Positions 1 to 64,000 of a stretch of DNA of 64,000 nt are shown here, one piece after another. A program made the translations under genes and the position numbers. The notes beneath the pieces are model-generated. The model was not told where the DNA came from. It worked only from the letters and a program-made list of their open reading frames with translations, and ran no database searches. The DNA is from Streptomyces sp. ALI-76-A (GTDB lineage: Bacteria; Actinomycetota; Actinomycetes; Streptomycetales; Streptomycetaceae), in the NCBI RefSeq assembly GCF_030287445.1, contig NZ_JASVWB010000003.1, positions 1 through 64,000 on the forward strand, written 5' to 3'. The stretch's first letter is position 1. Each line of letters starts with the position of its first letter.

Positions 1-186
1 CAAAACGCCGTTGCACAGCAGGCTCCAGCCTTGCTCCGGGTGGCTGGCCACAATCTGCGCGGCCTCGCGGTCGGCACTGTCGGCGGTCGGGCAGTGCGGC
101 GTGTGCGTGCACAGCGAATCCGGCAGTCGAGTGATGCCGGTGTCGGTCGTCGTGGTGTCGAGCTGGGCGGTCGTCGTCGTGCCCAT
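1..186 (-). CDS. DUF5999-type small protein (partial, runs off left edge)
   Basis: The minus-strand frame opens with ATG at 186 behind a GGGAGG ribosome site about 7 nt upstream and is open to the window edge, giving 62 readable residues. It contains CTHTPHCPTADSADREAA followed by HPEQGWSLLCNGVL, which I recognise as the Streptomyces DUF5999 family of roughly 60-80 residues, so only a short C-terminal tail should be missing. The CTHxPHC cluster could bind a metal, but no function is established for the family. It lies just beyond the hairpin that ends the whiB-like gene and is probably a separate transcript. Confidence 0.7.
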   Translation of the reverse strand, partial: MGTTTTAQLDTTTTDTGITRLPDSLCTHTPHCPTADSADREAAQIVASHPEQGWSLLCNGVL

Positions 187-233
187 CAGGGCCTCCCTGG
201 GCTGTCGGTCCGGGCTGTCCGGCTCCCCGTCAC

Positions 234-274
234 CGCCCGTCCCGGCCGCCGTGGTGCAGCGGCCGGTGCGGGCG
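234..274 (-). terminator. Hairpin downstream of the whiB-like gene
   Basis: Arms 234-249 and 259-274 pair at 14 of 16 positions around a 9-nt loop, all G/C rich. It lies directly after the whiB-like stop codon on the minus strand. There is no T-run, as is usual for actinobacterial terminators. Confidence 0.55.
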
Positions 275-297
275 GATCAGGCAGCCGCCAGAACGGA

Positions 298-603
298 TCA
301 GGCAGCTGTGCGCCGACGTGCGGCCCGGCGCTTGATGCGACGGCGGTCGGCCTCGTCGGTACCGCCCCACACGCCCAGCTCGTTGCGCTCCAGAGCAACT
401 TGGAAGCAGCTCTCGATCAGGGGGCAGCGACGGCACACGGCTTTGGCATCCTCGGTCTGCCACTTAGCCGGGTAGGTGGTACCGATCGGGAAGAACAGTT
501 CGGGGTCCTCATCGGCACAGGCCGGGCGGGGACGGTCCGGTGCGTCGGTGGAGACGGGCGCGTAGGCGTGGTTGCGTACGACGGCGACGGACACTCGCTT
601 CAT
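298..603 (-). CDS. WhiB-like iron-sulfur transcription regulator
   Basis: This 101-residue protein has the full WhiB signature: C29 in ACADEDPELFFP, then C57, C60 and C66 in CRRCPLIESC, which together ligate a [4Fe-4S] cluster, followed by the G77-V-W-G-G81 turn and a basic C-terminal tail (RRRIKRRAARRR) for DNA contact. WhiB-like (Wbl) proteins act as small redox- or NO-responsive regulators, mostly by binding region 4 of the principal sigma factor. Length and motif spacing are normal, so it should be functional. Wbl paralogues are common on actinobacterial plasmids and phages, which fits this backbone. It has its own hairpins on both sides (234-274 and 634-658), so it is probably monocistronic. 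I cannot assign it to a named Wbl class. Confidence 0.93.
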   Translation of the reverse strand: MKRVSVAVVRNHAYAPVSTDAPDRPRPACADEDPELFFPIGTTYPAKWQTEDAKAVCRRCPLIESCFQVALERNELGVWGGTDEADRRRIKRRAARRRTAA

Positions 604-633
604 GTGGGCCTCCCAGAAGGTCCGGATAGGAGA

Positions 634-658
634 CAGCCCCGAGGGATCCCCGGGGCTG
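634..658 (-). terminator. Hairpin downstream of the ATP-binding protein gene
   Basis: Perfect 8-bp arms, CAGCCCCG (634-641) and CGGGGCTG (651-658), around a 9-nt loop. It lies between the stop of the upstream minus-strand gene and the start of the whiB-like gene. Confidence 0.55.
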
Positions 659-683
659 CCTCAGGTATTGGCGGCGGGCTGAG

Positions 684-1250
684 CTACTTGGCGTCGATGT
701 GGCAGCGAATCTGCTTGCCGACCAGCGAGGGCACGACGTCCCATCCGGGCGCCAGCAGGTCCAGCAGCCCCAGGCCGCGCCCGGACTCCGCGGTCTCGCT
801 GTCCATCGCCACCGCGCTGCGGCGCGGCAGCAGATCGGCGGCGGGGTCGTGCACGTTCACCTGGACGCCGCGCCCGGTGACGTACACCTCCACGACCAAG
901 GGCACGTGATCACCGCAGGCCCGCACCGCGTTGCCGAGCAGCTCCGAGACGAGCCACTCAGCGGTGTCGGCGGTCGCCTGGCCGGCCCCGTACGCCATCG
1001 GCACCGACACGGTCAGACCGCGCACCGTGCTGAAGGCGACCTCGGAAGCCGTGATGTGGACGACGAACCCGCCAGCGCGGTGCTGGACGTACAGGCCGGG
1101 GACGCAGGCCGGAAGCGCCGGCCGCTGGGACCGGCGCTGGTCGTTCATACGGGCCCGGCGCAGCATGTCGTCCATGTCCGGGCTGCTGTCTGCCCGTGCA
1201 CTAGGAGGTGCAGGAGATGTCATGATGGGACTCAAGGTTTTTCCTCTCAC
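684..1250 (-). CDS. ATP-binding protein of the RsbW-like histidine-kinase ATPase family
   Basis: The 188-residue protein has a GHKL/HATPase_c fold like the many Streptomyces stand-alone anti-sigma-factor-type ATPases. Visible motifs are the N-box SELLGNAVRACG, the DxA-type strand VNVHDPAAD, and the G-box SGRGLGLLDLLAPGWDV, with an N-terminal leader of about 60 polar residues lacking features. Relatives bind sigma factors or STAS antagonists and switch partners by phosphorylating a Ser. No sigma or STAS gene is adjacent, so its partner is unknown. The start is ambiguous: GTG at 1250 or ATG at 1223; I kept the GTG because an AGG lies 8 nt upstream of it. A stem-loop (about 1266-1293) sits in its leader. 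Confidence 0.8.
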   Translation of the reverse strand: MRGKTLSPIMTSPAPPSARADSSPDMDDMLRRARMNDQRRSQRPALPACVPGLYVQHRAGGFVVHITASEVAFSTVRGLTVSVPMAYGAGQATADTAEWLVSELLGNAVRACGDHVPLVVEVYVTGRGVQVNVHDPAADLLPRRSAVAMDSETAESGRGLGLLDLLAPGWDVVPSLVGKQIRCHIDAK

Positions 1251-1320
1251 GGAGTGACCTGCTGAACGGCCCTGGGGCGCAATCCCGGGGCCGCTCGTTT
1301 TGGCTGTTCGTGCGAGCAGC

Positions 1321-1365
1321 CACGGCCCCGGCCGACCCGAGGTGATCGGGTCAGCCGGGGCCGTG
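1321..1365 (-). terminator. Strong hairpin downstream of the zinc-ribbon protein gene
   Basis: Arms CACGGCCCCGGC (1321-1332) and GCCGGGGCCGTG (1354-1365) are perfectly complementary, and an inner GACCC/GGGTC extends the stem. It lies 20 bp past the stop at 1385 on the minus strand. Confidence 0.65.
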
Positions 1366-1384
1366 GTCGTTCGTCCGGAGCGGG

Positions 1385-1954
1385 TCAGCGCGCGGGACGC
1401 TTGGGGTGGAGCGTCTTGAGCGGGACCGCAGGGCCCTCCGTGGGGCGGTCACCAGCGGGAACCGCCCGGCGGTTCTTGTCGGCGTCTGCCACGCGGGGCA
1501 GCACCGCCTCCCAGTCGGCCACGCGCCCGGCCAGCGTGCGCTCCGCGCGAGCCCGCAGGGTCCGGTCGGTCTGCGGACTGAATGCCTTGGGCAGCACCAC
1601 GGTGGCCTGGCGGCTGGCGGTCTCGGCACCGCCGTCCTCGAGGCGCTCCTGCCACTTCTTGACCGTGACGTTGACCGTGACCAGGCGGTTGCTGCCCAGG
1701 CGGCAGCGGACGGCCGCGTCCTTGCCCGCGCGGCCGTTGTCGTGCGGTACGAGCTTGGGCTTCTTGGTCTGGAGGCCGGTGATCGGCACCCACGTCTTGC
1801 AGTCGGGGCAGATCAGCGACGCACAGGCCGGGCGCAGGTCGTACTGGTGGGGCTTTAGGGCGGAGAGGGCCAGCGCCGGGCGGCCGTTGACGCTCCGGGA
1901 GCGGGTCCGGCTGCGGCGGGAGCGGGCGGTGCGCTCAAGGGTCGAAGCAGACAT
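1385..1954 (-). CDS. Putative zinc-ribbon protein typical of Streptomyces mobile elements
   Basis: The 189-residue frame starts at ATG 1954 with GAGGAG 5 nt upstream. The N-terminus is a basic stretch (RSRRSRTRSRSVNGRPALAL). Then C44 and C49-x2-C52 (CASLICPDC) are followed by a basic region and C84 (AVRCRLGSNR), which looks like a treble-clef or zinc-ribbon half-site. A middle segment VNVTVKKWQERLEDG and a charged C-terminus follow. I recall proteins of this shape in Streptomyces integrative elements and plasmids, always annotated hypothetical, and I do not know a function. Nucleic-acid binding is an inference from the basic character and the Cys pattern. Confidence 0.6.
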   Translation of the reverse strand: MSASTLERTARSRRSRTRSRSVNGRPALALSALKPHQYDLRPACASLICPDCKTWVPITGLQTKKPKLVPHDNGRAGKDAAVRCRLGSNRLVTVNVTVKKWQERLEDGGAETASRQATVVLPKAFSPQTDRTLRARAERTLAGRVADWEAVLPRVADADKNRRAVPAGDRPTEGPAVPLKTLHPKRPAR

Positions 1955-2279
1955 CTGAACTCCTCATGAACGGAGTGGCAGGGGAAGCGTCGCGATGCTC
2001 TCTCCGCCCTCCAGGCCGCACGGCAAAGGCCGGCGTCCCGCAGGACAGACAGCGCACAGCGCTGCGACGTGCACACAGTCAGTCGCGGCCGTCAGGCTCC
2101 GGAGGAGTTCGATGAAGCTCTCGACCCCGGCCGCCCCGAAGGGCGGACGACTACTGCGGTCTTGCGACCGGCGACGTGCCCAAACGTGCAGGTACAGCAC
2201 CGGATACGCCCCGCATCCGGCTACTCACCGCCTGCTGGGGCACTTCGATTAGAACCCTGCTATGCCACCTCGGTCAACC

Positions 2280-2376
2280 TGTCTAGCTAACCTGTTTTCA
2301 ACACTCCATCTGACCTGCTGATTCCCGGGTCCAGTTAAACGAAAACGAGTCTCGGCTTTCGAGAAACAACTAGACA
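2280..2376. promoter_or_regulatory. AT-rich promoter/operator region upstream of the GntR gene
   Basis: The segment is markedly richer in A/T than its surroundings. It carries TGTCTAG (2280-2286) and its complement CTAGACA (2370-2376), two AACCTGT copies near 2276 and 2290, and a CGAAA...TTTCG pair near 2340-2363. It lies between the minus-strand zinc-ribbon gene and the plus-strand GntR gene. Autoregulation by the GntR protein is the natural guess but is not shown. Confidence 0.4.
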
Positions 2377-2441
2377 TGCAATGCTGTGCGCACCGGGCAG
2401 TGAGATCCGCTGTCCGCACGATGCGTGCGAGAGGGGGAGCA

Positions 2442-3251
2442 GTGGCCACCAAGCAGAAGGAACCCGGGAAGGTCGAACGGATCGCATCCGAGATCCGGGA
2501 CAAGATCGAGCGAGGCGCACTCGCACCTGGGTCGCGCCTGCCTGGCGTGCCTCAGCTCCAGAAGGAACACGGCATCGCGTACCAGACGGCCCGCGACATC
2601 TACGGCCTACTCGAGGACGAGGGCCTCGTGTTTTCGCGCCGCGGCAAGGGGACGTTCGTTTCCCTGGTAATCGGGAAGATCATCTCTGATCGCACCACCC
2701 GCTACCTGGCAGTACTCCGTGAGGCCGGTGGCGCAGCCGGGGCCTACGAGGCGGAGATGAGGGCGAGGGGACTCGACCCCAAGAACACCGTCGTCATCGA
2801 CCGTGATGTGCCGCCCAAGAAGGTGGCCGAGATCTTCGAGATGCACCACCGTGCCAAGACTCTGAAGCGTCAGCGGATCATGTCCGCGGGTCTGCCTGGC
2901 AACGACGAAGCGATCGAGGTTGTCCAGGTGGCCACAAGCTGGTTCCCTCCGGACATAGTCGACGCAGTCCCCGTGCTTGCCGAGATGGAGACGGGAGTCG
3001 GAGGCAGCAAATCGCGTATGGCGGAAGCCGGCTTCAAGCAGGTGCGTCTTCGCGAGGAAGTCGAGGTCAGGGCCCCAACTGCTGACGAAGCTGCAGCACT
3101 GGGCATTCCGGCCGAACAGGCCGTCCTGGAGATCACGCACAAGGGGATCACCATCGAAGGCCGCGTTGTCGAGGTCTGCATCCACGTGCTGCCGCGAGCC
3201 AAGTGGCGACTCGCATATGAGTGGCCCATCGACTCCCCGGAACCCGGGTGA
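2442..3251 (+). CDS. GntR-family transcriptional regulator with UTRA-like ligand domain
   Basis: I start the gene at GTG 2442 because GAGGGGG sits about 6 nt upstream; the open frame extends further 5' without a ribosome site. The 269-residue product has an N-terminal winged helix (residues ~8-75: KVERIASEIRDKIERG, LPGVPQLQKEHGIAYQTARD, GLVFSRRGKGTF) and a C-terminal UTRA-like sensor domain (ATSWFPPDI, ETGVGGSKSRMAEAGF, RAPTADEAAALGIP, GRVVEVCIHVLP). GntR proteins of this type on Streptomyces plasmids control copy number or transfer (KorSA/KorA-like roles), an analogy I have not tested. It is followed 85 bp later by a paralogue of its C-terminal domain that lacks the HTH. The intervening segment holds a hairpin. 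Confidence 0.87.
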   Translation: MATKQKEPGKVERIASEIRDKIERGALAPGSRLPGVPQLQKEHGIAYQTARDIYGLLEDEGLVFSRRGKGTFVSLVIGKIISDRTTRYLAVLREAGGAAGAYEAEMRARGLDPKNTVVIDRDVPPKKVAEIFEMHHRAKTLKRQRIMSAGLPGNDEAIEVVQVATSWFPPDIVDAVPVLAEMETGVGGSKSRMAEAGFKQVRLREEVEVRAPTADEAAALGIPAEQAVLEITHKGITIEGRVVEVCIHVLPRAKWRLAYEWPIDSPEPG

Positions 3252-3272
3252 CATGTAGGAAGTCCCCGCTCA

Positions 3273-3292
3273 GCTCCGGCGAGAGCCGGGGC
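3273..3292 (+). terminator. Weak hairpin between the GntR gene and its UTRA paralogue
   Basis: Arms GCTCCGGC (3273-3280) and GCCGGGGC (3285-3292) pair with one mismatch around a GAGA loop. It may attenuate rather than stop transcription. Confidence 0.35.
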
Positions 3293-3336
3293 ACACCGAA
3301 TACCCATTGACTACAACAGCTAGGAGCTTGCACCAC

Positions 3337-3897
3337 ATGGCTAGCAACCGCATCGACGAGACCGGCACGATCCTGCGCGACGCCAGCACCCGGTACACCA
3401 CTGCCCAGCGTGAGGAGAACGGCGCGCACGGCGCGTTCGACGCTGAACTGCAGCGTGCCGGTCGTACGCCGCGTTCCGAGGTCTCCGTCAGCCGCGCGGC
3501 CGCCCCGGCCGACGTCGCCGAACTGCTGGGCATCGACGGCGAGGTTGTCGTCCGCTCCCGTGAGATGTCCGACGGCGATCGTCTGGTCCAACTCGCCACC
3601 ACGTACATCCCCGTCGACGTTGCTGAGGCCGCTGGAATCGAGCAGGTCGACACCGGCGTGGGCGGCATCATCAGCCGCATGAAGGAGGCCGGTTTCGACC
3701 AGGGCGACGCCGCCACCGAGGACATCGCGCTGCGGCCGGCCACCGCAGACGAGGCTGCTCGCCTCGGTCTGCCGGAAGGCTCGGACGTTCTGACCATCAA
3801 GCACATCGGTCGCACGGCCGACGGACGGGTCGTTGAGGTGACCCAGCACGTACTGGCCAAGGGCTGGACGCTGCGATTCTCGGTCCCGCTGGGCTAA
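3337..3897 (+). CDS. HTH-less UTRA-domain protein, paralogue of the neighbouring GntR sensor domain
   Basis: ATG 3337 is preceded by AGGAG at a good distance, giving 186 residues. From about residue 16 to the end it matches the C-terminal domain of the preceding GntR protein: TTYIPVDV against TSWFPPDI, DTGVGGIISRMKEAGF against ETGVGGSKSRMAEAGF, RPATADEAARLGLPEG against RAPTADEAAALGIPAE, and GRVVEVTQHVLAKGWTLRF at the end. No winged helix precedes it; the first 15 residues are polar. It could bind the same ligand, or form heterodimers that titrate the repressor. That is inference; the domain loss and the tandem arrangement are seen directly. A hairpin (3913-3943) closes the pair. Confidence 0.8.
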   Translation: MASNRIDETGTILRDASTRYTTAQREENGAHGAFDAELQRAGRTPRSEVSVSRAAAPADVAELLGIDGEVVVRSREMSDGDRLVQLATTYIPVDVAEAAGIEQVDTGVGGIISRMKEAGFDQGDAATEDIALRPATADEAARLGLPEGSDVLTIKHIGRTADGRVVEVTQHVLAKGWTLRFSVPLG

Positions 3898-3912
3898 CTC
3901 CGTACGGCACAT

Positions 3913-3943
3913 GTCGGTGCCCTGTCCTTGGCAGGGCACCGAC
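3913..3943 (+). terminator. Perfect 12-bp hairpin terminator after the UTRA gene
   Basis: GTCGGTGCCCTG (3913-3924) and CAGGGCACCGAC (3932-3943) are exact complements around a 7-nt loop, 16 bp beyond the stop codon. Confidence 0.75.
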
Positions 3944-3982
3944 CGGCACCCTCCTTCTAAACCCCTGGAGATCGAGCCCCTC

Positions 3983-4306
3983 ATGAACGCTGAAAAGCGC
4001 CTGACCCGAGACGAGCTGGTGGAAGAGCTCCGCAGCGCGCTCGATGCTGACAACGGCTGGCTTCCAGACCTCGTTAGCTCCCAAGGCCCCGTAGGCGTCT
4101 CCAAGGCGGCAGCGCTGGACGTGGTGGTCGGGCGACTGCAGGAGTTCGCGGGAGTACCCGCTGTGCCGGAAGCCGTCGCCCGCCAACTCAGGAACGCGGC
4201 CGACGCGGCTGACGCCGCCCTCGTCACCGAAGGCAGTGCACAGTACGGGGCCTTGGGAGCCGCGTACGCGTACCTCGTCCAGGCTCGCCGCGCAGCAAGC
4301 GAATGA
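3983..4306 (+). CDS. Small hypothetical protein
   Basis: ATG 3983, with TGGAG upstream, opens a 107-residue acidic, Ala-rich and largely helical protein (RLTRDELVEELRSALDADNGWLPDLV ... AAYAYLVQARRAASE when read in parts). It has no Cys, no signal peptide and no recognised motif. It follows the UTRA gene after a strong terminator, so it is probably separately transcribed. I do not recognise the family. Confidence 0.55.
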   Translation: MNAEKRLTRDELVEELRSALDADNGWLPDLVSSQGPVGVSKAAALDVVVGRLQEFAGVPAVPEAVARQLRNAADAADAALVTEGSAQYGALGAAYAYLVQARRAASE

Positions 4307-4450
4307 GCTGGTCCTGGTGAACACGACATCGGCTGTGCGCCTCCCACGGGGATGTGGATCAGTCCGTGTGAATGGGAGCCACCGTGCCCCTGCCGAGTCC
4401 TACACAAAGTGAGGCTGCGCCGCTGGACCGTACGGGGAACGGGATCGGCG

Positions 4451-4798
4451 ATGGCTGACGAACGTCCTGACTGGGCACGCCGGATGGTGGAGGAACGAGC
4501 TGCACGGGAGTGGTCGCAGACCGATGCTGTGCGTGCGCTGATGGTTCGGCTCCCCGAGGACCACGATGTCAGCGAGAAGGATCTCCTCCGCCAGTGGAAG
4601 CGCTGGGAACGGCGCGACGCGCAGCCCACGAAGTACCGGTCGACCATTGCCGCCGTCTCGGCACGACCACCGGCGCCTTCTTCCCCGAGCGCTATAACAA
4701 CGAGAACCCCCGGGACCGTGCCTGGTCCACTGGGGGCTCTCGAACGGGGCGAAGCTCCGTTGGGCGACACACCTGCATGGGAGGTGCTCGCGGGATGA
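4451..4798 (+). pseudogene. Frameshifted N-terminal remnant of a Streptomyces helix-turn-helix protein
   Basis: ATG 4451 starts MADERPDWARRMVEERAAR, then an HTH-like stretch (SQTDAVRALMVRLP, EKDLLRQWKRWERRDAQPTKYRSTIAAV) that I recognise as the N-terminus of XRE-type Streptomyces regulators. These normally continue with FGTTTGAFFPERYNNENP. That continuation is present here, but in the next reading frame (around 4665-4710), so one base has been lost near 4660. The long C-terminal domain expected for the family is also absent. The nonsense-like tail after the shift (PPAPSSPSAITTRTPG) is not conserved sequence. This is a decayed gene or a sequencing error at one position; the missing C-terminal part argues for decay. 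Confidence 0.6.
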
Positions 4799-5870
4799 AG
4801 GCTACCCGCGCGCGTGGAACCACACGCGCAGCTACGCCGTTCTTCAATCGCGATCACGCCATCCGGGCTGTACGCGCGCATGCTGACGCCAGCCTCCAGA
4901 TCCAGGGGGTTGGGATGACCTAGTGGCCATCAGCCGCGCGCGCCGAAGAGGGGACTAGCCATCCTCTGGCCTTGCGCGGCCCGTCTCACCGCCCGGTTAT
5001 TCGCCACCAGGCGAGCGCTCAGATCTCGGTTCGTACCCGACTCTGAGCCGCGGCCATCAGCCGCTGTTTCTCACCGGCCCCTCATCAGGGCCATTGCAAA
5101 CCCGGTCCCTAGCCAGGACCACAAGGGCCCCTTCCAGGTCCAGCAGCAGTACCGAAGTACCGCTCCACCCGCGGGCCCCCGCCAAGGGGCTTCGCGGTTC
5201 GTTCCGAGGCCCGGCCAAGGGCTTTCGGAACACCAGCACCAAAACGTCGACGAAAGGAGATTCGCCTCCGGTCTTCGCGCTGTCGCCCGCTCCTTACGGA
5301 GGGGGCTCACCTTCCCGCCACACGAGCCATCGAGATCGGCCCCGGCCAAGGGGCCCCTCTGCGTTGATCCATATGGAAGGTCGGTATCGCCATAGTGCAC
5401 GAGCATCAGTCGTCTTGTCAGGTCGACCACGACCAGGCCTGTACCCCGCTTGGGGGGATTGCCGCAGGTTGCGGTGTCCCTTTCGGTAGAATTGTGACGT
5501 ACATCACACCCCCTCGCTGTCGCACGGGTGACGCCGGTTCGGCGAGCCGCCTGACCTCGGGAATGTTCCCGTGAGCGCGGTCGCGGCGGCGGCCGCCCCG
5601 CTCAAGCACCCGCTGTCGGAGGTCATCGACAACTCCGTCGACGGCGGCGTCCGTGAGGGCGTCGTCCCGTGTGGCGGGACGGGTTCCAAGATTATTGCCC
5701 GCCGTGCGGGAGCGCCGGGGATGATCCGGGCTCACCGGGCTCTGTCCACAGGCCGTCTCGTGCAGGGTCAGCGAGTGGATGACGAATCGCGCGTTCCGGC
5801 TGCTCAGGGAGGTGTCCGCTTTGGCGTGTACACCAGCCCGATGACAACACAGATGGCTCCGGCTCTCGGA
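4799..5870. other. About 1.07 kb with no gene I can support
   Basis: No frame here has both a ribosome site and recognisable protein character. The stretch holds a 13-bp direct repeat GGCCATCAGCCGC (4925-4937 and 5052-5064), three scattered GCCAAGGG copies (near 5171, 5213 and 5345) and a Crp-like palindrome at 5493-5508. Its place between the regulator genes and the replication block makes it a reasonable place to look for an origin or transfer site, but the repeats are too irregular to call iterons. Confidence 0.4.
5493..5508. promoter_or_regulatory. Crp/Fnr-type palindrome TGTGA-N6-TCACA
   Basis: The 16-mer TGTGACGTACATCACA matches the classic Crp half-sites exactly. It lies in the gene-free stretch, about 380 bp past the stop of the minus-strand gene at 5871-6401, and no obvious target gene starts next to it. 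Function is unknown. Confidence 0.35.
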
Positions 5871-6401
5871 TCAGTCGGCGGTGGTCTCCAGTGGTGCGTC
5901 TGCTTTCTTCTCCACGAACACCCAGTGGTCGTTCGTACCGGTTCCGGGTGGGGCGGTCGTCCACAGGGAGCCATCGTCGGCGATCAGGAGCACTCCCCGC
6001 GCGTGGAGAGTGTGCAGCTGCTCTCGGGCCTCTTCTGGTGGGACGCCCATGGTCTGAGCGAGGTCGGTCGCAAGGTCTGTCCGGACCAGGATCTGATCGA
6101 GCTGACGCGCGGCCATCACCGGAACGCGCGGCCCGTAGGTCCTGCGGTACTCCAGCACGAATCGCATGGTGAGAGCGGCATCGGAGGCCGGCCCGAAGAT
6201 GTCGTTGACCTTGTTCATCACCTCTTCGTCCGTGCCTTCCGGCGTGTCCCACTCTCGGTAGTAGATACCTGGCGGTTTGAGGTCGTAGAGGTGCCGCGGA
6301 CGTGCCGGCCTTACGGGGCGGGGGCCGATGCGTTGTGCTGCTGCGGCTCGGCGGGCGGCTTCGCGGGCGCGGCGGACGGCGGGGTCCTTCTTGGCTGCCA
6401 T
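5871..6401 (-). CDS. Hypothetical protein divergent from the candidate initiator gene
   Basis: I start at ATG 6401 (MAAKKDPAVRRAREAARRAA), because the open sequence further upstream overlaps the divergent gene. The 176-residue product has a basic Ala/Arg-rich N-terminus of ~45 residues, then LYDLKPPGIYYREWDTPEGT, a helical region containing MAARQLDQILVRTDLATDLA, and a possible winged-helix C-terminus (VPPEEAREQLHTLHARGVLL, DDGSLWTT). It shares a 77-bp promoter region with the large candidate replication gene and may regulate it or work with it. I do not recognise the family; the wing-like C-terminus is an impression only. Confidence 0.6.
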   Translation of the reverse strand: MAAKKDPAVRRAREAARRAAAAQRIGPRPVRPARPRHLYDLKPPGIYYREWDTPEGTDEEVMNKVNDIFGPASDAALTMRFVLEYRRTYGPRVPVMAARQLDQILVRTDLATDLAQTMGVPPEEAREQLHTLHARGVLLIADDGSLWTTAPPGTGTNDHWVFVEKKADAPLETTAD

Positions 6402-6433
6402 GTCCCGCACAACGATCGGTTCGCCAGCAGGTT

Positions 6434-6464
6434 CCCGTTCATCCCGGTGTGCTGCGTGAACGGG
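6434..6464. promoter_or_regulatory. Inverted repeat in the divergent promoter region
   Basis: CCCGTTCA (6434-6441) and TGAACGGG (6457-6464) are exact complements 15 bp apart, centred between the two divergent genes. It is a candidate operator for the replication block. Confidence 0.4.
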
Positions 6465-6478
6465 GGTGTGTACCTGTG

Positions 6479-8959
6479 ATGTCGAGGGCGACACTCCTCG
6501 CGATGCAGCCGAACCCGGCCGACGACGCCACGGACAGCTCTGCAGTCCTTCCGCGGCAGCGGGCCGCGCTGCGGTCGGTGCCGACCTCCGGGAAGCCGGA
6601 CAGCAAGGGCCCGGAGGACCCGCTGCGTCTTGGTCGGAAGATGCGGTTGCGGTTGCTCGCCGCGGTCCAGGCGCTGCTGGCGAACCCGTCGATTGCCGGG
6701 CTGAAGGATGCGCCGAAGCTGGCGGCGGTGGTGCTGTACGCGAAGTCGCGGGCGCCCAAGGGCGAGAAGAACGACCTCCAGACCTCCATCTGGGGCTCGG
6801 AGCTCGGCCGATGGATGGGCATGAAGGAATCCACGGTCCACCACAAGGTGCTGCCCGTGCTGCGTGGTTCGGGCGCACTGCGCACGAGGGTGGTGACGGA
6901 CGCGAAGGGGCACCCGACCGGGCTGGACTGCCTGGTCATGCCGCTATGGAACGCCCACCACGGCGGGGGAGCGGGGCACCCGCTCGCATTAACGAAGGCG
7001 GAGCTGGCGACGCTGCTGCGTCTCATTGAGGTGCTGTTCGGGCACGGCTGGACGCCTGAAGGCAAGGAGCCGACGCCGCCAGGGCTGCTGGCCAGCCGTA
7101 CGGGCAAGGGCGCGGCGACCGACCGGCTCGGGCTGCTGCTGATGGTGCTGAACACGAGGGCTTCGGGCTGGCTGCAGCTGTGCGGCGGCTCGGTCAGGAA
7201 GAAGGAGGGGCGTGGGGCGGCGACGCTGGCGCGGCTGCTGGGCTGTTCGCCGTCCGGGGCGCGGAAGGTCCTGGCCAGGTTGGTGGAGGCGGGTGTCGTG
7301 GCGCGGCAGCGGAAGTCGACGGCGACGCGGATGAATGGCCGGGGCAAGGTCATGTTGCTGCCGGTCGCCCGCGCGTACGGTCGCACCCTGGCCTTTGTGG
7401 AGACTGTTGAAGGGCCTGATCCTGTGTTTTCGGCGCGTCCTGATGGTGCGTGCGGAGATCATGCTCCGGCTGGTGCGGCCGGGACCCTTGGCACGACTGG
7501 GATCTGCGGTGCTGAAGGCCCCGAGAATGCGGTGGATCAGGAGCGTCCCGATGGTGCAGAGCTCCACGCAGACCACGCTTCTGTGGTTACTCCCGTAGGT
7601 CCGCTCCAGCTTTCTTATGGTTTTTCCGGCGAAGGCCGTGAGGGTGAAGGCCGTCGGCCGGAGCGCGTGTGCGTGCGCGAGGACCAGGCCGCCGACGGCG
7701 GGGACGCCGTTGACGAGTCGGCGCCGCCGGTGGCTGAGGACGGCCCGCTGCGCGGGGAAAAGCCGAAGGAGTCTCCGGTCGATGAGCGGGATGGGCGGCG
7801 TGCTGCCGGGGCTGTCGCCGGTGGCCGGCCGAAGGCCGTGCGCTGGGACAAGGCACAGCAGCAGCGGAGGGTGGGGCTCCCGGATGATCTTGGTCTACGG
7901 GTGGCTCTGGGACCGATCTCCGGGCTGTGGGAGCGACTGTCCGGCTGGCAGCAGGACCAGGTCGAGGCGGCCGCGAAGGCGGAGCTGAAGTTGCTGACCG
8001 GCATACTGGAGCAGCCGGAGACGGCGGCGCGGCTGCTGGCCGACCGGCTCAAAGACCGGCTGGCGGAGACCGGCGGCGAGGCCCTGGTCGACCGCCCGTA
8101 CCCGTGGCTGATCCGCCGCGGCCTGGTGCAGCGTCAGGCGTGCTCGGACTGCCGGTGCGACGAGGGGATCCGGCTGGACACCGGCGGCGAGTGCGAGAAC
8201 TGCAACAACGTGCTCCACATCCGGCTTGCCCGGCGGGCGAAGATCGCGGCGCAGGTCGACCGGGAGCTGCCCGGGCTGGCCAATGGTGAACGCCGCAGGG
8301 TGCTTGAGGAGCGACTGCGCGAGCACACCGTGCTCGAGGCGGAGCGCACCCGGCGTCGACATGCCCGTGCGGTGGTTGAGGTGGAGGGGCGGAGGGCGGC
8401 CGCGGAACGGCGCCGAGCGTGGGAGGAGAAGGTTGAGCGGGCACGGCGGTCGGCTCCCTGCTCGGGGTGCGGTCTGCCGGACGCGGCGGGCCTGTGCCCA
8501 CTCTGCTCGTACGCCCGGCGCACGGACCTGCTGGTGCGGGAGGCCGTCGACTTGGCGGTCGCCGTGCGGGCCGACCTGGACGACGCGGAGCAGGTCGCGC
8601 AGCTCACGGCGCGCTGTGAGGCTGACACTCGGACGCTGATTGCTGACGTGTGCAGGCGCCGCGGTGGGGATGAGGTCTGGGCCGCGTACGCGGCCCAGGA
8701 GGTCGCCGAACGGGTCCGTGACGAGCGTCGGGTGGCCGCTGAGCGGCGGTTGATGGCGAGCGAGGACGCCGTAGCGGAGGCGGACGCCGCGTACGAGGCA
8801 GCGCTGCGCCAGCGGCCCCACGAACATCAGGGCGCCCAAGCTGCCGCGGATGCCGCCTGTCGCCGTACCGCGGGCTATCTGCTGCGCAGCAGGCTCGGAC
8901 AGCTGACGGTGCTGCGGGCGCGGGTGGCGGCCGGCCGGTCGCACCGCGGGGTCGCGTGA
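6479..8959 (+). CDS. Candidate plasmid replication initiator (large HTH protein with CxxC clusters)
   Basis: ATG 6479 gives an 826-residue protein. Residues ~45-330 look like tandem winged-helix modules (SELGRWMGMKESTVHHKVLP; ARLLGCSPSGARKVLARLVE; EAGVVARQRKSTATRMNG). The middle is acidic and low complexity. The C-terminal half has two Cys clusters (CSDCRCDEG...CENC, and CSGCGLPDAAGLCPLC) plus long Arg/Glu-rich helices likely to form coiled coils. Large proteins of this architecture precede the helicase gene on Streptomyces linear plasmids, and here a DciA-like protein and a DnaB-like helicase follow within 2 kb. That makes an initiator role likely but not proven. Alternative starts are GTG 6476 and GTG 6449. 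A transcription regulator is the main alternative. Confidence 0.55.
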   Translation: MSRATLLAMQPNPADDATDSSAVLPRQRAALRSVPTSGKPDSKGPEDPLRLGRKMRLRLLAAVQALLANPSIAGLKDAPKLAAVVLYAKSRAPKGEKNDLQTSIWGSELGRWMGMKESTVHHKVLPVLRGSGALRTRVVTDAKGHPTGLDCLVMPLWNAHHGGGAGHPLALTKAELATLLRLIEVLFGHGWTPEGKEPTPPGLLASRTGKGAATDRLGLLLMVLNTRASGWLQLCGGSVRKKEGRGAATLARLLGCSPSGARKVLARLVEAGVVARQRKSTATRMNGRGKVMLLPVARAYGRTLAFVETVEGPDPVFSARPDGACGDHAPAGAAGTLGTTGICGAEGPENAVDQERPDGAELHADHASVVTPVGPLQLSYGFSGEGREGEGRRPERVCVREDQAADGGDAVDESAPPVAEDGPLRGEKPKESPVDERDGRRAAGAVAGGRPKAVRWDKAQQQRRVGLPDDLGLRVALGPISGLWERLSGWQQDQVEAAAKAELKLLTGILEQPETAARLLADRLKDRLAETGGEALVDRPYPWLIRRGLVQRQACSDCRCDEGIRLDTGGECENCNNVLHIRLARRAKIAAQVDRELPGLANGERRRVLEERLREHTVLEAERTRRRHARAVVEVEGRRAAAERRRAWEEKVERARRSAPCSGCGLPDAAGLCPLCSYARRTDLLVREAVDLAVAVRADLDDAEQVAQLTARCEADTRTLIADVCRRRGGDEVWAAYAAQEVAERVRDERRVAAERRLMASEDAVAEADAAYEAALRQRPHEHQGAQAAADAACRRTAGYLLRSRLGQLTVLRARVAAGRSHRGVA

Positions 8960-9072
8960 AGGCTGTGGGAGCGTCAAGGTCTGCCATTAGCCTGAGAGTT
9001 GCTGGATTCTGCGCTGTCCGGCCGCTTTCACGGCCGGGCTGCTGGGATGTGTGTAACGGAGGCTGAGCCGAT

Positions 9073-9522
9073 ATGGGTGTTCCTTCCCAGCAGGGGCCGG
9101 GCGAGGATCTGGTGCCGGTGTGGGGGCGCAAGCTGACGGTGCCGTGTCCGCACTGCACTCTGGCGACGCAGCGTCGCCGCACCTTGGACTTCGACGGGGT
9201 GAACATCTACCGGTCGCAGGCCGGCCCCGATCCGGCTCGTGTGGTGGAGGGCGAGGACCCGTCGGTGGAACGGGTGTGGATCGCGCTGATGCCGGGGGAC
9301 TATCCGGCGAGGCTCTTCGCGGACACCGAGGTCTACCATCTGGTCGGCGGGATCGCCTGGCCAGGACCGCATCACCGCGACTACGGCAACGCCAAGGTGG
9401 TGCATGACGCCTGCTGTCCCGGCCTGCACCGCAGTCCGCCGGCCAGCAGCCGGGGCGCCGGTGAACTGTGGCGGGCCATGCGGCTGAGACTGGCCCGCAG
9501 CAGCGAGCCCTCCACCGACTGA
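9073..9522 (+). CDS. Hypothetical Cys-containing protein in the replication block
   Basis: ATG 9073, with GGAGG about 10 nt upstream, encodes 149 residues. CPHC near residue 25 and a later DACC could make a zinc site. The central part (RVWIALMPGDYPARLFADTE) is well-formed globular sequence. It sits between the candidate initiator and the genes leading to DciA/DnaB, all on the plus strand with short gaps, so co-expression is likely. I do not recognise a family. Confidence 0.55.
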   Translation: MGVPSQQGPGEDLVPVWGRKLTVPCPHCTLATQRRRTLDFDGVNIYRSQAGPDPARVVEGEDPSVERVWIALMPGDYPARLFADTEVYHLVGGIAWPGPHHRDYGNAKVVHDACCPGLHRSPPASSRGAGELWRAMRLRLARSSEPSTD

Positions 9523-9587
9523 CGACACCGAAGGCTTCGAGCCCGTCCCAGGATGGCGGCGCCCGTGGCTGTACGAAGGGGACAACC

Positions 9588-10160
9588 GTGAACCATGCCC
9601 AGCTCATCGCCCTGGGGCGGTCTCTTCGCGTCGCAGGAGAACACGGTCAACGCCTCGATGAGAGTGGCCCTGATACCAACCTGGACGAGATCCGCCGGGA
9701 TCTTGAGCGGGCCCTGGGCCTGCTCGACGACTCCATCAGCACTGCCAAGCCGGTCACCCGCTGCCCCGAGCACCCGGGTGGTCCTGTTGACCCGGACGCA
9801 GCTGATCTGTGTCTGCTGTGCGAGACGCGCCGTCGGGCAGGGCTGCGCATCCCCAGCTCCCGCGCAGCAGCGGAAGAGCCGGACGCGGCAGGCGAGGCGC
9901 CGTCGCGGGTGCAGTCGCGCCACAGTGTCCGCGCGGACCAGCCGGAGCCGAAGAAGCGCTGGATTCCGGAGATGTGGAACGGGCAGGCCTGGCAGGTGTG
10001 CGGCACCCCGCGTCAGGACGAACGGGTCGCCGAAAGCTACCTCGCGCAGCTGCGCTCCGGCCCGGAAGGGGCCTCCGCTTACCGGCTGGTGTACGCCTTC
10101 ACCGACCACGACGTCGTCCGCGTCTGGGGTACCCCGGCGCTCCGCCAGGCTGAACTGTGA
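9588..10160 (+). CDS. Hypothetical protein translationally coupled to the DciA-like gene
   Basis: GTG 9588 has GAAGGGG upstream and gives 190 residues. An N-terminal helical segment (HAQLIALGRSLRVAGEHG, LDEIRRDLERALGLLDD) is followed by CPEHPGG...CLLCETRRRAG, a plausible zinc knuckle, a linker, and a C-terminal domain WIPEMWNGQAWQVCGTPR...YRLVYAFTDHDVVRVWGTP that has an SPOR- or DUF-like feel. Its stop overlaps the start of the next gene (GTGA), so the two are translated together. Function is unknown; position suggests an accessory replication protein. Confidence 0.6.
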   Translation: MNHAQLIALGRSLRVAGEHGQRLDESGPDTNLDEIRRDLERALGLLDDSISTAKPVTRCPEHPGGPVDPDAADLCLLCETRRRAGLRIPSSRAAAEEPDAAGEAPSRVQSRHSVRADQPEPKKRWIPEMWNGQAWQVCGTPRQDERVAESYLAQLRSGPEGASAYRLVYAFTDHDVVRVWGTPALRQAEL

Positions 10161-10723
10161 ACGACCAGCAGCCGGGCGGCGAAGGGCGGATCGATCTGGC
10201 GCGGGTGGCCCTGCGCCGCGCTCGTGAGGACGCCCGGCTGCACCGCTTCACCGAGCGTGCCCCCGTGGGCGGTCGTCGGCGCGTGCGAGGACGGACCCCG
10301 CCGGTCCTCCTCGGGCGAGCCCTGCTTGACCTATTCCCTGCGGCCGAGGTCTCACCGATGCCGGCCTGGTCTTCGGTAGCCGGCCCACTGGCCCGGCACG
10401 TGGCCCCTGCCGCGTTCGACTCCGAGACCGGAACGCTCACCCTGGCCGCGAGCTCTGTGGCCTGGCTGACCCAGACCAGGCTCCTGGCTGACCGTCTCGT
10501 GCGGGCGCTCAATGACGTGCTCGGAGCGGGTACGGTGCGCCAACTCCACCTAGTGAAGAAAGCCCCCTCCACGATCCTTCCGCCACCGCCACCGGCGCCC
10601 GAGTGTCTACGCGTACAACCGAAGCCGGCCGTGCTGCCGCCCGATCCCGCCATCGAGGCGGCCCTGAACCGACAGGCTCATCAACTCCCGCGCGAAGCAA
10701 CCCAGTTCACCCACCCGGGGTAA
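10157..10723 (+). CDS. DciA-like (DUF721) protein, candidate helicase loader
   Basis: The 188-residue product starts at a GTG overlapping the previous stop. It opens with IDLARVALRRAREDARLHR and has the DUF721 core W-x-x-V-A-G-P-L-A-R-H-V-x-P followed by GTLTLAASSVAWLTQTRLLA and LVRALNDVLGAGTVRQLHLV. This is the usual Streptomyces DciA layout (N-terminal ALxxARxxA motif, then the KH-like DUF721 fold). DciA is the ancestral bacterial protein that recruits or operates the replicative helicase DnaB. A DnaB-like helicase gene starts 107 bp downstream, so this replicon appears to bring its own loader-helicase pair. Assignment of the domain is confident; loading of this particular helicase is inference. 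Confidence 0.8.
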   Translation: MNDQQPGGEGRIDLARVALRRAREDARLHRFTERAPVGGRRRVRGRTPPVLLGRALLDLFPAAEVSPMPAWSSVAGPLARHVAPAAFDSETGTLTLAASSVAWLTQTRLLADRLVRALNDVLGAGTVRQLHLVKKAPSTILPPPPPAPECLRVQPKPAVLPPDPAIEAALNRQAHQLPREATQFTHPG

Positions 10724-10830
10724 GAGGACCGAAACCGTGATCATGCGGTCCGGACCGCAGCTACCCTGACCTGGCGGCCGGACGCCACAGGACGCGGACA
10801 TGGAGCGGGACACGGGGGAGAGGGGTCAGG

Positions 10831-12177
10831 GTGACCAGCGACGACAACGATGCCGCACTGCACGATCCGCACGATCTTCAAGCGGAGAAGGCTGTGCTGA
10901 AGGCAATGCTGCTGTCGAAGGACGCGATCGCCGACATCGGCGAGGTCCTCCACGGCCACGACTTCTACCGGCCCGCCCACGAGCTGATCTACACGACGAT
11001 CCTCGCCCTGTACGAACGCAGCCAGCCCACGGACCCCCTCGCGGTGGCCGCCCACCTCACCCAGGACGGCCGCCTGGAGAAGGCTGGCGGATCCGAGTAC
11101 ATCACCGCCCTCATCAACGGCCCCTCCTCTTCACGGAGCTGGCTGGCCCAGGCTGAGCGCGTGCAGAACGCGGCGATGCTCCGCCGCACCAAAATCGCCG
11201 CTGTACATATCGAGGACCTTGCCTCCGACGCGTCACCGGACGCCGCGGAACGCATCGCCGACCAGGCACAGGCCGAGATCTTCGCCGCCACCACCCGGCG
11301 CCCCCTGCTCCCGCCGGCCAGCCCGATCGGCGACATCATGGAGGACACCCTCGACTGGATCGAGGCCACCGGCGGCCGCGAGGCCACCCTGCCCGGCGTA
11401 CCCACTGGCTTCACCGACCTTGACTCCCTCACCGGCGGCCTCCACCCCGGACAGCTGATTGTTATCGCCGCCCGCCCCGCCATGGGCAAGTCCACCCTCG
11501 CCCTCGACTTCGTCCGCTCCGCCAGCATCAAGCACGCCCTGCCCAGCGCCGTCTTCACCCTGGAAGCCGACCAAAGGGAAGTCGGCATGCGGATCCTGTC
11601 CGCCGAAGCCCGCGTCGCCCTGCACCACATGCGCTCCGGCACGATGACCGACGAGGACTGGACCCGGCTGGCCAGGCGGATGCCGGACGTCAGCGCCGCC
11701 CCTATCTACATCCAGGACGGCTCCTACTCCAACGTCCACGACCTGCGCGCCCACTGCCGTTACCTGCAGGCCCGGGCCGGCGTGCAGCTCATCGTCGTCG
11801 ACGCCGTCCACTTGCTCACCTACGGCACCCGGCCCCTGAACTCCCGCTACGAAGAGATCTCCGAGATCGCCCGCTGCCTGAAACTGCTCGCCAAAGAGCT
11901 CCGGCTGCCGATCGTCGCGATCTCCACCCTCAACCGCAGTCCCGAGCAGCGCACCGACAAGAAACCGATGATCAACGACCTTCGGGACTCCGGCGCCCTC
12001 GAGGACAACGCCGACGTCGTGATCCTCCTGCACCGCGAGGACGCCTACGAAAAGGACTCGCCCCGCGCCGGCGAGGCCGACTTCATCGTCGCCAAACACC
12101 GCCACGGGCCCACCGCCACCATCACCGTCGCCTTCCAGGGCCACTACTCCCGCTTCGTCGACATGGCCCAGACCTAG
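10831..12177 (+). CDS. DnaB-like replicative helicase
   Basis: GTG 10831 follows GAGAGGGGTC and encodes 448 residues, normal for DnaB. The N-terminal domain (DPHDLQAEKAVLKAMLLSK; HDFYRPAHELIYTTILALYE) is linked to a RecA-like core with Walker A ARPAMGKST (catalytic K220), the DnaB-type FTLEADQREVGMRIL, Walker B LIVVDAVHLL and a C-terminal motif STLNRSPEQRTDKKP...RDSGALEDNADVVILLHRED. The usual DYLQ after Walker B reads DAVH and the usual SQLNR reads STLNR, so it is a divergent member. DnaB unwinds DNA 5' to 3' at the fork. Together with the DciA-like gene and the large initiator candidate it makes a self-contained replication block. An imperfect hairpin (GTGTCGGA at 12204, TCCGACAC at 12243) follows the stop. 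Confidence 0.9.
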   Translation: MTSDDNDAALHDPHDLQAEKAVLKAMLLSKDAIADIGEVLHGHDFYRPAHELIYTTILALYERSQPTDPLAVAAHLTQDGRLEKAGGSEYITALINGPSSSRSWLAQAERVQNAAMLRRTKIAAVHIEDLASDASPDAAERIADQAQAEIFAATTRRPLLPPASPIGDIMEDTLDWIEATGGREATLPGVPTGFTDLDSLTGGLHPGQLIVIAARPAMGKSTLALDFVRSASIKHALPSAVFTLEADQREVGMRILSAEARVALHHMRSGTMTDEDWTRLARRMPDVSAAPIYIQDGSYSNVHDLRAHCRYLQARAGVQLIVVDAVHLLTYGTRPLNSRYEEISEIARCLKLLAKELRLPIVAISTLNRSPEQRTDKKPMINDLRDSGALEDNADVVILLHREDAYEKDSPRAGEADFIVAKHRHGPTATITVAFQGHYSRFVDMAQT

Positions 12178-12286
12178 ACCGGACCTGTAGGGTCTCAAAT
12201 TTCGTGTCGGAATCTCACGGTCGATGTCGGATTGAAGTCGGATCCGACACTGCGCTGAGATTCGCAGGCCGCTGCCGCCAAGCGTC

Positions 12287-12949
12287 TCATTGGCTCAGGC
12301 GGGCGGCCTTGATCGCGCGTTGGGCGAAGACGTCCTCCCGGCGGCCTTCCATCTGCCGCAACGCGTCCTTGCGGTCCCGCTTGGAGAGCCGATCAAGATA
12401 CGTGTGGCCGACGAGGTGATCGGTCTCGTGCTGCAGACACCGGGCGAAGTAACCCATCCCCTCGATGACGAGAGGGGCGCCGTCCTTGTCGAACCCACGG
12501 GCGATAGCACGATCGGTGCGGGGAACCGCCATGGCGGCGCCGGGCACGGACAGACAGCCCTCGAAGTCGTCAATGAGTCGCCGACTTCCCGGATCAGGCA
12601 GGTCCAGAACTGGGTTGATGATGTGACCGACATGCCGGATCCCATAGTCGTCCGGGCAGTCATACACGAACAGCCGCAGGTCGACGTCAACCTGGTTGGC
12701 GGCCAGGCCGGCGCCGTCGGCGACATACATGGTCAGGAACAGGTCGTCGATTAACGCCGACAACTCCGGAGTCCCGAACTCGGTCACCTCCCGGCACGGA
12801 CGGCTCAGCACCTCCTCACCCACCACCGTGACCCTGCGAACCGAACCCCGTTCTGCCTCCGGTGGCAGAGCCGGATAGGTGTCCACTGGGCGGCCTTGCA
12901 CACGGATTCGCCGGTCGACGGAACGGGACCGCTCGTGACGAACAGACAT
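12287..12949 (-). CDS. def: Peptide deformylase
   Basis: I start at ATG 12949, which has AAGGGAGA 7 nt upstream; the 220-residue product carries an extra ~35-residue N-terminal arm. All three catalytic motifs are intact: G79-AGLAANQ86 (GxGxAAxQ), E130-GCLS134 (Cys132 metal ligand) and Q173-HETDH178 (two His ligands and the catalytic Glu). The enzyme removes the formyl group from nascent protein N-termini using Fe2+ and is the target of actinonin. An accessory copy next to its own regulator suggests conditional or resistance-type expression, which is inference. It is transcribed divergently from the winged-helix gene at 13060, with two palindromes between them. Confidence 0.92.
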   Translation of the reverse strand: MSVRHERSRSVDRRIRVQGRPVDTYPALPPEAERGSVRRVTVVGEEVLSRPCREVTEFGTPELSALIDDLFLTMYVADGAGLAANQVDVDLRLFVYDCPDDYGIRHVGHIINPVLDLPDPGSRRLIDDFEGCLSVPGAAMAVPRTDRAIARGFDKDGAPLVIEGMGYFARCLQHETDHLVGHTYLDRLSKRDRKDALRQMEGRREDVFAQRAIKAARLSQ

Positions 12950-13033
12950 GGCTGTCTCCCTTTTGCGCACGCCACAGATGCCACGGAGGTCACCGCAGCT
13001 GATGCCTTCAGTAGGACTACTGCTTGCCAAGCT

Positions 13034-13060
13034 CTTTGCAAAGTAGCAGACTTTGCAAAG
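13034..13060. promoter_or_regulatory. Twin CTTTGCAAAG palindromes, probable operator
   Basis: Two exact copies of the perfect palindrome CTTTGCAAAG lie at 13034-13043 and 13051-13060, 17 bp apart centre to centre. The second abuts the GTG start of the winged-helix gene, and a related CTTGCCAAG is at 13023. Spacing near two helical turns suits cooperative binding of a dimeric repressor. Confidence 0.65.
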
Positions 13061-13641
13061 TGACTGAAGATGACGTCAACACCCCGGACGACCAGGCAGC
13101 CAGCACCGGCGAAGAGTTGCGCGAGCACGAGGTCCGCACAGCCTTGCTGGACCTGCTCGCCGAAGTCGGCACCATCACGGCGACCGAAGCCGCCTCCCAG
13201 CTGGGCTACAGCTCCGGCCTCTGCTCATTTCACCTACGGCAACTCGCACGTCACGGATACATCGAAGAGGCACCCCACCGCGGGGGCCGCGCACGTCCCT
13301 GGCGTCTGAGGCAGCACACCCCCGCAGCCGACGGTTCCATGGCGGAGGAGCAGTTCGGCGACCTGGCCCGCGGGCTGGAGGACGAAAGTTGGCAGCGATG
13401 GCTGACCCAGCGAGACGAGGCGCCTGCCGAATGGCGTCACGACGAAGCCTTCAGTGCCGTCGCCTACCTGACACCCGAAGAGATGAGCCGGGTCGCGGAC
13501 GTGATCCGACGAGCGCTCCTGCCCTACCACGACCGCGAACAACGTCCTCTGGCCCGGCCCGACGGCGCTCGACCGGTGGCTCTCATCACCCGACTGTTCC
13601 CCCTGCTTCCCCACACAGCAGACGGCGCGGACCAGGACTGA
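13060..13641 (+). CDS. Winged-helix transcriptional regulator
   Basis: GTG 13060 is chosen because the upstream sequence is taken up by the operator-like palindromes; a TTG at 13024 is the alternative. The 193-residue protein has an ArsR-like winged helix at about residues 25-85 (REHEVRTALLDLLAEVGTIT, ATEAASQLGYSSGLCSFHLR, LARHGYIEEAPHRGGRARPW) and a C-terminal helical domain (FGDLARGLEDESWQRWL; AYLTPEEMSRVADVIRRALL) typical of Streptomyces wHTH proteins. The mRNA may be leaderless. It likely controls itself and the divergent deformylase through the CTTTGCAAAG sites; this is inferred from position. Confidence 0.82.
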   Translation: MTEDDVNTPDDQAASTGEELREHEVRTALLDLLAEVGTITATEAASQLGYSSGLCSFHLRQLARHGYIEEAPHRGGRARPWRLRQHTPAADGSMAEEQFGDLARGLEDESWQRWLTQRDEAPAEWRHDEAFSAVAYLTPEEMSRVADVIRRALLPYHDREQRPLARPDGARPVALITRLFPLLPHTADGADQD

Positions 13642-13857
13642 GAAGGCGTCGGGCGTTTCGCACTTACTTGAGGAAATGACACGACGCTGAGACAGCAGGC
13701 AGATGACACGACGTGAGACAGTCTGAAAACGTCCAGGCCACGGCGTCGTCGCATGACACAGCGGCTGAGAACCTACACCTGGATCGACACGCCCTGTCAC
13801 GGCGTAGGTCAGCTCAGAAAGTGCGGCAACCGCATCAAAGAGCAGGGGGAGAACTTG

Positions 13858-14319
13858 ATGGAGCACACCACCGACGGCTGGAACCGGAAAGACCAGCCCA
13901 TGCGGTTCGCCTTCGTCACGACGGAGGGCGAACTCAGCTTCGACACCAAGCTGTACCACGACATCCAGGCCCAGATCGGTGGCCGCGGAGTCGGCGAGAC
14001 CGGCCACGAGTCCCTGCGCAGCCTGTACCCCGTCACCGCGTACTTCTACGTGCCCTACGACCAGGACGACCGGCGCATGAACAAGGTCGCCAACGGCATG
14101 TTCTGGGAACTGAGCGGACCCGCCGCGAGAGGCACCGACGATGAGTACGAAGAAGAGCCGGACGACGACTACACCCCGGAAGACCGGGTCATTAAGCTCC
14201 GAGGACCGGTCGCGTTCATCGACCGGCACAACTGGGGCCTGAGCGGGGAGCACGAGAATGCGCTGCGGGCAGCCCATGAGACGGCCGTCCAGCGACTGCG
14301 CAACCGCGGCTGGCTGTAG
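13858..14319 (+). CDS. Hypothetical protein
   Basis: ATG 13858 has a GGGGGAG ribosome site 6-7 nt upstream and gives 153 residues. The sequence is globular and balanced (MRFAFVTTEGELSFDTKLYH; YPVTAYFYVPYDQDDRRMNK; PVAFIDRHNWGLSGEHENAL) with an acidic insert DDEYEEEPDDDY. It has no transmembrane segment, signal peptide or recognised motif. The region 13642-13857 ahead of it holds no gene I can see. Confidence 0.65.
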   Translation: MEHTTDGWNRKDQPMRFAFVTTEGELSFDTKLYHDIQAQIGGRGVGETGHESLRSLYPVTAYFYVPYDQDDRRMNKVANGMFWELSGPAARGTDDEYEEEPDDDYTPEDRVIKLRGPVAFIDRHNWGLSGEHENALRAAHETAVQRLRNRGWL

Positions 14320-14339
14320 CGCAGCCCTTAGGGTTCGCC

Positions 14340-14890
14340 AGGCGGCTCGCTATCGGCCATCAAGGCGTTCGGCTGGCAGTTCATCACCCAGCACCAGATC
14401 CTGCCCACGGCCCAGTATCCCGGCGTGCAGGTGACAACGTTCATGGACCGCGATGGGCCGGTGCAGCCGACCGGATGGCGCCAGGCGGTCTCCCAGGCGC
14501 GCGCCTCGGGCAGCCCGCTGCCGCCGCTGATGCCGGACGGCATGTACGGGATGCGCGGCGACGCGTGCCTGGCAGAGGAGAGTCCAAGATGCTCGAGAAT
14601 CTCTCCGGTCTCTACCGCGGGATTGGGTAGGGGCACCGCCCGGCGGCGAAGAAGGCGGCGAAACCGGCCGTCGACCCGCAGCGCCGTACGCCGTCCGGCT
14701 GTCGCCTCCAGCCGCAAAGGTGCTCGGTCCGCGCCGGGAGCTCCGGCCGAACTGCTCGCCCCGCTGCGCGCGGACCGGTGGGTGCTGACCCTTGAGCAGG
14801 AGTGGGCGGCGGCCCTCGCGGAATCCCGCCGACGTTCCGCTGCGCCCGGAGACCTGTACGTACGTCACCGTGCACATCGACAGCTGAACC
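14340..14890 (+). pseudogene. Degraded gene fragment (phage/plasmid-type protein)
   Basis: The plus frame reads coherent protein sequence without a start codon (AIKAFGWQFITQHQILPTAQ, then YPGVQVTTFMDRDGPVQPTG and GSPLPPLMPDGMYGMRGDA) and becomes Arg-rich and compositionally odd after about 14620. I have the impression of a protein found on Streptomyces mobile DNA but cannot name it. The absence of a start, an upstream in-frame stop near 14331, and the change of character halfway through suggest a remnant. Confidence 0.4.
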
Positions 14891-14934
14891 TGCTTCCAGA
14901 GTCGGTTTGGCGAGTGCATTCTGCCGGTGTCACG

Positions 14935-15186
14935 ATGAGTTGGGGGTGGGTTGTGGGGGCTTCTAAGCAGGGTGACAGGCGGCAGATTCAGACGGCGGTC
15001 CTGGGCAGTATTGACTCGGAGGAGCCGCTACTGCTGCCGCTGGAGGCGATCGAGCTGGACGCCTTCCGCCGCCATCACGAGCACGACACGTTCTGGTGCG
15101 GGCTGCTGCTCGGAGGCTGCGGCCTCCAGCTGACGACGAAGCTGTACACCGACCGGGTCTGTTCCCTGTCAAGTTCAGCGTGTTGA
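14935..15186 (+). pseudogene. 5' fragment of a large CoiA-like Streptomyces protein
   Basis: From ATG 14935 the frame reads MSWGWVVGASKQGDRRQIQT and then a segment ending FWCGLLLGGCGLQLTTKLYT-DRVC. I recognise this as the N-terminus of a large (>500 residue) Streptomyces protein, annotated competence-protein-CoiA-like, that continues with a HFAH motif. Here the match stops at DRVC and the frame ends 9 residues later, so most of the gene has been lost by a deletion or insertion near 15165. No function is expected. Confidence 0.5.
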
Positions 15187-15306
15187 AGTCGCAGCGGGTC
15201 TTGGCCCGGGCGGTCGGAGGTAATTGAAGGCTCGGCAGGGCCGCCCGCCGAATACGGCGGCCTGCCAAGCCTTCGCGAAGTCGGCCGGAGCTGACAGCGG
15301 TTGTGG

Positions 15307-16152
15307 TCAGAGGCCGATGTCGGCCAGCCACTGGCTTGTGGTCCGGGGGGTGACGCCCAGCAGTTTCTGGGCGGAGGTCTCCGGTGCGATCGAGCGGCCG
15401 GGCATGGCACTCATCGCCTGGTAGGCCCCTGCGATATCAGCGGCCGGGCCGTCCCCGATCAGGGGGGCCATCGAGGTACGGAACTCCTCGGCGGTGATCT
15501 GGTCGAAGACCACGTCCCGTCCGAGCCTGGCGCCGAATGCTTCGGCCAGGTCCGGCCCGGTGATCGCCGGGTACTGGCCGACGGAGACCACGCCGGTGAC
15601 GTCCGTGCGGTCGAGCAGGGCGACGGCGGCGTCGGCGATGTCCAGGTGGGAGGCCCAGGAGACGGGGAAGTCGGCTCGGATCGGGTAGGGCAGTACGCCG
15701 CGCTCGCGGACCGAGCCGATGACGTGCGGCATGAGCAGGTTCTCGAGGTAGAGCTCGGGTGCGATGACCGCGTGGGATACACCGCTGTCGGCCAGGCCGG
15801 CGGCCAGGGTCGCGGCGGCACCGCCGATGGCGGGATCGATGGCGAAGCCGCTGGTGGAGAACACGACGCGGTCCGGCCTGGCCTCGCCGACAGCGGTGAG
15901 GATGTTGTGCGCGTAGGTCTGGCGGTCCTCCTCCGAGGCCACCGGCAGGTGGACGAAGATCCCCTCGGCACCTCGGTAGGCGTCGGTCAGGTCGGCGGCG
16001 GAGGAGTAGCCGGCGGCCACGACGTGCTGCGCGCCGGGCACGACGGCGTCGGGGTTGCGGGTCAGAGCGGTGACGGTCCTGCCTGCGGCGGCGAGAGCGG
16101 CGACGACGGGGGCACCCTGGGCGCCGGTGGCGCCGTGAATCACGTAGGTCAT
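15307..16152 (-). CDS. NmrA-like NAD(P)-binding protein
   Basis: The 281-residue protein starts at ATG 16152 with the Rossmann motif VIHGATGAQGAPVVAALAAAG (read in two parts) and continues with the SDR-a/NmrA pattern: ALTRNPDA, YRGAEGIFVHLP, VVFSTSGFAIDP, YLENLL and PVSWASHLDIADAAVALL. The canonical SDR Tyr-x3-Lys is replaced, as in atypical NmrA/HSCARG-type NADPH sensors and quinone reductases, so activity cannot be assumed. It is divergent from an HxlR regulator 64 bp away with a perfect inverted repeat between, the standard layout for an HxlR-controlled reductase. Length is normal and the frame intact. Confidence 0.85.
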   Translation of the reverse strand: MTYVIHGATGAQGAPVVAALAAAGRTVTALTRNPDAVVPGAQHVVAAGYSSAADLTDAYRGAEGIFVHLPVASEEDRQTYAHNILTAVGEARPDRVVFSTSGFAIDPAIGGAAATLAAGLADSGVSHAVIAPELYLENLLMPHVIGSVRERGVLPYPIRADFPVSWASHLDIADAAVALLDRTDVTGVVSVGQYPAITGPDLAEAFGARLGRDVVFDQITAEEFRTSMAPLIGDGPAADIAGAYQAMSAMPGRSIAPETSAQKLLGVTPRTTSQWLADIGL

Positions 16153-16157
16153 GACGT

Positions 16158-16200
16158 CATTAGTGCATGAGGTGCACCGGTTACATCAACTGCACTAATG
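16158..16200. promoter_or_regulatory. Operator-like inverted repeat between the NmrA-like and HxlR genes
   Basis: CATTAGTGCA (16158-16167) and TGCACTAATG (16191-16200) are exact complements. An inner GTGCA/TGCAC pair and GGTGCACC (16171-16178) make a nested set of half-sites. Position between divergent genes points to binding by the HxlR protein. Confidence 0.65.
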
Positions 16201-16216
16201 GGGTACGGTCAAAACT

Positions 16217-16552
16217 GTGACTGATCCCTGTCTTCCCGAGTGCGGTGTTGCCCGGTTCCTCACGCTGCTCAACGGGCCGTGGGCCACTCTGATCGTGCGC
16301 GAACTGCTGCATGGCCCCCACCGGTTCAACCAGCTGCGCGAGGCCCTGCCGGGCATCAGCCCGCATACCCTGACCAGCCGACTGCGCCAGTTCGAGCGGC
16401 ACGGCATCGTCACTCGCACGACGTATGCGGAGATCCCGCCGCGTGTCGAGTACGCGCTGACCCCTCTCGGTGAGGGGCTGCGCGAGGTCCTGGAGGCCAT
16501 GGGGGCGTGGGCCATGGCGGTGCCGGAGCCCGAGTCCGGCGTCACTGCCTGA
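16217..16552 (+). CDS. HxlR-family transcriptional regulator
   Basis: GTG 16217 opens a 111-residue protein with the HxlR layout: an N-terminal CGVARFLTLLNGPWATLIVR with the conserved early Cys, then ELLHGPHRFNQLREALPGIS, the recognition helix PHTLTSRLRQFERHGIVTR and the wing PPRVEYALTPLGEGLREVLE. HxlR proteins are winged-helix dimers that often sense aldehydes, quinones or disulfide stress through Cys residues. It is divergent from an NmrA-like reductase gene and likely regulates it through the intervening repeat. Full length and intact. Confidence 0.9.
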   Translation: MTDPCLPECGVARFLTLLNGPWATLIVRELLHGPHRFNQLREALPGISPHTLTSRLRQFERHGIVTRTTYAEIPPRVEYALTPLGEGLREVLEAMGAWAMAVPEPESGVTA

Positions 16553-16600
16553 GGTACGTCTGGCTCTGCCCCCGGCCCCCGGACACGGGCATGGCCATGG

Positions 16601-17482
16601 TCACGCCGAGGATGCGAGCCGCTGGCGCAGGGTGTCGTTGTCGTCGTGGTGGACGACCTCCTCGAAGCGCAGCCTCAGCCCGTGCTTGTCGAGCAGCTCC
16701 GGCACGATCGTGTCGAGGTGTTCGCGGTGCTCCTTGGTCCGTGCCTGGAGGTATGCCTCGCGGACGTCTTCGGGCTCGTCGGCGAGGACCTGGTCCATGC
16801 GTTCGCGGATGTACTGCTTGAGGTTGATGTGCTCCATGAACACCTCGCTGACTCCTGCCTCGACGAGCCGGCCGAAGAGGTCGTCGAGGAGTTCGGGCTG
16901 GGTGGCGAAGTGGGGCAGGAGCGGGCCGACGAAGGCGTAGGTGGGGATGCCCGCCTCGTTGAGTTCGGCGAGGGTGCGCAGGCGGCGGGAGGCGAGTGGG
17001 GCGCGGACCTCCAGCCAGCGGCTGACCTTGTCGTCGGTGGTGGTCACGGTCATGCCGACCTCGGCGCGGGGCAGGCTGGTGAGCAGGTCGATGTCGCGGG
17101 TGACCACAGGTGACTTGGTGAGGATGCGGACCAGGCCCGGATACTCGACCCTCTCCAGTTCGCGCAGGATGCCGCGGGTGAGCCGGTACTTCGTCTCGTG
17201 GCCCTGGTAGGGGTCGGTGACCGAGCTGAGCAGCATCGTGCCCCGGCGCTTGTCCTGCGGCATCTTCGCCAGTTCCTTGCGGGCGAGTTCGACCGCGTTC
17301 TTCTTCACGTACAGGTAGTCGCCCCACTCCTTGACCGACCGGCCGAACTGGCGCCCGGCGAAGCTGGCGAAGCAGTAGGCGCAGCCGATCACGCAGCCGG
17401 TGTAGGGGTTGATGACGTAGTCGTTCGAGGGGGTCTTCGACTTCTGGATCAGGGTCTTCGCCTCGATCTCGACCGGCTCCAT
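16601..17482 (-). CDS. Radical SAM protein (Rv2578c / SplB-like family)
   Basis: ATG 17482 has GGAAGGAAG upstream, giving 293 residues; longer upstream frames lack a ribosome site. The radical SAM motif is in NPYTGCVIGCAYCFA (CxxxCxxC, near residues 30-37), with VTDPYQGHETKYRLTRGIL, ILTKSPVVTRDIDLL and TTTDDKVSRWLEVRAPLASR as in Rv2578c-type proteins related to spore photoproduct lyase. It should bind a 4Fe-4S cluster and cleave SAM; the substrate is not known for the family. It points away from the VOC gene across a 280-bp region with inverted repeats. Intact by length and motifs. Confidence 0.88.
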   Translation of the reverse strand: MEPVEIEAKTLIQKSKTPSNDYVINPYTGCVIGCAYCFASFAGRQFGRSVKEWGDYLYVKKNAVELARKELAKMPQDKRRGTMLLSSVTDPYQGHETKYRLTRGILRELERVEYPGLVRILTKSPVVTRDIDLLTSLPRAEVGMTVTTTDDKVSRWLEVRAPLASRRLRTLAELNEAGIPTYAFVGPLLPHFATQPELLDDLFGRLVEAGVSEVFMEHINLKQYIRERMDQVLADEPEDVREAYLQARTKEHREHLDTIVPELLDKHGLRLRFEEVVHHDDNDTLRQRLASSA

Positions 17483-17615
17483 GACGTGCTTCCTTCCTGA
17501 GGCCCGGCCGTCCGTGTCCGACGTGCCGGGGTCCTGTGCTGTCCAAGGGCCGGTGGACCGCAGGCCGCCGAACCCATACACAGGAACAATAATCTGCGGA
17601 AGTTGATTCCATAGA

Positions 17616-17712
17616 ATGCAAATGGTTTGCTGGACCCCGGGGCCGGTCCGGAGCCCGCCATCCGCGCCGGACTCCCGCGAGCCCCGCGCGGAGAGATGGT
17701 CACCATCTGCAT
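17616..17712. promoter_or_regulatory. Palindromes in the radical SAM / VOC divergent promoter region
   Basis: GATGGTCACCATC (17695-17707) is palindromic around its centre. ATGCAAATGG (17616-17625) and CCATCTGCAT (17703-17712) are complementary with one mismatch, 77 bp apart. The repeat unit around ATGCAxATGG suggests a regulator acting on both divergent promoters. Confidence 0.4.
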
Positions 17713-17769
17713 TTAGCCCGCCCCAGAGAGTCACATCCGTCCCCTTGTGGGGCGTAAGGAGTGCGTGTC

Positions 17770-18150
17770 ATGACTGTTCCCGCCTTCAACTCGGTCGCCT
17801 GGTTCGAGTTCGGCACCGACCAGCCCGAGAAGGCCAAGGAGTTCTACGGCGAGCTCTTCGACTGGCAGTACGTCCTCAACACCAACACCCCGGGGGTCAC
17901 CTATCACTCGGTGATGACGCCGGGCGCCCAGCAGCCGACCGGCGGCGTATGGGAGTCGGAGGGCGACTTCCCCAACTACGCGATCTTCTATGTCTTCGTC
18001 CAGGACGTCGCCGCGACCGTCGAGCGCGCCGAGAAGCTGGGCGCCGAGGTGCTCATGGCGCCGGTCTCCGACTCCGCGGGTTTTACCTTCGCCCGGCTCA
18101 AGGACACGGCGGGCAACCACTTCGGCGTGTTCTCCGTACCCGCCCCGTAA
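17770..18150 (+). CDS. VOC (glyoxalase/bleomycin-resistance-like) family protein
   Basis: ATG 17770 is preceded by AAGGAG 8 nt upstream; 126 residues is normal for a two-module VOC protein. Motifs include FNSVAWFEFGTDQPEKAKEF, YGELFDWQY, FVQDVAATVERAEKLGAEVL and a C-terminal KDTAGNHFGVFSV. VOC proteins bind a divalent metal and act as isomerases, dioxygenases or drug-binding proteins; the exact role cannot be read from sequence. It leads a plus-strand run with a metallo-hydrolase, a SnoaL-like protein and a broken PPOX-like gene. Confidence 0.85.
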   Translation: MTVPAFNSVAWFEFGTDQPEKAKEFYGELFDWQYVLNTNTPGVTYHSVMTPGAQQPTGGVWESEGDFPNYAIFYVFVQDVAATVERAEKLGAEVLMAPVSDSAGFTFARLKDTAGNHFGVFSVPAP

Positions 18151-18232
18151 CCCTGCCCCTTCCGCCCTGCCTCCCGCCGGAGCGCGCCGCAGGGTCACGG
18201 GCCACCGTTCCCCCCGACCGAGAGGTTCCCCG

Positions 18233-19015
18233 ATGTCCGGCGCCAGCGCCACCAGCGAAAAGATCCCTGTCCGCGTCTACGGCGGCCCCACTGCCCTCGT
18301 CGAGTACGGCGGGCTCAGGTTCGTCACCGACCCGACCTTCGACCCGCCCGGCGAGTACCCGATGCCCCTCCCGGGCGACCACAAGCTGGTCAAGACCGCC
18401 CCCTCGCCGGTCACCGCCGCCGACCTCGGCCGCGTCGACGCCGTCCTGCTCTCCCACGACACGCACGAAGACAACCTCGACAACGCCGGGCGTGCCCTCC
18501 TGGCCGAGGTGCCGGTCGTCTTCACCACCGAGAGCGGCTCCGGCCGTCTGGGCGGCAGCGCCCGCGGTCTCGCCTTCTGGCAGACCGCCGAGCTCAAGCG
18601 GCCCGACGGCGGGACCGTGACCGTCACCGGCGTGCCCGCCCGGCACGGCCCCGTGGGCTGCGAGCCGATCTCCGGTGACGTCATCGGCTTCATGCTCACC
18701 TCCGACGACCTGCCCTCGGTCTACGTCAGCGGCGACAACGCCGCCCTGGAGCACGTCAAGGAGATCGCCGAGAGGTTCGCCCCGGTGGACACCGCGATCC
18801 TCTTCCTCGGCGGTGCCCGCATGCCCTTCGCCTTCGACGGCGCCCTGCTCACCCTCGACAGCGCCCTGGGCGCCGAGGCCGCCAAGACGCTCGGCGCCCG
18901 CCGCGTCGTCCCCGCGCACTACGACAGCTGGGCCCACTTCCAGGAAGGCCGCGCCGAGATCGAGGCCGCCTTCACCGAGGCCGGCCTGGCCGACCGCCTC
19001 GACTTCGCCCGATGA
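18233..19015 (+). CDS. MBL-fold metallo-hydrolase (UlaG-like)
   Basis: ATG 18233, with GAGAGG upstream, gives 260 residues. It has the UlaG/L-ascorbate-6-P-lactonase-like pattern: GGPTALVEYGGLRFVTDPTF, the metal motif LSHDTHEDNLD (an SHDxHxDNLD version of HxHxDH), VTGVPARHGP, YVSGDNAALE and RRVVPAHYDSWAHF. Metal ligands appear intact apart from the usual His-to-Asp substitutions in this subfamily. The substrate is unknown. Gaps to both neighbours are short (about 40-80 bp), so it is probably co-transcribed with the VOC and SnoaL-like genes. Confidence 0.85.
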   Translation: MSGASATSEKIPVRVYGGPTALVEYGGLRFVTDPTFDPPGEYPMPLPGDHKLVKTAPSPVTAADLGRVDAVLLSHDTHEDNLDNAGRALLAEVPVVFTTESGSGRLGGSARGLAFWQTAELKRPDGGTVTVTGVPARHGPVGCEPISGDVIGFMLTSDDLPSVYVSGDNAALEHVKEIAERFAPVDTAILFLGGARMPFAFDGALLTLDSALGAEAAKTLGARRVVPAHYDSWAHFQEGRAEIEAAFTEAGLADRLDFAR

Positions 19016-19052
19016 CCCCGACCGAACCCGCACGAGAACCATGGAGAGCGCG

Positions 19053-19448
19053 ATGACCACTGCGAACCTCGACCTGGCCCGCGCCTACTTCCAGGCCGTG
19101 CAGACCGGAGACATGGCCGCCCTCGGCGGCCTCCTCGACGAGGAGATCGTCTGGCACCAGCCCGGCGCCAACCAGTTCTCCGGCAACCACAAGGGCCAAG
19201 GCGCCGTCTTCCAGATGCTCGGCAGCATGATGGAGGCCAGCCAGGGCACCTTCGCCATCGACAAGATCCACTCGCTCATGGGAAACGGTGACCTGGTCGC
19301 CGCCACCATCCACTTCACCGGACGCCGCGGCGACACGTCCATGGTCATGGATGGCGTGGACCTCCTGCGGATCCAGAACGGCAAGATCACCGAGATGTGG
19401 CTCTTCTCCAGCGACCAGAACGCCGAAGACGCCTTCTGGGGCCGCTGA
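19053..19448 (+). CDS. SnoaL-like / NTF2-fold protein
   Basis: ATG 19053 (GGAGAG 4-5 nt upstream; an in-frame ATG at 19041 is the alternative) gives 131 residues. Signature elements are NLDLARAYFQAVQTGDMAAL, LLDEEIVWHQPG, an aromatic-lined pocket sequence and VDLLRIQNGKITEMWLFSSD, typical of SnoaL-like ketosteroid-isomerase-fold proteins. Members include isomerases, cyclases and non-enzymatic binding proteins. It belongs to the VOC/metallo-hydrolase run. Confidence 0.82.
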   Translation: MTTANLDLARAYFQAVQTGDMAALGGLLDEEIVWHQPGANQFSGNHKGQGAVFQMLGSMMEASQGTFAIDKIHSLMGNGDLVAATIHFTGRRGDTSMVMDGVDLLRIQNGKITEMWLFSSDQNAEDAFWGR

Positions 19449-19521
19449 CACCCACTGCGTGCCCCGAGGTCGGCCTGGCCTCGGGGCCGGCGAACGGCCC
19501 CACCAGAGTGAAAGGCACCGT

Positions 19522-19834
19522 ATGCGGAAGATGACCACGAGCAGTGGCGGGAGTTCGTCACGCACAGCACCCGCACCGGCAAGCTGTCGACCGTCAAAGC
19601 CGACGGCAGCCCGCACATCACACCGGTCTGGTTCCTTCTCGACGGTGACGACATCGTGCTCACCACCGAGAAGGACGGCGTCAAGGGCCGCAACCTCGCC
19701 CGCGACGGCCGCTTCGCCCTCTGCGTCGACGACGACCACCCCCATACGCGTTCGTCATCCTCCAAGGACGCGCCGAGACCTCCGAGAAGCCCGACGAGCT
19801 GCTGCACTGGGGCGGCCTCCTCGGCGCCCGCTAC
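19522..19834 (+). pseudogene. 5' part of a PPOX-class flavin/F420 oxidoreductase gene, split by an IS21 element
   Basis: Conserved PPOX sequence runs DDHEQWREFVTHSTRTGKLS, VKADGSPHITPVWFLLDGDD, VLTTEKDGVKGRNLARDGR and CVDDDHP. It then shifts frame at about 19745 to YAFVILQGRAETSEKPDELL and HWGGLLGARYMG. The start also seems to have lost a base (ATGCGGAAGATGAC near 19522). At ATGGG (19835) the gene is interrupted. The missing C-terminus, reading EDRTQEYAARNGG and onward, resumes in frame at 24740. Two indels plus a 4.9-kb insertion make it non-functional. It was the last gene of the VOC/metallo-hydrolase/SnoaL-like run. Confidence 0.8.
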
Positions 19835-19894
19835 ATGGGTGTCCGCGTACTCGTCCGAGTGCACCACCGAGTACGGAGTTATGTGCACCAGTGC

Positions 19895-20665
19895 TCAGGC
19901 CACGTCAGTGTCCCGCTCGATGGCCTGGAGGCGGTTCTTGAGCCGGTAGCTGTTGCCGTTGATCGGGACGACCTCGCAGTGGTGCAGGAGGCGGTCGAGG
20001 ATCGCGGTGGCCAGGACCTCGTCGCCGAAGACCTGGCCCCACTCGCCGAAGGTCTTGTTCGAGGTCAGGATGATCGAGCCCTTCTCGTAACGCTTCGAGA
20101 TGACCTGGAAGACCAGGTTCGCCTCGGCCCGTTCCAGGGGTTGGTAGCCCACTTCGTCGACCACGAGGACGGCGGGGCGGAGGTAGCTGGTGAGCTTGCT
20201 CATCAACCGCCCCTGATCCTCGGCGGCCTTGAGGTGACGGACCATGTCGTCGAGGCTGGTGAAGTAGATCGAGTAGCCCGCCCGACAAGCTGCGACGGCC
20301 AGCGCGACAGCGATGTGTGTCTTGCCGACCCCGGGCGGCCCGAGCAGGGCGACGTTGGCCTTGTCCTCGACGAAGGAAAGGGTGGCCAGGTCTTTGACCT
20401 TGCGCGGGTCGAGCTCGGGCTGGAAGGAGAAGTCGTAGTCCTCGAGCGTCTTGTGGTGTGGCAGCTTCGACAGCCGCAGGCCGTTGCGGAAGCGGCGGTC
20501 GTCACGGACCGCGAGTTCCTCTGCCAGAACCAGGTCGATCAGATCGAGATAGCCCATCTTGGCCTCGTCCGCCCGCTGGATGTACTGGTTCAGGGCTTCG
20601 GCCAGGTGCGGCAAGCCGAGCTTGACGGCCGTGGCGCGGATGCGATTGCTGGTCAGCTCGCTCAA
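19895..20665 (-). CDS. istB: IS21 helper ATPase IstB
   Basis: This 256-residue protein has the IstB/DnaC-like AAA+ core: Walker A LGPPGVGKTHIAVALAVAAC, Walker B VLVVDEVGY and sensor-1-like IILTSNKTFGEW, after an N-terminal helical domain (ATAVKLGLPHLAEALNQYI). It begins with a TTG overlapping the istA stop (TTGA), the usual translational coupling of IS21 elements. IstB assembles on target DNA and directs IstA transposition. The gene looks intact. Confidence 0.93.
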   Translation of the reverse strand: MSELTSNRIRATAVKLGLPHLAEALNQYIQRADEAKMGYLDLIDLVLAEELAVRDDRRFRNGLRLSKLPHHKTLEDYDFSFQPELDPRKVKDLATLSFVEDKANVALLGPPGVGKTHIAVALAVAACRAGYSIYFTSLDDMVRHLKAAEDQGRLMSKLTSYLRPAVLVVDEVGYQPLERAEANLVFQVISKRYEKGSIILTSNKTFGEWGQVFGDEVLATAILDRLLHHCEVVPINGNSYRLKNRLQAIERDTDVA

Positions 20666-21641
20666 CGGGCTTCCTTCGTCGGTGCGTTGGTGGTGAAGGG
20701 GCGGGTGCCGGTCAGCTCGTCATAAACCGACAGCGGACGGCGGCCGACCTCGACGCTTGCGGCGGCGGCCCGGTTCAGCAGAGCTTGCAGTGGCCCGTCT
20801 GGCGCCCCCAGAGTCTGGCCGCGGCGGGGCGCAGGCAGACCGTCCCCGGTGGTGACGCGGCGGCCGGCGCCGGTGGGCAGACCGTCCCAGTGGGTCTCAT
20901 CCACGATGCGGGCACCTCGGCCGACTGCCCTGGGATGGGCGGCCAACAACGTCTGACCGTTCGCGTCGGCGACGGTGGAATGCAGTGTGATCTGGGACTT
21001 CGTGGCCCGGATCTCGACCAGCTGGCGAGGGCGGACCTTGCGAGCGGGAACCGAGTAGAGGTTCGCGTCGAACGCAACCAGGCAGTCCTTGCCGACATGC
21101 CGCAGATGCCGCTGTGTGACCACATACGGAGTCGTCGCCAGCGGCCGGAGAGCCGTGTGATCGCGCACGGCCCGGTGTCCGATGATCTCGCCGTGGGTGC
21201 CATGGACCTTCGCTCGCCGCAGTGGCACCCAGGAGGCGAAGGCGGCGTTCATCTCCTCGATGGAGGAGAAGGCCCGCCCGGCGAGCACGTGGTCCCGGAC
21301 GATGCCGACCTGGCGCTCGACCCGGCCTTTGCCCTGGGGCCGGTAGGCGGCCAGCACGTCGATGTCGAAGTCGTAGTGCCCGGCGAAGGCGACCGCTTCC
21401 GGGTGCAGCGGAACTGCCTCGCCCGGGGCGACGTGCCGGCGCACGACTGTCTTGGTGCGGTCGTAGACGATGCTCATCGGCACTCCGCCGAAGTGCGCGA
21501 ACGCCTGCCGGTGGCAGTCGAAGAACGTCGCCAGGTCCTGGCTGGTGGTGAAACAGCAGAACGGATCGCGCGAGTACGACAACGTCATGTGGAACGAGTA
21601 GACCTTCGGGATGCCGACATGGGCGAGGATCTTTCCTTCGT
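20662..21641 (-). CDS. istA: IstA transposase, 3' exon (catalytic core and C-terminus)
   Basis: The segment reads from EGKILAHVGIPKVYSFHMTL through SIVYDRTKTVV (second catalytic Asp), YRPQGKGRVERQVGIVRD (catalytic Glu) and the Mu-C-like C-terminal part ending TNAPTKEAR. It joins the 5' exon at 24176 after removal of the intron: G (24176) plus AC (21641-21640) makes the Asp codon of the VDWGD motif. The joined frame is 1,419 nt (472 residues), the expected length of IstA, with no stop. Without splicing the 3' exon has no start of its own in frame with the N-terminus. Confidence 0.88.
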
Positions 21642-21682
21642 GTCGGGTAGGAGCGCCGCATTGCTGCGGCGCTCCCTCCTCA

Positions 21683-21717
21683 GAACCGGGCTAGCAGGTT
21701 TCCCCGCACCACGGCTC
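21683..21717 (-). ncRNA. Group II intron domain V
   Basis: On the minus strand the 35 nt begin GAGCCGTGGTGCGGGGAAAC and end GCCCGGTTC. This matches the conserved domain V shape: GAGCCG opposite CGGTTC, a GAAA-type loop and an AGC-like bulge. It is the catalytic core of the ribozyme and sits about 40 nt before the 3' splice site, as expected. Confidence 0.85.
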
Positions 21718-21735
21718 AAGCAAGCCCCGAGGGCG

Positions 21736-23508
21736 TCACGAGAGTGCAACTACTGCTGGTTTCCTGCGGTTTCGGGCCCGAAGGCCGCGATGGCAGGAGG
21801 CGTGCACAAGGCATGTTCGGTTCCCGTCCGACGTGTCGTGCCGTCCGTGCAGAGTGAGATAGTCGGCGGCTATCGCCCTCTTGACGACGTTCAACCACCA
21901 TCGCTCCCATTCCTGAGGCGACTGCGGTGGCTGATCGGCGGTGAGAAGGTGCTCCCCGCAGAGCGGACAACGACCGTCCTGTTTGGCGAGCAGGCGCAAG
22001 TTGTAGTTGTCCAGCGGGGGTTTGACCTTTCGTCGCCGCTTGACCCAGTAGTCCGTCAGCTCGGGATCGTCGGGTGACGCCCCGCCTGCGATCAACTGGT
22101 GCCGAACGATGTTCGTCCAGGAGAACTTGAGCAGAATCGGGATCTCGCCGCGGTCGTTGAGCACGTTGGCGCGATCTCCGAACACCCACCGGTCGTTCCT
22201 GAACTTGTTGAACCTGCCGAAGTAGCGTCGAACGATCCACTTCTTCGACTTGTTGGGATGCATGCGTCTGGCCCACCGGTAGGTGAGCCACCACACGTAG
22301 TGATCCAGCGCCGTAAAGATCCTGCTGGACACCACCCCCCGGTAGTAGGCAGCCCAGCCCCGCACGATCGGGTTGAGCTTGGCGATGACAGCCGTCGCGT
22401 TCAAGCCGCGCAGACAGCGCACCTCGTCCGCGAGCCTCTTCCGGATGCGCCTGACCGCCTCCGCACTCGGTTTGATCAGCAGCTTGCCGCGTCGATAGCG
22501 GCGGACGTTGAACCCGAGAAAGTTGAAGCCCTCTTCGAGGTGGACGATGCGCGTCTTGTCCTCGTTGAAGACCAGCCCCCGAGGCGCCAGCCACTCCGCA
22601 AGCTGTGCCTTGACCTGCTCGGCCTGCTGCCTGGAATGACAGCAGGCGACCATGTCGTCGGCGTATCTCACCAAGATCGGAGAGCCCGCCACCACATCCC
22701 CGGCGTGAGTGCCGGTCATGAGATAGCGGACCCCTGCGGCCTCCTCCAGCCCGTGGAGGGCCACGTTCATCAACAGCGGGCTGATCACGCCGCCTTGAGG
22801 AGAGCCCTCCTCGGTCGGCGTGAACTGCCCTTTGTCGACCACTCCGGCCTTCAGCCATCGCTCGATCAGATCTCTGGCCGGGAACGAACCGAGCGAGTCG
22901 AGTAGCCGAGCGTGGCCGATCTTGTCGAACGCAGCGGACAGATCAGCATCCAGGATCCACAACCGGCGGGCGCGTGGCCCGCTGAGCGTGGAGAACAGGG
23001 AGCCGATCGCGTCGGCGCAGCTTCGCCCGGGGCGGAACCCGTAGGAACGGGGCTCGAACCGGGCTTCCCACTCGGGCTCCAGTGCGCTGCGGACCCGTGC
23101 CTGATGACAGCGGTCCAAGATCACGGGAATGCCGAGCGGTCTCTGCTTTCCATTGGCCTTCGGAATGTACACACGGCGCACGGGCATGGGGTCCCAGGAC
23201 GAACGCGTGCGGTGCACCCGCACCGCGACCGCCGCCCTGGCCTCGGGGGACAAAGCTGTCTCCCCGTCGATCCCGGCCGTCCGGCGCCCAGCGTTGCGCT
23301 GAGTGACCTGCCGCACGCTGACCAGCGTGTTCGACCAGGACCTCAGCATCAGTTTCTGCAAGGATCGGACCTGGGCCCAGTCCTCTTCTCGTGTCGCCTT
23401 GAAGATCCTTCGCCGCAGCCTCACTACGTTCTCCTCGTGAGTCCGCCAGACAATGGCGTCCCAGTCGAGAACGTCCTCGGGTCCGTTCACCACGATGGTG
23501 TCCAACAT
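21736..23508 (-). CDS. ltrA: Group II intron reverse transcriptase-maturase with HNH endonuclease
   Basis: The 590-residue protein has RT blocks ([70 protein letters not shown]) with the catalytic Y282-ADD285. The maturase X domain ([38 protein letters not shown]) follows, then a C-terminal HNH domain with CPLCGEHLL and a later HASCHRG. All hallmark residues are present, so splicing and retrohoming competence is plausible. Length is normal for a full LtrA-type protein. It is expressed from inside the intron and therefore depends on istA or an internal promoter. Confidence 0.95.
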
Positions 23509-24175
23509 GTCCCTCGGTTCGAGAGGCGCTCGGCCTCGGCGTTCAAAGGCTCACCAGCCCACGTCAGCGCCCTTTCGGGCCCGGTCGCCTGACCGGCATC
23601 CGGCCGGTTCCCCGTGACAGCCGCCTGGAGAGGCAGTCGTGGTGTCACGAGTCCCGTTGCCTTTCGGCAGCCGACATCCGCTTCTTGGGCATCCTGTCCC
23701 GCCGAGGGCTTCCGCCCCTCTTGCGATCGGCCTACCGAGCCAGATGGCCCGGACCCCGACGGGGTTTCCACGTTCCGCGCATACGAGACGCGACCGGGGA
23801 GGGCGCCCCCTAAACCCCGGGACCAGCGGTGTTCTTGCGACCGACGGGGCAGGCTTCGGTCGCCGCTCGCCGCCTCTTCCAGCGGCCAGGTCCTATCGCC
23901 CGGTGTTCTTTCCGTCTCTCCGGGCTTGTCGATGACGAGGCATCACAGGGGGTTCACTCGCGTTCGCCCGTCCGGCCTTCTCCTTGCCCGGTTGCTCCCC
24001 CTGACGGATCGGGGGCCCTTGGGCGTCTTCCCTGAGCTTCGCACCCTCAGCGGGCAGGACCCGCGAGCGCACGTCAGGGCGGAGATAGGTCTCGAACACT
24101 GACCAAGAACTACGCAACCGGCATGACCGGCCTCCAATCTGCGAGTTCACTCATATGCGCGACTTCGTGTCGCAC

Positions 24176-24614
24176 CGCCCCAGTCCACCTGGGCCTGAGC
24201 ACCCGGAACGACCTCGAACCGCCGGTGCAGACCCGCCAGCTCGCCGGGACTGATGCCCAGTTCCTCCGCGATCCGTGGCCGGGCTTCTTGCACGTAAAGC
24301 TTCACCCGTTGGTAGTTGATGGTGACCGCGTAGTCCTGGATCAGACGTTCATGGATCACCGACGCCTTGAGCAGGACCTCGGACCTGAGCATCGAGTCGA
24401 TCAGCGGCGCGACCTCGTCCACCACCCGGCGATGCCGGCGACCGGCTGTTTCCCGCTTCGGCGGCGCGGCCGACGCCGGATTCTTCAGGTACTTGCTGAC
24501 CGTCCGGCGGTTCAGCCCCGTCTCCTTAGCGATCTCCCGCAGGCTCATCGCACCGGACTCATACAGCGGACGAAACCGCCTCAACTCCAGCCACCGATGT
24601 GGATCCAGGACCAC
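24176..24614 (-). CDS. istA: IstA transposase, 5' exon (HTH domain)
   Basis: ATG 24614 starts MVLDPHRWLELRRFRPLYES, then an HTH (GAMSLREIAKETGLNRRTVS, KYLKNPAS) and the start of the catalytic core ending VVPGAQAQVDWG. The last base, G at 24176, is the first base of the following Asp codon, which is completed after splicing. If the intron is not removed, the frame runs into intron sequence and stops after about 8 residues. Confidence 0.88.
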
Positions 24615-24739
24615 CGTCAGTCGCCTCCCTGCCGCCCCGAACCGACAGCAGCAGACTCACGGTCTCCACCCCACCCCCGCACCACAAACGGCGCACATTC
24701 CTCCGTACGAGGTGGTGCACGTGCACTTGTACGCCGACA

Positions 24740-24850
24740 ATGGGCGAAGACCGCACCCAGGAGTACGCCGCACGCAACGGCGGCCCCGGCAACCTCCTCG
24801 TCCGCGCCCACATCGACAAAGTCATCGCCTTCGACGGCATCGCCGACTGA
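24740..24850 (+). pseudogene. 3' end of the split PPOX-like gene
   Basis: Directly after the IS21 right end the frame reads MGEDRTQEYAARNGGPGN, then LLVRAHIDKVIAFDGIAD and TGA. This is the C-terminus missing from the fragment that ends at 19834. The first 5 nt (ATGGG) are the target duplication. Confidence 0.8.
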
Positions 24851-24851
24851 A

Positions 24852-24920
24852 CGACAACGGGCGGCTGATGCGGGGCGGGTGAACCATCGTCACCCGCCCC
24901 GCATCAGCCGCCCGTTGTCG
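24852..24920. terminator. Perfect 31-bp hairpin, bidirectional terminator
   Basis: Arms 24852-24882 and 24890-24920 are exact complements around a 7-nt loop. It lies between the end of the plus-strand PPOX-like gene and the end of the minus-strand marR gene, so it can serve both. Confidence 0.8.
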
Positions 24921-24938
24921 CACCCAAGGCGCCCTGGC

Positions 24939-25454
24939 TCACGAGGCCGACCGACCGGACTGCTTCGGCGCCCGCGAGGCCGGAACCGGCGTCCGACCCC
25001 CGGCCTTCCGCTCCGCGTCCAGAGCACGTCCGGCTGCCCGCAGCGTACTGAGGACCGCGGTCACCTCGCGTACCGACTCCTCGGGAATCACCGACCCGAT
25101 CCGCAGTTCCAGCTCTTCCTCGAAGACCTTCAGCGCCCCCTCCACCAGCTTCCGCCCCTCCGGGGTGAGCTCGACGATCGAGGAACGGCGGTCGTTCGGA
25201 TTGGCCCTCCGCCCGCACAGGCCCGCCGTCTCCAGACGGTCGACGACCTTGCTCGTGCCGCCCACCGTGATCGAGAACTCCTCCGCGATGTCCTGGATCC
25301 GTCGCCCAGGCCGCCGCAACAGCAGGTGCAGCACCTCGAACGAGGTCAGCGCCAGGTCATACTCCGCCCGCAACCGCCCCTCGATGCCGTCCCACAACTC
25401 GATCTCCAGCGAGACCAGCTCCCGGTACAGCAGCTTCAGGTCAGTGTCAGCCAT
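24939..25454 (-). CDS. MarR-family transcriptional regulator
   Basis: ATG 25454 gives 171 residues with the MarR fold: an N-terminal helix LKLLYRELVSLEIELWDGIE, the HTH (LALTSFEVLHLLLRRPGRRI, QDIAEEFSITVGGTSKVVDR) and the wing LCGRRANPNDRRSSIVELTP, including the conserved DxRSxxxxLT pattern. It faces the VOC/metallo-hydrolase/SnoaL-like/PPOX run tail-to-tail and could regulate it, but no shared operator was seen. The upstream region (25455-25500) is AT-rich with ATTATCTTCC and TTAATTGTAG, a likely promoter. Confidence 0.9.
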   Translation of the reverse strand: MADTDLKLLYRELVSLEIELWDGIEGRLRAEYDLALTSFEVLHLLLRRPGRRIQDIAEEFSITVGGTSKVVDRLETAGLCGRRANPNDRRSSIVELTPEGRKLVEGALKVFEEELELRIGSVIPEESVREVTAVLSTLRAAGRALDAERKAGGRTPVPASRAPKQSGRSAS

Positions 25455-25518
25455 CACTCATCTTCCAAAGAATTATCTTCCATAGACAGTTAATTGTAGG
25501 TCACCAGTATCGGGACCC

Positions 25519-25890
25519 TCAGGCGCCGTCCGCTTTCCGAACGTGATCGTTTGGTTCGGGTGTGTCAGTGGTGTCGGCTGCGCAGTGCAGGCGATCACGG
25601 CGGATAGTCGCGAGCGCGACCACTTCGATGCGGTGCTGGGAACTGCGCAGCGACGAACGGGTGCCGGCCACCACGCTCAGCCACCACATCCAGCCCGCCA
25701 TCACACAGAACAGCACCGCCGCCGGCGGCAGCAGCACGGGCGGCGCCCACCGTGCGACGTCACCGCGGGGCAGCTCCTGCCCGGTCAGGTAGCCGACCTT
25801 GACCAGCCACACCAGGTACACCGGCACCTCGATGGCGATCACCACCCACATCAAGACCCGCAGTCCCCGTAACGCGCCGCGCTCGCTCAT
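25519..25890 (-). CDS. Small membrane protein
   Basis: ATG 25890 follows GGGGGAGA at reasonable spacing; 123 residues. Two hydrophobic segments stand out: VLMWVVIAIEVPVYLVWLV (about residues 13-31) and PPVLLPPAAVLFCVMAGWMW (about 50-69). The C-terminal tail is charged. I see no family motif. It is real-looking because hydrophobic segments of this quality are uncommon in shadow frames at this GC. Confidence 0.5.
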   Translation of the reverse strand: MSERGALRGLRVLMWVVIAIEVPVYLVWLVKVGYLTGQELPRGDVARWAPPVLLPPAAVLFCVMAGWMWWLSVVAGTRSSLRSSQHRIEVVALATIRRDRLHCAADTTDTPEPNDHVRKADGA

Positions 25891-26050
25891 CCCTTGGGTC
25901 TCCCCCTTCGATCAACAGGGTCCTGGGGAACGTAGCGGCCCGGCGCCGGCACCCACCAGGGCGCGTCACGCGCAAGGGCGGTGATCAGCGGTGCGGGTGC
26001 CCCGTCGGCGGCGTCCTCTGTCCACAGCCCCGCTCCGATGGGGTGTTCGT

Positions 26051-26644
26051 ATGACTGATGAGGAGAAGGCAGAGCAGGCGGCCCGGACGCGCGCCAAGAT
26101 CATGGAGGGCTTCGCCCGTGCGGAGCGGGCCCTGTTCACCCGGCCTGCGCCGAAATCCGCGCGAGCCCAGATGAAATTCCTTCGCACGCGGGAGAAGGGC
26201 TCCACCAAGAGCCTGGCGGAGCGGCTGGGCGTCTCCCGCAAGACGGTGCAGCGCTACCTCTCGGGTGCCTCCACCAAGCCGAACAAGCGACTCCAGGAGG
26301 CCCTGACCCAGGAGACGGAGGCGGAGTGGCAACCGCAGGTCAAGGCACAGGCGAGGCAGCGCGCGGCCAGCTCGGGCGGGCTCGTCATCTCGTGCCGGGC
26401 CTACTTCGGTTTCGGCCCCGAGGGCACCTCGGACGCGGGCCGGGTGCGGGACGTCAGCGTCGCCGTGTCGCTCTCCCACGCGAGGGCCATCCTGGCCGCA
26501 CGGGAGAAGGGTGCGACGGACGATGATCTGCACGAACTGGTCGCGGACGCCATCGCGGACGCCTATTTCCGTCAAGGCAGTAGTGGCCGGGCGGGCCTGG
26601 AGGTGGAATTCGCTGACGTGGAATGGCTCAACATCCGGTTTTAG
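26051..26644 (+). CDS. tpg: Tpg-like telomere terminal protein
   Basis: ATG 26051 gives 197 residues, close to the ~185 of Streptomyces Tpg. The family pattern is clear: LFTRPAPKSARAQMKFLRTR, EKGSTKSLAERLGVSRKTVQ (HTH near 54-70), WQPQVKAQARQRAASSGGLV, and a C-terminus with ELVADAIADAYFRQG and GLEVEFADVEWLNIRF. Tpg is covalently attached to the 5' ends of linear Streptomyces replicons and primes end patching. It is normally encoded with tap (a large telomere-associated protein); no tap is upstream here, where a membrane protein and an intergenic gap are found instead. Its presence is the strongest hint that this DNA belongs to a linear replicon. The nucleotidylated Thr was not assigned. Confidence 0.87.
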   Translation: MTDEEKAEQAARTRAKIMEGFARAERALFTRPAPKSARAQMKFLRTREKGSTKSLAERLGVSRKTVQRYLSGASTKPNKRLQEALTQETEAEWQPQVKAQARQRAASSGGLVISCRAYFGFGPEGTSDAGRVRDVSVAVSLSHARAILAAREKGATDDDLHELVADAIADAYFRQGSSGRAGLEVEFADVEWLNIRF

Positions 26645-26748
26645 CAGCACGGAATTAACGACTGCGATAGAACCTTTCTGTGGCCGCCGCGCCCGATGCG
26701 CGGCGGCCCGATATCCCGTTCCTTTCTCCGTGACGATTGAGAGGCAGA

Positions 26749-27438
26749 GTGAGCACCCCTGCGCCACGATCCCGCCGCCGTCCCCGCGTTCCCGCGCCCG
26801 GCACGGCCGCGCCCCGCCAGCCGGTCGACCGCGCGAAGGTCGGCCGCAGCTCGGTCCGCCGGCGCGCCACCGGCATGACCGCCACCGAGGCCGCGGCCGC
26901 GCTCGAGGACGCCCGGCTGCACCAGCACCTGGACCGTGACCGCGAGGACCTGGCCGGCGACGAACGCGGCCCCGCCGAAGTCGCGGAGTGGGAACGCATC
27001 GCGCAGCTGCTCGCCACCACCGGCGGGACGTACGACCCGAAGTCCGACGCCGTCGTCCAGGACGAGCTCGCTGCCGAAGCCGCGGCGGCCGCCAAAGCCG
27101 AAGCCGAACTCCGGGACCTGGAGCTGGAGCAGGAGCGGCAAGAGCGGCTGCACTCCAACGGGCTGCCCGAGCGCGCCCACCTGCTGATGGCCCTGGAGAA
27201 GACCGGTCTGCTCGGCAGCACCGAGGAACGGCACGGCGCCGAAGGCCCGCTCGTGCTGCACGAGCTCGAGGACCGCTACGCCCTCGACTACCTGAACGAG
27301 TACGGCGAGTTCCACGAAATGTTCTGCATCCTGGATAGCTACGGCATGGCCCCTCCGAGTGGCCTTGTTCGCGAGAATGGGCAGCAGATGTTCACCACTT
27401 CGGGAGGCGCCACAGCCCACCGGAAATTCGAACACTGA
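26749..27438 (+). CDS. Hypothetical coiled-coil protein downstream of tpg
   Basis: GTG 26749 has GAGAGG 5 nt upstream and gives 229 residues. The N-terminus is Pro/Arg-rich, the centre is a long charged helix likely to form a coiled coil (QDELAAEAAAAAKAEAELRD, LELEQERQERLHSNG), and the C-terminus is globular (LDYLNEYGEFHEMFCILDSY). It follows tpg by 104 bp on the same strand. I do not recognise it; a telomere role would be guesswork. Confidence 0.6.
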   Translation: MSTPAPRSRRRPRVPAPGTAAPRQPVDRAKVGRSSVRRRATGMTATEAAAALEDARLHQHLDRDREDLAGDERGPAEVAEWERIAQLLATTGGTYDPKSDAVVQDELAAEAAAAAKAEAELRDLELEQERQERLHSNGLPERAHLLMALEKTGLLGSTEERHGAEGPLVLHELEDRYALDYLNEYGEFHEMFCILDSYGMAPPSGLVRENGQQMFTTSGGATAHRKFEH

Positions 27439-27601
27439 GTGAGTCGCTTGCCGTAGTTAGGGGCGGCGGCTGGCACTTGTCCGCGCTGCCTTGACACCCC
27501 CACGACGGCGGCAGGTGCCGCTCCCCCAACGGATGAGAAAACAGGTTGGCTGGCTGCCTGGACAGCTGCGACGATGCGGCTGTTTCCCAGGCGGAGGACA
27601 C

Positions 27602-27738
27602 TTGTTCGTTTTCGTGTGCGCTGGATGCGGCGCCGAGTTGACCACCTCGCTCTCCCAGGTCTCACTGCCAGTCCACGCCCGTCAGAAGTACGGGAACGGG
27701 GCCCAGCTTCCGGTGCTCATGGAGTCCGGGACGTTTGC
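27602..27738 (+). pseudogene. Truncated 5' end of a Streptomyces zinc-ribbon protein
   Basis: A TTG start (27602) with GGAGGACAC before it opens FVFVCAGCGAELTTSLSQVS, LPVHARQKYGNG and PVLMESGTFA, which I recognise as the start of a conserved Streptomyces protein with CxxC motifs. The frame runs into the ISL3 inverted repeat at 27739 and the rest is missing; it does not resume beyond the IS. Insertion followed by rearrangement is the simplest reading. Confidence 0.55.
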
Positions 27739-29366
27739 GGCCCTGTCTCGCATTCGGTGGTGACGGAGCGTGCTGTTATCCGAGGAGGATGCGGTGCCGG
27801 AGCAGGGTGAAGCCTGCTCGTCCGTGCATCTGGCGCGCAATCCGTTTGGTCTTGGTGTTGACGCCCTCGGTGGGGCCGTTGCTGTACGGAAGCGTGAGCC
27901 CGGCGATCACGGCGTCGATGTCCCGGTCCAGGCCCCGGGTGAAGGCGTGTAGGTGGGGCAGGTCGGCTGTTCGGACTTGGGCGATCCAGTGCGTGAGCGC
28001 ATCGGCGTTGTCGGTGTGTGGCGTAAGGAGCGGGGCGAAGTCTCTGATATCTGCGGCCAGTTGGGTCATCTCGGGGCAGGCGGCGGTGAGCTTGGCCAGG
28101 AGCTCGTGCTGCTCGGGCTTGAGGTTGTCGGGCCTGGTCAGCAGCATCCGGGCGAGTCGACGTGGCGAGATATGGCTGCGGTCGGCGTCCGCGCGGCCTT
28201 GGTTGATGTACTTGTGCAGAAGGTTCAGGCAGCCCGTGAAGCCGAGGGTCTTGATCTCTTCGAAGAGGTGCTGGACGGGGACGCCGGGGTCTTCACTTCG
28301 GCGTTTGCGCAGGTGCTCGCGGTAGGGATCGACCAGGCTGGCACGGTACTTGGGGACGCGGAGCATGCGCTCGGGCCGGTCGGCTCGGGCGTAGCGTTTG
28401 ACGGTGTTCAGGGCCAGTTGCAGGCGGCGGGCGCATTCGAGCAGGCCCACGCCCTTCTCGAGCAGGCCATGAACCTGGTGCCAGCGTTCGAGGGTGGTCT
28501 GAGCGCGGGGCCCGTCGTAGATCGGCGCGTCCAGTACGGTGGCCCAGCAGGCACTGTGTGCCTTCACCTCGTTCAGGGCGGCTTCGCACAGGTTCTTCCA
28601 TAAATGCCAGCGATCACCGACTTGCACCGCGTCGGGCAGAGCACGGCGGATGGCCTCGGCGTAGGTGGCTGAGCCGTCGCGGCACACGACCTCGATGCCC
28701 GGATGCCCGCGCAGCCACGCTTCCAGGGTGTCGGCCGTGCGGTCGGGCAGTACGTCGATCCGCTCATGGGTCTCGGCGTCGATGATCACGGTGGCATAGC
28801 GGTGCCGCCGGCGCAGGGCGAAATCGTCGACGCCGATCACACGGGGCACCCGCCCGGTGGGCAACGGGATGCGCAGCAGGGCGCGCAGGGCCGTGTGACG
28901 GGACAGGCCCACCGCGAGTATCGCCAGCAAACGTGATCCCGCCCGGCCCGCTAACTCTTTGACCACGGCCCTGACCTGCCTGGTCAGACGAGCGATGCGT
29001 CGCTGGTATCGCTCCAGCAGCCCGGGCACCTGTTCGCGGAAGGTGTGGCGGCAGCCTCGCGTGGGACACACCAGACGCCGCACCCGCACACGGACCACCA
29101 CCTGTCGCCCGTCGACCGGAACGTCGGCCACCGTCCGCCAGTGATAGCCGTGCACCCGTCCCGACGAGGCCCCGCACACCGGGCAGACCGCGGTGTCCAG
29201 CGGCGTCCGGGCCCGCACCACGATCCGCCCACCCTCGTCGACCACATCCTCCATGATCAGTGGGGACAGACCCGAAAACACCGTCTGCACAAGCTCGTTG
29301 ACATCTATCACAGGAAGGTCAACGACCCTGACAACTCTCCGTCACCACCGAATGTGAGACAGGGCC
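27739..29366 (-). mobile_element. ISL3-family insertion sequence, apparently complete
   Basis: The ends (27739-27766 and 29339-29366) are 28-bp inverted repeats with one mismatch, starting GGCCCTGTCTC and ending GTGGTGACGG. One intact transposase lies between. ISL3 elements make an 8-bp duplication, but the flanks here (ACGTTTGC and GGTGAGCG) differ, so one side has probably been rearranged since insertion. Confidence 0.88.
27776..29311 (-). CDS. ISL3-family transposase
   Basis: This 511-residue protein has the N-terminal zinc fingers (CPVCGASSGRVHGYHWRTVA; CPTRGCRHTF) and the DDE core with RVIGVDDFALRRRHRYAT, PGIEVVCRDGSATYAEAIRR, QVGDRWHLWKNLCEAAL and the C-terminal Glu region LPYSNGPTEGVNTKTKRIAR. 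Length and motifs are those of a functional ISL3 transposase. Confidence 0.95.
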   Translation of the reverse strand: MIDVNELVQTVFSGLSPLIMEDVVDEGGRIVVRARTPLDTAVCPVCGASSGRVHGYHWRTVADVPVDGRQVVVRVRVRRLVCPTRGCRHTFREQVPGLLERYQRRIARLTRQVRAVVKELAGRAGSRLLAILAVGLSRHTALRALLRIPLPTGRVPRVIGVDDFALRRRHRYATVIIDAETHERIDVLPDRTADTLEAWLRGHPGIEVVCRDGSATYAEAIRRALPDAVQVGDRWHLWKNLCEAALNEVKAHSACWATVLDAPIYDGPRAQTTLERWHQVHGLLEKGVGLLECARRLQLALNTVKRYARADRPERMLRVPKYRASLVDPYREHLRKRRSEDPGVPVQHLFEEIKTLGFTGCLNLLHKYINQGRADADRSHISPRRLARMLLTRPDNLKPEQHELLAKLTAACPEMTQLAADIRDFAPLLTPHTDNADALTHWIAQVRTADLPHLHAFTRGLDRDIDAVIAGLTLPYSNGPTEGVNTKTKRIARQMHGRAGFTLLRHRILLG

Positions 29367-29719
29367 GGTGAGCGTACAGACCCGGTGGAGATGGCTCGCG
29401 GCGGGGTGCGGTAGCGGGGAAGGGTGGGCGGCCCGAGCCCGCCATAAGCGGGCTGGTGCGGCTCGACATCCTCCGGATGCGCGACTTCCTTCCCGTGCAG
29501 GGCCAGGACATAGGGCAGCCCTCGCTCCTCGAGACCGAGCCGGAACGGTGTGCCGACGCTGTCACCCCGCCAGGGAGGGGAAGGGAGAGCTTCGCCCTGC
29601 CCCTGGTGCCGCGGGTGTCTTCCGGAGCCCCGGCCCGGCCCGGACGGGGCTCCGGGGGCCACCGGGCGTCGCGAACCGTCGTCCGGCCTCGACTCCCCGC
29701 ACTCGGTCTCCCGCTTCGT
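29367..29719. other. Gene-free 353 bp between ISL3 and the next gene
   Basis: I see no frame with a ribosome site or conserved sequence. The left border is where an ISL3 target duplication should be but is not. Confidence 0.4.
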
Positions 29720-30325
29720 CTACTTCGTCACCTTGATCCCCTCGAACGTTGTGGACTTCGGCGCCAGGCAGACGAACCAGTCGTAGGGCGAGTGCTTGGG
29801 GCTGTGGATGACCGGAACGGCGGCGTTCGCCTCGGTGGCCGCGGACGCACGGCCGACCTTGGCAGACGTGCCGTCCTTCCAGGTGCAGGTGACCTCCCGG
29901 GCGGTCTTGGCGACCTGGCCAGTCACCAGGCGCGGGGCCGTGTCGTTGTGGGGGAGCAGCGGGAGCGAGACGGTCCCGTACTCGCCGCCGGACAGGACGT
30001 CGTCCTCAGGTAGCACCATGTCCGCGATCTGGGTGGTCCTCGCCTCTTCACCGGTGACCCGGTGCACGAAGTGCGCAACCTTGCCCACCAGTTCGGAGGC
30101 CGTGGAGACGTCCTCCGGGTGCTCGCCGAACTCCGCCATCGCCGTCAGGGTGGCCTGGGCCTCCGCCGTGTCCGCCGGAGCCTTCCACACGTCGATGTAC
30201 ACCCTCCACGGCACTCCCGCGTCGGTGCCGCTCGCCAGGGTCGTCCGCATGTGCGGCTCGGACGCCTCCGCGCCGACGACGAAGGCCTGGAACTCTCTGT
30301 CCTCGGCCTGTTTTCGAACCCCCAT
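29720..30325 (-). CDS. Hypothetical cytoplasmic protein
   Basis: ATG 30325 is preceded by TAGGAGGTGCTC, an excellent ribosome site, giving 201 residues (MGVRKQAEDREFQAFVVGAE). Globular segments include VPWRVYIDVWKAPADTAEAQ, LVGKVAHFVHRVTGEEART and HSPYDWFVCLAPKSTTFEGI. No signal peptide or membrane segment is visible. I do not recognise the family. The ribosome site and composition make it a confident gene. Confidence 0.7.
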   Translation of the reverse strand: MGVRKQAEDREFQAFVVGAEASEPHMRTTLASGTDAGVPWRVYIDVWKAPADTAEAQATLTAMAEFGEHPEDVSTASELVGKVAHFVHRVTGEEARTTQIADMVLPEDDVLSGGEYGTVSLPLLPHNDTAPRLVTGQVAKTAREVTCTWKDGTSAKVGRASAATEANAAVPVIHSPKHSPYDWFVCLAPKSTTFEGIKVTK

Positions 30326-30615
30326 GAGCACCTCCTAGATGTTCAAAAGAGGCCATGAGAGGCCGAGACCGTTGCCTCACCGCGGAAACTTCCATGCGGC
30401 AGCAATCCGGACGCTGCGGCAGCCGCCGAGCCCGGAGGGGGAGAGCGAGGGGCTGGAGGGGTAGCCGCCACCGTTTGCGGCTGGTGACATGGCTCTTACC
30501 AGCACTTTAGTGAGTGGGTGTTTCATCGTGCTGGCACCGGTCCGTGGTGTTCCGGGTGAGCGGGACGATGACGGCGGACCGTCCCGCCGTCTGTTCGCGC
30601 AGGGCGGCGTTCTCG

Positions 30616-30678
30616 GTCAGGCAAAGCAGAGCTGTCCATGGCCACTGTCAGCATGGGCTCAGGCAAAGACCACGTCAT
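30616..30678 (-). pseudogene. Possible 5' scrap of an ATP-dependent DNA ligase gene
   Basis: ATG 30678, with GGAAGG 9 nt upstream, reads MTWSLPEPMLTVAMDSSAL, resembling the very start of actinobacterial ATP-dependent DNA ligases (which continue PPGWAAEPKWDGFRA). The match ends after about 20 codons. The rest of 30326-30770 shows no gene. Confidence 0.3.
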
Positions 30679-30825
30679 GCGGTGATGCCTTCCACGCCGA
30701 CCACCAGCCGCAGCAGGGCGACCAGCGCCCAGCCACCGTTTCTCGGCGACGCCTGAATTCTGGTTCTGGATCACTTTCCGTGCCGGAGCCACGGAGGGTC
30801 ACCACAACCGCGATCATGAACGGCC

Positions 30826-31700
30826 TCACGCCGCGAGGAGGACCCGCTTGCGGAGCAGGTCGAAGTTGGCGCGGCCGAACATCTGCCGCTTGAGCATCTT
30901 GATCTTGTTGTTGTGGCCTTCGACGGCGCCAGAGCTGTAGGGCAGGCTGAGCCCGGCGACGACGGCGTCGAGATCCTGGCCGAGGCCGGTGACGAAAGCG
31001 TGCAGGGCGGACAGGTCATCGGCCTGGACGCGCTCGATCCATTGGTCCAGCTGCTGTCCTTGGCGGTTTCGTCGAGCAGGGCGTGGACAGCTGCATGCTG
31101 TTCGCGCACCCGGTCCGACAGGCGGCCGGAGTGTCGCGGTTCGCCCGGACGCGGCGCGAGCTCCGTGGTGTTCACGGGCGTGTTGCTGCGGACCGGGCCG
31201 GTCGCCTCCGGCTCGTGCAGCAGGGCGCGGTGCTGGATGACCGTCTTCTCGACGGCCTCGACGATGTTTTTCCAGATGTGCCACCGGTCCGCGACGTGGA
31301 CCGCGTCCGGGGCGCCGAGCCGTCCGGCCTCGGCGTATGCGGTCGAGCGGTCACGGCAGATCACCTCGACGCCGGGGTGGTCGGCGAGCCAGGCGGACAC
31401 CGTGGCCGTGGTGCGGTCGGGCAGCAGATCAACCGGACGACGCGTGTCGATGTCCACCAGGACCGTGCCGTAGTTGTGTCCCTTGCGCAGGGCGAACTCG
31501 TCCACCCCCAGCACCCGCGGCGTGTGCACTTCCGGGTCCGGCAGGCGGCGTATCAGCCGCAGGAGTGTCGACCGGCTCGCCCGGACCGCGAGTGTGTCCG
31601 CCAGGCGGGCGCCGGCCCGGCCTGCCAGCATCACGGCCACCCGTTGCAGCACCGTCTGCAGCCCGGTGCTTCGCCTCCCGTGCCGGAATGAGGTTCCCGA
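30826..31700 (-). pseudogene. Truncated and frameshifted ISL3-family transposase
   Basis: The sequence starts at [20 protein letters not shown], so the zinc-finger N-terminus is missing. It keeps [38 protein letters not shown] and [18 protein letters not shown]. It shifts frame near 31055, continuing in another frame as [39 protein letters not shown] and [12 protein letters not shown]. It is a different ISL3 lineage from the copy at 27776. The 5' IS end is not found next to it, where a decayed gene begins instead. Confidence 0.8.
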
Positions 31701-31709
31701 CTTGTATTG

Positions 31710-31959
31710 CCGGCTTGCGTGAGGATCGCCAGCAACGCCGACCGCAGAGCAGCACGGATGCCCTCGAACTCGGCATCCTTGCGGCCCCCGCAGGATCTAA
31801 CTCGCTGCCGGCCACCCATCCCACCATCACCGAGTCCGTCTCCCGCCGCACCCGCAGACCAGGGCTGCTCTCATCACCAGCCGACGCGACATCGAAGCCA
31901 GCACGGGCCAACGTTCCGCACACATCAGCAAGCAGCTTTTCCACGGGATCCGAGGTCAC
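31710..31959 (-). pseudogene. Decayed small Streptomyces protein truncated by the ISL3 remnant
   Basis: From GTG 31959 the frame reads VTSDPVEKLLADVCGTLARA, GFDVASAGDESSPGLRVRRE and [17 protein letters not shown]. The conserved tail ([20 protein letters not shown]) appears in a different frame from about 31775 to 31712. I recognise this as a conserved Streptomyces protein of about 100 residues. One frameshift and loss of the last residues make it a pseudogene. In relatives it often lies beside regulators, consistent with the ATPase remnant upstream. Confidence 0.55.
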
Positions 31960-32069
31960 GACCGAAAGCCTATACACACGCTTCCTGGCGGTTTCAGGCA
32001 CGGGTGTTTCACACACGGAGGAAGCTGCCCCAGCCGCCCTCATCCTTCCTGACAGGTTAGTCCGCAATT

Positions 32070-32853
32070 TCAGCCTCCGGCGGCCGTACTCTTGCTCCTG
32101 GGGTCGTCGGCCAGGGCGATGCCGGCGGTGATGCGTTTGCCGACCGGTTCGCGGTGCGCTTCGAAGCTCTGGGCGAGGACCATGACGATTTCCAGGCCGT
32201 GCCGGCCGACCCGGCCGGGTTCTGCGGCCCATGCCACTGGCAGGGCCGGGTCGCTGTCCCACACGGTCACCCTCCACCCTGGCATCGGCAACACGAAGTT
32301 CCAACAGGGCGGGCCCGGGGGCGTACTTGCGGGCGTTGGTGACCAGTTCACTGACCACCAGCCGCACCACGTCCATGACATGCGTGGACACTGGCAGACC
32401 CTGTTCGGCCTGCACGCGGACCAGGAAGTCGGCGACGAAATCACGCGCTTGGGCGACACAGGAGAAGTCCCCGTCGAGGGCTACGGCGGCCTGTATCGGA
32501 GCTGTGCCTCCCGTCGCGTTGCCCTCACCGTCAGGCATCGCGCCACCTGAGTCCCAGGCTGAGGGGAGCACAGCGAGTGCGTCGGTCAGCCGACGCCTGA
32601 TCCTGCCCGCAGTGGACGCGCCGCTTCTCCCACGCCCGCGCACGACGACGTGCCGCCGCGGTCCGGCTCGACGCAAGGAGGCGTACCCCGTCGGCCAGGC
32701 GCTCACCAGCGCTGCGAGTAGGGCAACGGCGGCAAACGAAAGGATCTTGATCCACACCGGTGGGATGTGGAGAGCGGCCGCAGTGGCCAGTCCGCAAAAC
32801 AGGAGCCACGCCGCTGCCGTGAGCAGGCGCTGATGCGGTCGTCGCTGTCTCAT
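32070..32853 (-). pseudogene. Frameshifted ATP-binding (RsbW-like) protein with membrane N-terminus
   Basis: The minus frame from 32853 has two hydrophobic segments (LLTAAAWLLFCGLATAAAL; ILSFAAVALLAALVSAWPTG) and then a HATPase domain (MDVVRLVVSELVTNARKYAP with the N-box). After LLELRVADARVEG the frame breaks near 32275. The rest (VTVWDSDPALPVAWAAEPGR; VGRHGLEIVMVLAQSFEAHR) with the G-box continues in the adjacent frame to a stop at 32070. Either one base is missing or the gene is dead; a later internal start at MPDGEGNATGG (no membrane part) is possible. The 0.3 kb before it (32861-33172) shows no gene. Confidence 0.6.
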
Positions 32854-33172
32854 GCGCTGCCACTCCGGGGCCTGATGCCAGTCGTCGTGGGGTCGTCCTC
32901 GCCCTGATCGACGATGTCATACTCCCGGGTGCCGGTGGACGGCGTTGCTGCAGCACAGAGCGTGGAGCAAGAGGGCGTGCTGGGCGAGATCAGGGGTGGC
33001 CACGTCCGCTTCGCCGACGCTCGCGGCGCGAAGGCCCACAGAGGTTCCAGCGCCCATCACTCGGGCCTCGGGCAGGTAGTACCAATTCGGCCGTCGCGCG
33101 CCAGGTGCTGCTATGGCGAGGTGTAGGCGTACAGACGATCGCGGAGGTCCGCGCCTCCTGACCGGGGTACGG

Positions 33173-33206
33173 CCGGGTGACCCTCCCGGCCGGGAGGGTC
33201 ACCCGG
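33173..33206 (-). terminator. Perfect 34-bp palindrome after the serine hydrolase gene
   Basis: Two 17-bp arms meet without a loop (each contains GGGTGACCCTCCCGG or its complement). It lies 21 bp past the stop of the minus-strand hydrolase gene. Confidence 0.65.
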
Positions 33207-33226
33207 TTCGCCACCGGCTACCTCCC

Positions 33227-34456
33227 TCACCTCGCGGCGGGCTGGCTCGGCAGGTTGAACACGTGGTCCGGGGAAATGATCTTCGTGAGGGCGTCGCCGA
33301 AGAGGGTGCTGGGCTCCTCGTTCTTGTAGTTGATGTCGGTGTTCAGGAGGACGACGACGGTGGCCTGGGCCGACGGCAGGTAAATGGTCAGCGACTCGTA
33401 GCCCGGCAGCGAGCCGTTGTGGCCGATCCAGCCCTGCACGTCGAAGATGCCGAGACCGTATCCGGCGCCGGGGATCGGCGTCTTCGGTGTGATCAGCCGT
33501 TCCTTCTGCGTGTCGGGGCTGATCAGCCGTTCGCCGTCCGGGAGTCGGCCGGTGGCCACGGTCCGCGCCCAGAGCCGCAGGTCGTCCAGGGTGGAGATCA
33601 TCGCGCCGGCGGCCCAGCCCCAGGAGGGGTTCCAGTCGGCCGTGTCCTCGACCGCGCCGTTCGCGGTCTGGTTCGTGTAGCCCTGGGCGTGCGGCTGCGG
33701 GAACTCGTTGCCGGTGGGGAAGCTCGTGTCGTCCAGGCCGGCCGGATCGAGGATGTGCTCCTGGATGTAGTCCGCGAGGCTCTGCCCGCTGATCTTCTCG
33801 ACGAGCAGGCCGAGCAGGACCAGATTGGTGTTGGAGTAGTAGAACTCGGCGCCGGGCTGGAACAGCACGGGGTGCTTGAAGGCGTAGTCGAGCAACTGCT
33901 GCGGGGTGAAGGGGCTTTGGGGATCGGACGTCAGTGCCTTGAAGAAGGCGTCGTCCTGCGAGTAGTTGAACAGCCCGCTGCGCATGCCGGCCAGCTGCCG
34001 CAGGGTGATCTTGTCGCCGTTCGGCACGCCGTCGATGTACTTGTCGATGGTGTCGTCGAGGCCGATCTTCTTCTCGTCGACCAGTTTCAGCACGGCCGTG
34101 ACGGTGAACGTCTTCGTCTCGCTGCCGATCCGCATGAAGAGGTTCGGGGTCATCTTCCGGCCGGAGTCCTTGTCGGCGACCCCGAAGGACTTCACGTGCT
34201 CGCCCTTGTCGGGGGTCCACACGCCAACAGACACGCCGGGGATGTTCGCCTGCTTCATGACGCGCCGCACGGCCTGGTCGATCTGCTGTTTGACCGCGGG
34301 TGTGAGGTCGCGGACCTCGTCCCCGGAGGGCGTCGGGGAGGGGGCCGCGGCGAGGGGGGCCGCCCCCGCCGTGCCGCCCGCGACCGGCACCACCAGGGCG
34401 CCCACGGCGGCCGCGACGACGGCTCCTCTGGACAGACGGACACACGGATGCGTCAT
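33227..34456 (-). CDS. Secreted serine hydrolase (beta-lactamase class C / D-Ala-D-Ala carboxypeptidase family)
   Basis: ATG 34456 gives 409 residues beginning with a signal peptide (MTHPCVRLSRGAVVAAAVGA, cleavage likely near AGAAP at 30-33). The catalytic motifs are complete: S112-E-T-K115 (SxxK), Y207-S-N209 (YxN) and H346-N-G348 (HxG in place of KTG). These are typical of Streptomyces R61-type DD-peptidases and esterases, so it acts outside the membrane on peptidoglycan stems or ester/amide substrates. There is no C-terminal membrane anchor, so it is probably released. The gene is intact and followed by a perfect palindrome. Confidence 0.92.
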   Translation of the reverse strand: MTHPCVRLSRGAVVAAAVGALVVPVAGGTAGAAPLAAAPSPTPSGDEVRDLTPAVKQQIDQAVRRVMKQANIPGVSVGVWTPDKGEHVKSFGVADKDSGRKMTPNLFMRIGSETKTFTVTAVLKLVDEKKIGLDDTIDKYIDGVPNGDKITLRQLAGMRSGLFNYSQDDAFFKALTSDPQSPFTPQQLLDYAFKHPVLFQPGAEFYYSNTNLVLLGLLVEKISGQSLADYIQEHILDPAGLDDTSFPTGNEFPQPHAQGYTNQTANGAVEDTADWNPSWGWAAGAMISTLDDLRLWARTVATGRLPDGERLISPDTQKERLITPKTPIPGAGYGLGIFDVQGWIGHNGSLPGYESLTIYLPSAQATVVVLLNTDINYKNEEPSTLFGDALTKIISPDHVFNLPSQPAAR

Positions 34457-34856
34457 GGGCTCACTCCCGCCAGGAGACTTCGCCGCAGGCCACAGCCGCA
34501 CCAGGGGCACGGGCCGCGCGCGGCCCCTCTCCCCCAGCATAGGAGCGCGGTCTGGCCCCCGCCCGTCGGCGGCCCGGCCCCTGCGTCTGGACCGGACCGC
34601 GTCCGCGCGCGGACCCCCCGGGCGGTGTCACCGACATCCGGGCCCTGGCCGACCGCCATCGCCATCGCCATCGGGGGAGCGTGATCCGCGCGCCCCGTAT
34701 CTCCTGGCCCTGATTCATGAGGTGGGCTCGACCTGTCCGGTCGCGCGCTCCGACGACGGCGTGGTGGGCCGCCTCACCGGTTGCGTCACCCGCACCGCTT
34801 CGGGCTGCGCCCGCGTGGTCGCCACCCGCGAAGACGGCCGCGGCCAGGGCTCGGCC

Positions 34857-34899
34857 GCGCCCTGCGCGGGCCGCCCGCGGGGCGGCCCGCGCAGGGCGC
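34857..34899. terminator. Perfect 19-bp GC hairpin in a gene-free stretch
   Basis: Arms 34857-34875 and 34881-34899 are exact complements around CGCGG. It lies about 110 bp beyond the stop of the minus-strand gene at 35011. The rest of 34457-35010 shows no gene. Confidence 0.5.
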
Positions 34900-35010
34900 C
34901 GTCCGCCTCAAGGCCATGCGGCGACCGGAGCGCGGCTTCGTGGGTGGCGGGAGCGGCCCCGGGGCCGGGCAGACGGTTCGGGGCCCCTCGTCTGCGTACC
35001 CGTGGCGCCG

Positions 35011-35418
35011 TCAGGCGGGCGTACCGCGCGTCTGGTTGGGGCGGGCGGTCACTGCGTCGTTGGCCCGCTCGAGCAGGGCGCGGGCCAAGTGGGTGGCGTG
35101 GGCGGCCTCTTCCAGCAGGCGCATGGTGTGCCGCAGCGCGGTGGCCAGGTCTTGGTCCATGACCAGGACACCTGCTCCCATCAGGTCGTCCAGCAGCAGT
35201 CGTTCCACGCGGTCGGCCAGATGCGGCAGGTCCCGGCCCGCTTGGTCCGGTCCGGCGAAGACCTGGGTGACGGCGTCCGCCAGCCCGTGTCGGAGGCTGT
35301 GGACGTCCATCGAGGTCCGCTGCAAGTAGCCCGCCAGGTCGGAGCGGTCGACACAACCGGCTCCCTGCTCAGCCCGGCTCTGCCGATATGCAAAGGTCGA
35401 TTCGGTCATACCGGGCAT
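35011..35418 (-). CDS. Hypothetical helical protein
   Basis: ATG 35418 (or 35409) gives 135 residues. It is mostly helical and charged (LAGYLQRTSMDVHSLRHGLA; LADRVERLLLDDLMGAGVLV; LRHTMRLLEEAAHATHLARA), with no signal, membrane segment or motif that I know. The ribosome site is weak. A four-helix cytoplasmic protein is the likely shape. Confidence 0.5.
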   Translation of the reverse strand: MPGMTESTFAYRQSRAEQGAGCVDRSDLAGYLQRTSMDVHSLRHGLADAVTQVFAGPDQAGRDLPHLADRVERLLLDDLMGAGVLVMDQDLATALRHTMRLLEEAAHATHLARALLERANDAVTARPNQTRGTPA

Positions 35419-35472
35419 CTTTCTGGGAAGCGGAAGCGTGCGGCGGGACCGGCGCGTCCGGCGGGTGGGTGT

Positions 35473-35706
35473 TCACTCGTTCACCCCGGGGGCATCAGCG
35501 GCCATGAGCAGCACGCGGGGCATGCCTTCCAGCCCAGCGGCATCAGTCGGCCTGGCGCTGTCAGGGGGATCGCGCTTGTGTGTTGGCGGCTGGAGCTTGC
35601 CGTCATCTGTCGCTCTCGGGCGGGGGAAGAGGTGGTCCTCGAGAGCGTCCATGGCGAAGATGAACGCCATCATCAGGGCGGGCATGAGCAGGACGAGCAG
35701 GATCAC
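35473..35706 (-). CDS. Small single-span membrane protein
   Basis: I start at GTG 35706 because GGGAGG lies 5 nt upstream. The 77-residue product is one N-terminal membrane helix (VILLVLLMPALMMAFIFAMD) followed by ALEDHLFPRPRA and a polar tail. Streptomyces encode many such short proteins of unknown role. Confidence 0.6.
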   Translation of the reverse strand: MILLVLLMPALMMAFIFAMDALEDHLFPRPRATDDGKLQPPTHKRDPPDSARPTDAAGLEGMPRVLLMAADAPGVNE

Positions 35707-36268
35707 AGGACCTCCCGGGGAAGGTCGGTCTGTGGAGCCGATGGTGCCGCTTCTCAGGATGGGGCCGAACGGCGTAGTGCGCATGTCATGCGCCTTGGCG
35801 CAGCGTCGCCGCTGCTGGGTCGGGCCGTCGTCAGTGCGGCGACGTCAGGCCGGGCGCCTCGGCGCGGGAGTGGTCAGGGCGGGCGCGGTGCCGGCGTGCG
35901 GGCTGGCGCCACCGCCCGGCGGCATCGCGGGCGACATCGACCCCGCCTTCCAGCGCCAGCTCCGGTTCCACCAGCGTGACGTCCAGCGTCGCCCGGCTGT
36001 CTCACCCGGTGGAATACGACCAGCCTGTCCATGGATGACCGTGCCGCGCCGGGGCGAGTAGCCCGGCGGCCGTGCTGCTCGCGGTCTGGGCGAGAGTGCT
36101 GGTGCGGCCGGCGTAACTATCGGTGCCGCCGCCGCGCTGCTAACGGCGGCGGTACCAGGGCTTGCCCGCGAGGCGACAGACGGGTCGGTGAGCCCGCCAT
36201 CCAGCCTGATCCGCAGTGCAGGGATGTGCCAGCGGGACACGGCCGAATGATCCAAAGGGTCCGGATGA

Positions 36269-36383
36269 GCGCCGTTGACTGCTCGCGTGACACGGACAGT
36301 CGAGTGCCTCATCCATTCACCTGACGTGCCTTCACCCGGATACCCGCCTGGGTGGTGGCGCGCGCACATCTGGGTTGACGTTA
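36269..36383 (-). repeat. 115-bp dispersed repeat, copy 1 (inverted relative to copy 2)
   Basis: Read on the minus strand this matches 48592-48706 with about 4 differences in 107 compared positions, then fades. Between the two copies lie 12 kb of mobile DNA. Here it lies just upstream of the secreted repeat-protein gene. It has no convincing ORF. Confidence 0.75.
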
Positions 36384-36457
36384 GCCACGTCGCCGCCGCG
36401 GTTTCCACCAGCCGACAGCACGTCAGCTGACGCAGGCTGCGACGGAAGGAATGACGC

Positions 36458-37045
36458 ATGCGTTCTGCCCGCACTCTCCTCGCCGCGGCCGCGGCCACGG
36501 CTGCCCTCGCCATCGCAGCCCCTGGCGCCTACGCCTCCAGCACCGGTGACGGGGACAAGGACGACCACTCCTACAGCAGCGACCACGAGTACAAGAAGGA
36601 CGAGCACAAGAAGGACGAGTACAAGGACGCCGGTGGTGAGCACGACAAGCCGAAGGGGGGCGTGCACACCGGTGGGGGCCTGTTCGCCACGGTTGGCGGT
36701 GACGACTGGGACAAGAAGGAGGAGTACAAGGACGAGCACAAGAAGGACGAGTACAAGGACGCCGGTGGTGAGCACGACAAGCCGAAGGGGGGCGTGCACA
36801 CCGGTGGGGGCCTGTTCGCCACAGTTGGCGGTGACGACTGGGACAAGAAGGACGACACCGAGTACAAGAAGGACGAGTACAAGGACGCCGGTGGTGAGCA
36901 CGACAAGCCGAAGGGCGGCATGCACACCGGTGGCGGCGGTCTTGCCTCCTCCGGCTCGACGGCTGTCGGCGGACTCGCGCTTCTGGGCGGCCTGGGGGCA
37001 GGCGCGTACGTGCTGCGCCGACGCATCGCCCGTGGCGCTGCCTGA
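36458..37045 (+). CDS. Secreted repeat protein, probable class F sortase-associated surface protein
   Basis: ATG 36458, with GGAAGGAATG close upstream, gives 195 residues. A signal peptide (MRSARTLLAAAAATAALAIA, cleavage near AYAS) is followed by three ~44-residue repeats rich in Lys, Asp and Glu (EYKKDEHKKDEYKDAGGEHD, then KPKGGVHTGGGLFATVGGDD). A C-terminal membrane helix ends in RRR (GLALLGGLGAGAYVLRRRIA). The HTGGG-rich repeats and the C-terminal helix with a positive tail are what I recall of Streptomyces proteins encoded beside class F sortases. The next gene is such a sortase, now truncated. I do not see a clean LPxTG motif, so anchoring is inferred. Confidence 0.75.
   Translation: MRSARTLLAAAAATAALAIAAPGAYASSTGDGDKDDHSYSSDHEYKKDEHKKDEYKDAGGEHDKPKGGVHTGGGLFATVGGDDWDKKEEYKDEHKKDEYKDAGGEHDKPKGGVHTGGGLFATVGGDDWDKKDDTEYKKDEYKDAGGEHDKPKGGMHTGGGGLASSGSTAVGGLALLGGLGAGAYVLRRRIARGAA
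36599..36970 (+). repeat. Tandem coding repeats, period 132 and 126 bp
   Basis: The unit starting GACGAGCACAAGAAGGACGA occurs at 36599 and 36731, nearly identical for ~120 bp. A third, shorter copy with the shared AAGGACGAGTACAAGGACGC begins at 36869. Near-identity at DNA level implies recent duplication or ongoing recombination. Confidence 0.85.
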
Positions 37046-37163
37046 CTCCCTGACGCGGGTACCGCGTGCGGCAGGCAGCGTTCCGCTCCGCAGCCTCAGC
37101 CGCACGCGGCACTGCGCCTGACCTACGTGTATCCGCGTTTCGCTGACTGAGGTGCGCTGCGGC

Positions 37164-37672
37164 ATGACGATCCGTTCATTCGTTCACTCGGGGAGATCCC
37201 GGCGGCCCGGTATGCCGCAGCGCCTTCTGCTGGCCGTACTCACGCCGCTCGTCCTGATCGCGGTTGCGGCCGGTTTAACCGGCCCGGACAGCCAGGTCTC
37301 ACTGCCTGCTCCAGCGCCCGCGGTGAGCCTGCGCGCGCCGTCCGTACCGAAGCCCAAGTCCACGGCTGCGCCACGCAGCCCGACACTGCCCCGTTCGGCT
37401 CCCGTGCGTCTGCTCATTCCGAGTATCGGGGTGGACGCGCCCTTTACCGGCCTGGCCATCGGTCCCTCCGGCCAGCTGAACGCGCCACCGGCTGACGACA
37501 CGGACCTGGTCGGCTGGTTCACTGACGGTCCCTCGCCGGGAGAGCGTGGCACCGCGATCGTCGCCGGCCACCTCGATACCAAAACCGCGCCCGCTGTCTT
37601 CGCGAACCTCAGCAGCCTGACCCCAGGCAAGGGGATCCGCATCATCCGTGCAAACGGCAGGACCGTGACTTT
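37164..37672 (+). pseudogene. Class F sortase truncated by IS3 (catalytic Cys missing)
   Basis: ATG 37164 (or 37212) leads into a membrane helix (QRLLLAVLTPLVLIAVAAGL) and the sortase core VRLLIPSIGVDAPFTGLAIG, ADDTDLVGWFTDGPSPGERG and AIVAGHLDT (catalytic His). It breaks off at GRTVTFD where the IS3 left end begins. The TLxTC region with the catalytic Cys and the final Arg are absent, and no remainder is found beyond the IS right end at 42473. It cannot be active. It was paired with the secreted repeat protein just upstream. Confidence 0.82.
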
Positions 37673-37724
37673 TGACCTTCCCCTCGTAGCGTAGAGACCC
37701 TGACTGCAGGGGAAGTTGAGGGTC

Positions 37725-38015
37725 ATGGCAGGCAAAAGGCGGAAGTTCGACGCGGAGTTCCGTGAGGGGGCTGTGCGGATCGTCGCCGAGACCGGCAAGC
37801 CGATCGCGCAGGTCGCGCAGGATCTCGGGATCAACGAGACCACGCTGGCGAGCTGGGTGTCGCGGGCCCGAAGGGCCGGCGGGGCCACGGCGACGGGTGA
37901 GAGCGAGGAGCTCGCGCGGCTGCGGCGGGAGAACTCACAGCTGAAGAAGGACAACAAGGAGCTGGCCATGGAGCGTGATGTGCTCAAACGCTGCATGGTC
38001 TTGTGGGTGAAGTAG
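37725..38015 (+). CDS. IS3 OrfA (helix-turn-helix)
   Basis: ATG 37725, about 96 residues: KRRKFDAEFREGAVRIVAET, AQVAQDLGINETTLASWVSR (HTH) and a leucine-zipper-like end (ELARLRRENSQLKKDNKELA). This is the standard IS3 OrfA; its 3' end overlaps orfB. Confidence 0.9.
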   Translation: MAGKRRKFDAEFREGAVRIVAETGKPIAQVAQDLGINETTLASWVSRARRAGGATATGESEELARLRRENSQLKKDNKELAMERDVLKRCMVLWVK

Positions 38016-38638
38016 CTGTGGCGGAACCGGCGTTGCTCGTCGGGATGATCAGCGACCAGAAGACCGTGCACAGCATTCCGCACCGCACCTCCTGTCGGGC
38101 CCTGGGCGTGTCGGAGGCGTGGTTCTACAAGTGGCGCCGCAGGCCGTCCGAGCCGACGAAACGCGAGACCAGGCGAGCCGTGCTGGCCGAGCGAATCCGC
38201 TACTTCTTCGACTGCTCCGGCCGGACGTACGGCTCGCCGAGGATCACGCTGGATTTGTGGGAGGAGGGCTGGCAGGTGTCGCAGAACACCGTCGCCGAGA
38301 TCATGGCCGAACTCGGCCTGCAGGGCCGCAAGCCGCCTCGCCGGCGCCGCTCGCTCACCCGCCCCGGCAAGCGAAAGACCGCTCCTGACCTGGTGCGACG
38401 CAAGTTCGACGCCATCGCTCCCAACGTCTTGTGGTGGGGTGACATGACGGAGATCGAGACCGGCGAGGGCAAGCTCTACCTCGCATCCGTCCACGACGCC
38501 TTCTCCCGCCGCGCCCTTGGCTATGCGATGGGCGCGCGGCACGATGCCGCGCTGGTCAGCGCCGCCCTGCAGATGGCGATCGCGACCCGGGGCGGCCAGG
38601 TCGACGGGGTCATTTTCCACACGGACCGCGGCAGCGAA
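38003..38638 (+). pseudogene. IS3 OrfB transposase, 5' part
   Basis: The first 212 codons carry HTH_21 (SCRALGVSEAWFYKWRRRPS, IRYFFDCSGRTYGSPRITLD) and the rve core (APNVLWWGDMTEIETGEGKL, first Asp; VDGVIFHTDRGSE, second Asp). It is cut after GAA (38638) by the IS30 element. The remainder is at 42137-42442 in the same frame, so loss of the IS30 would restore it. Confidence 0.85.
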
Positions 38639-38687
38639 GGTGAATTCAACTGGTCGTCGCAACACTTTGATCTCGGAGGTGTGCGAC

Positions 38688-39488
38688 GTGGCCACGGCGG
38701 ACTGGAGTTTGAAGACCAGCGATGTCCCGGAGGGTCGGCGTCGGCAGTGGCGCGCTGATCGTGCGTTGCGGCCGGCGATGCGTTCGCCGGGGAGGCCTGA
38801 TCCGTCTCGAGTCGTGCAGCGCCAGTTCTGGCGGCTGATCGCCACGGGGGTCACCACGGTGGAGGCGTCGTTGGCGGTCGGCGTGTCGTGGCCGGTGGGT
38901 GCGAGGTGGTTTCGTCACGCTGGCGGCATGCCTCCGATCTCGTTGGCCGAGCCCACGGGCCGGTACCTCGCGTTCGAGGAGCGCGAGGAGATCGCGATCC
39001 TCAGGGCGATGAACAAGGGCGTGCGCGAGATCGCCCGCGCCCTGGGGCGTGACCCCGGAACGATCTCTCGCGAACTGCGCCGCAACGCCGCCACGCGCGG
39101 CGGCAAGCAGGAGTACCGCGCGACGGTCGCCCAGTGGAAAGCACAGCAGGCCGCCAAGCGCCCGAAGACCGCGAAACTCACAGGCAACGACAGGTTGCGT
39201 GAGTACGTACAGGACCGGCTCGCCGGCAGCGTCCGCCGCCCCGACAACACGATCGTCACCGGGCCCAGGACGCCTGCATGGAAGGGGCTGAACAAGCCGC
39301 ACCGGCAGGACAGACGATGGGCGACGGCATGGAGCCCGGAGCAGATCTCGCATCGACTCCATGTCGACTTCCCCGATGATGGGTCCATGCGCATCAGCCA
39401 CGAAGCGATCTACCAGGCGCTGTTCATCGAAGGCCGTGGCGCGCTCAAGCGGGAACTGGTCACGTGTCTGCGCACCGGCCGGGCGCTG
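38688..39488 (+). pseudogene. IS30-family transposase, 5' part
   Basis: GTG 38688 lies behind GGAGG. The 267 codons hold the IS30 HTH region (YLAFEEREEIAILRAMNKGV, REIARALGRDPGTISRELRR) and the start of the catalytic domain (WSPEQISHRLHVDFPDDGSM, RISHEAIYQALFIEGRGALK). It stops at RTGRAL because of the IS256 insertion; the rest is at 41489-42126. Confidence 0.85.
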
Positions 39489-39609
39489 AGCAATGCTCGA
39501 TACCTGTGGATCAGTCCCGGGTGGCACGCGGAGGGCGTACCTTCCCGAATGATCCTGTGATGGTCACCGAGTAGGCCCGCGTTGGCGCGCGGGTCGGGAA
39601 GGTACGTCC

Positions 39610-40860
39610 GTGCTCAGCGTAGTCACCGAGGATGGCTCCACTCAGTCCGGTTCCCTGATCGACGAGATCGTCCGTGAGGGCGCCAGGCGGATGCTCGCCG
39701 CGGCACTGGAGGCAGAAGTCAACCAGTACATAGCCGAGTTGGCTGCCGAGACCGATGAGGCAGGCCGACGGCTGGTGGTCCGCAACGGCCATCACCGGCC
39801 CAGGACCGTCGTCACTGCCGCTGGCCCGGTCGAGGTGCGGGCACCGCGGGTGAACGACCGCCGCGTGGACGAGGCCACCGGCGAGCGCAAGCGGTTCTCC
39901 TCCAAGATCCTGCCGCCGTGGTGCCGCAAGTCGCCGAAGATCTCCGAGGTGCTGCCGCTGCTCTACCTGCACGGACTGTCGTCCGGGGACTTCGTGCCCG
40001 CGCTGGAGCAGTTCCTCGGCTCGACGGCCGGTCTGTCGTCGGCGACGGTGACCCGGCTGACGCGGCAGTGGGGCGATGACCATGCCGCCTTCCAGGCCAG
40101 GGACCTGTCAGACCGCGATTTCGTCTACGTGTGGGCCGACGGCGTGCACCCCAAGGTGAGGCTCGGGCAGACGCACTCGTGCGTACTGGTCCTGCTCGGC
40201 GTCCGCCTGGACGGCACCAAGGAACTGATCGCGCTGGCGGAGGGCCTGCGCGAGTCGACCGAGTCGTGGGCGGACCTGCTGCGTGACTGCCGCAGGCGTG
40301 GCATGCGCGACCCCGAGCTGGTGGTCGGCGATGGCGCGATGGGCCTGTGGAAGGCGCTGGCCGAGGTCTTTCCGGCCGCCCGTCATCAGCGGTGCTGGGT
40401 TCACAAAGCCCGCAATGTCACGAACTGCCTGCCGAAGTCCGCACAGCCGGGCGCGACGAAGGCGATGCAGGAGATCTACAACGCCGAGGACCGCGCCCAC
40501 GCCGAGAAGGCGATCGATGTGTTCGCCCGCACCTACGGCACCAAGTGGCCCAAGGCCGTCGCGAAGATCACCGACGACCGGGAGGAACTGCTGGCGTTCT
40601 ACGACTTCCCTGCCGAGCACTGGATCCACCTGCGGACCACGAACCCCATTGAGTCGACATTCTCCACGGTCAAGCTCCGCACCAAGGTCACCCGCGGGGC
40701 CGGCAGCCCCGCCGCCGCACTCGCGATGGTGTTCAAGCTCGTCGAGTCCGCCCAGGCCCGCTGGCGCGCGATCACCGGCGCCCACCTGGTGCCCCTTGTC
40801 CGTGCGGGAGCCAAATTCGAAAGCGGTGTGCTGGTCGAACGTGGCACGGTGGCGGCATGA
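39610..40860 (+). CDS. IS256 (mutator-like) transposase
   Basis: GTG 39610 with GGAAGG upstream; 416 residues. Catalytic landmarks are VYVWADGVHPKVRLG (Asp), LVVGDGAMGLWKALAEVFPA (Asp), RHQRCWVHKARNV and TNPIESTFSTVKLRTK (Glu). The family N-terminal motif RMLAAALEAEVNQYI and GHHRPRTVVTAAGPVEVRAP are present. It appears intact. The stop overlaps the kinase start (ATGA at 40857). Confidence 0.95.
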   Translation: MLSVVTEDGSTQSGSLIDEIVREGARRMLAAALEAEVNQYIAELAAETDEAGRRLVVRNGHHRPRTVVTAAGPVEVRAPRVNDRRVDEATGERKRFSSKILPPWCRKSPKISEVLPLLYLHGLSSGDFVPALEQFLGSTAGLSSATVTRLTRQWGDDHAAFQARDLSDRDFVYVWADGVHPKVRLGQTHSCVLVLLGVRLDGTKELIALAEGLRESTESWADLLRDCRRRGMRDPELVVGDGAMGLWKALAEVFPAARHQRCWVHKARNVTNCLPKSAQPGATKAMQEIYNAEDRAHAEKAIDVFARTYGTKWPKAVAKITDDREELLAFYDFPAEHWIHLRTTNPIESTFSTVKLRTKVTRGAGSPAAALAMVFKLVESAQARWRAITGAHLVPLVRAGAKFESGVLVERGTVAA

Positions 40861-41471
40861 ACCCGCCGCCCCTGTCTCGGACGTCCCCTCACCGCGGTCA
40901 GGTAATTGTCCTGACCGGGCCGCCCGGAGCCGGCAAGAGCACCGTGGCGCAGCTGCTGGCAGATCACCTGACTCCAAGCGTCCACCTGCACAGCGACGAT
41001 TTTTGGCGCTATATCAAGCAGGGCTGGATCGCGCCTTACCTGCCCGAAGCACACGAGCAGAACCAAGTAGTCCTGCAGGTACTGGTCTCAGCAGCGTTCG
41101 GCTACGCCGAGGGCGGATACCACGTGATCTGCGACGGCATCGTCGGACCCTGGTTCATCGACCTGTTCCGCGTGACGGCACGGGAGCGGGCCCTGCCGCT
41201 GAGCTACGTCATCCTTCGGCCGGACCAACACACCACACTGGAACGGGCAACGAGCCGGGCCGACGACGCTCTGACCGACCCCGAACCGATTCGCTCACTG
41301 CACAGCCAGTTCAGCAACCTGGGCCTCTATGAGGCCCACGTCCTGGATTCCACCACCCTGACCGCTGAGGCAACCGCCGACAGCATCCTGCAAGGCGTCG
41401 CGAGGGGCTCCTACCTCCTCAACCCGAGCGACAGCACCACCGATGCGAACGACTCGATCCACAACTCTTGA
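40857..41471 (+). CDS. P-loop kinase / AAA_33-type ATP-binding protein (IS256 passenger)
   Basis: The 204-residue product starts at an ATG inside the transposase stop (ATGA). Walker A is G21-PPGAGKS28; further elements are VHLHSDDFWRYIKQGWIAPY, GYHVICDGIVGPWFIDLFRV, LSYVILRPDQHTTLERATSR and a C-terminal ILQGVARG. This shape fits small-molecule kinases and chloramphenicol-phosphotransferase-like proteins; the substrate cannot be read. Location within the IS256 ends makes it a passenger gene co-translated with the transposase. Its stop overlaps the right inverted repeat. Confidence 0.82.
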   Translation: MNPPPLSRTSPHRGQVIVLTGPPGAGKSTVAQLLADHLTPSVHLHSDDFWRYIKQGWIAPYLPEAHEQNQVVLQVLVSAAFGYAEGGYHVICDGIVGPWFIDLFRVTARERALPLSYVILRPDQHTTLERATSRADDALTDPEPIRSLHSQFSNLGLYEAHVLDSTTLTAEATADSILQGVARGSYLLNPSDSTTDANDSIHNS

Positions 41472-41488
41472 CAATGGCTCGGGCGCTG

Positions 41489-42126
41489 CGGGTTCCCCGC
41501 GCACGGTCGCAGAACAACCGCAGGGGCATGTCACCGCGGACGTCGTCCTCAGCGAACGCCCCGCCGAGGCCGCAGACCGCGCGGTCCCCGGACACTGGGA
41601 AGGCGATTTGATCATCGGGACGGGCCGCTCCGCGATCGGCACGCTTGTCGAGCGCAGCAGCCGCTCCACACTCCTGGTACACCTGCCCCGGCTGGAGGGC
41701 TGGGGCGAAAGGACACCCGCGAAGAACGGCCCCTCGCTCGGAGGCTATGGCGCGATCGCGATGAACGCGGCGCTCACCACGTCGATGACGCACCTGCCCG
41801 AGCAGCTACGCAAGACCCTCACCTGGGACCGAGGGAAGGAACTCTCCGGCCACGCCCAGTTCGCTCTCGACACCGGGACGAAGGTGTTCTTCGCCGATCC
41901 GCACTCGCCCTGGCAACGACCGACAAACGAAAACACGAACGGGCTGCTGCGTCAGTACTTCCCGAAGGGCACCGACCTCTCCCGCTGGTCGTCCACGGAC
42001 CTCGAAGCCGTCGCCATGGCGATCAACAACCGGCCCCGCAAAGTCCTGGGTTGGCGGACACCGGCCGAGGTCTTCGAAGAACAGCTACGCTCGCTGCAAC
42101 AGCCCGGTGTTGCAACGACCGGTTGA
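41489..42126 (+). pseudogene. IS30-family transposase, 3' part (frameshifted)
   Basis: The sequence continues RVPRARSQNNRR directly after the IS256 duplication, then loses one G near 41525. It carries on in the next frame as GHVTADVVLSERPAEAADRA, VPGHWEGDLIIG (catalytic Asp), RSAIGTLVERSSRSTLLVHL and TWDRGKELSGHAQFALDTGT, then NENTNGLLRQYFPKG (catalytic Glu). So this IS30 is both interrupted and frameshifted. Confidence 0.8.
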
Positions 42127-42136
42127 ACTCGCCGAA

Positions 42137-42442
42137 TACACGTCCGAGGCGTTCCAGCAGCTGTGCGGCAGGTGGGGCGTGGTGCAGTCGATGGGCCGCG
42201 TCGGGTCGGCGCTGGACAACGCCGCCGCGGAGTCGTTCCACTGGGTCCTCAAGGTCGAGTACATCCACCGGCACACTTTCACCACCCGCACCGAGGCCCG
42301 GCTGAAGACCGCGACGTGGATCGCGGACTTCTACAACACGAAACGCCGTCACAGCGCGGCCGGCGGGAAGCCACCCGTCGAGTTCGAACGGATCATCCAG
42401 GAAGCGCGAGCGCTGACCGATCAGGAAGGTCGGGCCGCATAA
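42137..42442 (+). pseudogene. IS3 OrfB transposase, 3' part
   Basis: In frame with the first part it reads YTSEAFQQLCGRWGVVQSMG, VGSALDNAAAESFHWVLKVE (catalytic Glu) and FYNTKRRHSAAGGKPPVEF, the normal end of IS3 OrfB. The stop at 42442 is followed by the IS3 right inverted repeat. Confidence 0.85.
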
Positions 42443-42473
42443 CCAACGTCTCTACGCAACCGGGGGATTGACA

Positions 42474-43017
42474 CATCCGCTTCGGCCTGGCAGGAAGAGG
42501 TCGTCGCCGCGTGGTTCCGGGTGACGTCCCGCTTGGTGGTGTAGCCGATCAAGGCTCAGCCTCGAGCCACTGCCTGCACGATCACTCGCATACTGTCCCG
42601 TCAACGACCCCGACCGACCAGTCTCTTGGAGCCACTCCCGACATCCATGACGCCAACGCACCGCTTCAGCAATGCCCCGCGCTCAGGCCCGACCACGAGC
42701 CGGCCCCCGACCATGAGGTACGACCACAGCAGGTCACCGTGGGGGCGGCGCGCTCGCTTGTGCGGTGACCTGTTCTGGTCGTCTATGGGCTGTTCGAGGA
42801 GCCGGTGGTGACGTGCTGGCGCGCCTCGGCGCCGACGACCGGGTGGGGCCACATAATGAGTACGAAGCCGGGCTGGGCCGGCGGGCCCAATGCTCCGGCG
42901 GCGCCTCCTCACCGCTGGGTCCGGTGCAGCCTGCAAAATGGCCCGCCCGGCTGCACCGTTCTCCCAGCGATGCCCGGTGGCGGCGCCGTAACACCAGAGC
43001 CGCGAATGCCCGCGCAC
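42474..43017. other. Gene-free 0.54 kb between two IS3 elements
   Basis: A short plus frame near 42480-42545 (SAWQEEVVAAWFRVTSRLVV) looks like coding debris, but nothing complete is visible. The sequence is not the missing sortase 3' end. Confidence 0.35.
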
Positions 43018-43048
43018 TGAGGTTCCCCCGCTGCGCGGGAGTGGCTGA

Positions 43049-43969
43049 CTAGCAGGTCAGGGCGGGTTGACATGGTTTCAGGTTCACCGGTTCGGCCGCT
43101 GCCTGGTCGGCGTAGTGCTTCTCTTCGAACTCGATGGGGCTGAGGTAGCCGAGGCGCTTTTGGATGCGGCGGGGGTTATAGAAGCCGTCGATGTACTCGA
43201 GGAGCACGAGATTCGCCTCGGCCCTGGTCGCGAAGACGCGGCCGCGGATGCACTCGGTCTTGATCAGCATCCACAGGTTCTCCGCCAGGGCATTGTCGAA
43301 GGAGTCGCCGACCGAGCCCATGGACGCTTGAACGCCTGCTCTGACCAGGCGGGTTGTGAGCTTGATGGATGTGTATTGGGCTCCGTGATCGGCATGGTGG
43401 ACGAGTTCGCCGGGGGTGACCTCGCGGCTGGCCAGCGCTTACTCGAGGGAGGTGAGGACCAGGTCGGCGTCCGCGCGGGCGGAGGTCTCCCAGGCCACGA
43501 CTCTGCGGGAGAAGGCATCGCGGATCGCCGACAGCCACAGTGGCCCCTGCAGAGTGGGGATCATGGTCAGGTCGGTGACCCACAGCCGGTTCGGCGCGGA
43601 TGCCGTGAAGTCGCGTTGCACCAGGTCAGGGGCAGGGTCGGCGTCCGGGTCGCGGCGGGTGAAGCTCGGGCTCCTACGGGGGCTGATCCCGGCCAGGCCG
43701 GCCTGGCGCATGAGCCGCTCGACCCGCTTGCGGCCGACATGGACACCCTCGCGCTTCAGGACGGCATGAATCCTGGGCGATCCGTAGATCCCGCCGGAGT
43801 CCTGGTGGATCTGCCGGATCTGCCCGGTCAGCTCGGTGTCCTGGCGGACCCGTTCACAGGGGTCCTTCTCGGCCTGACGCCAGCGGTAGTAGGTGGAGGA
43901 GGGGATGTGCAGTTCCCGCAGGACGGGCTCGACCCCCAGGTGCGGGTGCTCGTCGAGGAGCGCTCTCAC
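43049..43969 (-). pseudogene. IS3 OrfB with in-frame nonsense codon
   Basis: The frame reads MRALLDEHPHLGVEPVLREL, GGIYGSPRIHAVLKREGVHV and APNRLWVTDLTMIPTLQGPL (first Asp), but hits TAA at 43439-43441 after DLVLTSLE. The same frame then continues without shift through VTPGELVHHADHGAQYTSIK (second Asp) and SFDNALAENLWMLIKTECI (Glu) to a stop at 43049. A single base change has killed it, unless the stop is read through. Confidence 0.85.
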
Positions 43970-44274
43970 CTGGGCCGGGTCGGGTCGAGCTGCGCGGCGA
44001 AAAAAGCCGAGGCCGTCCGCAGGACCTCGTTCGCCCGGCGCAGGTCCCGCACCTCGCGCCGCAGCTGGGCGAGCTCGTTCTTCTCTTCGGTGGTGAGCAG
44101 GTCGTCCCGCTCGCCGGCGTCGGCCTCGGCCTGCCGGATCCAGTTCCGCAGGGCTTCGTGATGCACGCCGAGTTCCTCGGCCATCCGGCGGATCACGGGC
44201 TTCGGCTCGGCAGTCCGGTACATCCGCACCGCACGCTCACGCAACTCCAACGGGTACTTCCTCGGGGCAGGCAT
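43966..44274 (-). CDS. IS3 OrfA (helix-turn-helix)
   Basis: ATG 44274 (MPAPRKYPLELRERAVRMYR), then HTH EPKPVIRRMAEELGVHHEAL and a leucine-rich tail (ELAQLRREVRDLRRANEVLR), about 102 residues. It overlaps orfB by 4 nt at 43966-43969, as in other IS3 elements. Confidence 0.88.
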   Translation of the reverse strand: MPAPRKYPLELRERAVRMYRTAEPKPVIRRMAEELGVHHEALRNWIRQAEADAGERDDLLTTEEKNELAQLRREVRDLRRANEVLRTASAFFAAQLDPTRPR

Positions 44275-44341
44275 CGTCTGGGCTTCTCTCATACGCCATC
44301 TGACCTGCTGTCACCTTTCCCCGCATCTCGGGGGAACCTCA

Positions 44342-44815
44342 CTCGGTCCACGTGACGCCTGATCAGGGGGTCGCGCAGATCCCTGGCGGCTGCCCATCCG
44401 GCCAGCAGCTCCCTCGCCATGGTCTGCGCGGTGCTCACAAGGGGGACCAGCCAGAGAGCGGCCGGCTGTTCCCACGCGGGGTGGATCGGATGAGCCGCCG
44501 GGTCCGGTGTGACGGCGAGCAGGGCCAGGCACCGCTCCGGCAGGCTCCTCCGCAGCCGTGACTCGATGAGCCAGGCCAGCGGCAGGCCCGCCCATTCCAA
44601 GGCACCGCTGCCCTCCGGGCCTGCTCCATCTCTTCCGGCATGACGGAAGCGAGCAACTCGTCACGGACGTACTCCTCCAGCGGCCACCGCTGCTCCTCAG
44701 ACGAGGCCGGGGCCGGGGCCGGGAAGAGCTGTGCCAGAGCAGAGGGGGCCCCAGGCCAACAACCGGGTGGTTTCCTGCATCTCGTAGCTCAGCTGAGCGA
44801 GGTCAACGGCTGTCA
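44342..44815 (-). pseudogene. Decayed Streptomyces gene truncated by IS3 copy b
   Basis: Coherent protein is spread over several minus frames: LTAVDLAQLSYEMQETTRLL, then SSEEQRWPLEEYVRDELLAS with VMPEEMEQARRAAVPWNG, then LPLAWLIESRLRRSLPERCL, AVTPDPAAHPIHPAWEQPAA and TMARELLAGWAAARDLRDPL. It stops at the IS3 end. At least two frameshifts (near 44600 and 44720) and a lost 3' end are visible. I do not know its function. Confidence 0.55.
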
Positions 44816-44896
44816 GCCCTCGCGACACGCACGGTGCTGGAATCACCAGGCCAGCTTGCACGCACCTCCCAGATAATCACCCAATTGGAGTAATGA

Positions 44897-44936
44897 GTTG
44901 CCCCTCGGCGAGAGACTTCCCCCTTCAAGGGGCAAC
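44897..44936. promoter_or_regulatory. Inverted repeat in the leader of the SQD1-like gene
   Basis: GTTGCCCCT (44897-44905) and AGGGGCAAC (44928-44936) are exact complements about 22 nt apart in a comparatively AT-rich stretch roughly 80 bp before the cassette's first start codon. It could be an operator or a leader hairpin. Confidence 0.4.
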
Positions 44937-45013
44937 AATGACTACGTAATCCAGTAGCCTCCGGCACGTCCACATTGCCTGCGGGCATGCATTACAACCA
45001 TTGGAGGCCACCT

Positions 45014-46195
45014 GTGCGTGTGTTCATCGCTGGCGTGGACGGCTATCTCGGCTGGACTCTGGCTCAGCACCTTGCCCGTCAGGGTCACGACGTCGGTGGC
45101 GCTGATGCTTTGTTGCGTCGGATCTGGGTCGATGAGATGGAATCTCTGAGCGCCATCCCCATCGCGTCCATGGACGAGCGCCTGGCCTCTTTTGGCGAGC
45201 ACTTCGGCAAACCGATGCGCTTCTTCGCGCTAGACCTGCGCGACCATACGGCTTTGTGTGCTGCCCTTGCGGAGTTTAAGCCTGATGCGGTGGTACATCT
45301 CGCTGAGTGTCCTTCCGCCCCATACTCCATGATTGATTTCCACCACGCTGATTTCGTCCAGCACAACAACGTCTCCGGAACCTTGAGTCTCCTGTTTGCG
45401 ATGCGTGACCACTGCCCGGAGGCTCATCTGGTCAAGCTGGGCTCTATGGGTGAGTACGGGACACCCAACCTGGACATCCCAGAGGGTTTTTTTGAAGTCG
45501 AGTACCGAGGCCGGCGTGACCAGCTCCCGTTTCCCCGGCAAGCTGGCTCTTGGTACCACTGGAGCAAGGTATTCGACTCTCACAATGTCGCCTTTGCCTG
45601 CCAGCTTTGGGGGCTGCGAGCGACCGACGTAATGCAGGGCGTGGTGTACGGCACCTGGCTTGACACCGACGCACGACTCAATACCCGCCTGGATTTTGAC
45701 GAGGCATTCGGGACCGCACTCAACCGATTCTGCTGCCAAGCGGTTATTGGCAAGCCGCTCATGCCCTACGGTCAGGGTACCCAGCGGCGTGGATTCTTGT
45801 CGCTCGCCGACTCCATGCAGTGCCTGAGTTTGGCGATCGAACACCCGCCAGCGGTTAGCGAGTACCGGGTCTTCAATCAGTTGCGTGAGGTGTTGTCCGT
45901 AAATGACTTGGCGCAGTTGGTGCGTGCGGCCTGCGAATCGTTCGAACTCGCTGTCGAAATCAAGCCGCTGGACAACCCTCGAGTGGAAGCGGAGGCTCAC
46001 CACTACCGCCCGGACAGTCAGCACCTGCGACAGCTTGGATTCCGGCAGTCGCTGCCCATCGACGAGGAAATCCGGAACATGATCGGCGACCTGCTGCCGC
46101 ACCGAGACCGTATTGCAGCCCATGCCGACCAGCTCGCCCCGACCGTGCGGTGGCGAGACTCCTGCAAGCCACAGCCACAGTGTTCGCACACATGA
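45014..46195 (+). CDS. SQD1-like NAD-dependent sugar-nucleotide enzyme (UDP-sulfoquinovose synthase family)
   Basis: GTG 45014 follows TGGAGG 6 nt upstream and gives 393 residues, the length of SQD1/SqdB. Match to the family is detailed: G7-VDGYLG13 (NAD site), LLRRIWVDEMESLSAIPIAS, SAPYSMID, QHNNVSGTLSLLFAMRD, HLVKLGSMGEYGTPNLDIPE, SWYHWSKVFDSHN with catalytic Y181 and K185, LRATDVMQGVVYGT, TALNRFCCQAVIGKPLMPYG and NPRVEAEAHHY. SQD1 converts UDP-glucose plus sulfite to UDP-sulfoquinovose. The family's T in KLGTMGEYGTPN is S144 here, and the Arg before SAPYSMID is P100, so substrate or sulfite use may differ. No sulfolipid transferase is near; instead a short peptide gene and a peptide-type glycosyltransferase follow within 20 bp gaps. 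Codon choice is less GC-biased than the surroundings. Confidence 0.85.
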   Translation: MRVFIAGVDGYLGWTLAQHLARQGHDVGGADALLRRIWVDEMESLSAIPIASMDERLASFGEHFGKPMRFFALDLRDHTALCAALAEFKPDAVVHLAECPSAPYSMIDFHHADFVQHNNVSGTLSLLFAMRDHCPEAHLVKLGSMGEYGTPNLDIPEGFFEVEYRGRRDQLPFPRQAGSWYHWSKVFDSHNVAFACQLWGLRATDVMQGVVYGTWLDTDARLNTRLDFDEAFGTALNRFCCQAVIGKPLMPYGQGTQRRGFLSLADSMQCLSLAIEHPPAVSEYRVFNQLREVLSVNDLAQLVRAACESFELAVEIKPLDNPRVEAEAHHYRPDSQHLRQLGFRQSLPIDEEIRNMIGDLLPHRDRIAAHADQLAPTVRWRDSCKPQPQCSHT

Positions 46196-46209
46196 CGAAA
46201 GGGACTCAC

Positions 46210-46437
46210 ATGAGCGAGAAGAAGCCCGAGAACGAGAACGTGCGTGAAGCCTTGCGCGCAGCATGCAGGACGAACGAAGTAGTCCGTCTGTTGCGCGATG
46301 ACCCACAGGCATTCGCCAAGCGGTTCAACCTGTCTGACGCCGAGCGGGAGCGCCTTGAACGCTCAGACCTGCTGTTGGTCCTGCCCGGCGAAGTTCTGGC
46401 AGGGACAACAACCCCGATCACCATCACGGACTGCTGA
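46210..46437 (+). CDS. Candidate RiPP precursor peptide (75 aa)
   Basis: ATG 46210 has AAAGGGA 6 nt upstream and lies 14 bp after the SQD1-like gene. Residues 1-10 are charged (MSEKKPENEN). Residues 11-58 form a helical leader-like domain (VREALRAACRTNEVVRLLRD, PQAFAKRFNLSDAERERLER, SDLLLVLP) resembling the LigA/NHLP-type leaders of some RiPPs. Then G60-EVLAG65 looks like a cleavage region, and the tail is TTTPITITDC (66-75) with five Thr and a terminal Cys. The context of a sugar-nucleotide enzyme before it and a GalNAc-transferase-like GT2 6 bp after it points to a peptide glycosylated on Thr or Cys. Sequence and operon are seen; precursor status and modification are inference. Confidence 0.7.
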   Translation: MSEKKPENENVREALRAACRTNEVVRLLRDDPQAFAKRFNLSDAERERLERSDLLLVLPGEVLAGTTTPITITDC

Positions 46438-46443
46438 CCTGCA

Positions 46444-47376
46444 GTGCTCAGCACGCCGACAATCAGCGTGGTTTTCCCCGCGCGTAACGAAGGCGCGCGG
46501 GTCGCGCAGACTGTCGCGTCAGCCCTCGAATCCTGCGAAGCGCCCCGCGACATCGAGGTAGTCATCGTTGACGACTCCTCGAAGCCTGCGGGGCGGCCCA
46601 ACGTCAGCGCGTCAGCGGGTCGGTTCCCGGTGCGGGTCATCCGCTCAGACGTACACCTGGGCGTCGGGGCCGCACGCAACCTGGCTGTCCAGCATGCCCG
46701 TGGGGACGTGGTCTTCATCACCGACGCTCACGTTCAGTTCTCGCCTGCATGGGACCGGGAGGTAGGCCGCCTCATCAAGCCCCAGCGGATCCTGGCAACC
46801 GCCATCTGCAACCAGGACTCCTCAAAGCGCTTCTTCGGTTGCCGCCTGGTCGTGCCGCATATGGGAACCCATTGGAACACCAGCTTGCCGGACTCAGAAC
46901 CACACGTCCAAATCGCTTCGTCCGCCGGAACTGTACTGGAACGTGCCCTATTTGAGCGCATCGGCGGGTACGACGAGGGGATGATGCATTACGGCGGATT
47001 CGAACCGGAGTTCAGCGTGCGGGCCTGGTGCAGTGGTGCCGAGGTCGTCCTGGCACCCGGCATCGAGATTGCCCACCGGTTCAAACCTGCGCACGAACGC
47101 GACGCGTTCGTCGCCTCAGTGCGCACCGCCTTGTTGCACAACTGCCTGCGGTTCGGTGTCGCTTACCTGCCGGAGCTGATGATCTTGGAGATGGTACGCC
47201 TGCACGCTTTGGAGTTCCCGGACCACATCCAGGCCGCTCTGCACCTGCTTGAGCAAAGGGATGCCTGGCGCCGCCGCGCTGAACTTGCCAAAACCCGCAC
47301 GCACGACTTCGAGTGGTTTGTCGACCGTTTTGCGCTACATGATCAATCCGGCAGGCCAATTCCCGTCCAGGCATGA
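46444..47376 (+). CDS. Family 2 glycosyltransferase resembling polypeptide GalNAc-transferases
   Basis: GTG 46444 is 6 bp after the peptide gene; 310 residues. The GT-A fold is clear: ISVVFPARNEGARVAQTVAS, VVIVDDSSKP, VHLGVGAARNLAVQHARGDV, then the metal-binding D94-A-H96 (DxH as in polypeptide GalNAc-transferases). Next come VPHMGTHWNTSLPD, ERIGGYDEGMMHYGG-FEPE (like the WGGEN motif region) and VLAPGIEIAHRFKP. There is no membrane segment or lectin domain, so it acts in the cytoplasm. It probably transfers the sugar made by the SQD1-like enzyme onto the peptide. It is the last intact gene before an IS630 element (47506); any further cassette genes may have been lost there. Confidence 0.85.
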   Translation: MLSTPTISVVFPARNEGARVAQTVASALESCEAPRDIEVVIVDDSSKPAGRPNVSASAGRFPVRVIRSDVHLGVGAARNLAVQHARGDVVFITDAHVQFSPAWDREVGRLIKPQRILATAICNQDSSKRFFGCRLVVPHMGTHWNTSLPDSEPHVQIASSAGTVLERALFERIGGYDEGMMHYGGFEPEFSVRAWCSGAEVVLAPGIEIAHRFKPAHERDAFVASVRTALLHNCLRFGVAYLPELMILEMVRLHALEFPDHIQAALHLLEQRDAWRRRAELAKTRTHDFEWFVDRFALHDQSGRPIPVQA

Positions 47377-47505
47377 TCAAGCCCGCTTCTGGTCACCTCA
47401 CCGAGCCTGCAGCGGCCACGGCAGGTCTCCCACGAGGGTTACGAGTGGCTGTGTGTCCTGTACGGGCGGCTGTGGCTCGCACTCGGTGACCAGGACCTCG
47501 TCCTA

Positions 47506-48591
47506 CTGAGGTTTTCGGGCCGGAGGGTGGGGCCTGACCGCTGAGCGTCGGGCCTTTCGGGAGAAGATCCGGCTCCGGGCCGGTGAGAGGTTCACGGCGG
47601 GCGAGAAGACTGCGGTGATCGCCAGGGATTTGCGGGTGAGTGTGCGGTCGGTGGAACGCTGGCGCCGTGCCTGGCGCGAGGGTGGCATGGAGGCCCTGCG
47701 TTCTGCGGGCCCGGCCAACTCCCCGACCGTCACCGATGCCCAGTTCGCCGTGCTCGAGGAGGAACTCGGCAAGGGTCCGTCAGCGCACGGCTTCGGCGAT
47801 GAGCGGTGGACGTTGGCCCGGGTCCAGACGGTGATCCGCCGGCGTCTGAGGCTGAGCCTGTCGGTGGCGACGGTGTGGCGGCTGTTGAAACGGCACGGCT
47901 GGTCATGGCAGGCGCCCGCCCGCAGAGCACTCGAACGCGACGAGCACGCCGTCGAACTGTGGAAGAAGGAGGTGTGGCCGAGGGTAAAAGCCTCGCGGCG
48001 GCCCACGGGGCCTGGATCGTCTTCGAGGACGAGTCCGGATTCTCCATGACGCCGCCTCGCGCCCGCACCTGGGGCCGGCGCGGACACACCCCCGTCATCC
48101 GAGTGAGAGGCCGCTCCCGCCGCAGGACCTCGGTCGCCGCCCTGTGCTGCTACAAACCGGGCGTGGAAACCCGTCTCATCCACCGGCCCCGCAACCACCT
48201 CCTCCTCAAAGGCGCACGCAAGAGCTTCTCCTGGCAGGACTACCGCGACCTGCTCGTCCGTGCACACATCCAGCTCGGCGGCCCGATCGTGGTGGTCTGG
48301 GACAATCTCAACACCCACCTGGCGGCCGGGCTGAAACGGTACGAGGCCGAGCACGACTGGCTCACCACCGTCCGCCTCCCGCCGTATGCACCCGACCTGA
48401 ACCCCGTCGAGACCCTCTGGTCACTGGTACGCCGGGCCATGGCCAACACCGCCTTCGACACACCCGACGGCCTCGACCGCACACTCCGCCGGGAGTTACG
48501 AAGGATCCAACTCCGGCCACACCTGATCGACGGTTGCCTCACCGCCACCGGCCTGACCCTCGCACCACCGACCCCACCCTGAAAACCTCAG
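47506..48591 (+). mobile_element. IS630-family element, copy A (1,086 bp, 57 bp shorter than copy B)
   Basis: Ends CTGAGGTTTTC and GAAAACCTCAG are flanked by TA on both sides (47504-47505, 48592-48593), the IS630 hallmark. It is nearly identical to copy B at 50251-51393, but a 57-bp segment after GGTTTTCGGG that contains the start codon in copy B is missing. The 0.13 kb between the GT2 gene and this element holds only a possible coding scrap (SHEGYEWLCVLYGRLWLALG). Confidence 0.88.
47542..48582 (+). pseudogene. IS630 transposase (copy A) lacking its start codon
   Basis: The HTH part (LTAERRAFREKIRLRAGERF, VIARDLRVSVRSVERWRRAW, WTLARVQTVIRRRLRLSLSV) is open but has no start; the first in-frame ATG is at 47687. 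At GTAAAAG (47994-48000) a -1 slip is needed to reach the DDE part: SLAAAHGAWIVFEDESGFSM (Asp), IVVVWDNLNTHLAAGLKRYE (Asp) and APDLNPVETLWSLVRRAM (Glu). Copy B has the same slip site, so that shift may be programmed; the missing start makes this copy defective. Confidence 0.8.
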
Positions 48592-48706
48592 TAACGTCAA
48601 CCCAGATGTGCGCGCGCCACCACCCTGGCGGGTATCCGGGTGAAGGCATGTCAGGTGAATGGATGAGGCACTCGGCTGTCCGTGTCACGCGGGCAGTCAA
48701 CGGCGC
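48592..48706 (+). repeat. 115-bp dispersed repeat, copy 2
   Basis: Matches 36269-36383 in inverted orientation at roughly 96% over the core. Its first TA is the target site of IS630 copy A. Weaker similarity continues for another ~150 bp (CCGTGTCCCGCTGGC, TGGATCA, GGCTCACC shared). Confidence 0.75.
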
Positions 48707-49378
48707 TTCCGGTGTCCTTACACCGGCCTTGTCACCAGCCTCGACCCGTAACCCCTTGGCTCATTTGACCGTGTCCCGCTGGCGCAGCCCCCGCTTGTGG
48801 ATCACTCTGGACGAGCGGGGCTCACCGGCTCACCTGTCGCCAACGCCGACGAGCCCCTGGTGCCGCCGCCGCCGGCAGCCCAGCGGCGGCACCCATAACT
48901 CACCGCTGACAAATTCTTAGCCGCCAGCCGCCAGCCGCCTCCGGGCTGGTGCCCCGCCGTCTTCGTGACAATTCCTCACCCGGGAAAGCACGGCCAGTCT
49001 CAAGGGAACCTGTATCGGCATATCTGCGGCCGTGTATCGGAGCATGAGGGATGCAGTGCCATGCTGTCCGACTTATGTGGGCCTCTTGTCAAACGTCTCT
49101 AGCAGAATCTTCGTCTGTGCAGGTCTCGTGCTGCGGAAGGTCCGGAGTCCGGAACCGCCCGCGCCTCGCAACGGGTGGCTTGTTCATGAGTTGCTCGTGG
49201 ACAAAGCCGAAGGGCTGACGAACGGGGGCTCTTGTACCGTCTTGAACTGGACAAAATGCCAACGTGAGAGTCTGTTTCGGTCGCCTGCGATCACGACGGC
49301 ATGGCATGTGACCATGCAACCCTTGCCCATGGCAACCTGCGGTTGAGCACAGTGACTGGAGTCGGAGGTACACCGCTC
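48707..49378. other. Gene-free region ahead of the XRE gene
   Basis: No supported gene. It contains the tail of the dispersed repeat and the promoter region of the XRE/DUF5753 gene. Confidence 0.4.
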
Positions 49379-50254
49379 GTGGCGGCCAACATCAACCCCA
49401 CCGTCAGGCGGCGCCGTCTGGGAGCCGAGCTTCGCCGGCTCCGCAAGGCCAGTGGGCTGAAGGCCACAGAAGTGGCCGAGCGGCTCATGGTCTCCCAGCC
49501 CAAGATCAGTCATCTGGAGAACGGTAAACGCGCCATCAGCCCCTGCGACGTGCACGACCTGTGTTCGATCTACGGAGTGACGGACCAGCCGGTCATCGAC
49601 TCGCTGATGCAGATGGCCAAGGAATCCGCACAGCAGGGCTGGTGGAACGCCTACGGCGACATCCCCCAGAGTGTCTATATCGCCCTGGAGACGGACGCCG
49701 CCTCCGTCCATGCCTACGAGTCCACGGTGATCCCCGGGCTGCTACAGACTCCCGCCTACGCCCAGGCGGTCATCAAGGAAACGATCCCCCTGCTCACTGC
49801 CGAACAGGCCGACACACGCCTCAAGGTGCGGCTGCGCCGTCAGCACCGGATCCACGACCCGGTCTGTCGGCTGCGCCTGTGGGTCGTCCTGGACGAATCG
49901 GCACTGCGCCGCATCGTCGCCAGCCCACAGGTCATGCGTGAACAGCTGGAGCACCTGAACGCACTCAGCGCAGAGCCGCACATCACGGTGCAGGTCCTCC
50001 CTTACACCGTCGGTGCCCACCCGGGCCTGTCAGGACAGTTCTGCATCCTGCAATTCGCCGACAGCCCCGAGGCGGGGGTGGTGTACATGGAACGGTTCAC
50101 AAACGATCTCTACCTGGAGAAACCCTCCGACGCGCAGCATTACAGCGCGCTGTACGACCACCTCCAGGCCCAGGCTCTCACCCCCGACAGCAGCCGCGAC
50201 TTCATCACCGAGGTCACCAAGACGTACATCGACGCGGCAAGGCACCCCTACTGA
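49379..50254 (+). CDS. XRE-family regulator with DUF5753 domain, stop codon altered by IS630
   Basis: GTG 49379 (GGAGG about 11 nt upstream; GTG 49352 possible) gives 291 residues. The HTH (RRRRLGAELRRLRKASGLKA, EVAERLMVSQPKISHLENGK) is followed by DUF5753 (VHAYESTVIPGLLQTPAYAQ, RLKVRLRRQHRIHDP, LSAEPHITVQVLPYTVGAHP, FTNDLYLEKPSDAQHYSALY). These Streptomyces regulators usually pair with a DUF397 protein gene, which is not seen here. IS630 copy B inserted at the TA of the original TAA stop: CACCCCTAA became CACCCCTAC-TGA, adding one Tyr. Activity should be unaffected, but the gene is separated from anything downstream. Confidence 0.9.
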   Translation: MAANINPTVRRRRLGAELRRLRKASGLKATEVAERLMVSQPKISHLENGKRAISPCDVHDLCSIYGVTDQPVIDSLMQMAKESAQQGWWNAYGDIPQSVYIALETDAASVHAYESTVIPGLLQTPAYAQAVIKETIPLLTAEQADTRLKVRLRRQHRIHDPVCRLRLWVVLDESALRRIVASPQVMREQLEHLNALSAEPHITVQVLPYTVGAHPGLSGQFCILQFADSPEAGVVYMERFTNDLYLEKPSDAQHYSALYDHLQAQALTPDSSRDFITEVTKTYIDAARHPY

Positions 50255-51393
50255 GGTTTTCGGGTTGTCGTCGGGTGGTGACGGTTCATGATCCCTGCGG
50301 TATGCCGGTGGTATGCGTTATCCGGAGGGTGGGGCCTGACCGCTGAGCGTCGGGCCTTTCGGGAGAAGATCCGGCTCCGGGCCGGTGAGAGGTTCACGGC
50401 GGGCGAGAAGACTGCGGTGATCGCCAGGGATTTGCGGGTGAGTGTGCGGTCGGTGGAACGCTGGCGCCGTGCCTGGCGCGAGGGTGGCATGGAGGCCCTG
50501 CGTTCTGCGGGCCCGGCCAACTCCCCGACCGTCACCGATGCCCAGTTCGCCGTGCTCGAGGAGGAACTCGGCAAGGGTCCGTCAGCGCACGGCTTCGGCG
50601 ATGAGCGGTGGACGTTGGCCCGGGTCCAGACGGTGATCCGCCGGCGTCTGAGGCTGAGCCTGTCGGTGGCGACGGTGTGGCGGCTGTTGAAACGGCACGG
50701 CTGGTCATGGCAGGCGCCCGCCCGCAGAGCACTCGAACGCGACGAGCACGCCGTCGAACTGTGGAAGAAGGAGGTGTGGCCGAGGGTAAAAGCCTCGCGG
50801 CGGCCCACGGGGCCTGGATCGTCTTCGAGGACGAGTCCGGATTCTCCACGACGCCGCCTCGCGCCCGCACCTGGGGCCGGCGCGGACACACCCCCGTCAT
50901 CCGAGTGAGAGGCCGCTCCCGCCGCAGGACCTCGGTCGCCGCCCTGTGCTGCTACAAACCGGGCGTGGAAACCCGTCTCATCCACCGGCCCCGCAACCAC
51001 CTCCTCCTCAAAGGCGCACGCAAGAGCTTCTCCTGGCAGGACTACCGCGACCTGCTCGTCCGTGCACACATCCAGCTCGGCGGCCCGATCGTGGTGGTCT
51101 GGGACAATCTCAACACCCACCTGGCGGCCGGGCTGAAACGGTACGAGGCCGAGCACGACTGGCTCACCACCGTCCGCCTCCCGCCGTATGCACCCGACCT
51201 GAACCCCGTCGAGACCCTCTGGTCACTGGTACGCCGGGCCATGGCCAACACCGCCTTCGACACACCCGACGGCCTCGACCGCACACTCCGCCGGGAGTTA
51301 CGAAGGATCCAACTCCGGCCACACCTGATCGACGGTTGCCTCACCGCCACCGGCCTGACCCTCGCACCACCGACCCCACCCTGAAAACCTCAG
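50251..51393 (+). mobile_element. IS630-family element, copy B (1,143 bp)
   Basis: Same ends as copy A, flanked by TA at 50249-50250 and 51394-51395. It contains the 57-bp segment missing in copy A. Both copies lie in the same orientation 1.66 kb apart. Each has its own TA duplication and separate flanks, so they are independent insertions or one is a copy of the other. Confidence 0.9.
50288..51384 (+). CDS. IS630 transposase (copy B), two frames joined by a probable -1 slip
   Basis: ATG 50288 opens the HTH frame (through GGWGLTAERRAFREKIRLRA) to about 50908. The catalytic frame (VFEDESGFSTTPPRARTWGR; VVWDNLNTHLAAGLKRYEAE; LNPVETLWSLVRRAMANTAF) runs to 51384. They overlap around GTAAAAG (50786-50792), where a -1 shift gives a continuous ~360-residue DDE transposase. 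An apparent older start ATGCGTTATCCGGAGG nearby is out of frame by one base. Differences from copy A are few, e.g. FSTTPP against FSMTPP. Confidence 0.82.
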
Positions 51394-51395
51394 TA

Positions 51396-51900
51396 AGCGC
51401 AGCTTGCGATTACCCAGCTCAGAATCTCACACGAAGGTGACTTCAGGTGCTTGGACGAGGCCGGCAGGAACACGAGAGGGCGGCGCGGGCCTCCACCACA
51501 TGCGACGGCTCCGGCCGGGTCATCCGAGAGCAGCACACCTCCAAATTCCGCATCTCGCGGGCATCACGAACGGACAGCGGATCCGGATCCGACAGCTCGA
51601 TCGCGCGGGAAGCACTGCGGCGCACCCGGGGACCTGAACCGCGTGCACGTCGACCGCTGAGCGCTGAACGGCGTGAGAAGTCCTCTTTGACGGCGGCCAG
51701 CCCGATGAGCAGGCTGCGGGCCTGAAGTTCCGTCAGCGCCTGCTGACCTCCTAGGCCAGGAGGTATCGGAGTATTGCCGTTTTTGAAGTCAACCCGGACG
51801 GGTGCGCACCAGACGGGTGATGAAATCGGAACGAAATGGGTGCTGCCGCGTTGCCAGAGCGTCCATGGATACACCTGGGCAGCGACTACATGGAGCTCAC
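51396..51900. other. Gene-free 0.5 kb
   Basis: Several open frames exist on both strands, but none has a good ribosome site plus recognisable protein character. It may hold debris of the partner gene of the XRE regulator. Confidence 0.35.
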
Positions 51901-52362
51901 ATGCGCTTTGGCACAAAGGCCGCCTTGCTCGGCGCCGCGATCAGCGCGCTGACGGTCTCGGGCGCGGGCAGCGCCTACGCCGACGATGACCAGCCGGCCC
52001 ACACGCACGAGGCCCACTCCGGAAAGGACCACTCCTCCCACGACGAAGATCTCGTCCTCTTCGCAGAATCCGACAAGGTGAAGTTCGCCAGGTTCGACGA
52101 GGAAAGCGGCCCCGCCCCCATCGTGGCCGTACCGGCGGGTCCACTGTGCGCCCAATCCATCACCGCCACTGGCGGTGACGCAGACGCTGGCGAGGGTGGG
52201 ACCGCCACGGGCGGGGCAGCTACCGCTTCGGGAAACACCCAGACTCTGACGTGCAATATCACGGTCAACTCGCCGCTCGGGTCCGGCGACCAGACCGTGA
52301 CGAGGACCAGCAGGGTGTTCTTCACCGAAGAGGACAACAAGAAGCTGCTCATCAAGAACTAG
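51901..52362 (+). CDS. Small secreted protein
   Basis: ATG 51901 gives 153 residues with a clear signal peptide (MRFGTKAALLGAAISALTVS, cleavage after GSAYA). The mature part begins with a His/Asp-rich stretch (DDDQPAHTHEAHSGKDHSSH), then AESDKVKFARFDEESGPAPI, a single C-x(34)-C pair (LCAQSIT, LTCNITV) that may form a disulfide, and TRTSRVFFTEEDNKKLLIKN. The His-rich segment could bind metal. No family is recognised. A hairpin follows at 52578-52613. Confidence 0.72.
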   Translation: MRFGTKAALLGAAISALTVSGAGSAYADDDQPAHTHEAHSGKDHSSHDEDLVLFAESDKVKFARFDEESGPAPIVAVPAGPLCAQSITATGGDADAGEGGTATGGAATASGNTQTLTCNITVNSPLGSGDQTVTRTSRVFFTEEDNKKLLIKN

Positions 52363-52577
52363 CGCGGCTGACAACAGCACAGCCACAGGCAGCACGGCGA
52401 GCACGGTCCTTCACCGACTCCCCGCCGTGGCCGCCCCGACCAGCCCGAACAGCCACGGTCAACAGCAAGAAGCCCCGGGTGGCCGAAGTCATCACGATGC
52501 AACTGGTGCTCAATCCCGCCCCAGCACAACACGGACAGGGCCTTGAGCGCGGCTACCGGACCTGACCACACCACACG

Positions 52578-52613
52578 AAGCGGGCGGCACCCGAACTGGG
52601 TGCCGCCCCGCTT
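52578..52613 (+). terminator. Hairpin with GGCGGCACCC / GGGTGCCGCC arms
   Basis: 15-bp arms with a single bulged base around GAACT. It lies about 215 bp past the secreted protein gene. Confidence 0.55.
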
Positions 52614-52890
52614 CTACGTTGGGGCTGACCGGAATCTTGGACACGGGTTATGCGGCTGGAGCCAAGTACTTGATGGGCGAACATCACATACACGCGGGCG
52701 TGCCGGGCGGAGATGCCATGACCAGCAGCATGCACACGCCCCCGGTGCGCGGCAATATGGTCGAAGGCCCAGACGTTCGCTACGTCAGCATCGCCACGCC
52801 AGCCTGGAGATGGAGTTCGCAGATGCCGGCGTATGGCCGGGGCCCAGGAATCGGTGCTGCGACTCCTTCAGCTTGTCGGCCTGGACCAGG

Positions 52891-53328
52891 TCATCGACTG
52901 CCATCCCACCGTCGAGCAGGCCCTGACCGCCCGACCCGCGGCGTGCCCGGCCGCGGCGTTCTAGCCGGCTTCCCCGTCTGAGGTCTCCTGCTGGCATGAC
53001 CACCGGTGCACAGCCGCGTCCAGCTCCGCCCCACCGGCTCCGGCAGCGTCTGCCCCAGCACCCAGGCAATCACCGACTCGGCCACCGTGTGCAGCTTGAT
53101 GTTGGTGCGCTGGGACACCTCACGCAGCACCTCGAACCCGGCAGCCAACGCCAGCCGGTGCATGGCGGCGAGAACACCGATGGCCTGGTCCACCGTCGCA
53201 TGCGAGTTGACGGCTTGCCGAAGCTGCGCGTTCTCCTGCTCCAAGTGCGGATATACGAACGGATCCCGTGAGCGCACGGGCGGCTGTCTGCGGGGTTGTC
53301 GGCCTGGTCGGGGGCGGTGTTGTCGCAC
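52891..53328 (-). CDS. ANTAR-domain protein
   Basis: I start at GTG 53328 (GGAAGG about 12 nt upstream); 145 residues. A basic N-terminus leads to the ANTAR three-helix pattern at about residues 30-95: LEQENAQLRQAVNSHATVDQ, AIGVLAAMHRLALAAGFEVL, REVSQRTNIKLHTVAESVIA. This is the Streptomyces short ANTAR form (no GAF). ANTAR domains bind paired RNA hairpins and prevent termination. The C-terminal tail is Arg/Pro-rich and probably not conserved. The start is uncertain because the frame is open much further upstream. Confidence 0.62.
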   Translation of the reverse strand: MRQHRPRPGRQPRRQPPVRSRDPFVYPHLEQENAQLRQAVNSHATVDQAIGVLAAMHRLALAAGFEVLREVSQRTNIKLHTVAESVIAWVLGQTLPEPVGRSWTRLCTGGHASRRPQTGKPARTPRPGTPRVGRSGPARRWDGSR

Positions 53329-53489
53329 CGTGACCGTGGTCGGGCCTTCCTGGTCGGTCTTCTGGTCGGGGCTGGCTGTTCGCGCTTCGTCGTACACGCG
53401 GCGCCGGCCAAGACGGCGCCGCACCGTACGAGACGGGAGCAGCCGTGCTGAGTGATGTGGGCGCGGGCGGTGGGGACGGCTGGCGCTGG

Positions 53490-54165
53490 CGGTGCTGGTC
53501 CAGTACCTGGTGATCGCGCCGGGAGTACAGATCGAGCAGACACGGCGCCGACTGGCCAAGCTGCGCAGTGAGGGCCTTTTGATCGACCGGATCGCCCTGC
53601 CGCAGGCCGGACGGACCCGGGTGTGGTTCCCCACCCCATACGGGGTGCAGGTCGCCGGTGAGTGGCCGGAGCTGCGGGGCGGCGGCCACCGAAGACCGTG
53701 TCCGACCGGACCGCGGTGCGGCTGCGCACCGGGCACGCTCTGACGGTGACGGAAACCGTGCTCGCCTTCCTCCAGGACGCCCGCCACCACGGCGATGTGT
53801 GCCAGCCCCTGGACTGGATCCCTGAGATCTACCACTTCATCGGAGGCGGCGAGGCTGTCATCCCCGACGCGCTGCTGTACTACCGGCGCGGCGGTGACGA
53901 CTGGACGCAGGCCCGCCTTCGGCCAGGCGCCGCGCAGGAGGAATGGCGGCGGCACTACCCGATCTTTCCTCGGCTGCTGTTCGTCCTGGACTGCACCGGC
54001 CCGGCCGGGATCGAGAACCGCATCAGCGCCCTGCATGCAGCCGCCCGTGACCAGACGGCGGTCGGCTTCCGGCACGAGGTACCCGTCCTCGCAGCCGGGG
54101 CGGCGCGTGCGGCCCCGCCGCGCGCGAGGACAAGTACAGCAGTGGCGGAAGTTCCCCTGTGCCAG
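53490..54165 (+). pseudogene. Decayed replication-relaxation family protein
   Basis: Fragments of the family are spread over frames: VLVQYLVIAPGVQIEQTRRR, LAKLRSEGLLIDRIALPQAG and RVWFPTPYGVQVAGEWPELR; then after a shift near 53690 SDRTAVRLRTGHALTVTETV, HHGDVCQPLDWIPEIYHFIG and EAVIPDALLYYRRGGDD. About 45 codons seem deleted after RRGGDD, since the next motif EEWRRHYPIFPRLLFVLDCT follows too soon. These proteins are common on Streptomyces plasmids and integrative elements. It is not functional. Confidence 0.65.
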
Positions 54166-54272
54166 TGGTGCATGACCCCGGTGAGGGAGAAGTGGGGCCC
54201 CTACGTGCGCTACACCAGCACCCGCGCTCAGGCCCTGCCCGGGCGATCATGATGCTCGGCTGCCCGATGGCG

Positions 54273-54695
54273 TCAGGCGGCGATGCCGGCGAGGGCGCTC
54301 TGGAGCCGGCGGACCGCGTCCTCGGCTTCCGCGTACTGCTGCAGGGTCGGCACGACAGCACCGAAGGTACGGCCGTCTTCGGCAGGCACAGCGCGCCAGT
54401 GCAACACCGGCGTGAGGACGGTGGCAGCGGCGCCGAGGAACCAGGCCAGGCGTCCATGCACGTGGGCAAGGGCGATGGCCACAGCAGCGAGTGCCTCCCG
54501 CAAATGCTCCAACCGGTCGACCTCGGACAGGGCCTGCTGGAACTCCGGGGGCCCTACGGCGGCGTGCAGATCGGCAGCGGCCTTCGCCGCGACGGCACGG
54601 TCGGCGGATGACAGGACCCACACCTGCTCGCGCATCAAACGTTCAGCTTCCCCCACCAATTCTGCGATGACCGCCCCCATATCCACGCCAGTCAT
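54273..54695 (-). CDS. Hypothetical helical protein
   Basis: ATG 54695 (or 54680) gives 140 residues of amphipathic helices (MGAVIAELVGEAERLMREQV; FQQALSEVDRLEHLREALAA; VAIALAHVHGRLAWFLGAAA; LQQYAEAEDAVRRLQSALAG). It has no signal peptide. I do not recognise the family. The frame is consistent with a real gene (few Arg/Pro/Gly-rich runs). Confidence 0.5.
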   Translation of the reverse strand: MTGVDMGAVIAELVGEAERLMREQVWVLSSADRAVAAKAAADLHAAVGPPEFQQALSEVDRLEHLREALAAVAIALAHVHGRLAWFLGAAATVLTPVLHWRAVPAEDGRTFGAVVPTLQQYAEAEDAVRRLQSALAGIAA

Positions 54696-54848
54696 CCTAT
54701 GCCGGTCCCCGCTCATCACCGGCAGAGCGCAGACAGACCGGCCAGCGACCGGTCATGTCCCCAGGTAGTGGTGTAGTCACTGGCCGAGCTGCTTCTGTTC
54801 GGGCGAAAGGAAGCTGCGGGTCGTCCTCGGTGGGGTTGGCGGTGAAGA

Positions 54849-55100
54849 GTGCGGCCATGGCACAAGTTCAAGAAGGCTGCGGCCGTAGCGGCGATGGTCG
54901 GCGGCCTCGGTCTCCTCGGCGGCGGGGTTGCCAGCCCAACGGTGGCCACAGCTACGACGAGCCGTCCGACGGTGGCGTCAGCACCCTCCAGCTCGTGGAC
55001 TGTGAGCAAGACTTCGACGCCAGCCCCGCCTTCGCCCCCTCGGCTCGGAGCTCGGTGACACGGACCAGGCATCGGCAACTTCTGCACCGTGATCGGCTGA
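54849..55100 (+). pseudogene. Frameshifted small secreted protein
   Basis: GTG 54849 begins a signal peptide (FKKAAAVAAMVGGLGLLGGG) that shifts frame near 54930. The mature part GGHSYDEPSDGGVSTLQLVD with CEQDFDAS is in the next frame, and the end GIGNFCTVIG-stop is in a third frame at 55070-55100. This resembles a Streptomyces secreted-protein family whose members end NFCTVIG. Two indels make it inactive. 55101-55385 holds no gene. Confidence 0.6.
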
Positions 55101-55385
55101 TCCCAGGACTGCACAGCGGGGTCTCGCACCTCAAGTGCGGGACGCTCCTTACACGGTCCTGTGCGGTGAGGGGACGAACCGCTTGTAGCAGCAGATGCGG
55201 CGAGGCCGAGAAAAAAGGGCCAGTAGTTGCAGGGAAAACGCATCGGAGCGCGCACCGCCTGCAAAGGCGCCGAGTCGAACGAACGACTAGGACGCCGACG
55301 TCTCCCACTCAACTCCCGCTACGAACGCATCCCCGCAACCAACTGGCGTTTCTCGGCCTCGCCGCACTGTCTTAGTCTTTTGACA

Positions 55386-57338
55386 TCACCTTGTCTCGGT
55401 GACGGCAGAGGAGGTCTCGCAACCTGCGCGCGGCTGCCTGTGGTGGATACGGATGCGGCCTTTTCCTGCGGCTTTGGCTTCGTACATGGCCTGGTCGGCG
55501 TTGTGCAGGAGGTCCTCGGGCGTGATCCCTGGCGTGGCTAAGGCGATGCCGATGGAAGCCGAGACCACCGCGTCCGTACTGCGGATGCGGTATGGCTTCG
55601 TCAGGGCGGACAGGATCCGCTCAGCTATTTCGCTTGCCCGTGGACGTGATGTCCCCGCCTCTCCCTCCAGCAGGGCTGCGAACTCGTCACCGCCGAGGCG
55701 GGCGACGGTATCTCCGGCTCGGACAGATGCCTGGAGCCGGCGGGCAGCCTGGATGAGCAGGGCGTCGCCTGTGGCGTGTCCGGCTGCGTCATTGACGGCC
55801 TTGAAGCCGTCCAGGTCCAAGAAGAGCACCGCGGGAGGGATGGTATCGGCGGTCCGCTTCCGTAGCGCGTGGGCGACTCTGTCGGTGAACAACGCGCGGT
55901 TGGCAAGACCGGTCAACGCATCGTGGAAAGCCAGGTGTCGGAGTTGTTCCTGCAGTGAGACCCGCTCGGTGACATCGCGACTGGCGAAGATCAGTCCCTC
56001 GGCGTGGTGGCTGATGGTTGACTCCACGTGGCGCCATCGCCCGTCGGCGTCGCGAAGCCGGCAGGACATGCGGCGGCCCGGGCCGCGAGTGCCTGTCTCA
56101 GCTTCCTTCCGCAGGCTCTCGACGGCCTTTTGCAGCGACGCCGCGTCCTCCGGATGGCAGTACAGGGGCAGAGAGGCACCTACAAGCTCTTCGGGCCGGT
56201 ACCCGAAAACCTGGTGGGCGGCCGGGCTGATGTAGAGGACGCGCCCGTCCAGACCGACGATGGTGATCACGTCGCACGAGCCGTCCACCAGCGTGCGGTA
56301 ATGGGCCTCACGGACTGAGGCCTCCCGCGTGATACGCAAATGGTCGGCGTGAACGACACCTTGCCGGGCCCCGAGTCCAAGAAGCACGGAACCTGCCAGC
56401 ACCGCCATCACCACATCGGTGCGGCCACCGGTTAGAGCGTGGGCCGCCATGACCAAGGCGCAGACCGCCACAGGCACAAAGGCAGCCACCACCCCCATGA
56501 CAGGCAGCACTCGCTGACCGACTCCGACGATGCTCGCGCCCCCCGGCATCCATGGTGTGGCGGCGGCAACGAGCAATCCGGTCATCGAACAGGCCGCCGC
56601 CACAGGAAGACCGTGCCAGATGCCTGGCGCGGGTAAAAGGATACGCAGCATGTCGCTCGCGGCCAGGACGATGAGGGCCACGGCCGACACGATGACTCCT
56701 GTGCGCTCCCCGGATTTCACGCCGAAGCACACCGCCACCAGGAGCCCCAAGACGACAACGTCCGTGACCACCCGAGCGAGACCCATCACCGATGCCGTGA
56801 TGTCACTGCGTTCATCGGCACGATGCAGCAGAAGCACCCAGCACAACGTGAGCAACGACCCTGCGATCATCCACCCGTCCAAAAGCCGCCGCAACCAGAT
56901 CAGGGTCGTGCCGCTGTCCGCGACTGCCACCACCAGCCCGGCGACACCCAACCCCAGACACACCACGATCCCGGCAACCGCCAGGAATTGGGCCACGGAC
57001 TGGAAGAGACCGGCAGAGTGCACGGGATCCCAGGAGTGGTGACCTGACACAAGGTGATGGAGGCCGCCTGCCGCGACCGCCACAGCGAGCAGCGTCAGAC
57101 GCAGACGTACCCGCCCCGCGGTCGTCCGGGACCGTGCGAAGAGGGAAAGTGCGGCCACCGCGTGCGCAGCCGGCACTCCTATGTCGGCTGGCAGGAACAC
57201 GGATCCCGCCATACCACCGCCGACGGCGGCAGCAACCGCGGAGCCCACGCACAGGGCCCCTCCCAGCCCCGCCGCCTTAAACCGACCGATGCGGGCAACG
57301 CGAAGCGCGCCTTCTCGGCCCGCCCATCCCTGCACCAT
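55386..57338 (-). CDS. Membrane-bound PAS-GGDEF diguanylate cyclase
   Basis: ATG 57338, preceded by GGGGGT, gives 650 residues. About residues 10-340 hold some ten hydrophobic helices (GALCVGSAVAAAVGGGMAGS; VAQFLAVAGIVVCLGLGVAG; VVLGLLVAVCFGVKSGERTG). A PAS domain follows (YRTLVDGSCDVITIVGLDGR; GYRPEELVGASLPLYCHPED; GLIFASRDVTERV), then a GGDEF domain (LAFHDALTGLANRALFTDRV; VLFLDLDGFKAVNDAAGHAT; RLGGDEFAALLEG). The catalytic GGDEF is intact, so it should make cyclic di-GMP, which in Streptomyces holds BldD on DNA and delays sporulation. No EAL domain follows. Confidence 0.93.
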   Translation of the reverse strand: MVQGWAGREGALRVARIGRFKAAGLGGALCVGSAVAAAVGGGMAGSVFLPADIGVPAAHAVAALSLFARSRTTAGRVRLRLTLLAVAVAAGGLHHLVSGHHSWDPVHSAGLFQSVAQFLAVAGIVVCLGLGVAGLVVAVADSGTTLIWLRRLLDGWMIAGSLLTLCWVLLLHRADERSDITASVMGLARVVTDVVVLGLLVAVCFGVKSGERTGVIVSAVALIVLAASDMLRILLPAPGIWHGLPVAAACSMTGLLVAAATPWMPGGASIVGVGQRVLPVMGVVAAFVPVAVCALVMAAHALTGGRTDVVMAVLAGSVLLGLGARQGVVHADHLRITREASVREAHYRTLVDGSCDVITIVGLDGRVLYISPAAHQVFGYRPEELVGASLPLYCHPEDAASLQKAVESLRKEAETGTRGPGRRMSCRLRDADGRWRHVESTISHHAEGLIFASRDVTERVSLQEQLRHLAFHDALTGLANRALFTDRVAHALRKRTADTIPPAVLFLDLDGFKAVNDAAGHATGDALLIQAARRLQASVRAGDTVARLGGDEFAALLEGEAGTSRPRASEIAERILSALTKPYRIRSTDAVVSASIGIALATPGITPEDLLHNADQAMYEAKAAGKGRIRIHHRQPRAGCETSSAVTETR

Positions 57339-57701
57339 GCAACCCCCGTTCGACAATCGAGCAAGCGTAGAAGGGTAAACACACACCTCCGGTACTGCTC
57401 GAGTGCGATAAGAGGGTATGAGCATCTACGGCCCCAGCCCCTTGGCTGCTTCGAACTTCACCTGAAAGAACGTCTTACAGTCCCGGCGCACCCACCGGGG
57501 CACCCGCCCCGGGCGGCCGCGTCGTGAATCCCCGCGACGCGGCCGCGCCCTGCCCCGTGACATCGCCCGACGAGCTGAGGACCTGGGCGCGGCCTGGGAG
57601 AAGCAGTTCGCCCCCGCCTCTAACGGGCGCGCTCCTGTCCTCTTCCGTTGAACTTGCACGGTTTGTCACTGAAGTTGGACCGGGCTGCTGGATTGGCCGG
57701 G

Positions 57702-58073
57702 TCAGGCGGGCTCGGACGTGGCAGGGAGGCGGGCGTTCATCGCGGTCTCGATGCTGGGGTAGGACGGCATGAGGGTGCTCAGGCCGGTGAGATCGAGCAT
57801 TCGGGACAGGCGGTCGGGGACTGCGGCCAGGGTCAGGGAGCCGTTTGCGGCCGTCGCGCAGCGCATGATGCCGATCAGTGCGTTGAAGCGGGAGGAGTCG
57901 CAGAAGGTGATCTCGGTCAGGTCCAGGATCAGGTGCGGGTGTCCTTGGGCGATGACGTCCAGTGCTTCTTTGCGCAGGGCGGGAGCGGTCTGTCTGTCGA
58001 TCTCTCCGCCGACGCAGAGGGCTGCCAGGGGTCCGTCGGTGTGGGTGGTGGTGAGGGTGAGGTCGTCGGTCAC
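57702..58073 (-). CDS. STAS-domain anti-sigma-factor antagonist
   Basis: The 123-residue protein (MTDDLTLTTTHTDGPLAALC) has the STAS core GGEIDRQTAPALRKEALDVI and LILDLTEITFCDSSRFNALI, with the phosphorylatable Ser in FCDSSRFN. It starts 3 bp after the stop of the SpoIIE phosphatase gene, so the two are co-transcribed. The phosphatase most likely dephosphorylates this protein, which then sequesters an RsbW-like anti-sigma factor; no such kinase is adjacent (one is at 684-1250, an untested partner). Confidence 0.9.
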   Translation of the reverse strand: MTDDLTLTTTHTDGPLAALCVGGEIDRQTAPALRKEALDVIAQGHPHLILDLTEITFCDSSRFNALIGIMRCATAANGSLTLAAVPDRLSRMLDLTGLSTLMPSYPSIETAMNARLPATSEPA

Positions 58074-58076
58074 GGG

Positions 58077-59525
58077 TCAGCGCTCCTGGTCGGCGCGGGC
58101 GGCGCCGGCGACGGGCGTGGCCAGGGTGCGGGCCGTCGATACGGTGGCCGTCTGCTCAGTGGGCGGTGCCAGGGGGACGGACAGCGCGAGCAGGGCGACG
58201 TCGTCACCGGGACCGGTGGGCAGGTCGGCGATGAGGGCGATGGTGTCCTCGATCAGGCGGCCGGCGTCCGGGGTGGTGCGGGTGGTGAGGAAGGCGGCCA
58301 CGCCTTCCTCACCCAGCATGGTCCCGTCCGGCAGGCGGCCCTCGGTGAGCCCGTCGGTGTAGAGCAGCAGGCCCTGGCCCGGGGCGAGGTGGAAGGTGTG
58401 GGAGGCGAACCGGGCGCCTTCCAGTGCGCCCACGAGCATGCCGCCCTTGGGGCGTACCCCGTTCACCACCATCGCGCCGTCATCCCCGTGCTGTATGTGG
58501 AAGGCGGGGGGATGGCCTCCCGTGGCCACGCTCACGCTGAAACCGCCGCCCGGGGCGGGCTGCAGGGTGCCGAAGACACAGGTGCAGAACCGGCTGCCCA
58601 TCGACGGATCGAGGAGCAGGGCGCTGTTGAGGGCGTCGAGGACTTCGGTGGGATCGTCGTGGTGCTGGGCAGCTGCGCGCAGGGTGTAGCGGGTCAGCGA
58701 GGTGACGGTGGCGGCTTCGGCGCCCCTGCCGCACACGTCCCCGAGGAAGAACGCCCACCGCTGTCCGCCCAGGGAGAAGACGTCGTAGAAGTCACCGCCG
58801 ACGTCCCGGGGCGAGGCGGTCTGATAGTGGCAGGCCAGCTCCAGCCCCGGAACCGGCGGCAGCACGGGAGGCAACAGGGTGCGCTGGAGGGTGGTGGCGA
58901 ACGCGGTGATCGCCTCCGTGTCCCGCTCGGCCTGCGTCCGCGCCTCCTCCTCCGCCTTGCGGCGTTCCTGTTCCTCGCGCAGCAGCCGCAGGCCCGAAAG
59001 TCGCAGCTCCATGGCGTCCAGAACCACCGCGGCCAGGTCGGCCAGGGTTTCGGTGTCGGCCTCGGTGATCAGACGCGGTTTGGTGTCCAGGATGTTGACC
59101 GTGCCCAGCCGGTAGCCGTCAGCGGTGATGATCGGCGCCGCCGCGTAGAACCGCACCCCCAGCGGACCAGTGACCAGCGGATTGGTGCAGGCGATCGGAT
59201 CGGTGAGGGTGTCGGGGATCACCAGCGCGTCATCGCGCAGGATCGCCGACCCGCACAGTCCCGGGTCCCGCCCAATCTCCGCGACCCCTTCCAGGCCGTG
59301 AATGGCCTTGAACCAGATCCGGTCGGCATCGACGATCGTCACGCTGGCCACGGGGACATCGAACAGGCGGGCGGCCATCGCCGCGACCCGGTCGAACGCC
59401 CCGTCGGGCGGGGTGTCGAGGATGTCGTAGCGGCGCACCGCCTCCATCCGCGCCGCCTCCACCTCGGCCGGGGGCACCCGCCTCAGCCGCGGCTCACCCG
59501 GCGAAGCCTCAGGGACACCTGCCAT
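58077..59525 (-). CDS. GAF-SpoIIE (PP2C) serine phosphatase
   Basis: The 482-residue protein has a GAF domain (about 30-185: RRYDILDTPPDGAFDRVAAM, PVASVTIVDADRIWFKAIHG, GVRFYAAAPIITADGYRLGT), a helical linker (LLREEQERRKAEEEARTQAE) and a SpoIIE/PP2C domain (LLPPVLPPVPGLELACHYQT; RDVGGDFYDVFSLGGQRWAF; GDVCGRGAEAA; LLLYTDGLTEGR; TGPGDDVALLAL). The metal-binding Asp residues in GGDFYD, GDVCGRG, YTDG and GDD are present. It should act on the STAS protein encoded next to it, in response to a ligand bound by GAF. Confidence 0.93.
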   Translation of the reverse strand: MAGVPEASPGEPRLRRVPPAEVEAARMEAVRRYDILDTPPDGAFDRVAAMAARLFDVPVASVTIVDADRIWFKAIHGLEGVAEIGRDPGLCGSAILRDDALVIPDTLTDPIACTNPLVTGPLGVRFYAAAPIITADGYRLGTVNILDTKPRLITEADTETLADLAAVVLDAMELRLSGLRLLREEQERRKAEEEARTQAERDTEAITAFATTLQRTLLPPVLPPVPGLELACHYQTASPRDVGGDFYDVFSLGGQRWAFFLGDVCGRGAEAATVTSLTRYTLRAAAQHHDDPTEVLDALNSALLLDPSMGSRFCTCVFGTLQPAPGGGFSVSVATGGHPPAFHIQHGDDGAMVVNGVRPKGGMLVGALEGARFASHTFHLAPGQGLLLYTDGLTEGRLPDGTMLGEEGVAAFLTTRTTPDAGRLIEDTIALIADLPTGPGDDVALLALSVPLAPPTEQTATVSTARTLATPVAGAARADQER

Positions 59526-59842
59526 CGCTCAGCTCCTGCTCTCCGCGACGGAACCGGTCCCAGCGCCCAGTCCTCGACCACCGACCCTACGACAGCAGCG
59601 AAACCCGCCTCCGCCTCCCGCGCATCAACCACTCGCCCACGCTGTATCTCCACATGAACCCGCCAATATCCAGCAAGAGCTGGTCCGACTTCAATGGCAA
59701 TCGGTCCAGCCCGATGTCACAGGACACGGAGAGGGGATTCCCGCCCTTCTGGTGGCCGGCCTCTGTCCACAGGGCGGGGTCCGCATCGTAGGGCGATCGG
59801 CCGGGCGCAGCAGGCACCCGGGCCAGATCAGAGGGAGCCGTC

Positions 59843-60271
59843 ATGGAGACGACATCGCTGAAGCCCCAGCTCACCCCGGAGCAGATCCGGCGGGCCGCCG
59901 CCTACGTGGAGCTGGTCTGGCGGGGCCAGGGCAGCGAGGAAAGCAAGGCCGCGCTCGCGGAGTTCCACGCCGAGGGCCCCGAGTTGGCGCGGCTGATCGG
60001 TGAGTTCGGCTCGCTGGTCCTGGCGGACTACATCACCGCCGTGCCCGATGAGCACGCCGACTGCGAGTCCGCGTACGCCCTGCGGCAGCTGGTGACGGTG
60101 GCGAGCCGGTACCTCAAGCGGTGGTGCCTCGCGGGCGACGGCGGGGCGCAGACCGCGCTCATCGCGGCGGGGTTCCTGATCGAGTGCATGCAGGAGGTTG
60201 ACCAGGTGTCCCAGTTCCTCGCCGACGTCCGCGGTGACGCCGGCACCGGGTACGTGGCGGCTGCGGTCTGA
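59843..60271 (+). CDS. Hypothetical helical protein
   Basis: ATG 59843 (GGGAGCC upstream) gives 142 residues, mostly helical (LTPEQIRRAAAYVELVWRGQ; SEESKAALAEFHAEGPELAR; YALRQLVTVASRYLKRWCLA; QTALIAAGFLIECMQEVDQV). It is divergent from the phosphatase gene across a 317-bp gap with no other gene, and is followed by a very strong hairpin. I do not recognise the family. Confidence 0.6.
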   Translation: METTSLKPQLTPEQIRRAAAYVELVWRGQGSEESKAALAEFHAEGPELARLIGEFGSLVLADYITAVPDEHADCESAYALRQLVTVASRYLKRWCLAGDGGAQTALIAAGFLIECMQEVDQVSQFLADVRGDAGTGYVAAAV

Positions 60272-60285
60272 GCCGAACGAGAGGC

Positions 60286-60335
60286 CAGGGCAGTGCCCGG
60301 GGACGGAGATTCCTCCGTCCCCGGGCACTGCCCTG
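60286..60335 (+). terminator. Perfect 23-bp hairpin terminator
   Basis: Arms 60286-60308 and 60313-60335 are exact complements around the tetraloop ATTC, 15 bp after the stop at 60271; TTTC follows. Confidence 0.85.
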
Positions 60336-60369
60336 TTTCGGGCGGAATGTCGCAGGTAGCGGACCTGGA

Positions 60370-60522
60370 GTCAAAGACGAGCTCAGCAAGGCCCTGCTGT
60401 CCTTCGACGACGCGACGCCGCCGCGGACCGTGGTCGACCTCGAGGGTGTGACCTTCATGGACTCCGCCGGCATCGACGTCTTCGTCGCCGCCTACCAGGC
60501 CATGACCAACGCACGCCGGCCT
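60370..60522 (+). pseudogene. STAS-domain fragment
   Basis: The frame reads VKDELSKALLSFDDATPPRT and VVDLEGVTFMDSAGIDVFVA, with the STAS phospho-site region MDSAG, but has a stop just upstream and no start, and loses similarity at about 60522. A second open stretch follows in another frame (60518-60778: DAPGWVAAELAAVQQVRRAA, MATTPGVFDAVAEAYDVGHR, LGALSDDARSLIDDRMPNVQ) that I cannot identify. Both look like remnants. Confidence 0.5.
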
Positions 60523-60914
60523 CGACGCGCCTGGGTGGGTCGCGGCCGAGCTCGCCGCCGTCCAGCAGGTACGCCGCGCCGCACAGGCCGTCGTCGGCGG
60601 GTTGGGCATGGCGACCACCCCTGGAGTGTTCGACGCGGTCGCCGAGGCGTACGACGTCGGGCACCGCGCTGCGGTTGCCGGGTTGGGCGCCCTGTCCGAC
60701 GACGCCCGCTCCCTGATCGACGACCGCATGCCCAACGTGCAGGCCATCGAGCCCTCGCACAGGAAACCGTCGACGTAGTCACCCCGACGCACCGCTCGAT
60801 TTTGCGGGCCGTCGTCGACACGTTCCGGTCCGTCGACGCGTCCGTGACCGCCACGCCGTCCCGGACGCAGTGCTCGCGCTCGCCGCAGACTGGAATCAGA
60901 CACCTGACGGGAAC

Positions 60915-60938
60915 GGGTACGGGTACGTACCCGTACCC
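60915..60938. promoter_or_regulatory. Perfect 24-bp palindrome, probable operator of the toxin-antitoxin pair
   Basis: The palindrome is built from GGGTAC-GGGTAC-GTACCC-GTACCC and is exact over all 24 positions. It ends 26 bp before the antitoxin start codon. Two stacked GGGTAC boxes per arm suit cooperative binding of ribbon-helix-helix dimers. Confidence 0.7.
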
Positions 60939-60964
60939 TTGGGACGATGGGAAGGAACACGACG

Positions 60965-61222
60965 ATGTCCGATGCCAACGTCCGTATCCCCGAGGAAGCC
61001 AAGGAACGGCTGGCCGCCATAGCTGCCGCTGAGGGTCTGTCGCTGCGCGCGTATCTCGCCCGTCTCGCTGAGACGCTGCTGACTCCGGCCGAGCGGGCCG
61101 AACGGGCCGAACGGGCCCTGGCCGCGCTGAAGGAGTGGAACGGCTACGCGCCGACCACTGCTGAGGAACAGGACCTGGACAACGAGCTGAACCGGCGCAT
61201 GGCCCAGGTGACCAGCCAGTGA
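60965..61222 (+). CDS. Ribbon-helix-helix antitoxin
   Basis: ATG 60965 has GGGAAGGAAC upstream; 85 residues. The N-terminus SDANVRIPEEAKERLAAIAA and EGLSLRAYLARLAETLL fit a CopG/Arc-type ribbon-helix-helix; the C-terminal part (ALAALKEWNGYAPTTAEEQD, LDNELNRRM) would wrap the toxin. Its stop overlaps the next start (GTGA), the typical toxin-antitoxin coupling. Autoregulation through the 24-bp palindrome is likely. Confidence 0.8.
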   Translation: MSDANVRIPEEAKERLAAIAAAEGLSLRAYLARLAETLLTPAERAERAERALAALKEWNGYAPTTAEEQDLDNELNRRMAQVTSQ

Positions 61223-61599
61223 GCGACGCTGTACACATCGTCCTGGACCACACCGCGATGGCCGCAGCCGGCCAGGGCAACGCCCTTGCTTCCCGTCTGA
61301 TCCACCGCGCCCATGCCGAGTCGGGCTGGTTCCTGTACGCCCCGGCGTGCGCGTTAGTGGAAGCCGATCGCGCCCGGCCTGGCACGGCGGAGCACCTGGC
61401 TTCCCTGCCGGGAATCACCGTCCTCGATCTTGACCTGGCCGCCGCCCTGGCCGTCGCCCGGCAGCAGACCTGGGCCGCGGCGCACAGCCAGTACACGGCG
61501 CAGCCCACCCCGGACCGTCCCGACGGCGCGATCATCGCCACCACGGCCCCACACCGGTGGGCAGGTGAGCCGGTCCGCGTACTGGACCTCACACCCTGA
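61219..61599 (+). CDS. PIN-like toxin
   Basis: GTG 61219 overlaps the antitoxin stop; 126 residues. The pattern fits a divergent PIN nuclease: VHIVLDHTAM with an early Asp, YAPACALVEADRARPG with an acidic pair in the middle, LPGITVLDLDLAAALAVARQ, and PDRPDGAIIATTAPHRW, where the Asp of DGAIIATT matches the usual C-terminal PIN acid. PIN toxins cleave RNA with Mg2+ or Mn2+. The pairing with an RHH antitoxin supports the call, but the RNA target is unknown. Confidence 0.72.
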   Translation: MSDAVHIVLDHTAMAAAGQGNALASRLIHRAHAESGWFLYAPACALVEADRARPGTAEHLASLPGITVLDLDLAAALAVARQQTWAAAHSQYTAQPTPDRPDGAIIATTAPHRWAGEPVRVLDLTP

Positions 61600-61789
61600 A
61601 AGCAGCAGCAACCCGCCCACAGCCCCGAAGTCTGGTGGGGCTGCGCGTGTGTCACCCGGGGGACGCGCAGGTGATCGCGGCGGGTGGTGACCAGCGTCCG
61701 CCACCGCCGGCGGGTGGGGCTGCTATCCGTCGAGCCAACAGGCACGTGCGGCCGCCTCGACGCCCATGGTCCGCCTTGGCCAGAGGAAC

Positions 61790-61928
61790 CCGTCTCTCGA
61801 GCCACCGGTTGGCCTTCATGGAGGCGGAGAAGCGAGACGGTCACAACGTCAAGCGGGCGTGTGAACTGCTGCAGGTCTCCCGAACCGCCTTCTACGCCCG
61901 CCGCGCTGGCAAGCCCGGTCCGCGCTGA
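61790..61928 (+). pseudogene. IS3 OrfB N-terminal fragment
   Basis: The frame reads FMEAEKRDGHNVKRACELLQ and VSRTAFYARRAGKPGPR, the start of an IS3-type OrfB HTH_21 domain, then stops. It is neither of the IS3 types found above. No inverted repeats were located. Confidence 0.6.
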
Positions 61929-62504
61929 TGTCTGGACCACGGTTTCCTTCTGGTCCGGCGTCAGCCCTCCTTCCAGCCGCTGGTCGGTCTCAGCACAATG
62001 CCGATGCCGCCTCTCAACTCCCCCGATGCGGAAGCCGATCGGGACCTGGGCGTCCTAGAGCAGCGCCCCGATATGTGCCTGGCTTTCGTGACCAGCGAGG
62101 AGGCCGCGCTACCGCTCCCGCAGCGGGCTGTACAGCCAGGCATCCCATGTGGCGTGAGCCTCTCCCCGCCTGACGCCCAGGGCCGGCGGACGCTCGAGGC
62201 GTGGAGGTGGCCGACCTCCACGTTCGCCTGAATATCTGGACGCTTGACGTGCGCAGGTTTGACGGCGGTTTTCGCGTCACTGTTGCGGTGGCGACTCGCG
62301 TAGATGCTGCACATTGTTGAGGAGCTTGTCCTTCTTTGCGGCTTTGGAAGGTGAGATTCCTCGGTAAGAGGGGGGCTTGTTCCTGCCCGTGTGGCAGGAG
62401 ATTTTTGGGGCACCTATCGCTGTCTTGTGTGCTTTATGTGACAGGTTGTGAGTTCCTCGTGACCGCAGGGGTCTGCGAGGCCTGTCTTCCTGTGGGGGGA
62501 AGTC
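61929..62504. other. Gene-free 0.58 kb upstream of a secreted protein gene
   Basis: No supported gene. 62300-62470 is less GC-rich (TTGTGTGCTTTATGTGACAG) and is probably the promoter and leader of the next gene. Confidence 0.4.
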
Positions 62505-63077
62505 TTGACTCGACGTACCGCAGGTGCGCGCCCTTCGCGCGCCCAGAAGAAGCTGAGATCGGTCATGTGCGCGGTTGCCGCGTCCGGCGCCGTGGCTCTG
62601 ACGTTGGTGGGCGCGGGAACCGCGTCCGCGGGTACGGACCCGCACCCCGCGCCTGACGTGCAGCCTCCTGCCTCATCGGAGCCTTCAGAAGCGGGAAACC
62701 CGTTGACCGCGCGGGCTCAGGCAGCGGGCGTGTGCTCGGACGCCTACCAGATCGGCACGACCTCCTACGCCTACCGCGGTACGGAGACAATCGCTTCGGT
62801 CAAGCAGTTCTACTCGCCCAACTGCAACGAGAACTACGGCTATGTGTGGGTGTGGAAGTCGTTCCTCGACCAGAACATCAACTTCGATCTGCAGGTCGGT
62901 GTCTGGTCCTACGACCGCTCGACCCTGCTCGGCGTGCGGCGTGAATTCGACACGCACAACCAGGAGTTCTGGGGCAACGGCGCTGACACGGTCGACGACT
63001 GCACCTCCGGCGACGGCACCCTGACCATCGCCAACGAGCAGGGCGGCTACGCCGCCAGGACATCCAAGCGCTGCTGA
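62505..63077 (+). CDS. Secreted protein with YSPNC motif (DUF2690-like)
   Basis: I accept TTG 62505 because GGGGGGAAG lies 4 nt upstream; ATG 62565 is the alternative. The 190-residue product has a signal peptide with a long basic n-region (RAQKKLRSVMCAVAASGAVA, cleavage near ASAG). The mature part has VCSDAYQIGTTSYAYRGTET, VKQFYSPNCNENYGYVWVWK and a C-terminal DDCTSGDG...TSKRC, with four Cys for two disulfides. The YSPNC segment recalls DUF2690 secreted proteins. It lies before a large RHS-type protein and could be part of the same secreted module, but this is only position. Confidence 0.68.
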   Translation: MTRRTAGARPSRAQKKLRSVMCAVAASGAVALTLVGAGTASAGTDPHPAPDVQPPASSEPSEAGNPLTARAQAAGVCSDAYQIGTTSYAYRGTETIASVKQFYSPNCNENYGYVWVWKSFLDQNINFDLQVGVWSYDRSTLLGVRREFDTHNQEFWGNGADTVDDCTSGDGTLTIANEQGGYAARTSKRC

Positions 63078-63201
63078 CGACCTGACGCTGCGGGCCTGTC
63101 CGCGCTCCGCAGCGTATCGGCGGGATCCGGCTTGCTTCGCTGTTTCCACGACGTGCGGTCCAGGCGCTGTCCCGTGTCCGCGCGCGAAAGCGGACCGATT
63201 G

Positions 63202-63232
63202 CGGGTGGCAGCCGCCCACCGGCTGCCACCCG
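63202..63232 (+). terminator. Perfect 12-bp hairpin before the RHS-type gene
   Basis: CGGGTGGCAGCC (63202-63213) and GGCTGCCACCCG (63221-63232) around a 7-nt loop, 125 bp after the secreted protein gene. Confidence 0.65.
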
Positions 63233-63293
63233 CCGGGTCCCGCTCCTGCATCACTCGGCCCTGAGAGCCCGATCGATTCAAGGAGAGCTCCTC

Positions 63294-64000
63294 GTGCACT
63301 TTGTCATGCCCCAATACCGGCGGACCAGACGCGCCAGACGTTCCGCTGCCACTGCTGTGAGCGCCATGGCCGCAGGCTCGTCGCTGCTGGTCGCCCTCCT
63401 GCCGGCACAGGCGTCGGCCGCGCCGGCCGCTAAACCGGCCCCGCCACCGAAGAGCGCATCACCTGTGGGCCAGACCAAGGCCCCCAAGAGCACACCCATC
63501 GGTACAGCGGGCAAGGACCGCGAGCTAGTGACGGCCGGCATCCTGCAGTCCACCTTCCAGGGCCTGGGCATCGGCCAGGTCCCCTGGTCGGAGTTCTACA
63601 AGGCACCGTTGTCCGACTCTGTCGGCGCGCAGGTCAACCACGGCAACGGCAACCTGCTGGTCTCCTTGAACGCCTTCGACATAGCTGACGCCGGCCCCGG
63701 GCTGTCCCTGGGGCACGCCTACAACGGTCTGAACACCAGTTGGAAGGCCACCACCGGCAGCGACTACCTGATCCACGAGCCCAACACGACGTCGGTGTAC
63801 GTGCAGGGCCCCTCCAGCACCATCGCGGTGTTCGAGCGGGACGGCTCGAAGTTCACCCCGGCCCCCGGCTACAAGCAGGACCTGACCGAGTCCTCGGACA
63901 AGAAGTCCTTCACGCTCACCTCCCGCAAGAACGGTCAGAAGACCACCTTCACCCGCTCCGGCACGACCGGGGACGCCCGGGTGAGCAAGGTCGAGGACAA
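63294..64000 (+). CDS. RHS/YD-repeat-type secreted protein, N-terminal part (runs off right edge)
   Basis: GTG 63294 is preceded by AAGGAG at 8 nt. The readable 235 residues start with a signal peptide (AATAVSAMAAGSSLLVALLP, cleavage near ASAAP), a Pro/Lys-rich linker, then VPWSEFYKAPLSDSVGAQVN, HGNGNLLVSLNAFDIADAGP and LSLGHAYNGLNTSW. This is the beginning of the N-terminal beta-rich domain of Streptomyces RHS-repeat proteins (GNGNLLV and YNGL are typical). Such proteins are usually 1,500-2,500 residues with a variable C-terminal toxin. The toxin end and any immunity gene lie outside the window. Confidence 0.8.
   Translation, partial: MHFVMPQYRRTRRARRSAATAVSAMAAGSSLLVALLPAQASAAPAAKPAPPPKSASPVGQTKAPKSTPIGTAGKDRELVTAGILQSTFQGLGIGQVPWSEFYKAPLSDSVGAQVNHGNGNLLVSLNAFDIADAGPGLSLGHAYNGLNTSWKATTGSDYLIHEPNTTSVYVQGPSSTIAVFERDGSKFTPAPGYKQDLTESSDKKSFTLTSRKNGQKTTFTRSGTTGDARVSKVED

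What the first reader, a model, noticed from the sequence alone, without database searches (positions are those of the whole stretch)
45014..47376. Candidate glycosylated RiPP pathway: SQD1-like enzyme, 75-aa peptide and GalNAc-transferase-like GT2 in one operon
Three genes on one strand with gaps of 14 and 6 bp encode a sugar-nucleotide enzyme of the UDP-sulfoquinovose synthase family, a short peptide with a leader-like body and a TTTPITITDC tail, and a cytoplasmic GT2 with the DxH motif of polypeptide GalNAc-transferases. SQD1 is known for sulfolipid headgroups; a sulfosugar placed on a ribosomal peptide would be a new modification to my knowledge. The block has less GC-biased codons than its surroundings and lies between a decayed gene and an IS630, so it looks imported. 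No transporter or protease is present in the three genes.
Basis: partly seen in the sequence, partly recalled or inferred. Interest (0 to 1): 0.92.

Follow-up and report, generated by a model that had tools for sequence, protein, structure and literature searches.

The report
Three-gene glycosylated-peptide cassette in Streptomyces
A rare three-gene unit in soil bacteria appears to make a small peptide and attach a sugar to its threonine-rich tail with an enzyme resembling the one that starts mucin sugar chains in animals; which sugar it is, and what the product does, are unproven.

The parts
45014..46195 (+). SQD1-family NAD-dependent sugar-nucleotide enzyme, 393 aa, with Cys-Pro in place of Gln-Arg in the AEQRSAP motif
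   Evidence: PDB SQD1 E 1.1e-110; NF041015 524.1 bits, cut-off 575; motif HLAECPSAPYSM and SWYHWSK; only protein match in its genome
46210..46437 (+). Precursor-like peptide, 75 aa
   Evidence: 33 related clusters; alignment A5; model with helices 9-52 and disordered tail
46405..46434 (+). Conserved tail TTTPITITDC, the proposed glycosylation region
   Evidence: Thr66 33 of 34, Thr71 34 of 34, Thr73 32 of 34 rows of A5; 3.49 bits per position against 2.93 in the leader
46444..47376 (+). GT27 (pp-GalNAc-transferase)-like GT-A glycosyltransferase, 310 aa

Best explanation
The three genes form a minimal RiPP-type cassette. The SQD1-family enzyme makes a modified UDP-hexose, probably from UDP-glucose (inferred; identity open). 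The short peptide is the substrate: its helical N-terminal part docks it to the transferase (inferred) and presents a conserved Thr/Ile tail. The GT27-like transferase places the sugar on tail threonines in the cytoplasm, by analogy with polypeptide GalNAc-transferases (inferred from family and fold). Leader removal and export, if they happen, rely on genes elsewhere. Shown: conserved gene trio, co-occurrence, constraint on the tail, enzyme families. Not shown: the sugar, the acceptor residues, the product, the function.
For: Same trio in order in 5 of 5 loci read. GT and SQD1 in the same 3 of 392 Streptomyces genomes; peptide in 5 of 5 cassette genomes against 2 weak partial matches in 75 others. 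GT profile and fold closest to pp-GalNAc-transferases. Tail more conserved than leader and linker; in P0153 the leader has diverged but the tail is intact. GT and peptide divergence track over 17 pairs (Mantel r 0.896, p 0.0001), with tail type following GT clade. Peptide modelled as helices plus disordered tail. Os1348/NHLP RiPP model hits 3 of 11 peptides scanned, best E 1e-5.
Confidence: 0.65

Rival explanations
1. One reading: and a narrower form of the best explanation: the SQD1-like enzyme makes UDP-sulfoquinovose and the GT puts sulfoquinovose itself on the peptide.
For: Full-length SQD1 homologue with the Tyr-x-x-x-Lys pair and the (S/T)MGEYG segment kept in 5 of 5 cassette enzymes. 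The curated cut-off may be strict: only 1 of 14 control genomes passes it, though two of them, Sulfolobus acidocaldarius and Synechococcus elongatus, should carry true enzymes (recalled for the latter; PMC4388408 for the former).
Against: Gln-Arg replaced by Cys-Pro in 5 of 5; the Arg-to-Ala mutant of Agl3 is inactive. Below the curated cut-off.
Confidence: 0.27
2. The peptide is not the substrate but a small helper or targeting subunit of the GT or SQD1 enzyme; the sugar goes onto another acceptor such as a lipid, a cell-wall glycan or a larger protein.
For: No protease or exporter in the cassette; SQD1 enzymes otherwise serve lipids or glycans (a Sinorhizobium plasmid homologue sits beside a glycosyltransferase); six longer versions carry the motif inside the chain.
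Against: The constraint is highest in the flexible Thr-rich tail, not in the helical part; the GT is closest to peptide-acceptor enzymes.
Confidence: 0.2
3. A glycocin-like bacteriocin: glycosylation makes an antimicrobial peptide.
For: Short leader-plus-tail peptide next to a GT-A glycosyltransferase.
Against: No transporter-protease or oxidoreductase seen among the three genes or shared by the flanks read (by eye); the window tail has one Cys and the clade-2 tails of L009, L012, L015 and L016 none; the tail is conserved rather than diversified.
Confidence: 0.06

Closest known systems
Polypeptide GalNAc-transferases (GT27)
   Different: About 20% identity; no lectin domain (310 aa in all); no signal or membrane segment was looked for by tool; donor sugar probably differs
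UDP-sulfoquinovose synthase SQD1/SqdB/Agl3
   Same: Full-length homology and Tyr-x-x-x-Lys
   Different: Cys-Pro for Gln-Arg at the Agl3 Arg101 motif in 5 of 5; below the curated cut-off; linked to a peptide gene
Os1348/NHLP-clan and borosin (SonA) RiPP precursors
   Same: Small helical N-terminal part, then a short flexible tail; weak matches; passages read of PMC7726476 and PMC8429565
   Different: All matches below cut-offs or not significant; no N-methyltransferase or other recognised RiPP enzyme in the cassette; different tail
Mycofactocin glycosyltransferase MftF
   Same: A GT that glycosylates a RiPP (PMC7491314, passages); best NCBIfam hit of the GT (E 5.5e-22)
   Different: 78.3 bits against a cut-off of 280; 310 aa against 470 in M. 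smegmatis; no mft genes seen beside it
Glycocins (sublancin, glycocin F)
   Same: GT-A glycosyltransferase with a ribosomal peptide
   Different: No transporter-protease or oxidoreductase seen; no multi-Cys core; conserved tail

Membership tests
pp-GalNAc-transferase (GT27) catalytic domain | Sequence and fold closest to GT27 over the whole catalytic domain | tested here: met
pp-GalNAc-transferase (GT27) catalytic domain | Transfers GalNAc, with retention, to peptide Ser/Thr | not testable with these tools
   Needs an enzyme assay
UDP-sulfoquinovose synthase | SDR catalytic Tyr-x-x-x-Lys | tested here: met
   SWYHWSK in 5 of 5 cassette enzymes
UDP-sulfoquinovose synthase | Arg of the AEQRSAP motif, essential in Agl3 | tested here: not met
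   AECPSAP in 5 of 5; Agl3 R101A inactive (PMC4388408 section 6)
UDP-sulfoquinovose synthase | Curated equivalog score NF041015 (575 bits) | tested here: not met
   524.1 bits; but only 1 of 14 control genomes passes, so the cut-off may be strict
RiPP precursor (Os1348/NHLP clan) | Curated domain score NF038399 (40 bits) | tested here: not met
   Best 25.5 bits, P0127; no hit for the window peptide
RiPP precursor (general) | Short gene beside a modifying enzyme, with folded leader and flexible constrained tail | tested here: met
   modification itself not shown
Glycocin | Transporter-protease and oxidoreductase genes, multi-Cys core | tested here: not met
   Not among ORFs beside the cassette by eye; 0-1 Cys in the tails of the five loci. 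The feature list is recalled
Mycofactocin pathway | MftF equivalog score (280 bits) | tested here: not met
   78.3 bits
Borosin | Alpha-N-methyltransferase acting on a precursor with a helical binding domain | tested here: inconclusive

The most novel reading that the evidence does not exclude
A new RiPP class in which a bacterial GT27-like transferase places a row of sulfonated, or otherwise C6-modified, hexoses on a Thr/Ile tail, giving an amphipathic, mucin-like (possibly anionic) glycopeptide, with a diverged Cys-Pro SQD1 enzyme that has evolved its own C6 chemistry to supply the sugar.
Probability: 0.3. Interest if true: 0.92.

Novelty: new variant of a known kind. Interest (0 to 1): 0.74.

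Why it matters
It would be a three-gene route to a glycopeptide that uses the mucin-type peptide glycosyltransferase fold in bacteria, with a dedicated sugar-nucleotide enzyme. It would offer a compact system for Thr O-glycosylation, make it testable whether SQD1-family enzymes supply sugars to peptides (sulfoquinovose or another), and the fixed tail points to a conserved physiological role rather than an arms-race toxin.

Tried and rejected

Rows dropped before counts: L010 (Sphingomonas, residues 3-101 only, 39%) is not counted as a cassette relative. P0154 (E 0.02, LigA) is not counted as a peptide relative. Of 14 equal contig lengths I dropped P0123/P0058 (1755 bases) as a likely coincidence; for that comparison I gave the script 40 of the 120 listed GT proteins and all 34 peptides.

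Full report
What is there. The window is G000:C3:1-64000 of a 9.69 Mb genome. I take it to be a Streptomyces, because its relatives are: Streptomyces sp. ISL-11 and Streptomyces sp. NPDC012403, whose GT is 97% identical. The three ORFs lie as described, with gaps of 14 and 6 bases. Their GC3 (0.711-0.756) is below that of the same genes in relatives (0.897-0.958, four genes); of two neighbouring ORFs one is similar (0.739) and one higher (0.821). Transposase-like ORFs lie on both sides. This fits recent acquisition but does not prove it.

It recurs as a unit. The genome-contig scan gave one near full-length match, Streptomyces sp. ISL-11 (L009), and one partial Sphingomonas match that I set aside. 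L009 has SQD1 (74%), a 74-aa peptide (39%) and GT (65%) in the same order. A family sample gave 2 of 297 genomes including the own (G152) and a genus sample 3 of 392 including the own (G312, G620). Read with flanks, each has the trio, so 5 of 5. Neighbours differ: recO-, uppS- and leuA-like genes surround the cassette in L012 and L016, MarR-like genes precede it in L009 and L015 (names are my reading of the ORFs; no family search was run on them). No fourth gene common to all five was seen by eye. SQD1 searched in the genus sample also gave 3 of 392, the same three; the listed rows of the two searches are the same genomes. Leaving out the own genome, two of two coincide; by hand that is about 1 in 76,000 by chance. 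The peptide profile A5 matched 5 of 5 cassette genomes; among 75 other Streptomyces it gave G328 (E 1.2e-5, 40 positions) and G351 (E 0.008), and G620 has a second weak match (0.005). The G328 match lies inside a 466-aa ORF next to a DUF692-like ORF (family name recalled). Among 51 relatives the profile hit only G000 and G312, both cassette carriers.

The peptide. Two searches gave 33 related clusters (7, extended; P0154 set aside). Thirteen share a contig length with a listed GT relative, two (P0129, P0130) lie on contigs of the same length as those of L016 and L015, and P0121 is the window's own; the other 17 are unassigned, which does not show that a GT is missing. Alignment A5 (34 rows) shows a charged helical part and a tail. 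Over 17 GT-peptide pairs, 5 of the 6 with GTs 69-100% identical to the window's end in PITITDC and the sixth has PITITAQ; of the 11 with GTs 62-66% identical, 8 have a TITLHTITIT-like tail and 3 TITIPITLTHT. Six longer versions (114-122 aa) carry the motif inside the chain, followed by a further segment. The tail carries 3.49 bits per position, the leader 2.93, the linker 1.91 (tails of the TITIPITLTHT type are imperfectly placed in that alignment). In P0153 the leader has diverged (E 6.5e-4) but TITLHTITIT is intact. The model (mean pLDDT 69) has helices between residues 9 and 52, and the tail has low confidence. Links to RiPP leaders are weak: the Os1348/NHLP model hits 3 of 11 peptides, best 1e-5 and below its cut-off, and not the window's own; borosin-related matches are not significant; LigA is no better than unrelated hits.

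The sugar enzyme. It is a full-length SQD1 homologue. A protein search finds no other in its genome; the family model adds one 46-position fragment at 27.5 bits. Two facts weaken the sulfosugar reading. It scores 524.1 bits against a cut-off of 575, although only 1 of 14 control genomes passes that cut-off. And the EQRSAPYS segment of SQD1 reads ECPSAPYS in 5 of 5 cassette enzymes. In Agl3 the Arg of AEQRSAP, called Arg101 by the authors and placed here from their primer, gives an inactive enzyme as Ala (PMC4388408, section 6 read). Among 6 of 22 plasmid homologues read, four bacterial ones keep Gln-Arg and two haloarchaeal ones have Gln-Pro. None of the six loci has a convincing match to the peptide profile (best E 0.015 in L033) or the tail motif. 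So the cassette SQD1 looks like a distinct subtype tied to the peptide. The (S/T)MGEYG segment and Tyr-x-x-x-Lys are kept in 5 of 5, so UDP-sulfoquinovose is not excluded.

Literature. The listings for sulfoquinovose with RiPP (10 papers), UDP-sulfoquinovose synthase, glycosyltransferase and precursor peptide, any two (160, 20 listed), glycocin or sulfonated sugar (191, 15 listed), sulfoquinovose with O-glycosylation (3), sulfoquinovosyl with Streptomyces clusters (6), GT27 with RiPP (2) and glycosylated RiPP with Streptomyces and threonine (3) showed no title or abstract start that describes this cassette. LigA/Nif11 leaders (272, 20 listed), NHLP/Os1348 (9,759, 10 listed) and borosin (16, 8 listed) were searched for background. 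Passages were read of PMC7726476, PMC7491314 and PMC8429565; of PMC4388408 passages and section 6. Subscription journals are mostly not held, so a prior report cannot be excluded.

Verdict. A real, conserved three-gene unit that I could not match to a described system, best explained as a glycosylated-RiPP cassette with a GT27-like transferase. Peptide glycosylation is well supported by genomics but unproven; the sulfosugar is an open and testable question.

Noticed in passing
window 47615-48582 and 50288-51384: Two near-identical IS630-like transposase copies, each as two overlapping ORFs in different frames, flank an HTH regulator-like gene (49301-50254) just after the cassette.
   Followed up: no
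window 19895-44292: Dense mobile-element region by my reading of the ORFs: IstA/IstB-like pair (19895-21588), reverse-transcriptase-like ORF (21736-23508), further transposase-like ORFs (27776-29311, 39610-40860, 43049-44292).
   Followed up: no
L030 (G328), ORF 820-2220 minus: A 466-aa ORF beside a DUF692-like ORF contains a stretch resembling the peptide's leader (E 1.2e-5), suggesting that the leader domain is also used in another RiPP-like system.
   Followed up: partly
P0127, P0146, P0148, P0150, P0152, P0153: Longer peptides (114-122 aa) carry the Thr/Ile motif in the middle, followed by a conserved 'SLEELSxERLxEIT' segment, so the motif need not be C-terminal.
   Followed up: partly
L034:5001-6173 and L037:4001-5203: Haloarchaeal plasmid SQD1 homologues have Gln-Pro at the Agl3 Arg101 motif and TTGVYG for TMGEYG, so they too may not be standard UDP-sulfoquinovose synthases.
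   Followed up: no
GT relatives P0036, P0038, P0039, P0051, P0053, P0060, P0063: The GT27-like family extends at 44-51% identity to Alphaproteobacteria, Paenibacillus and relatives, and a haloarchaeon; their neighbours are unknown.
   Followed up: partly
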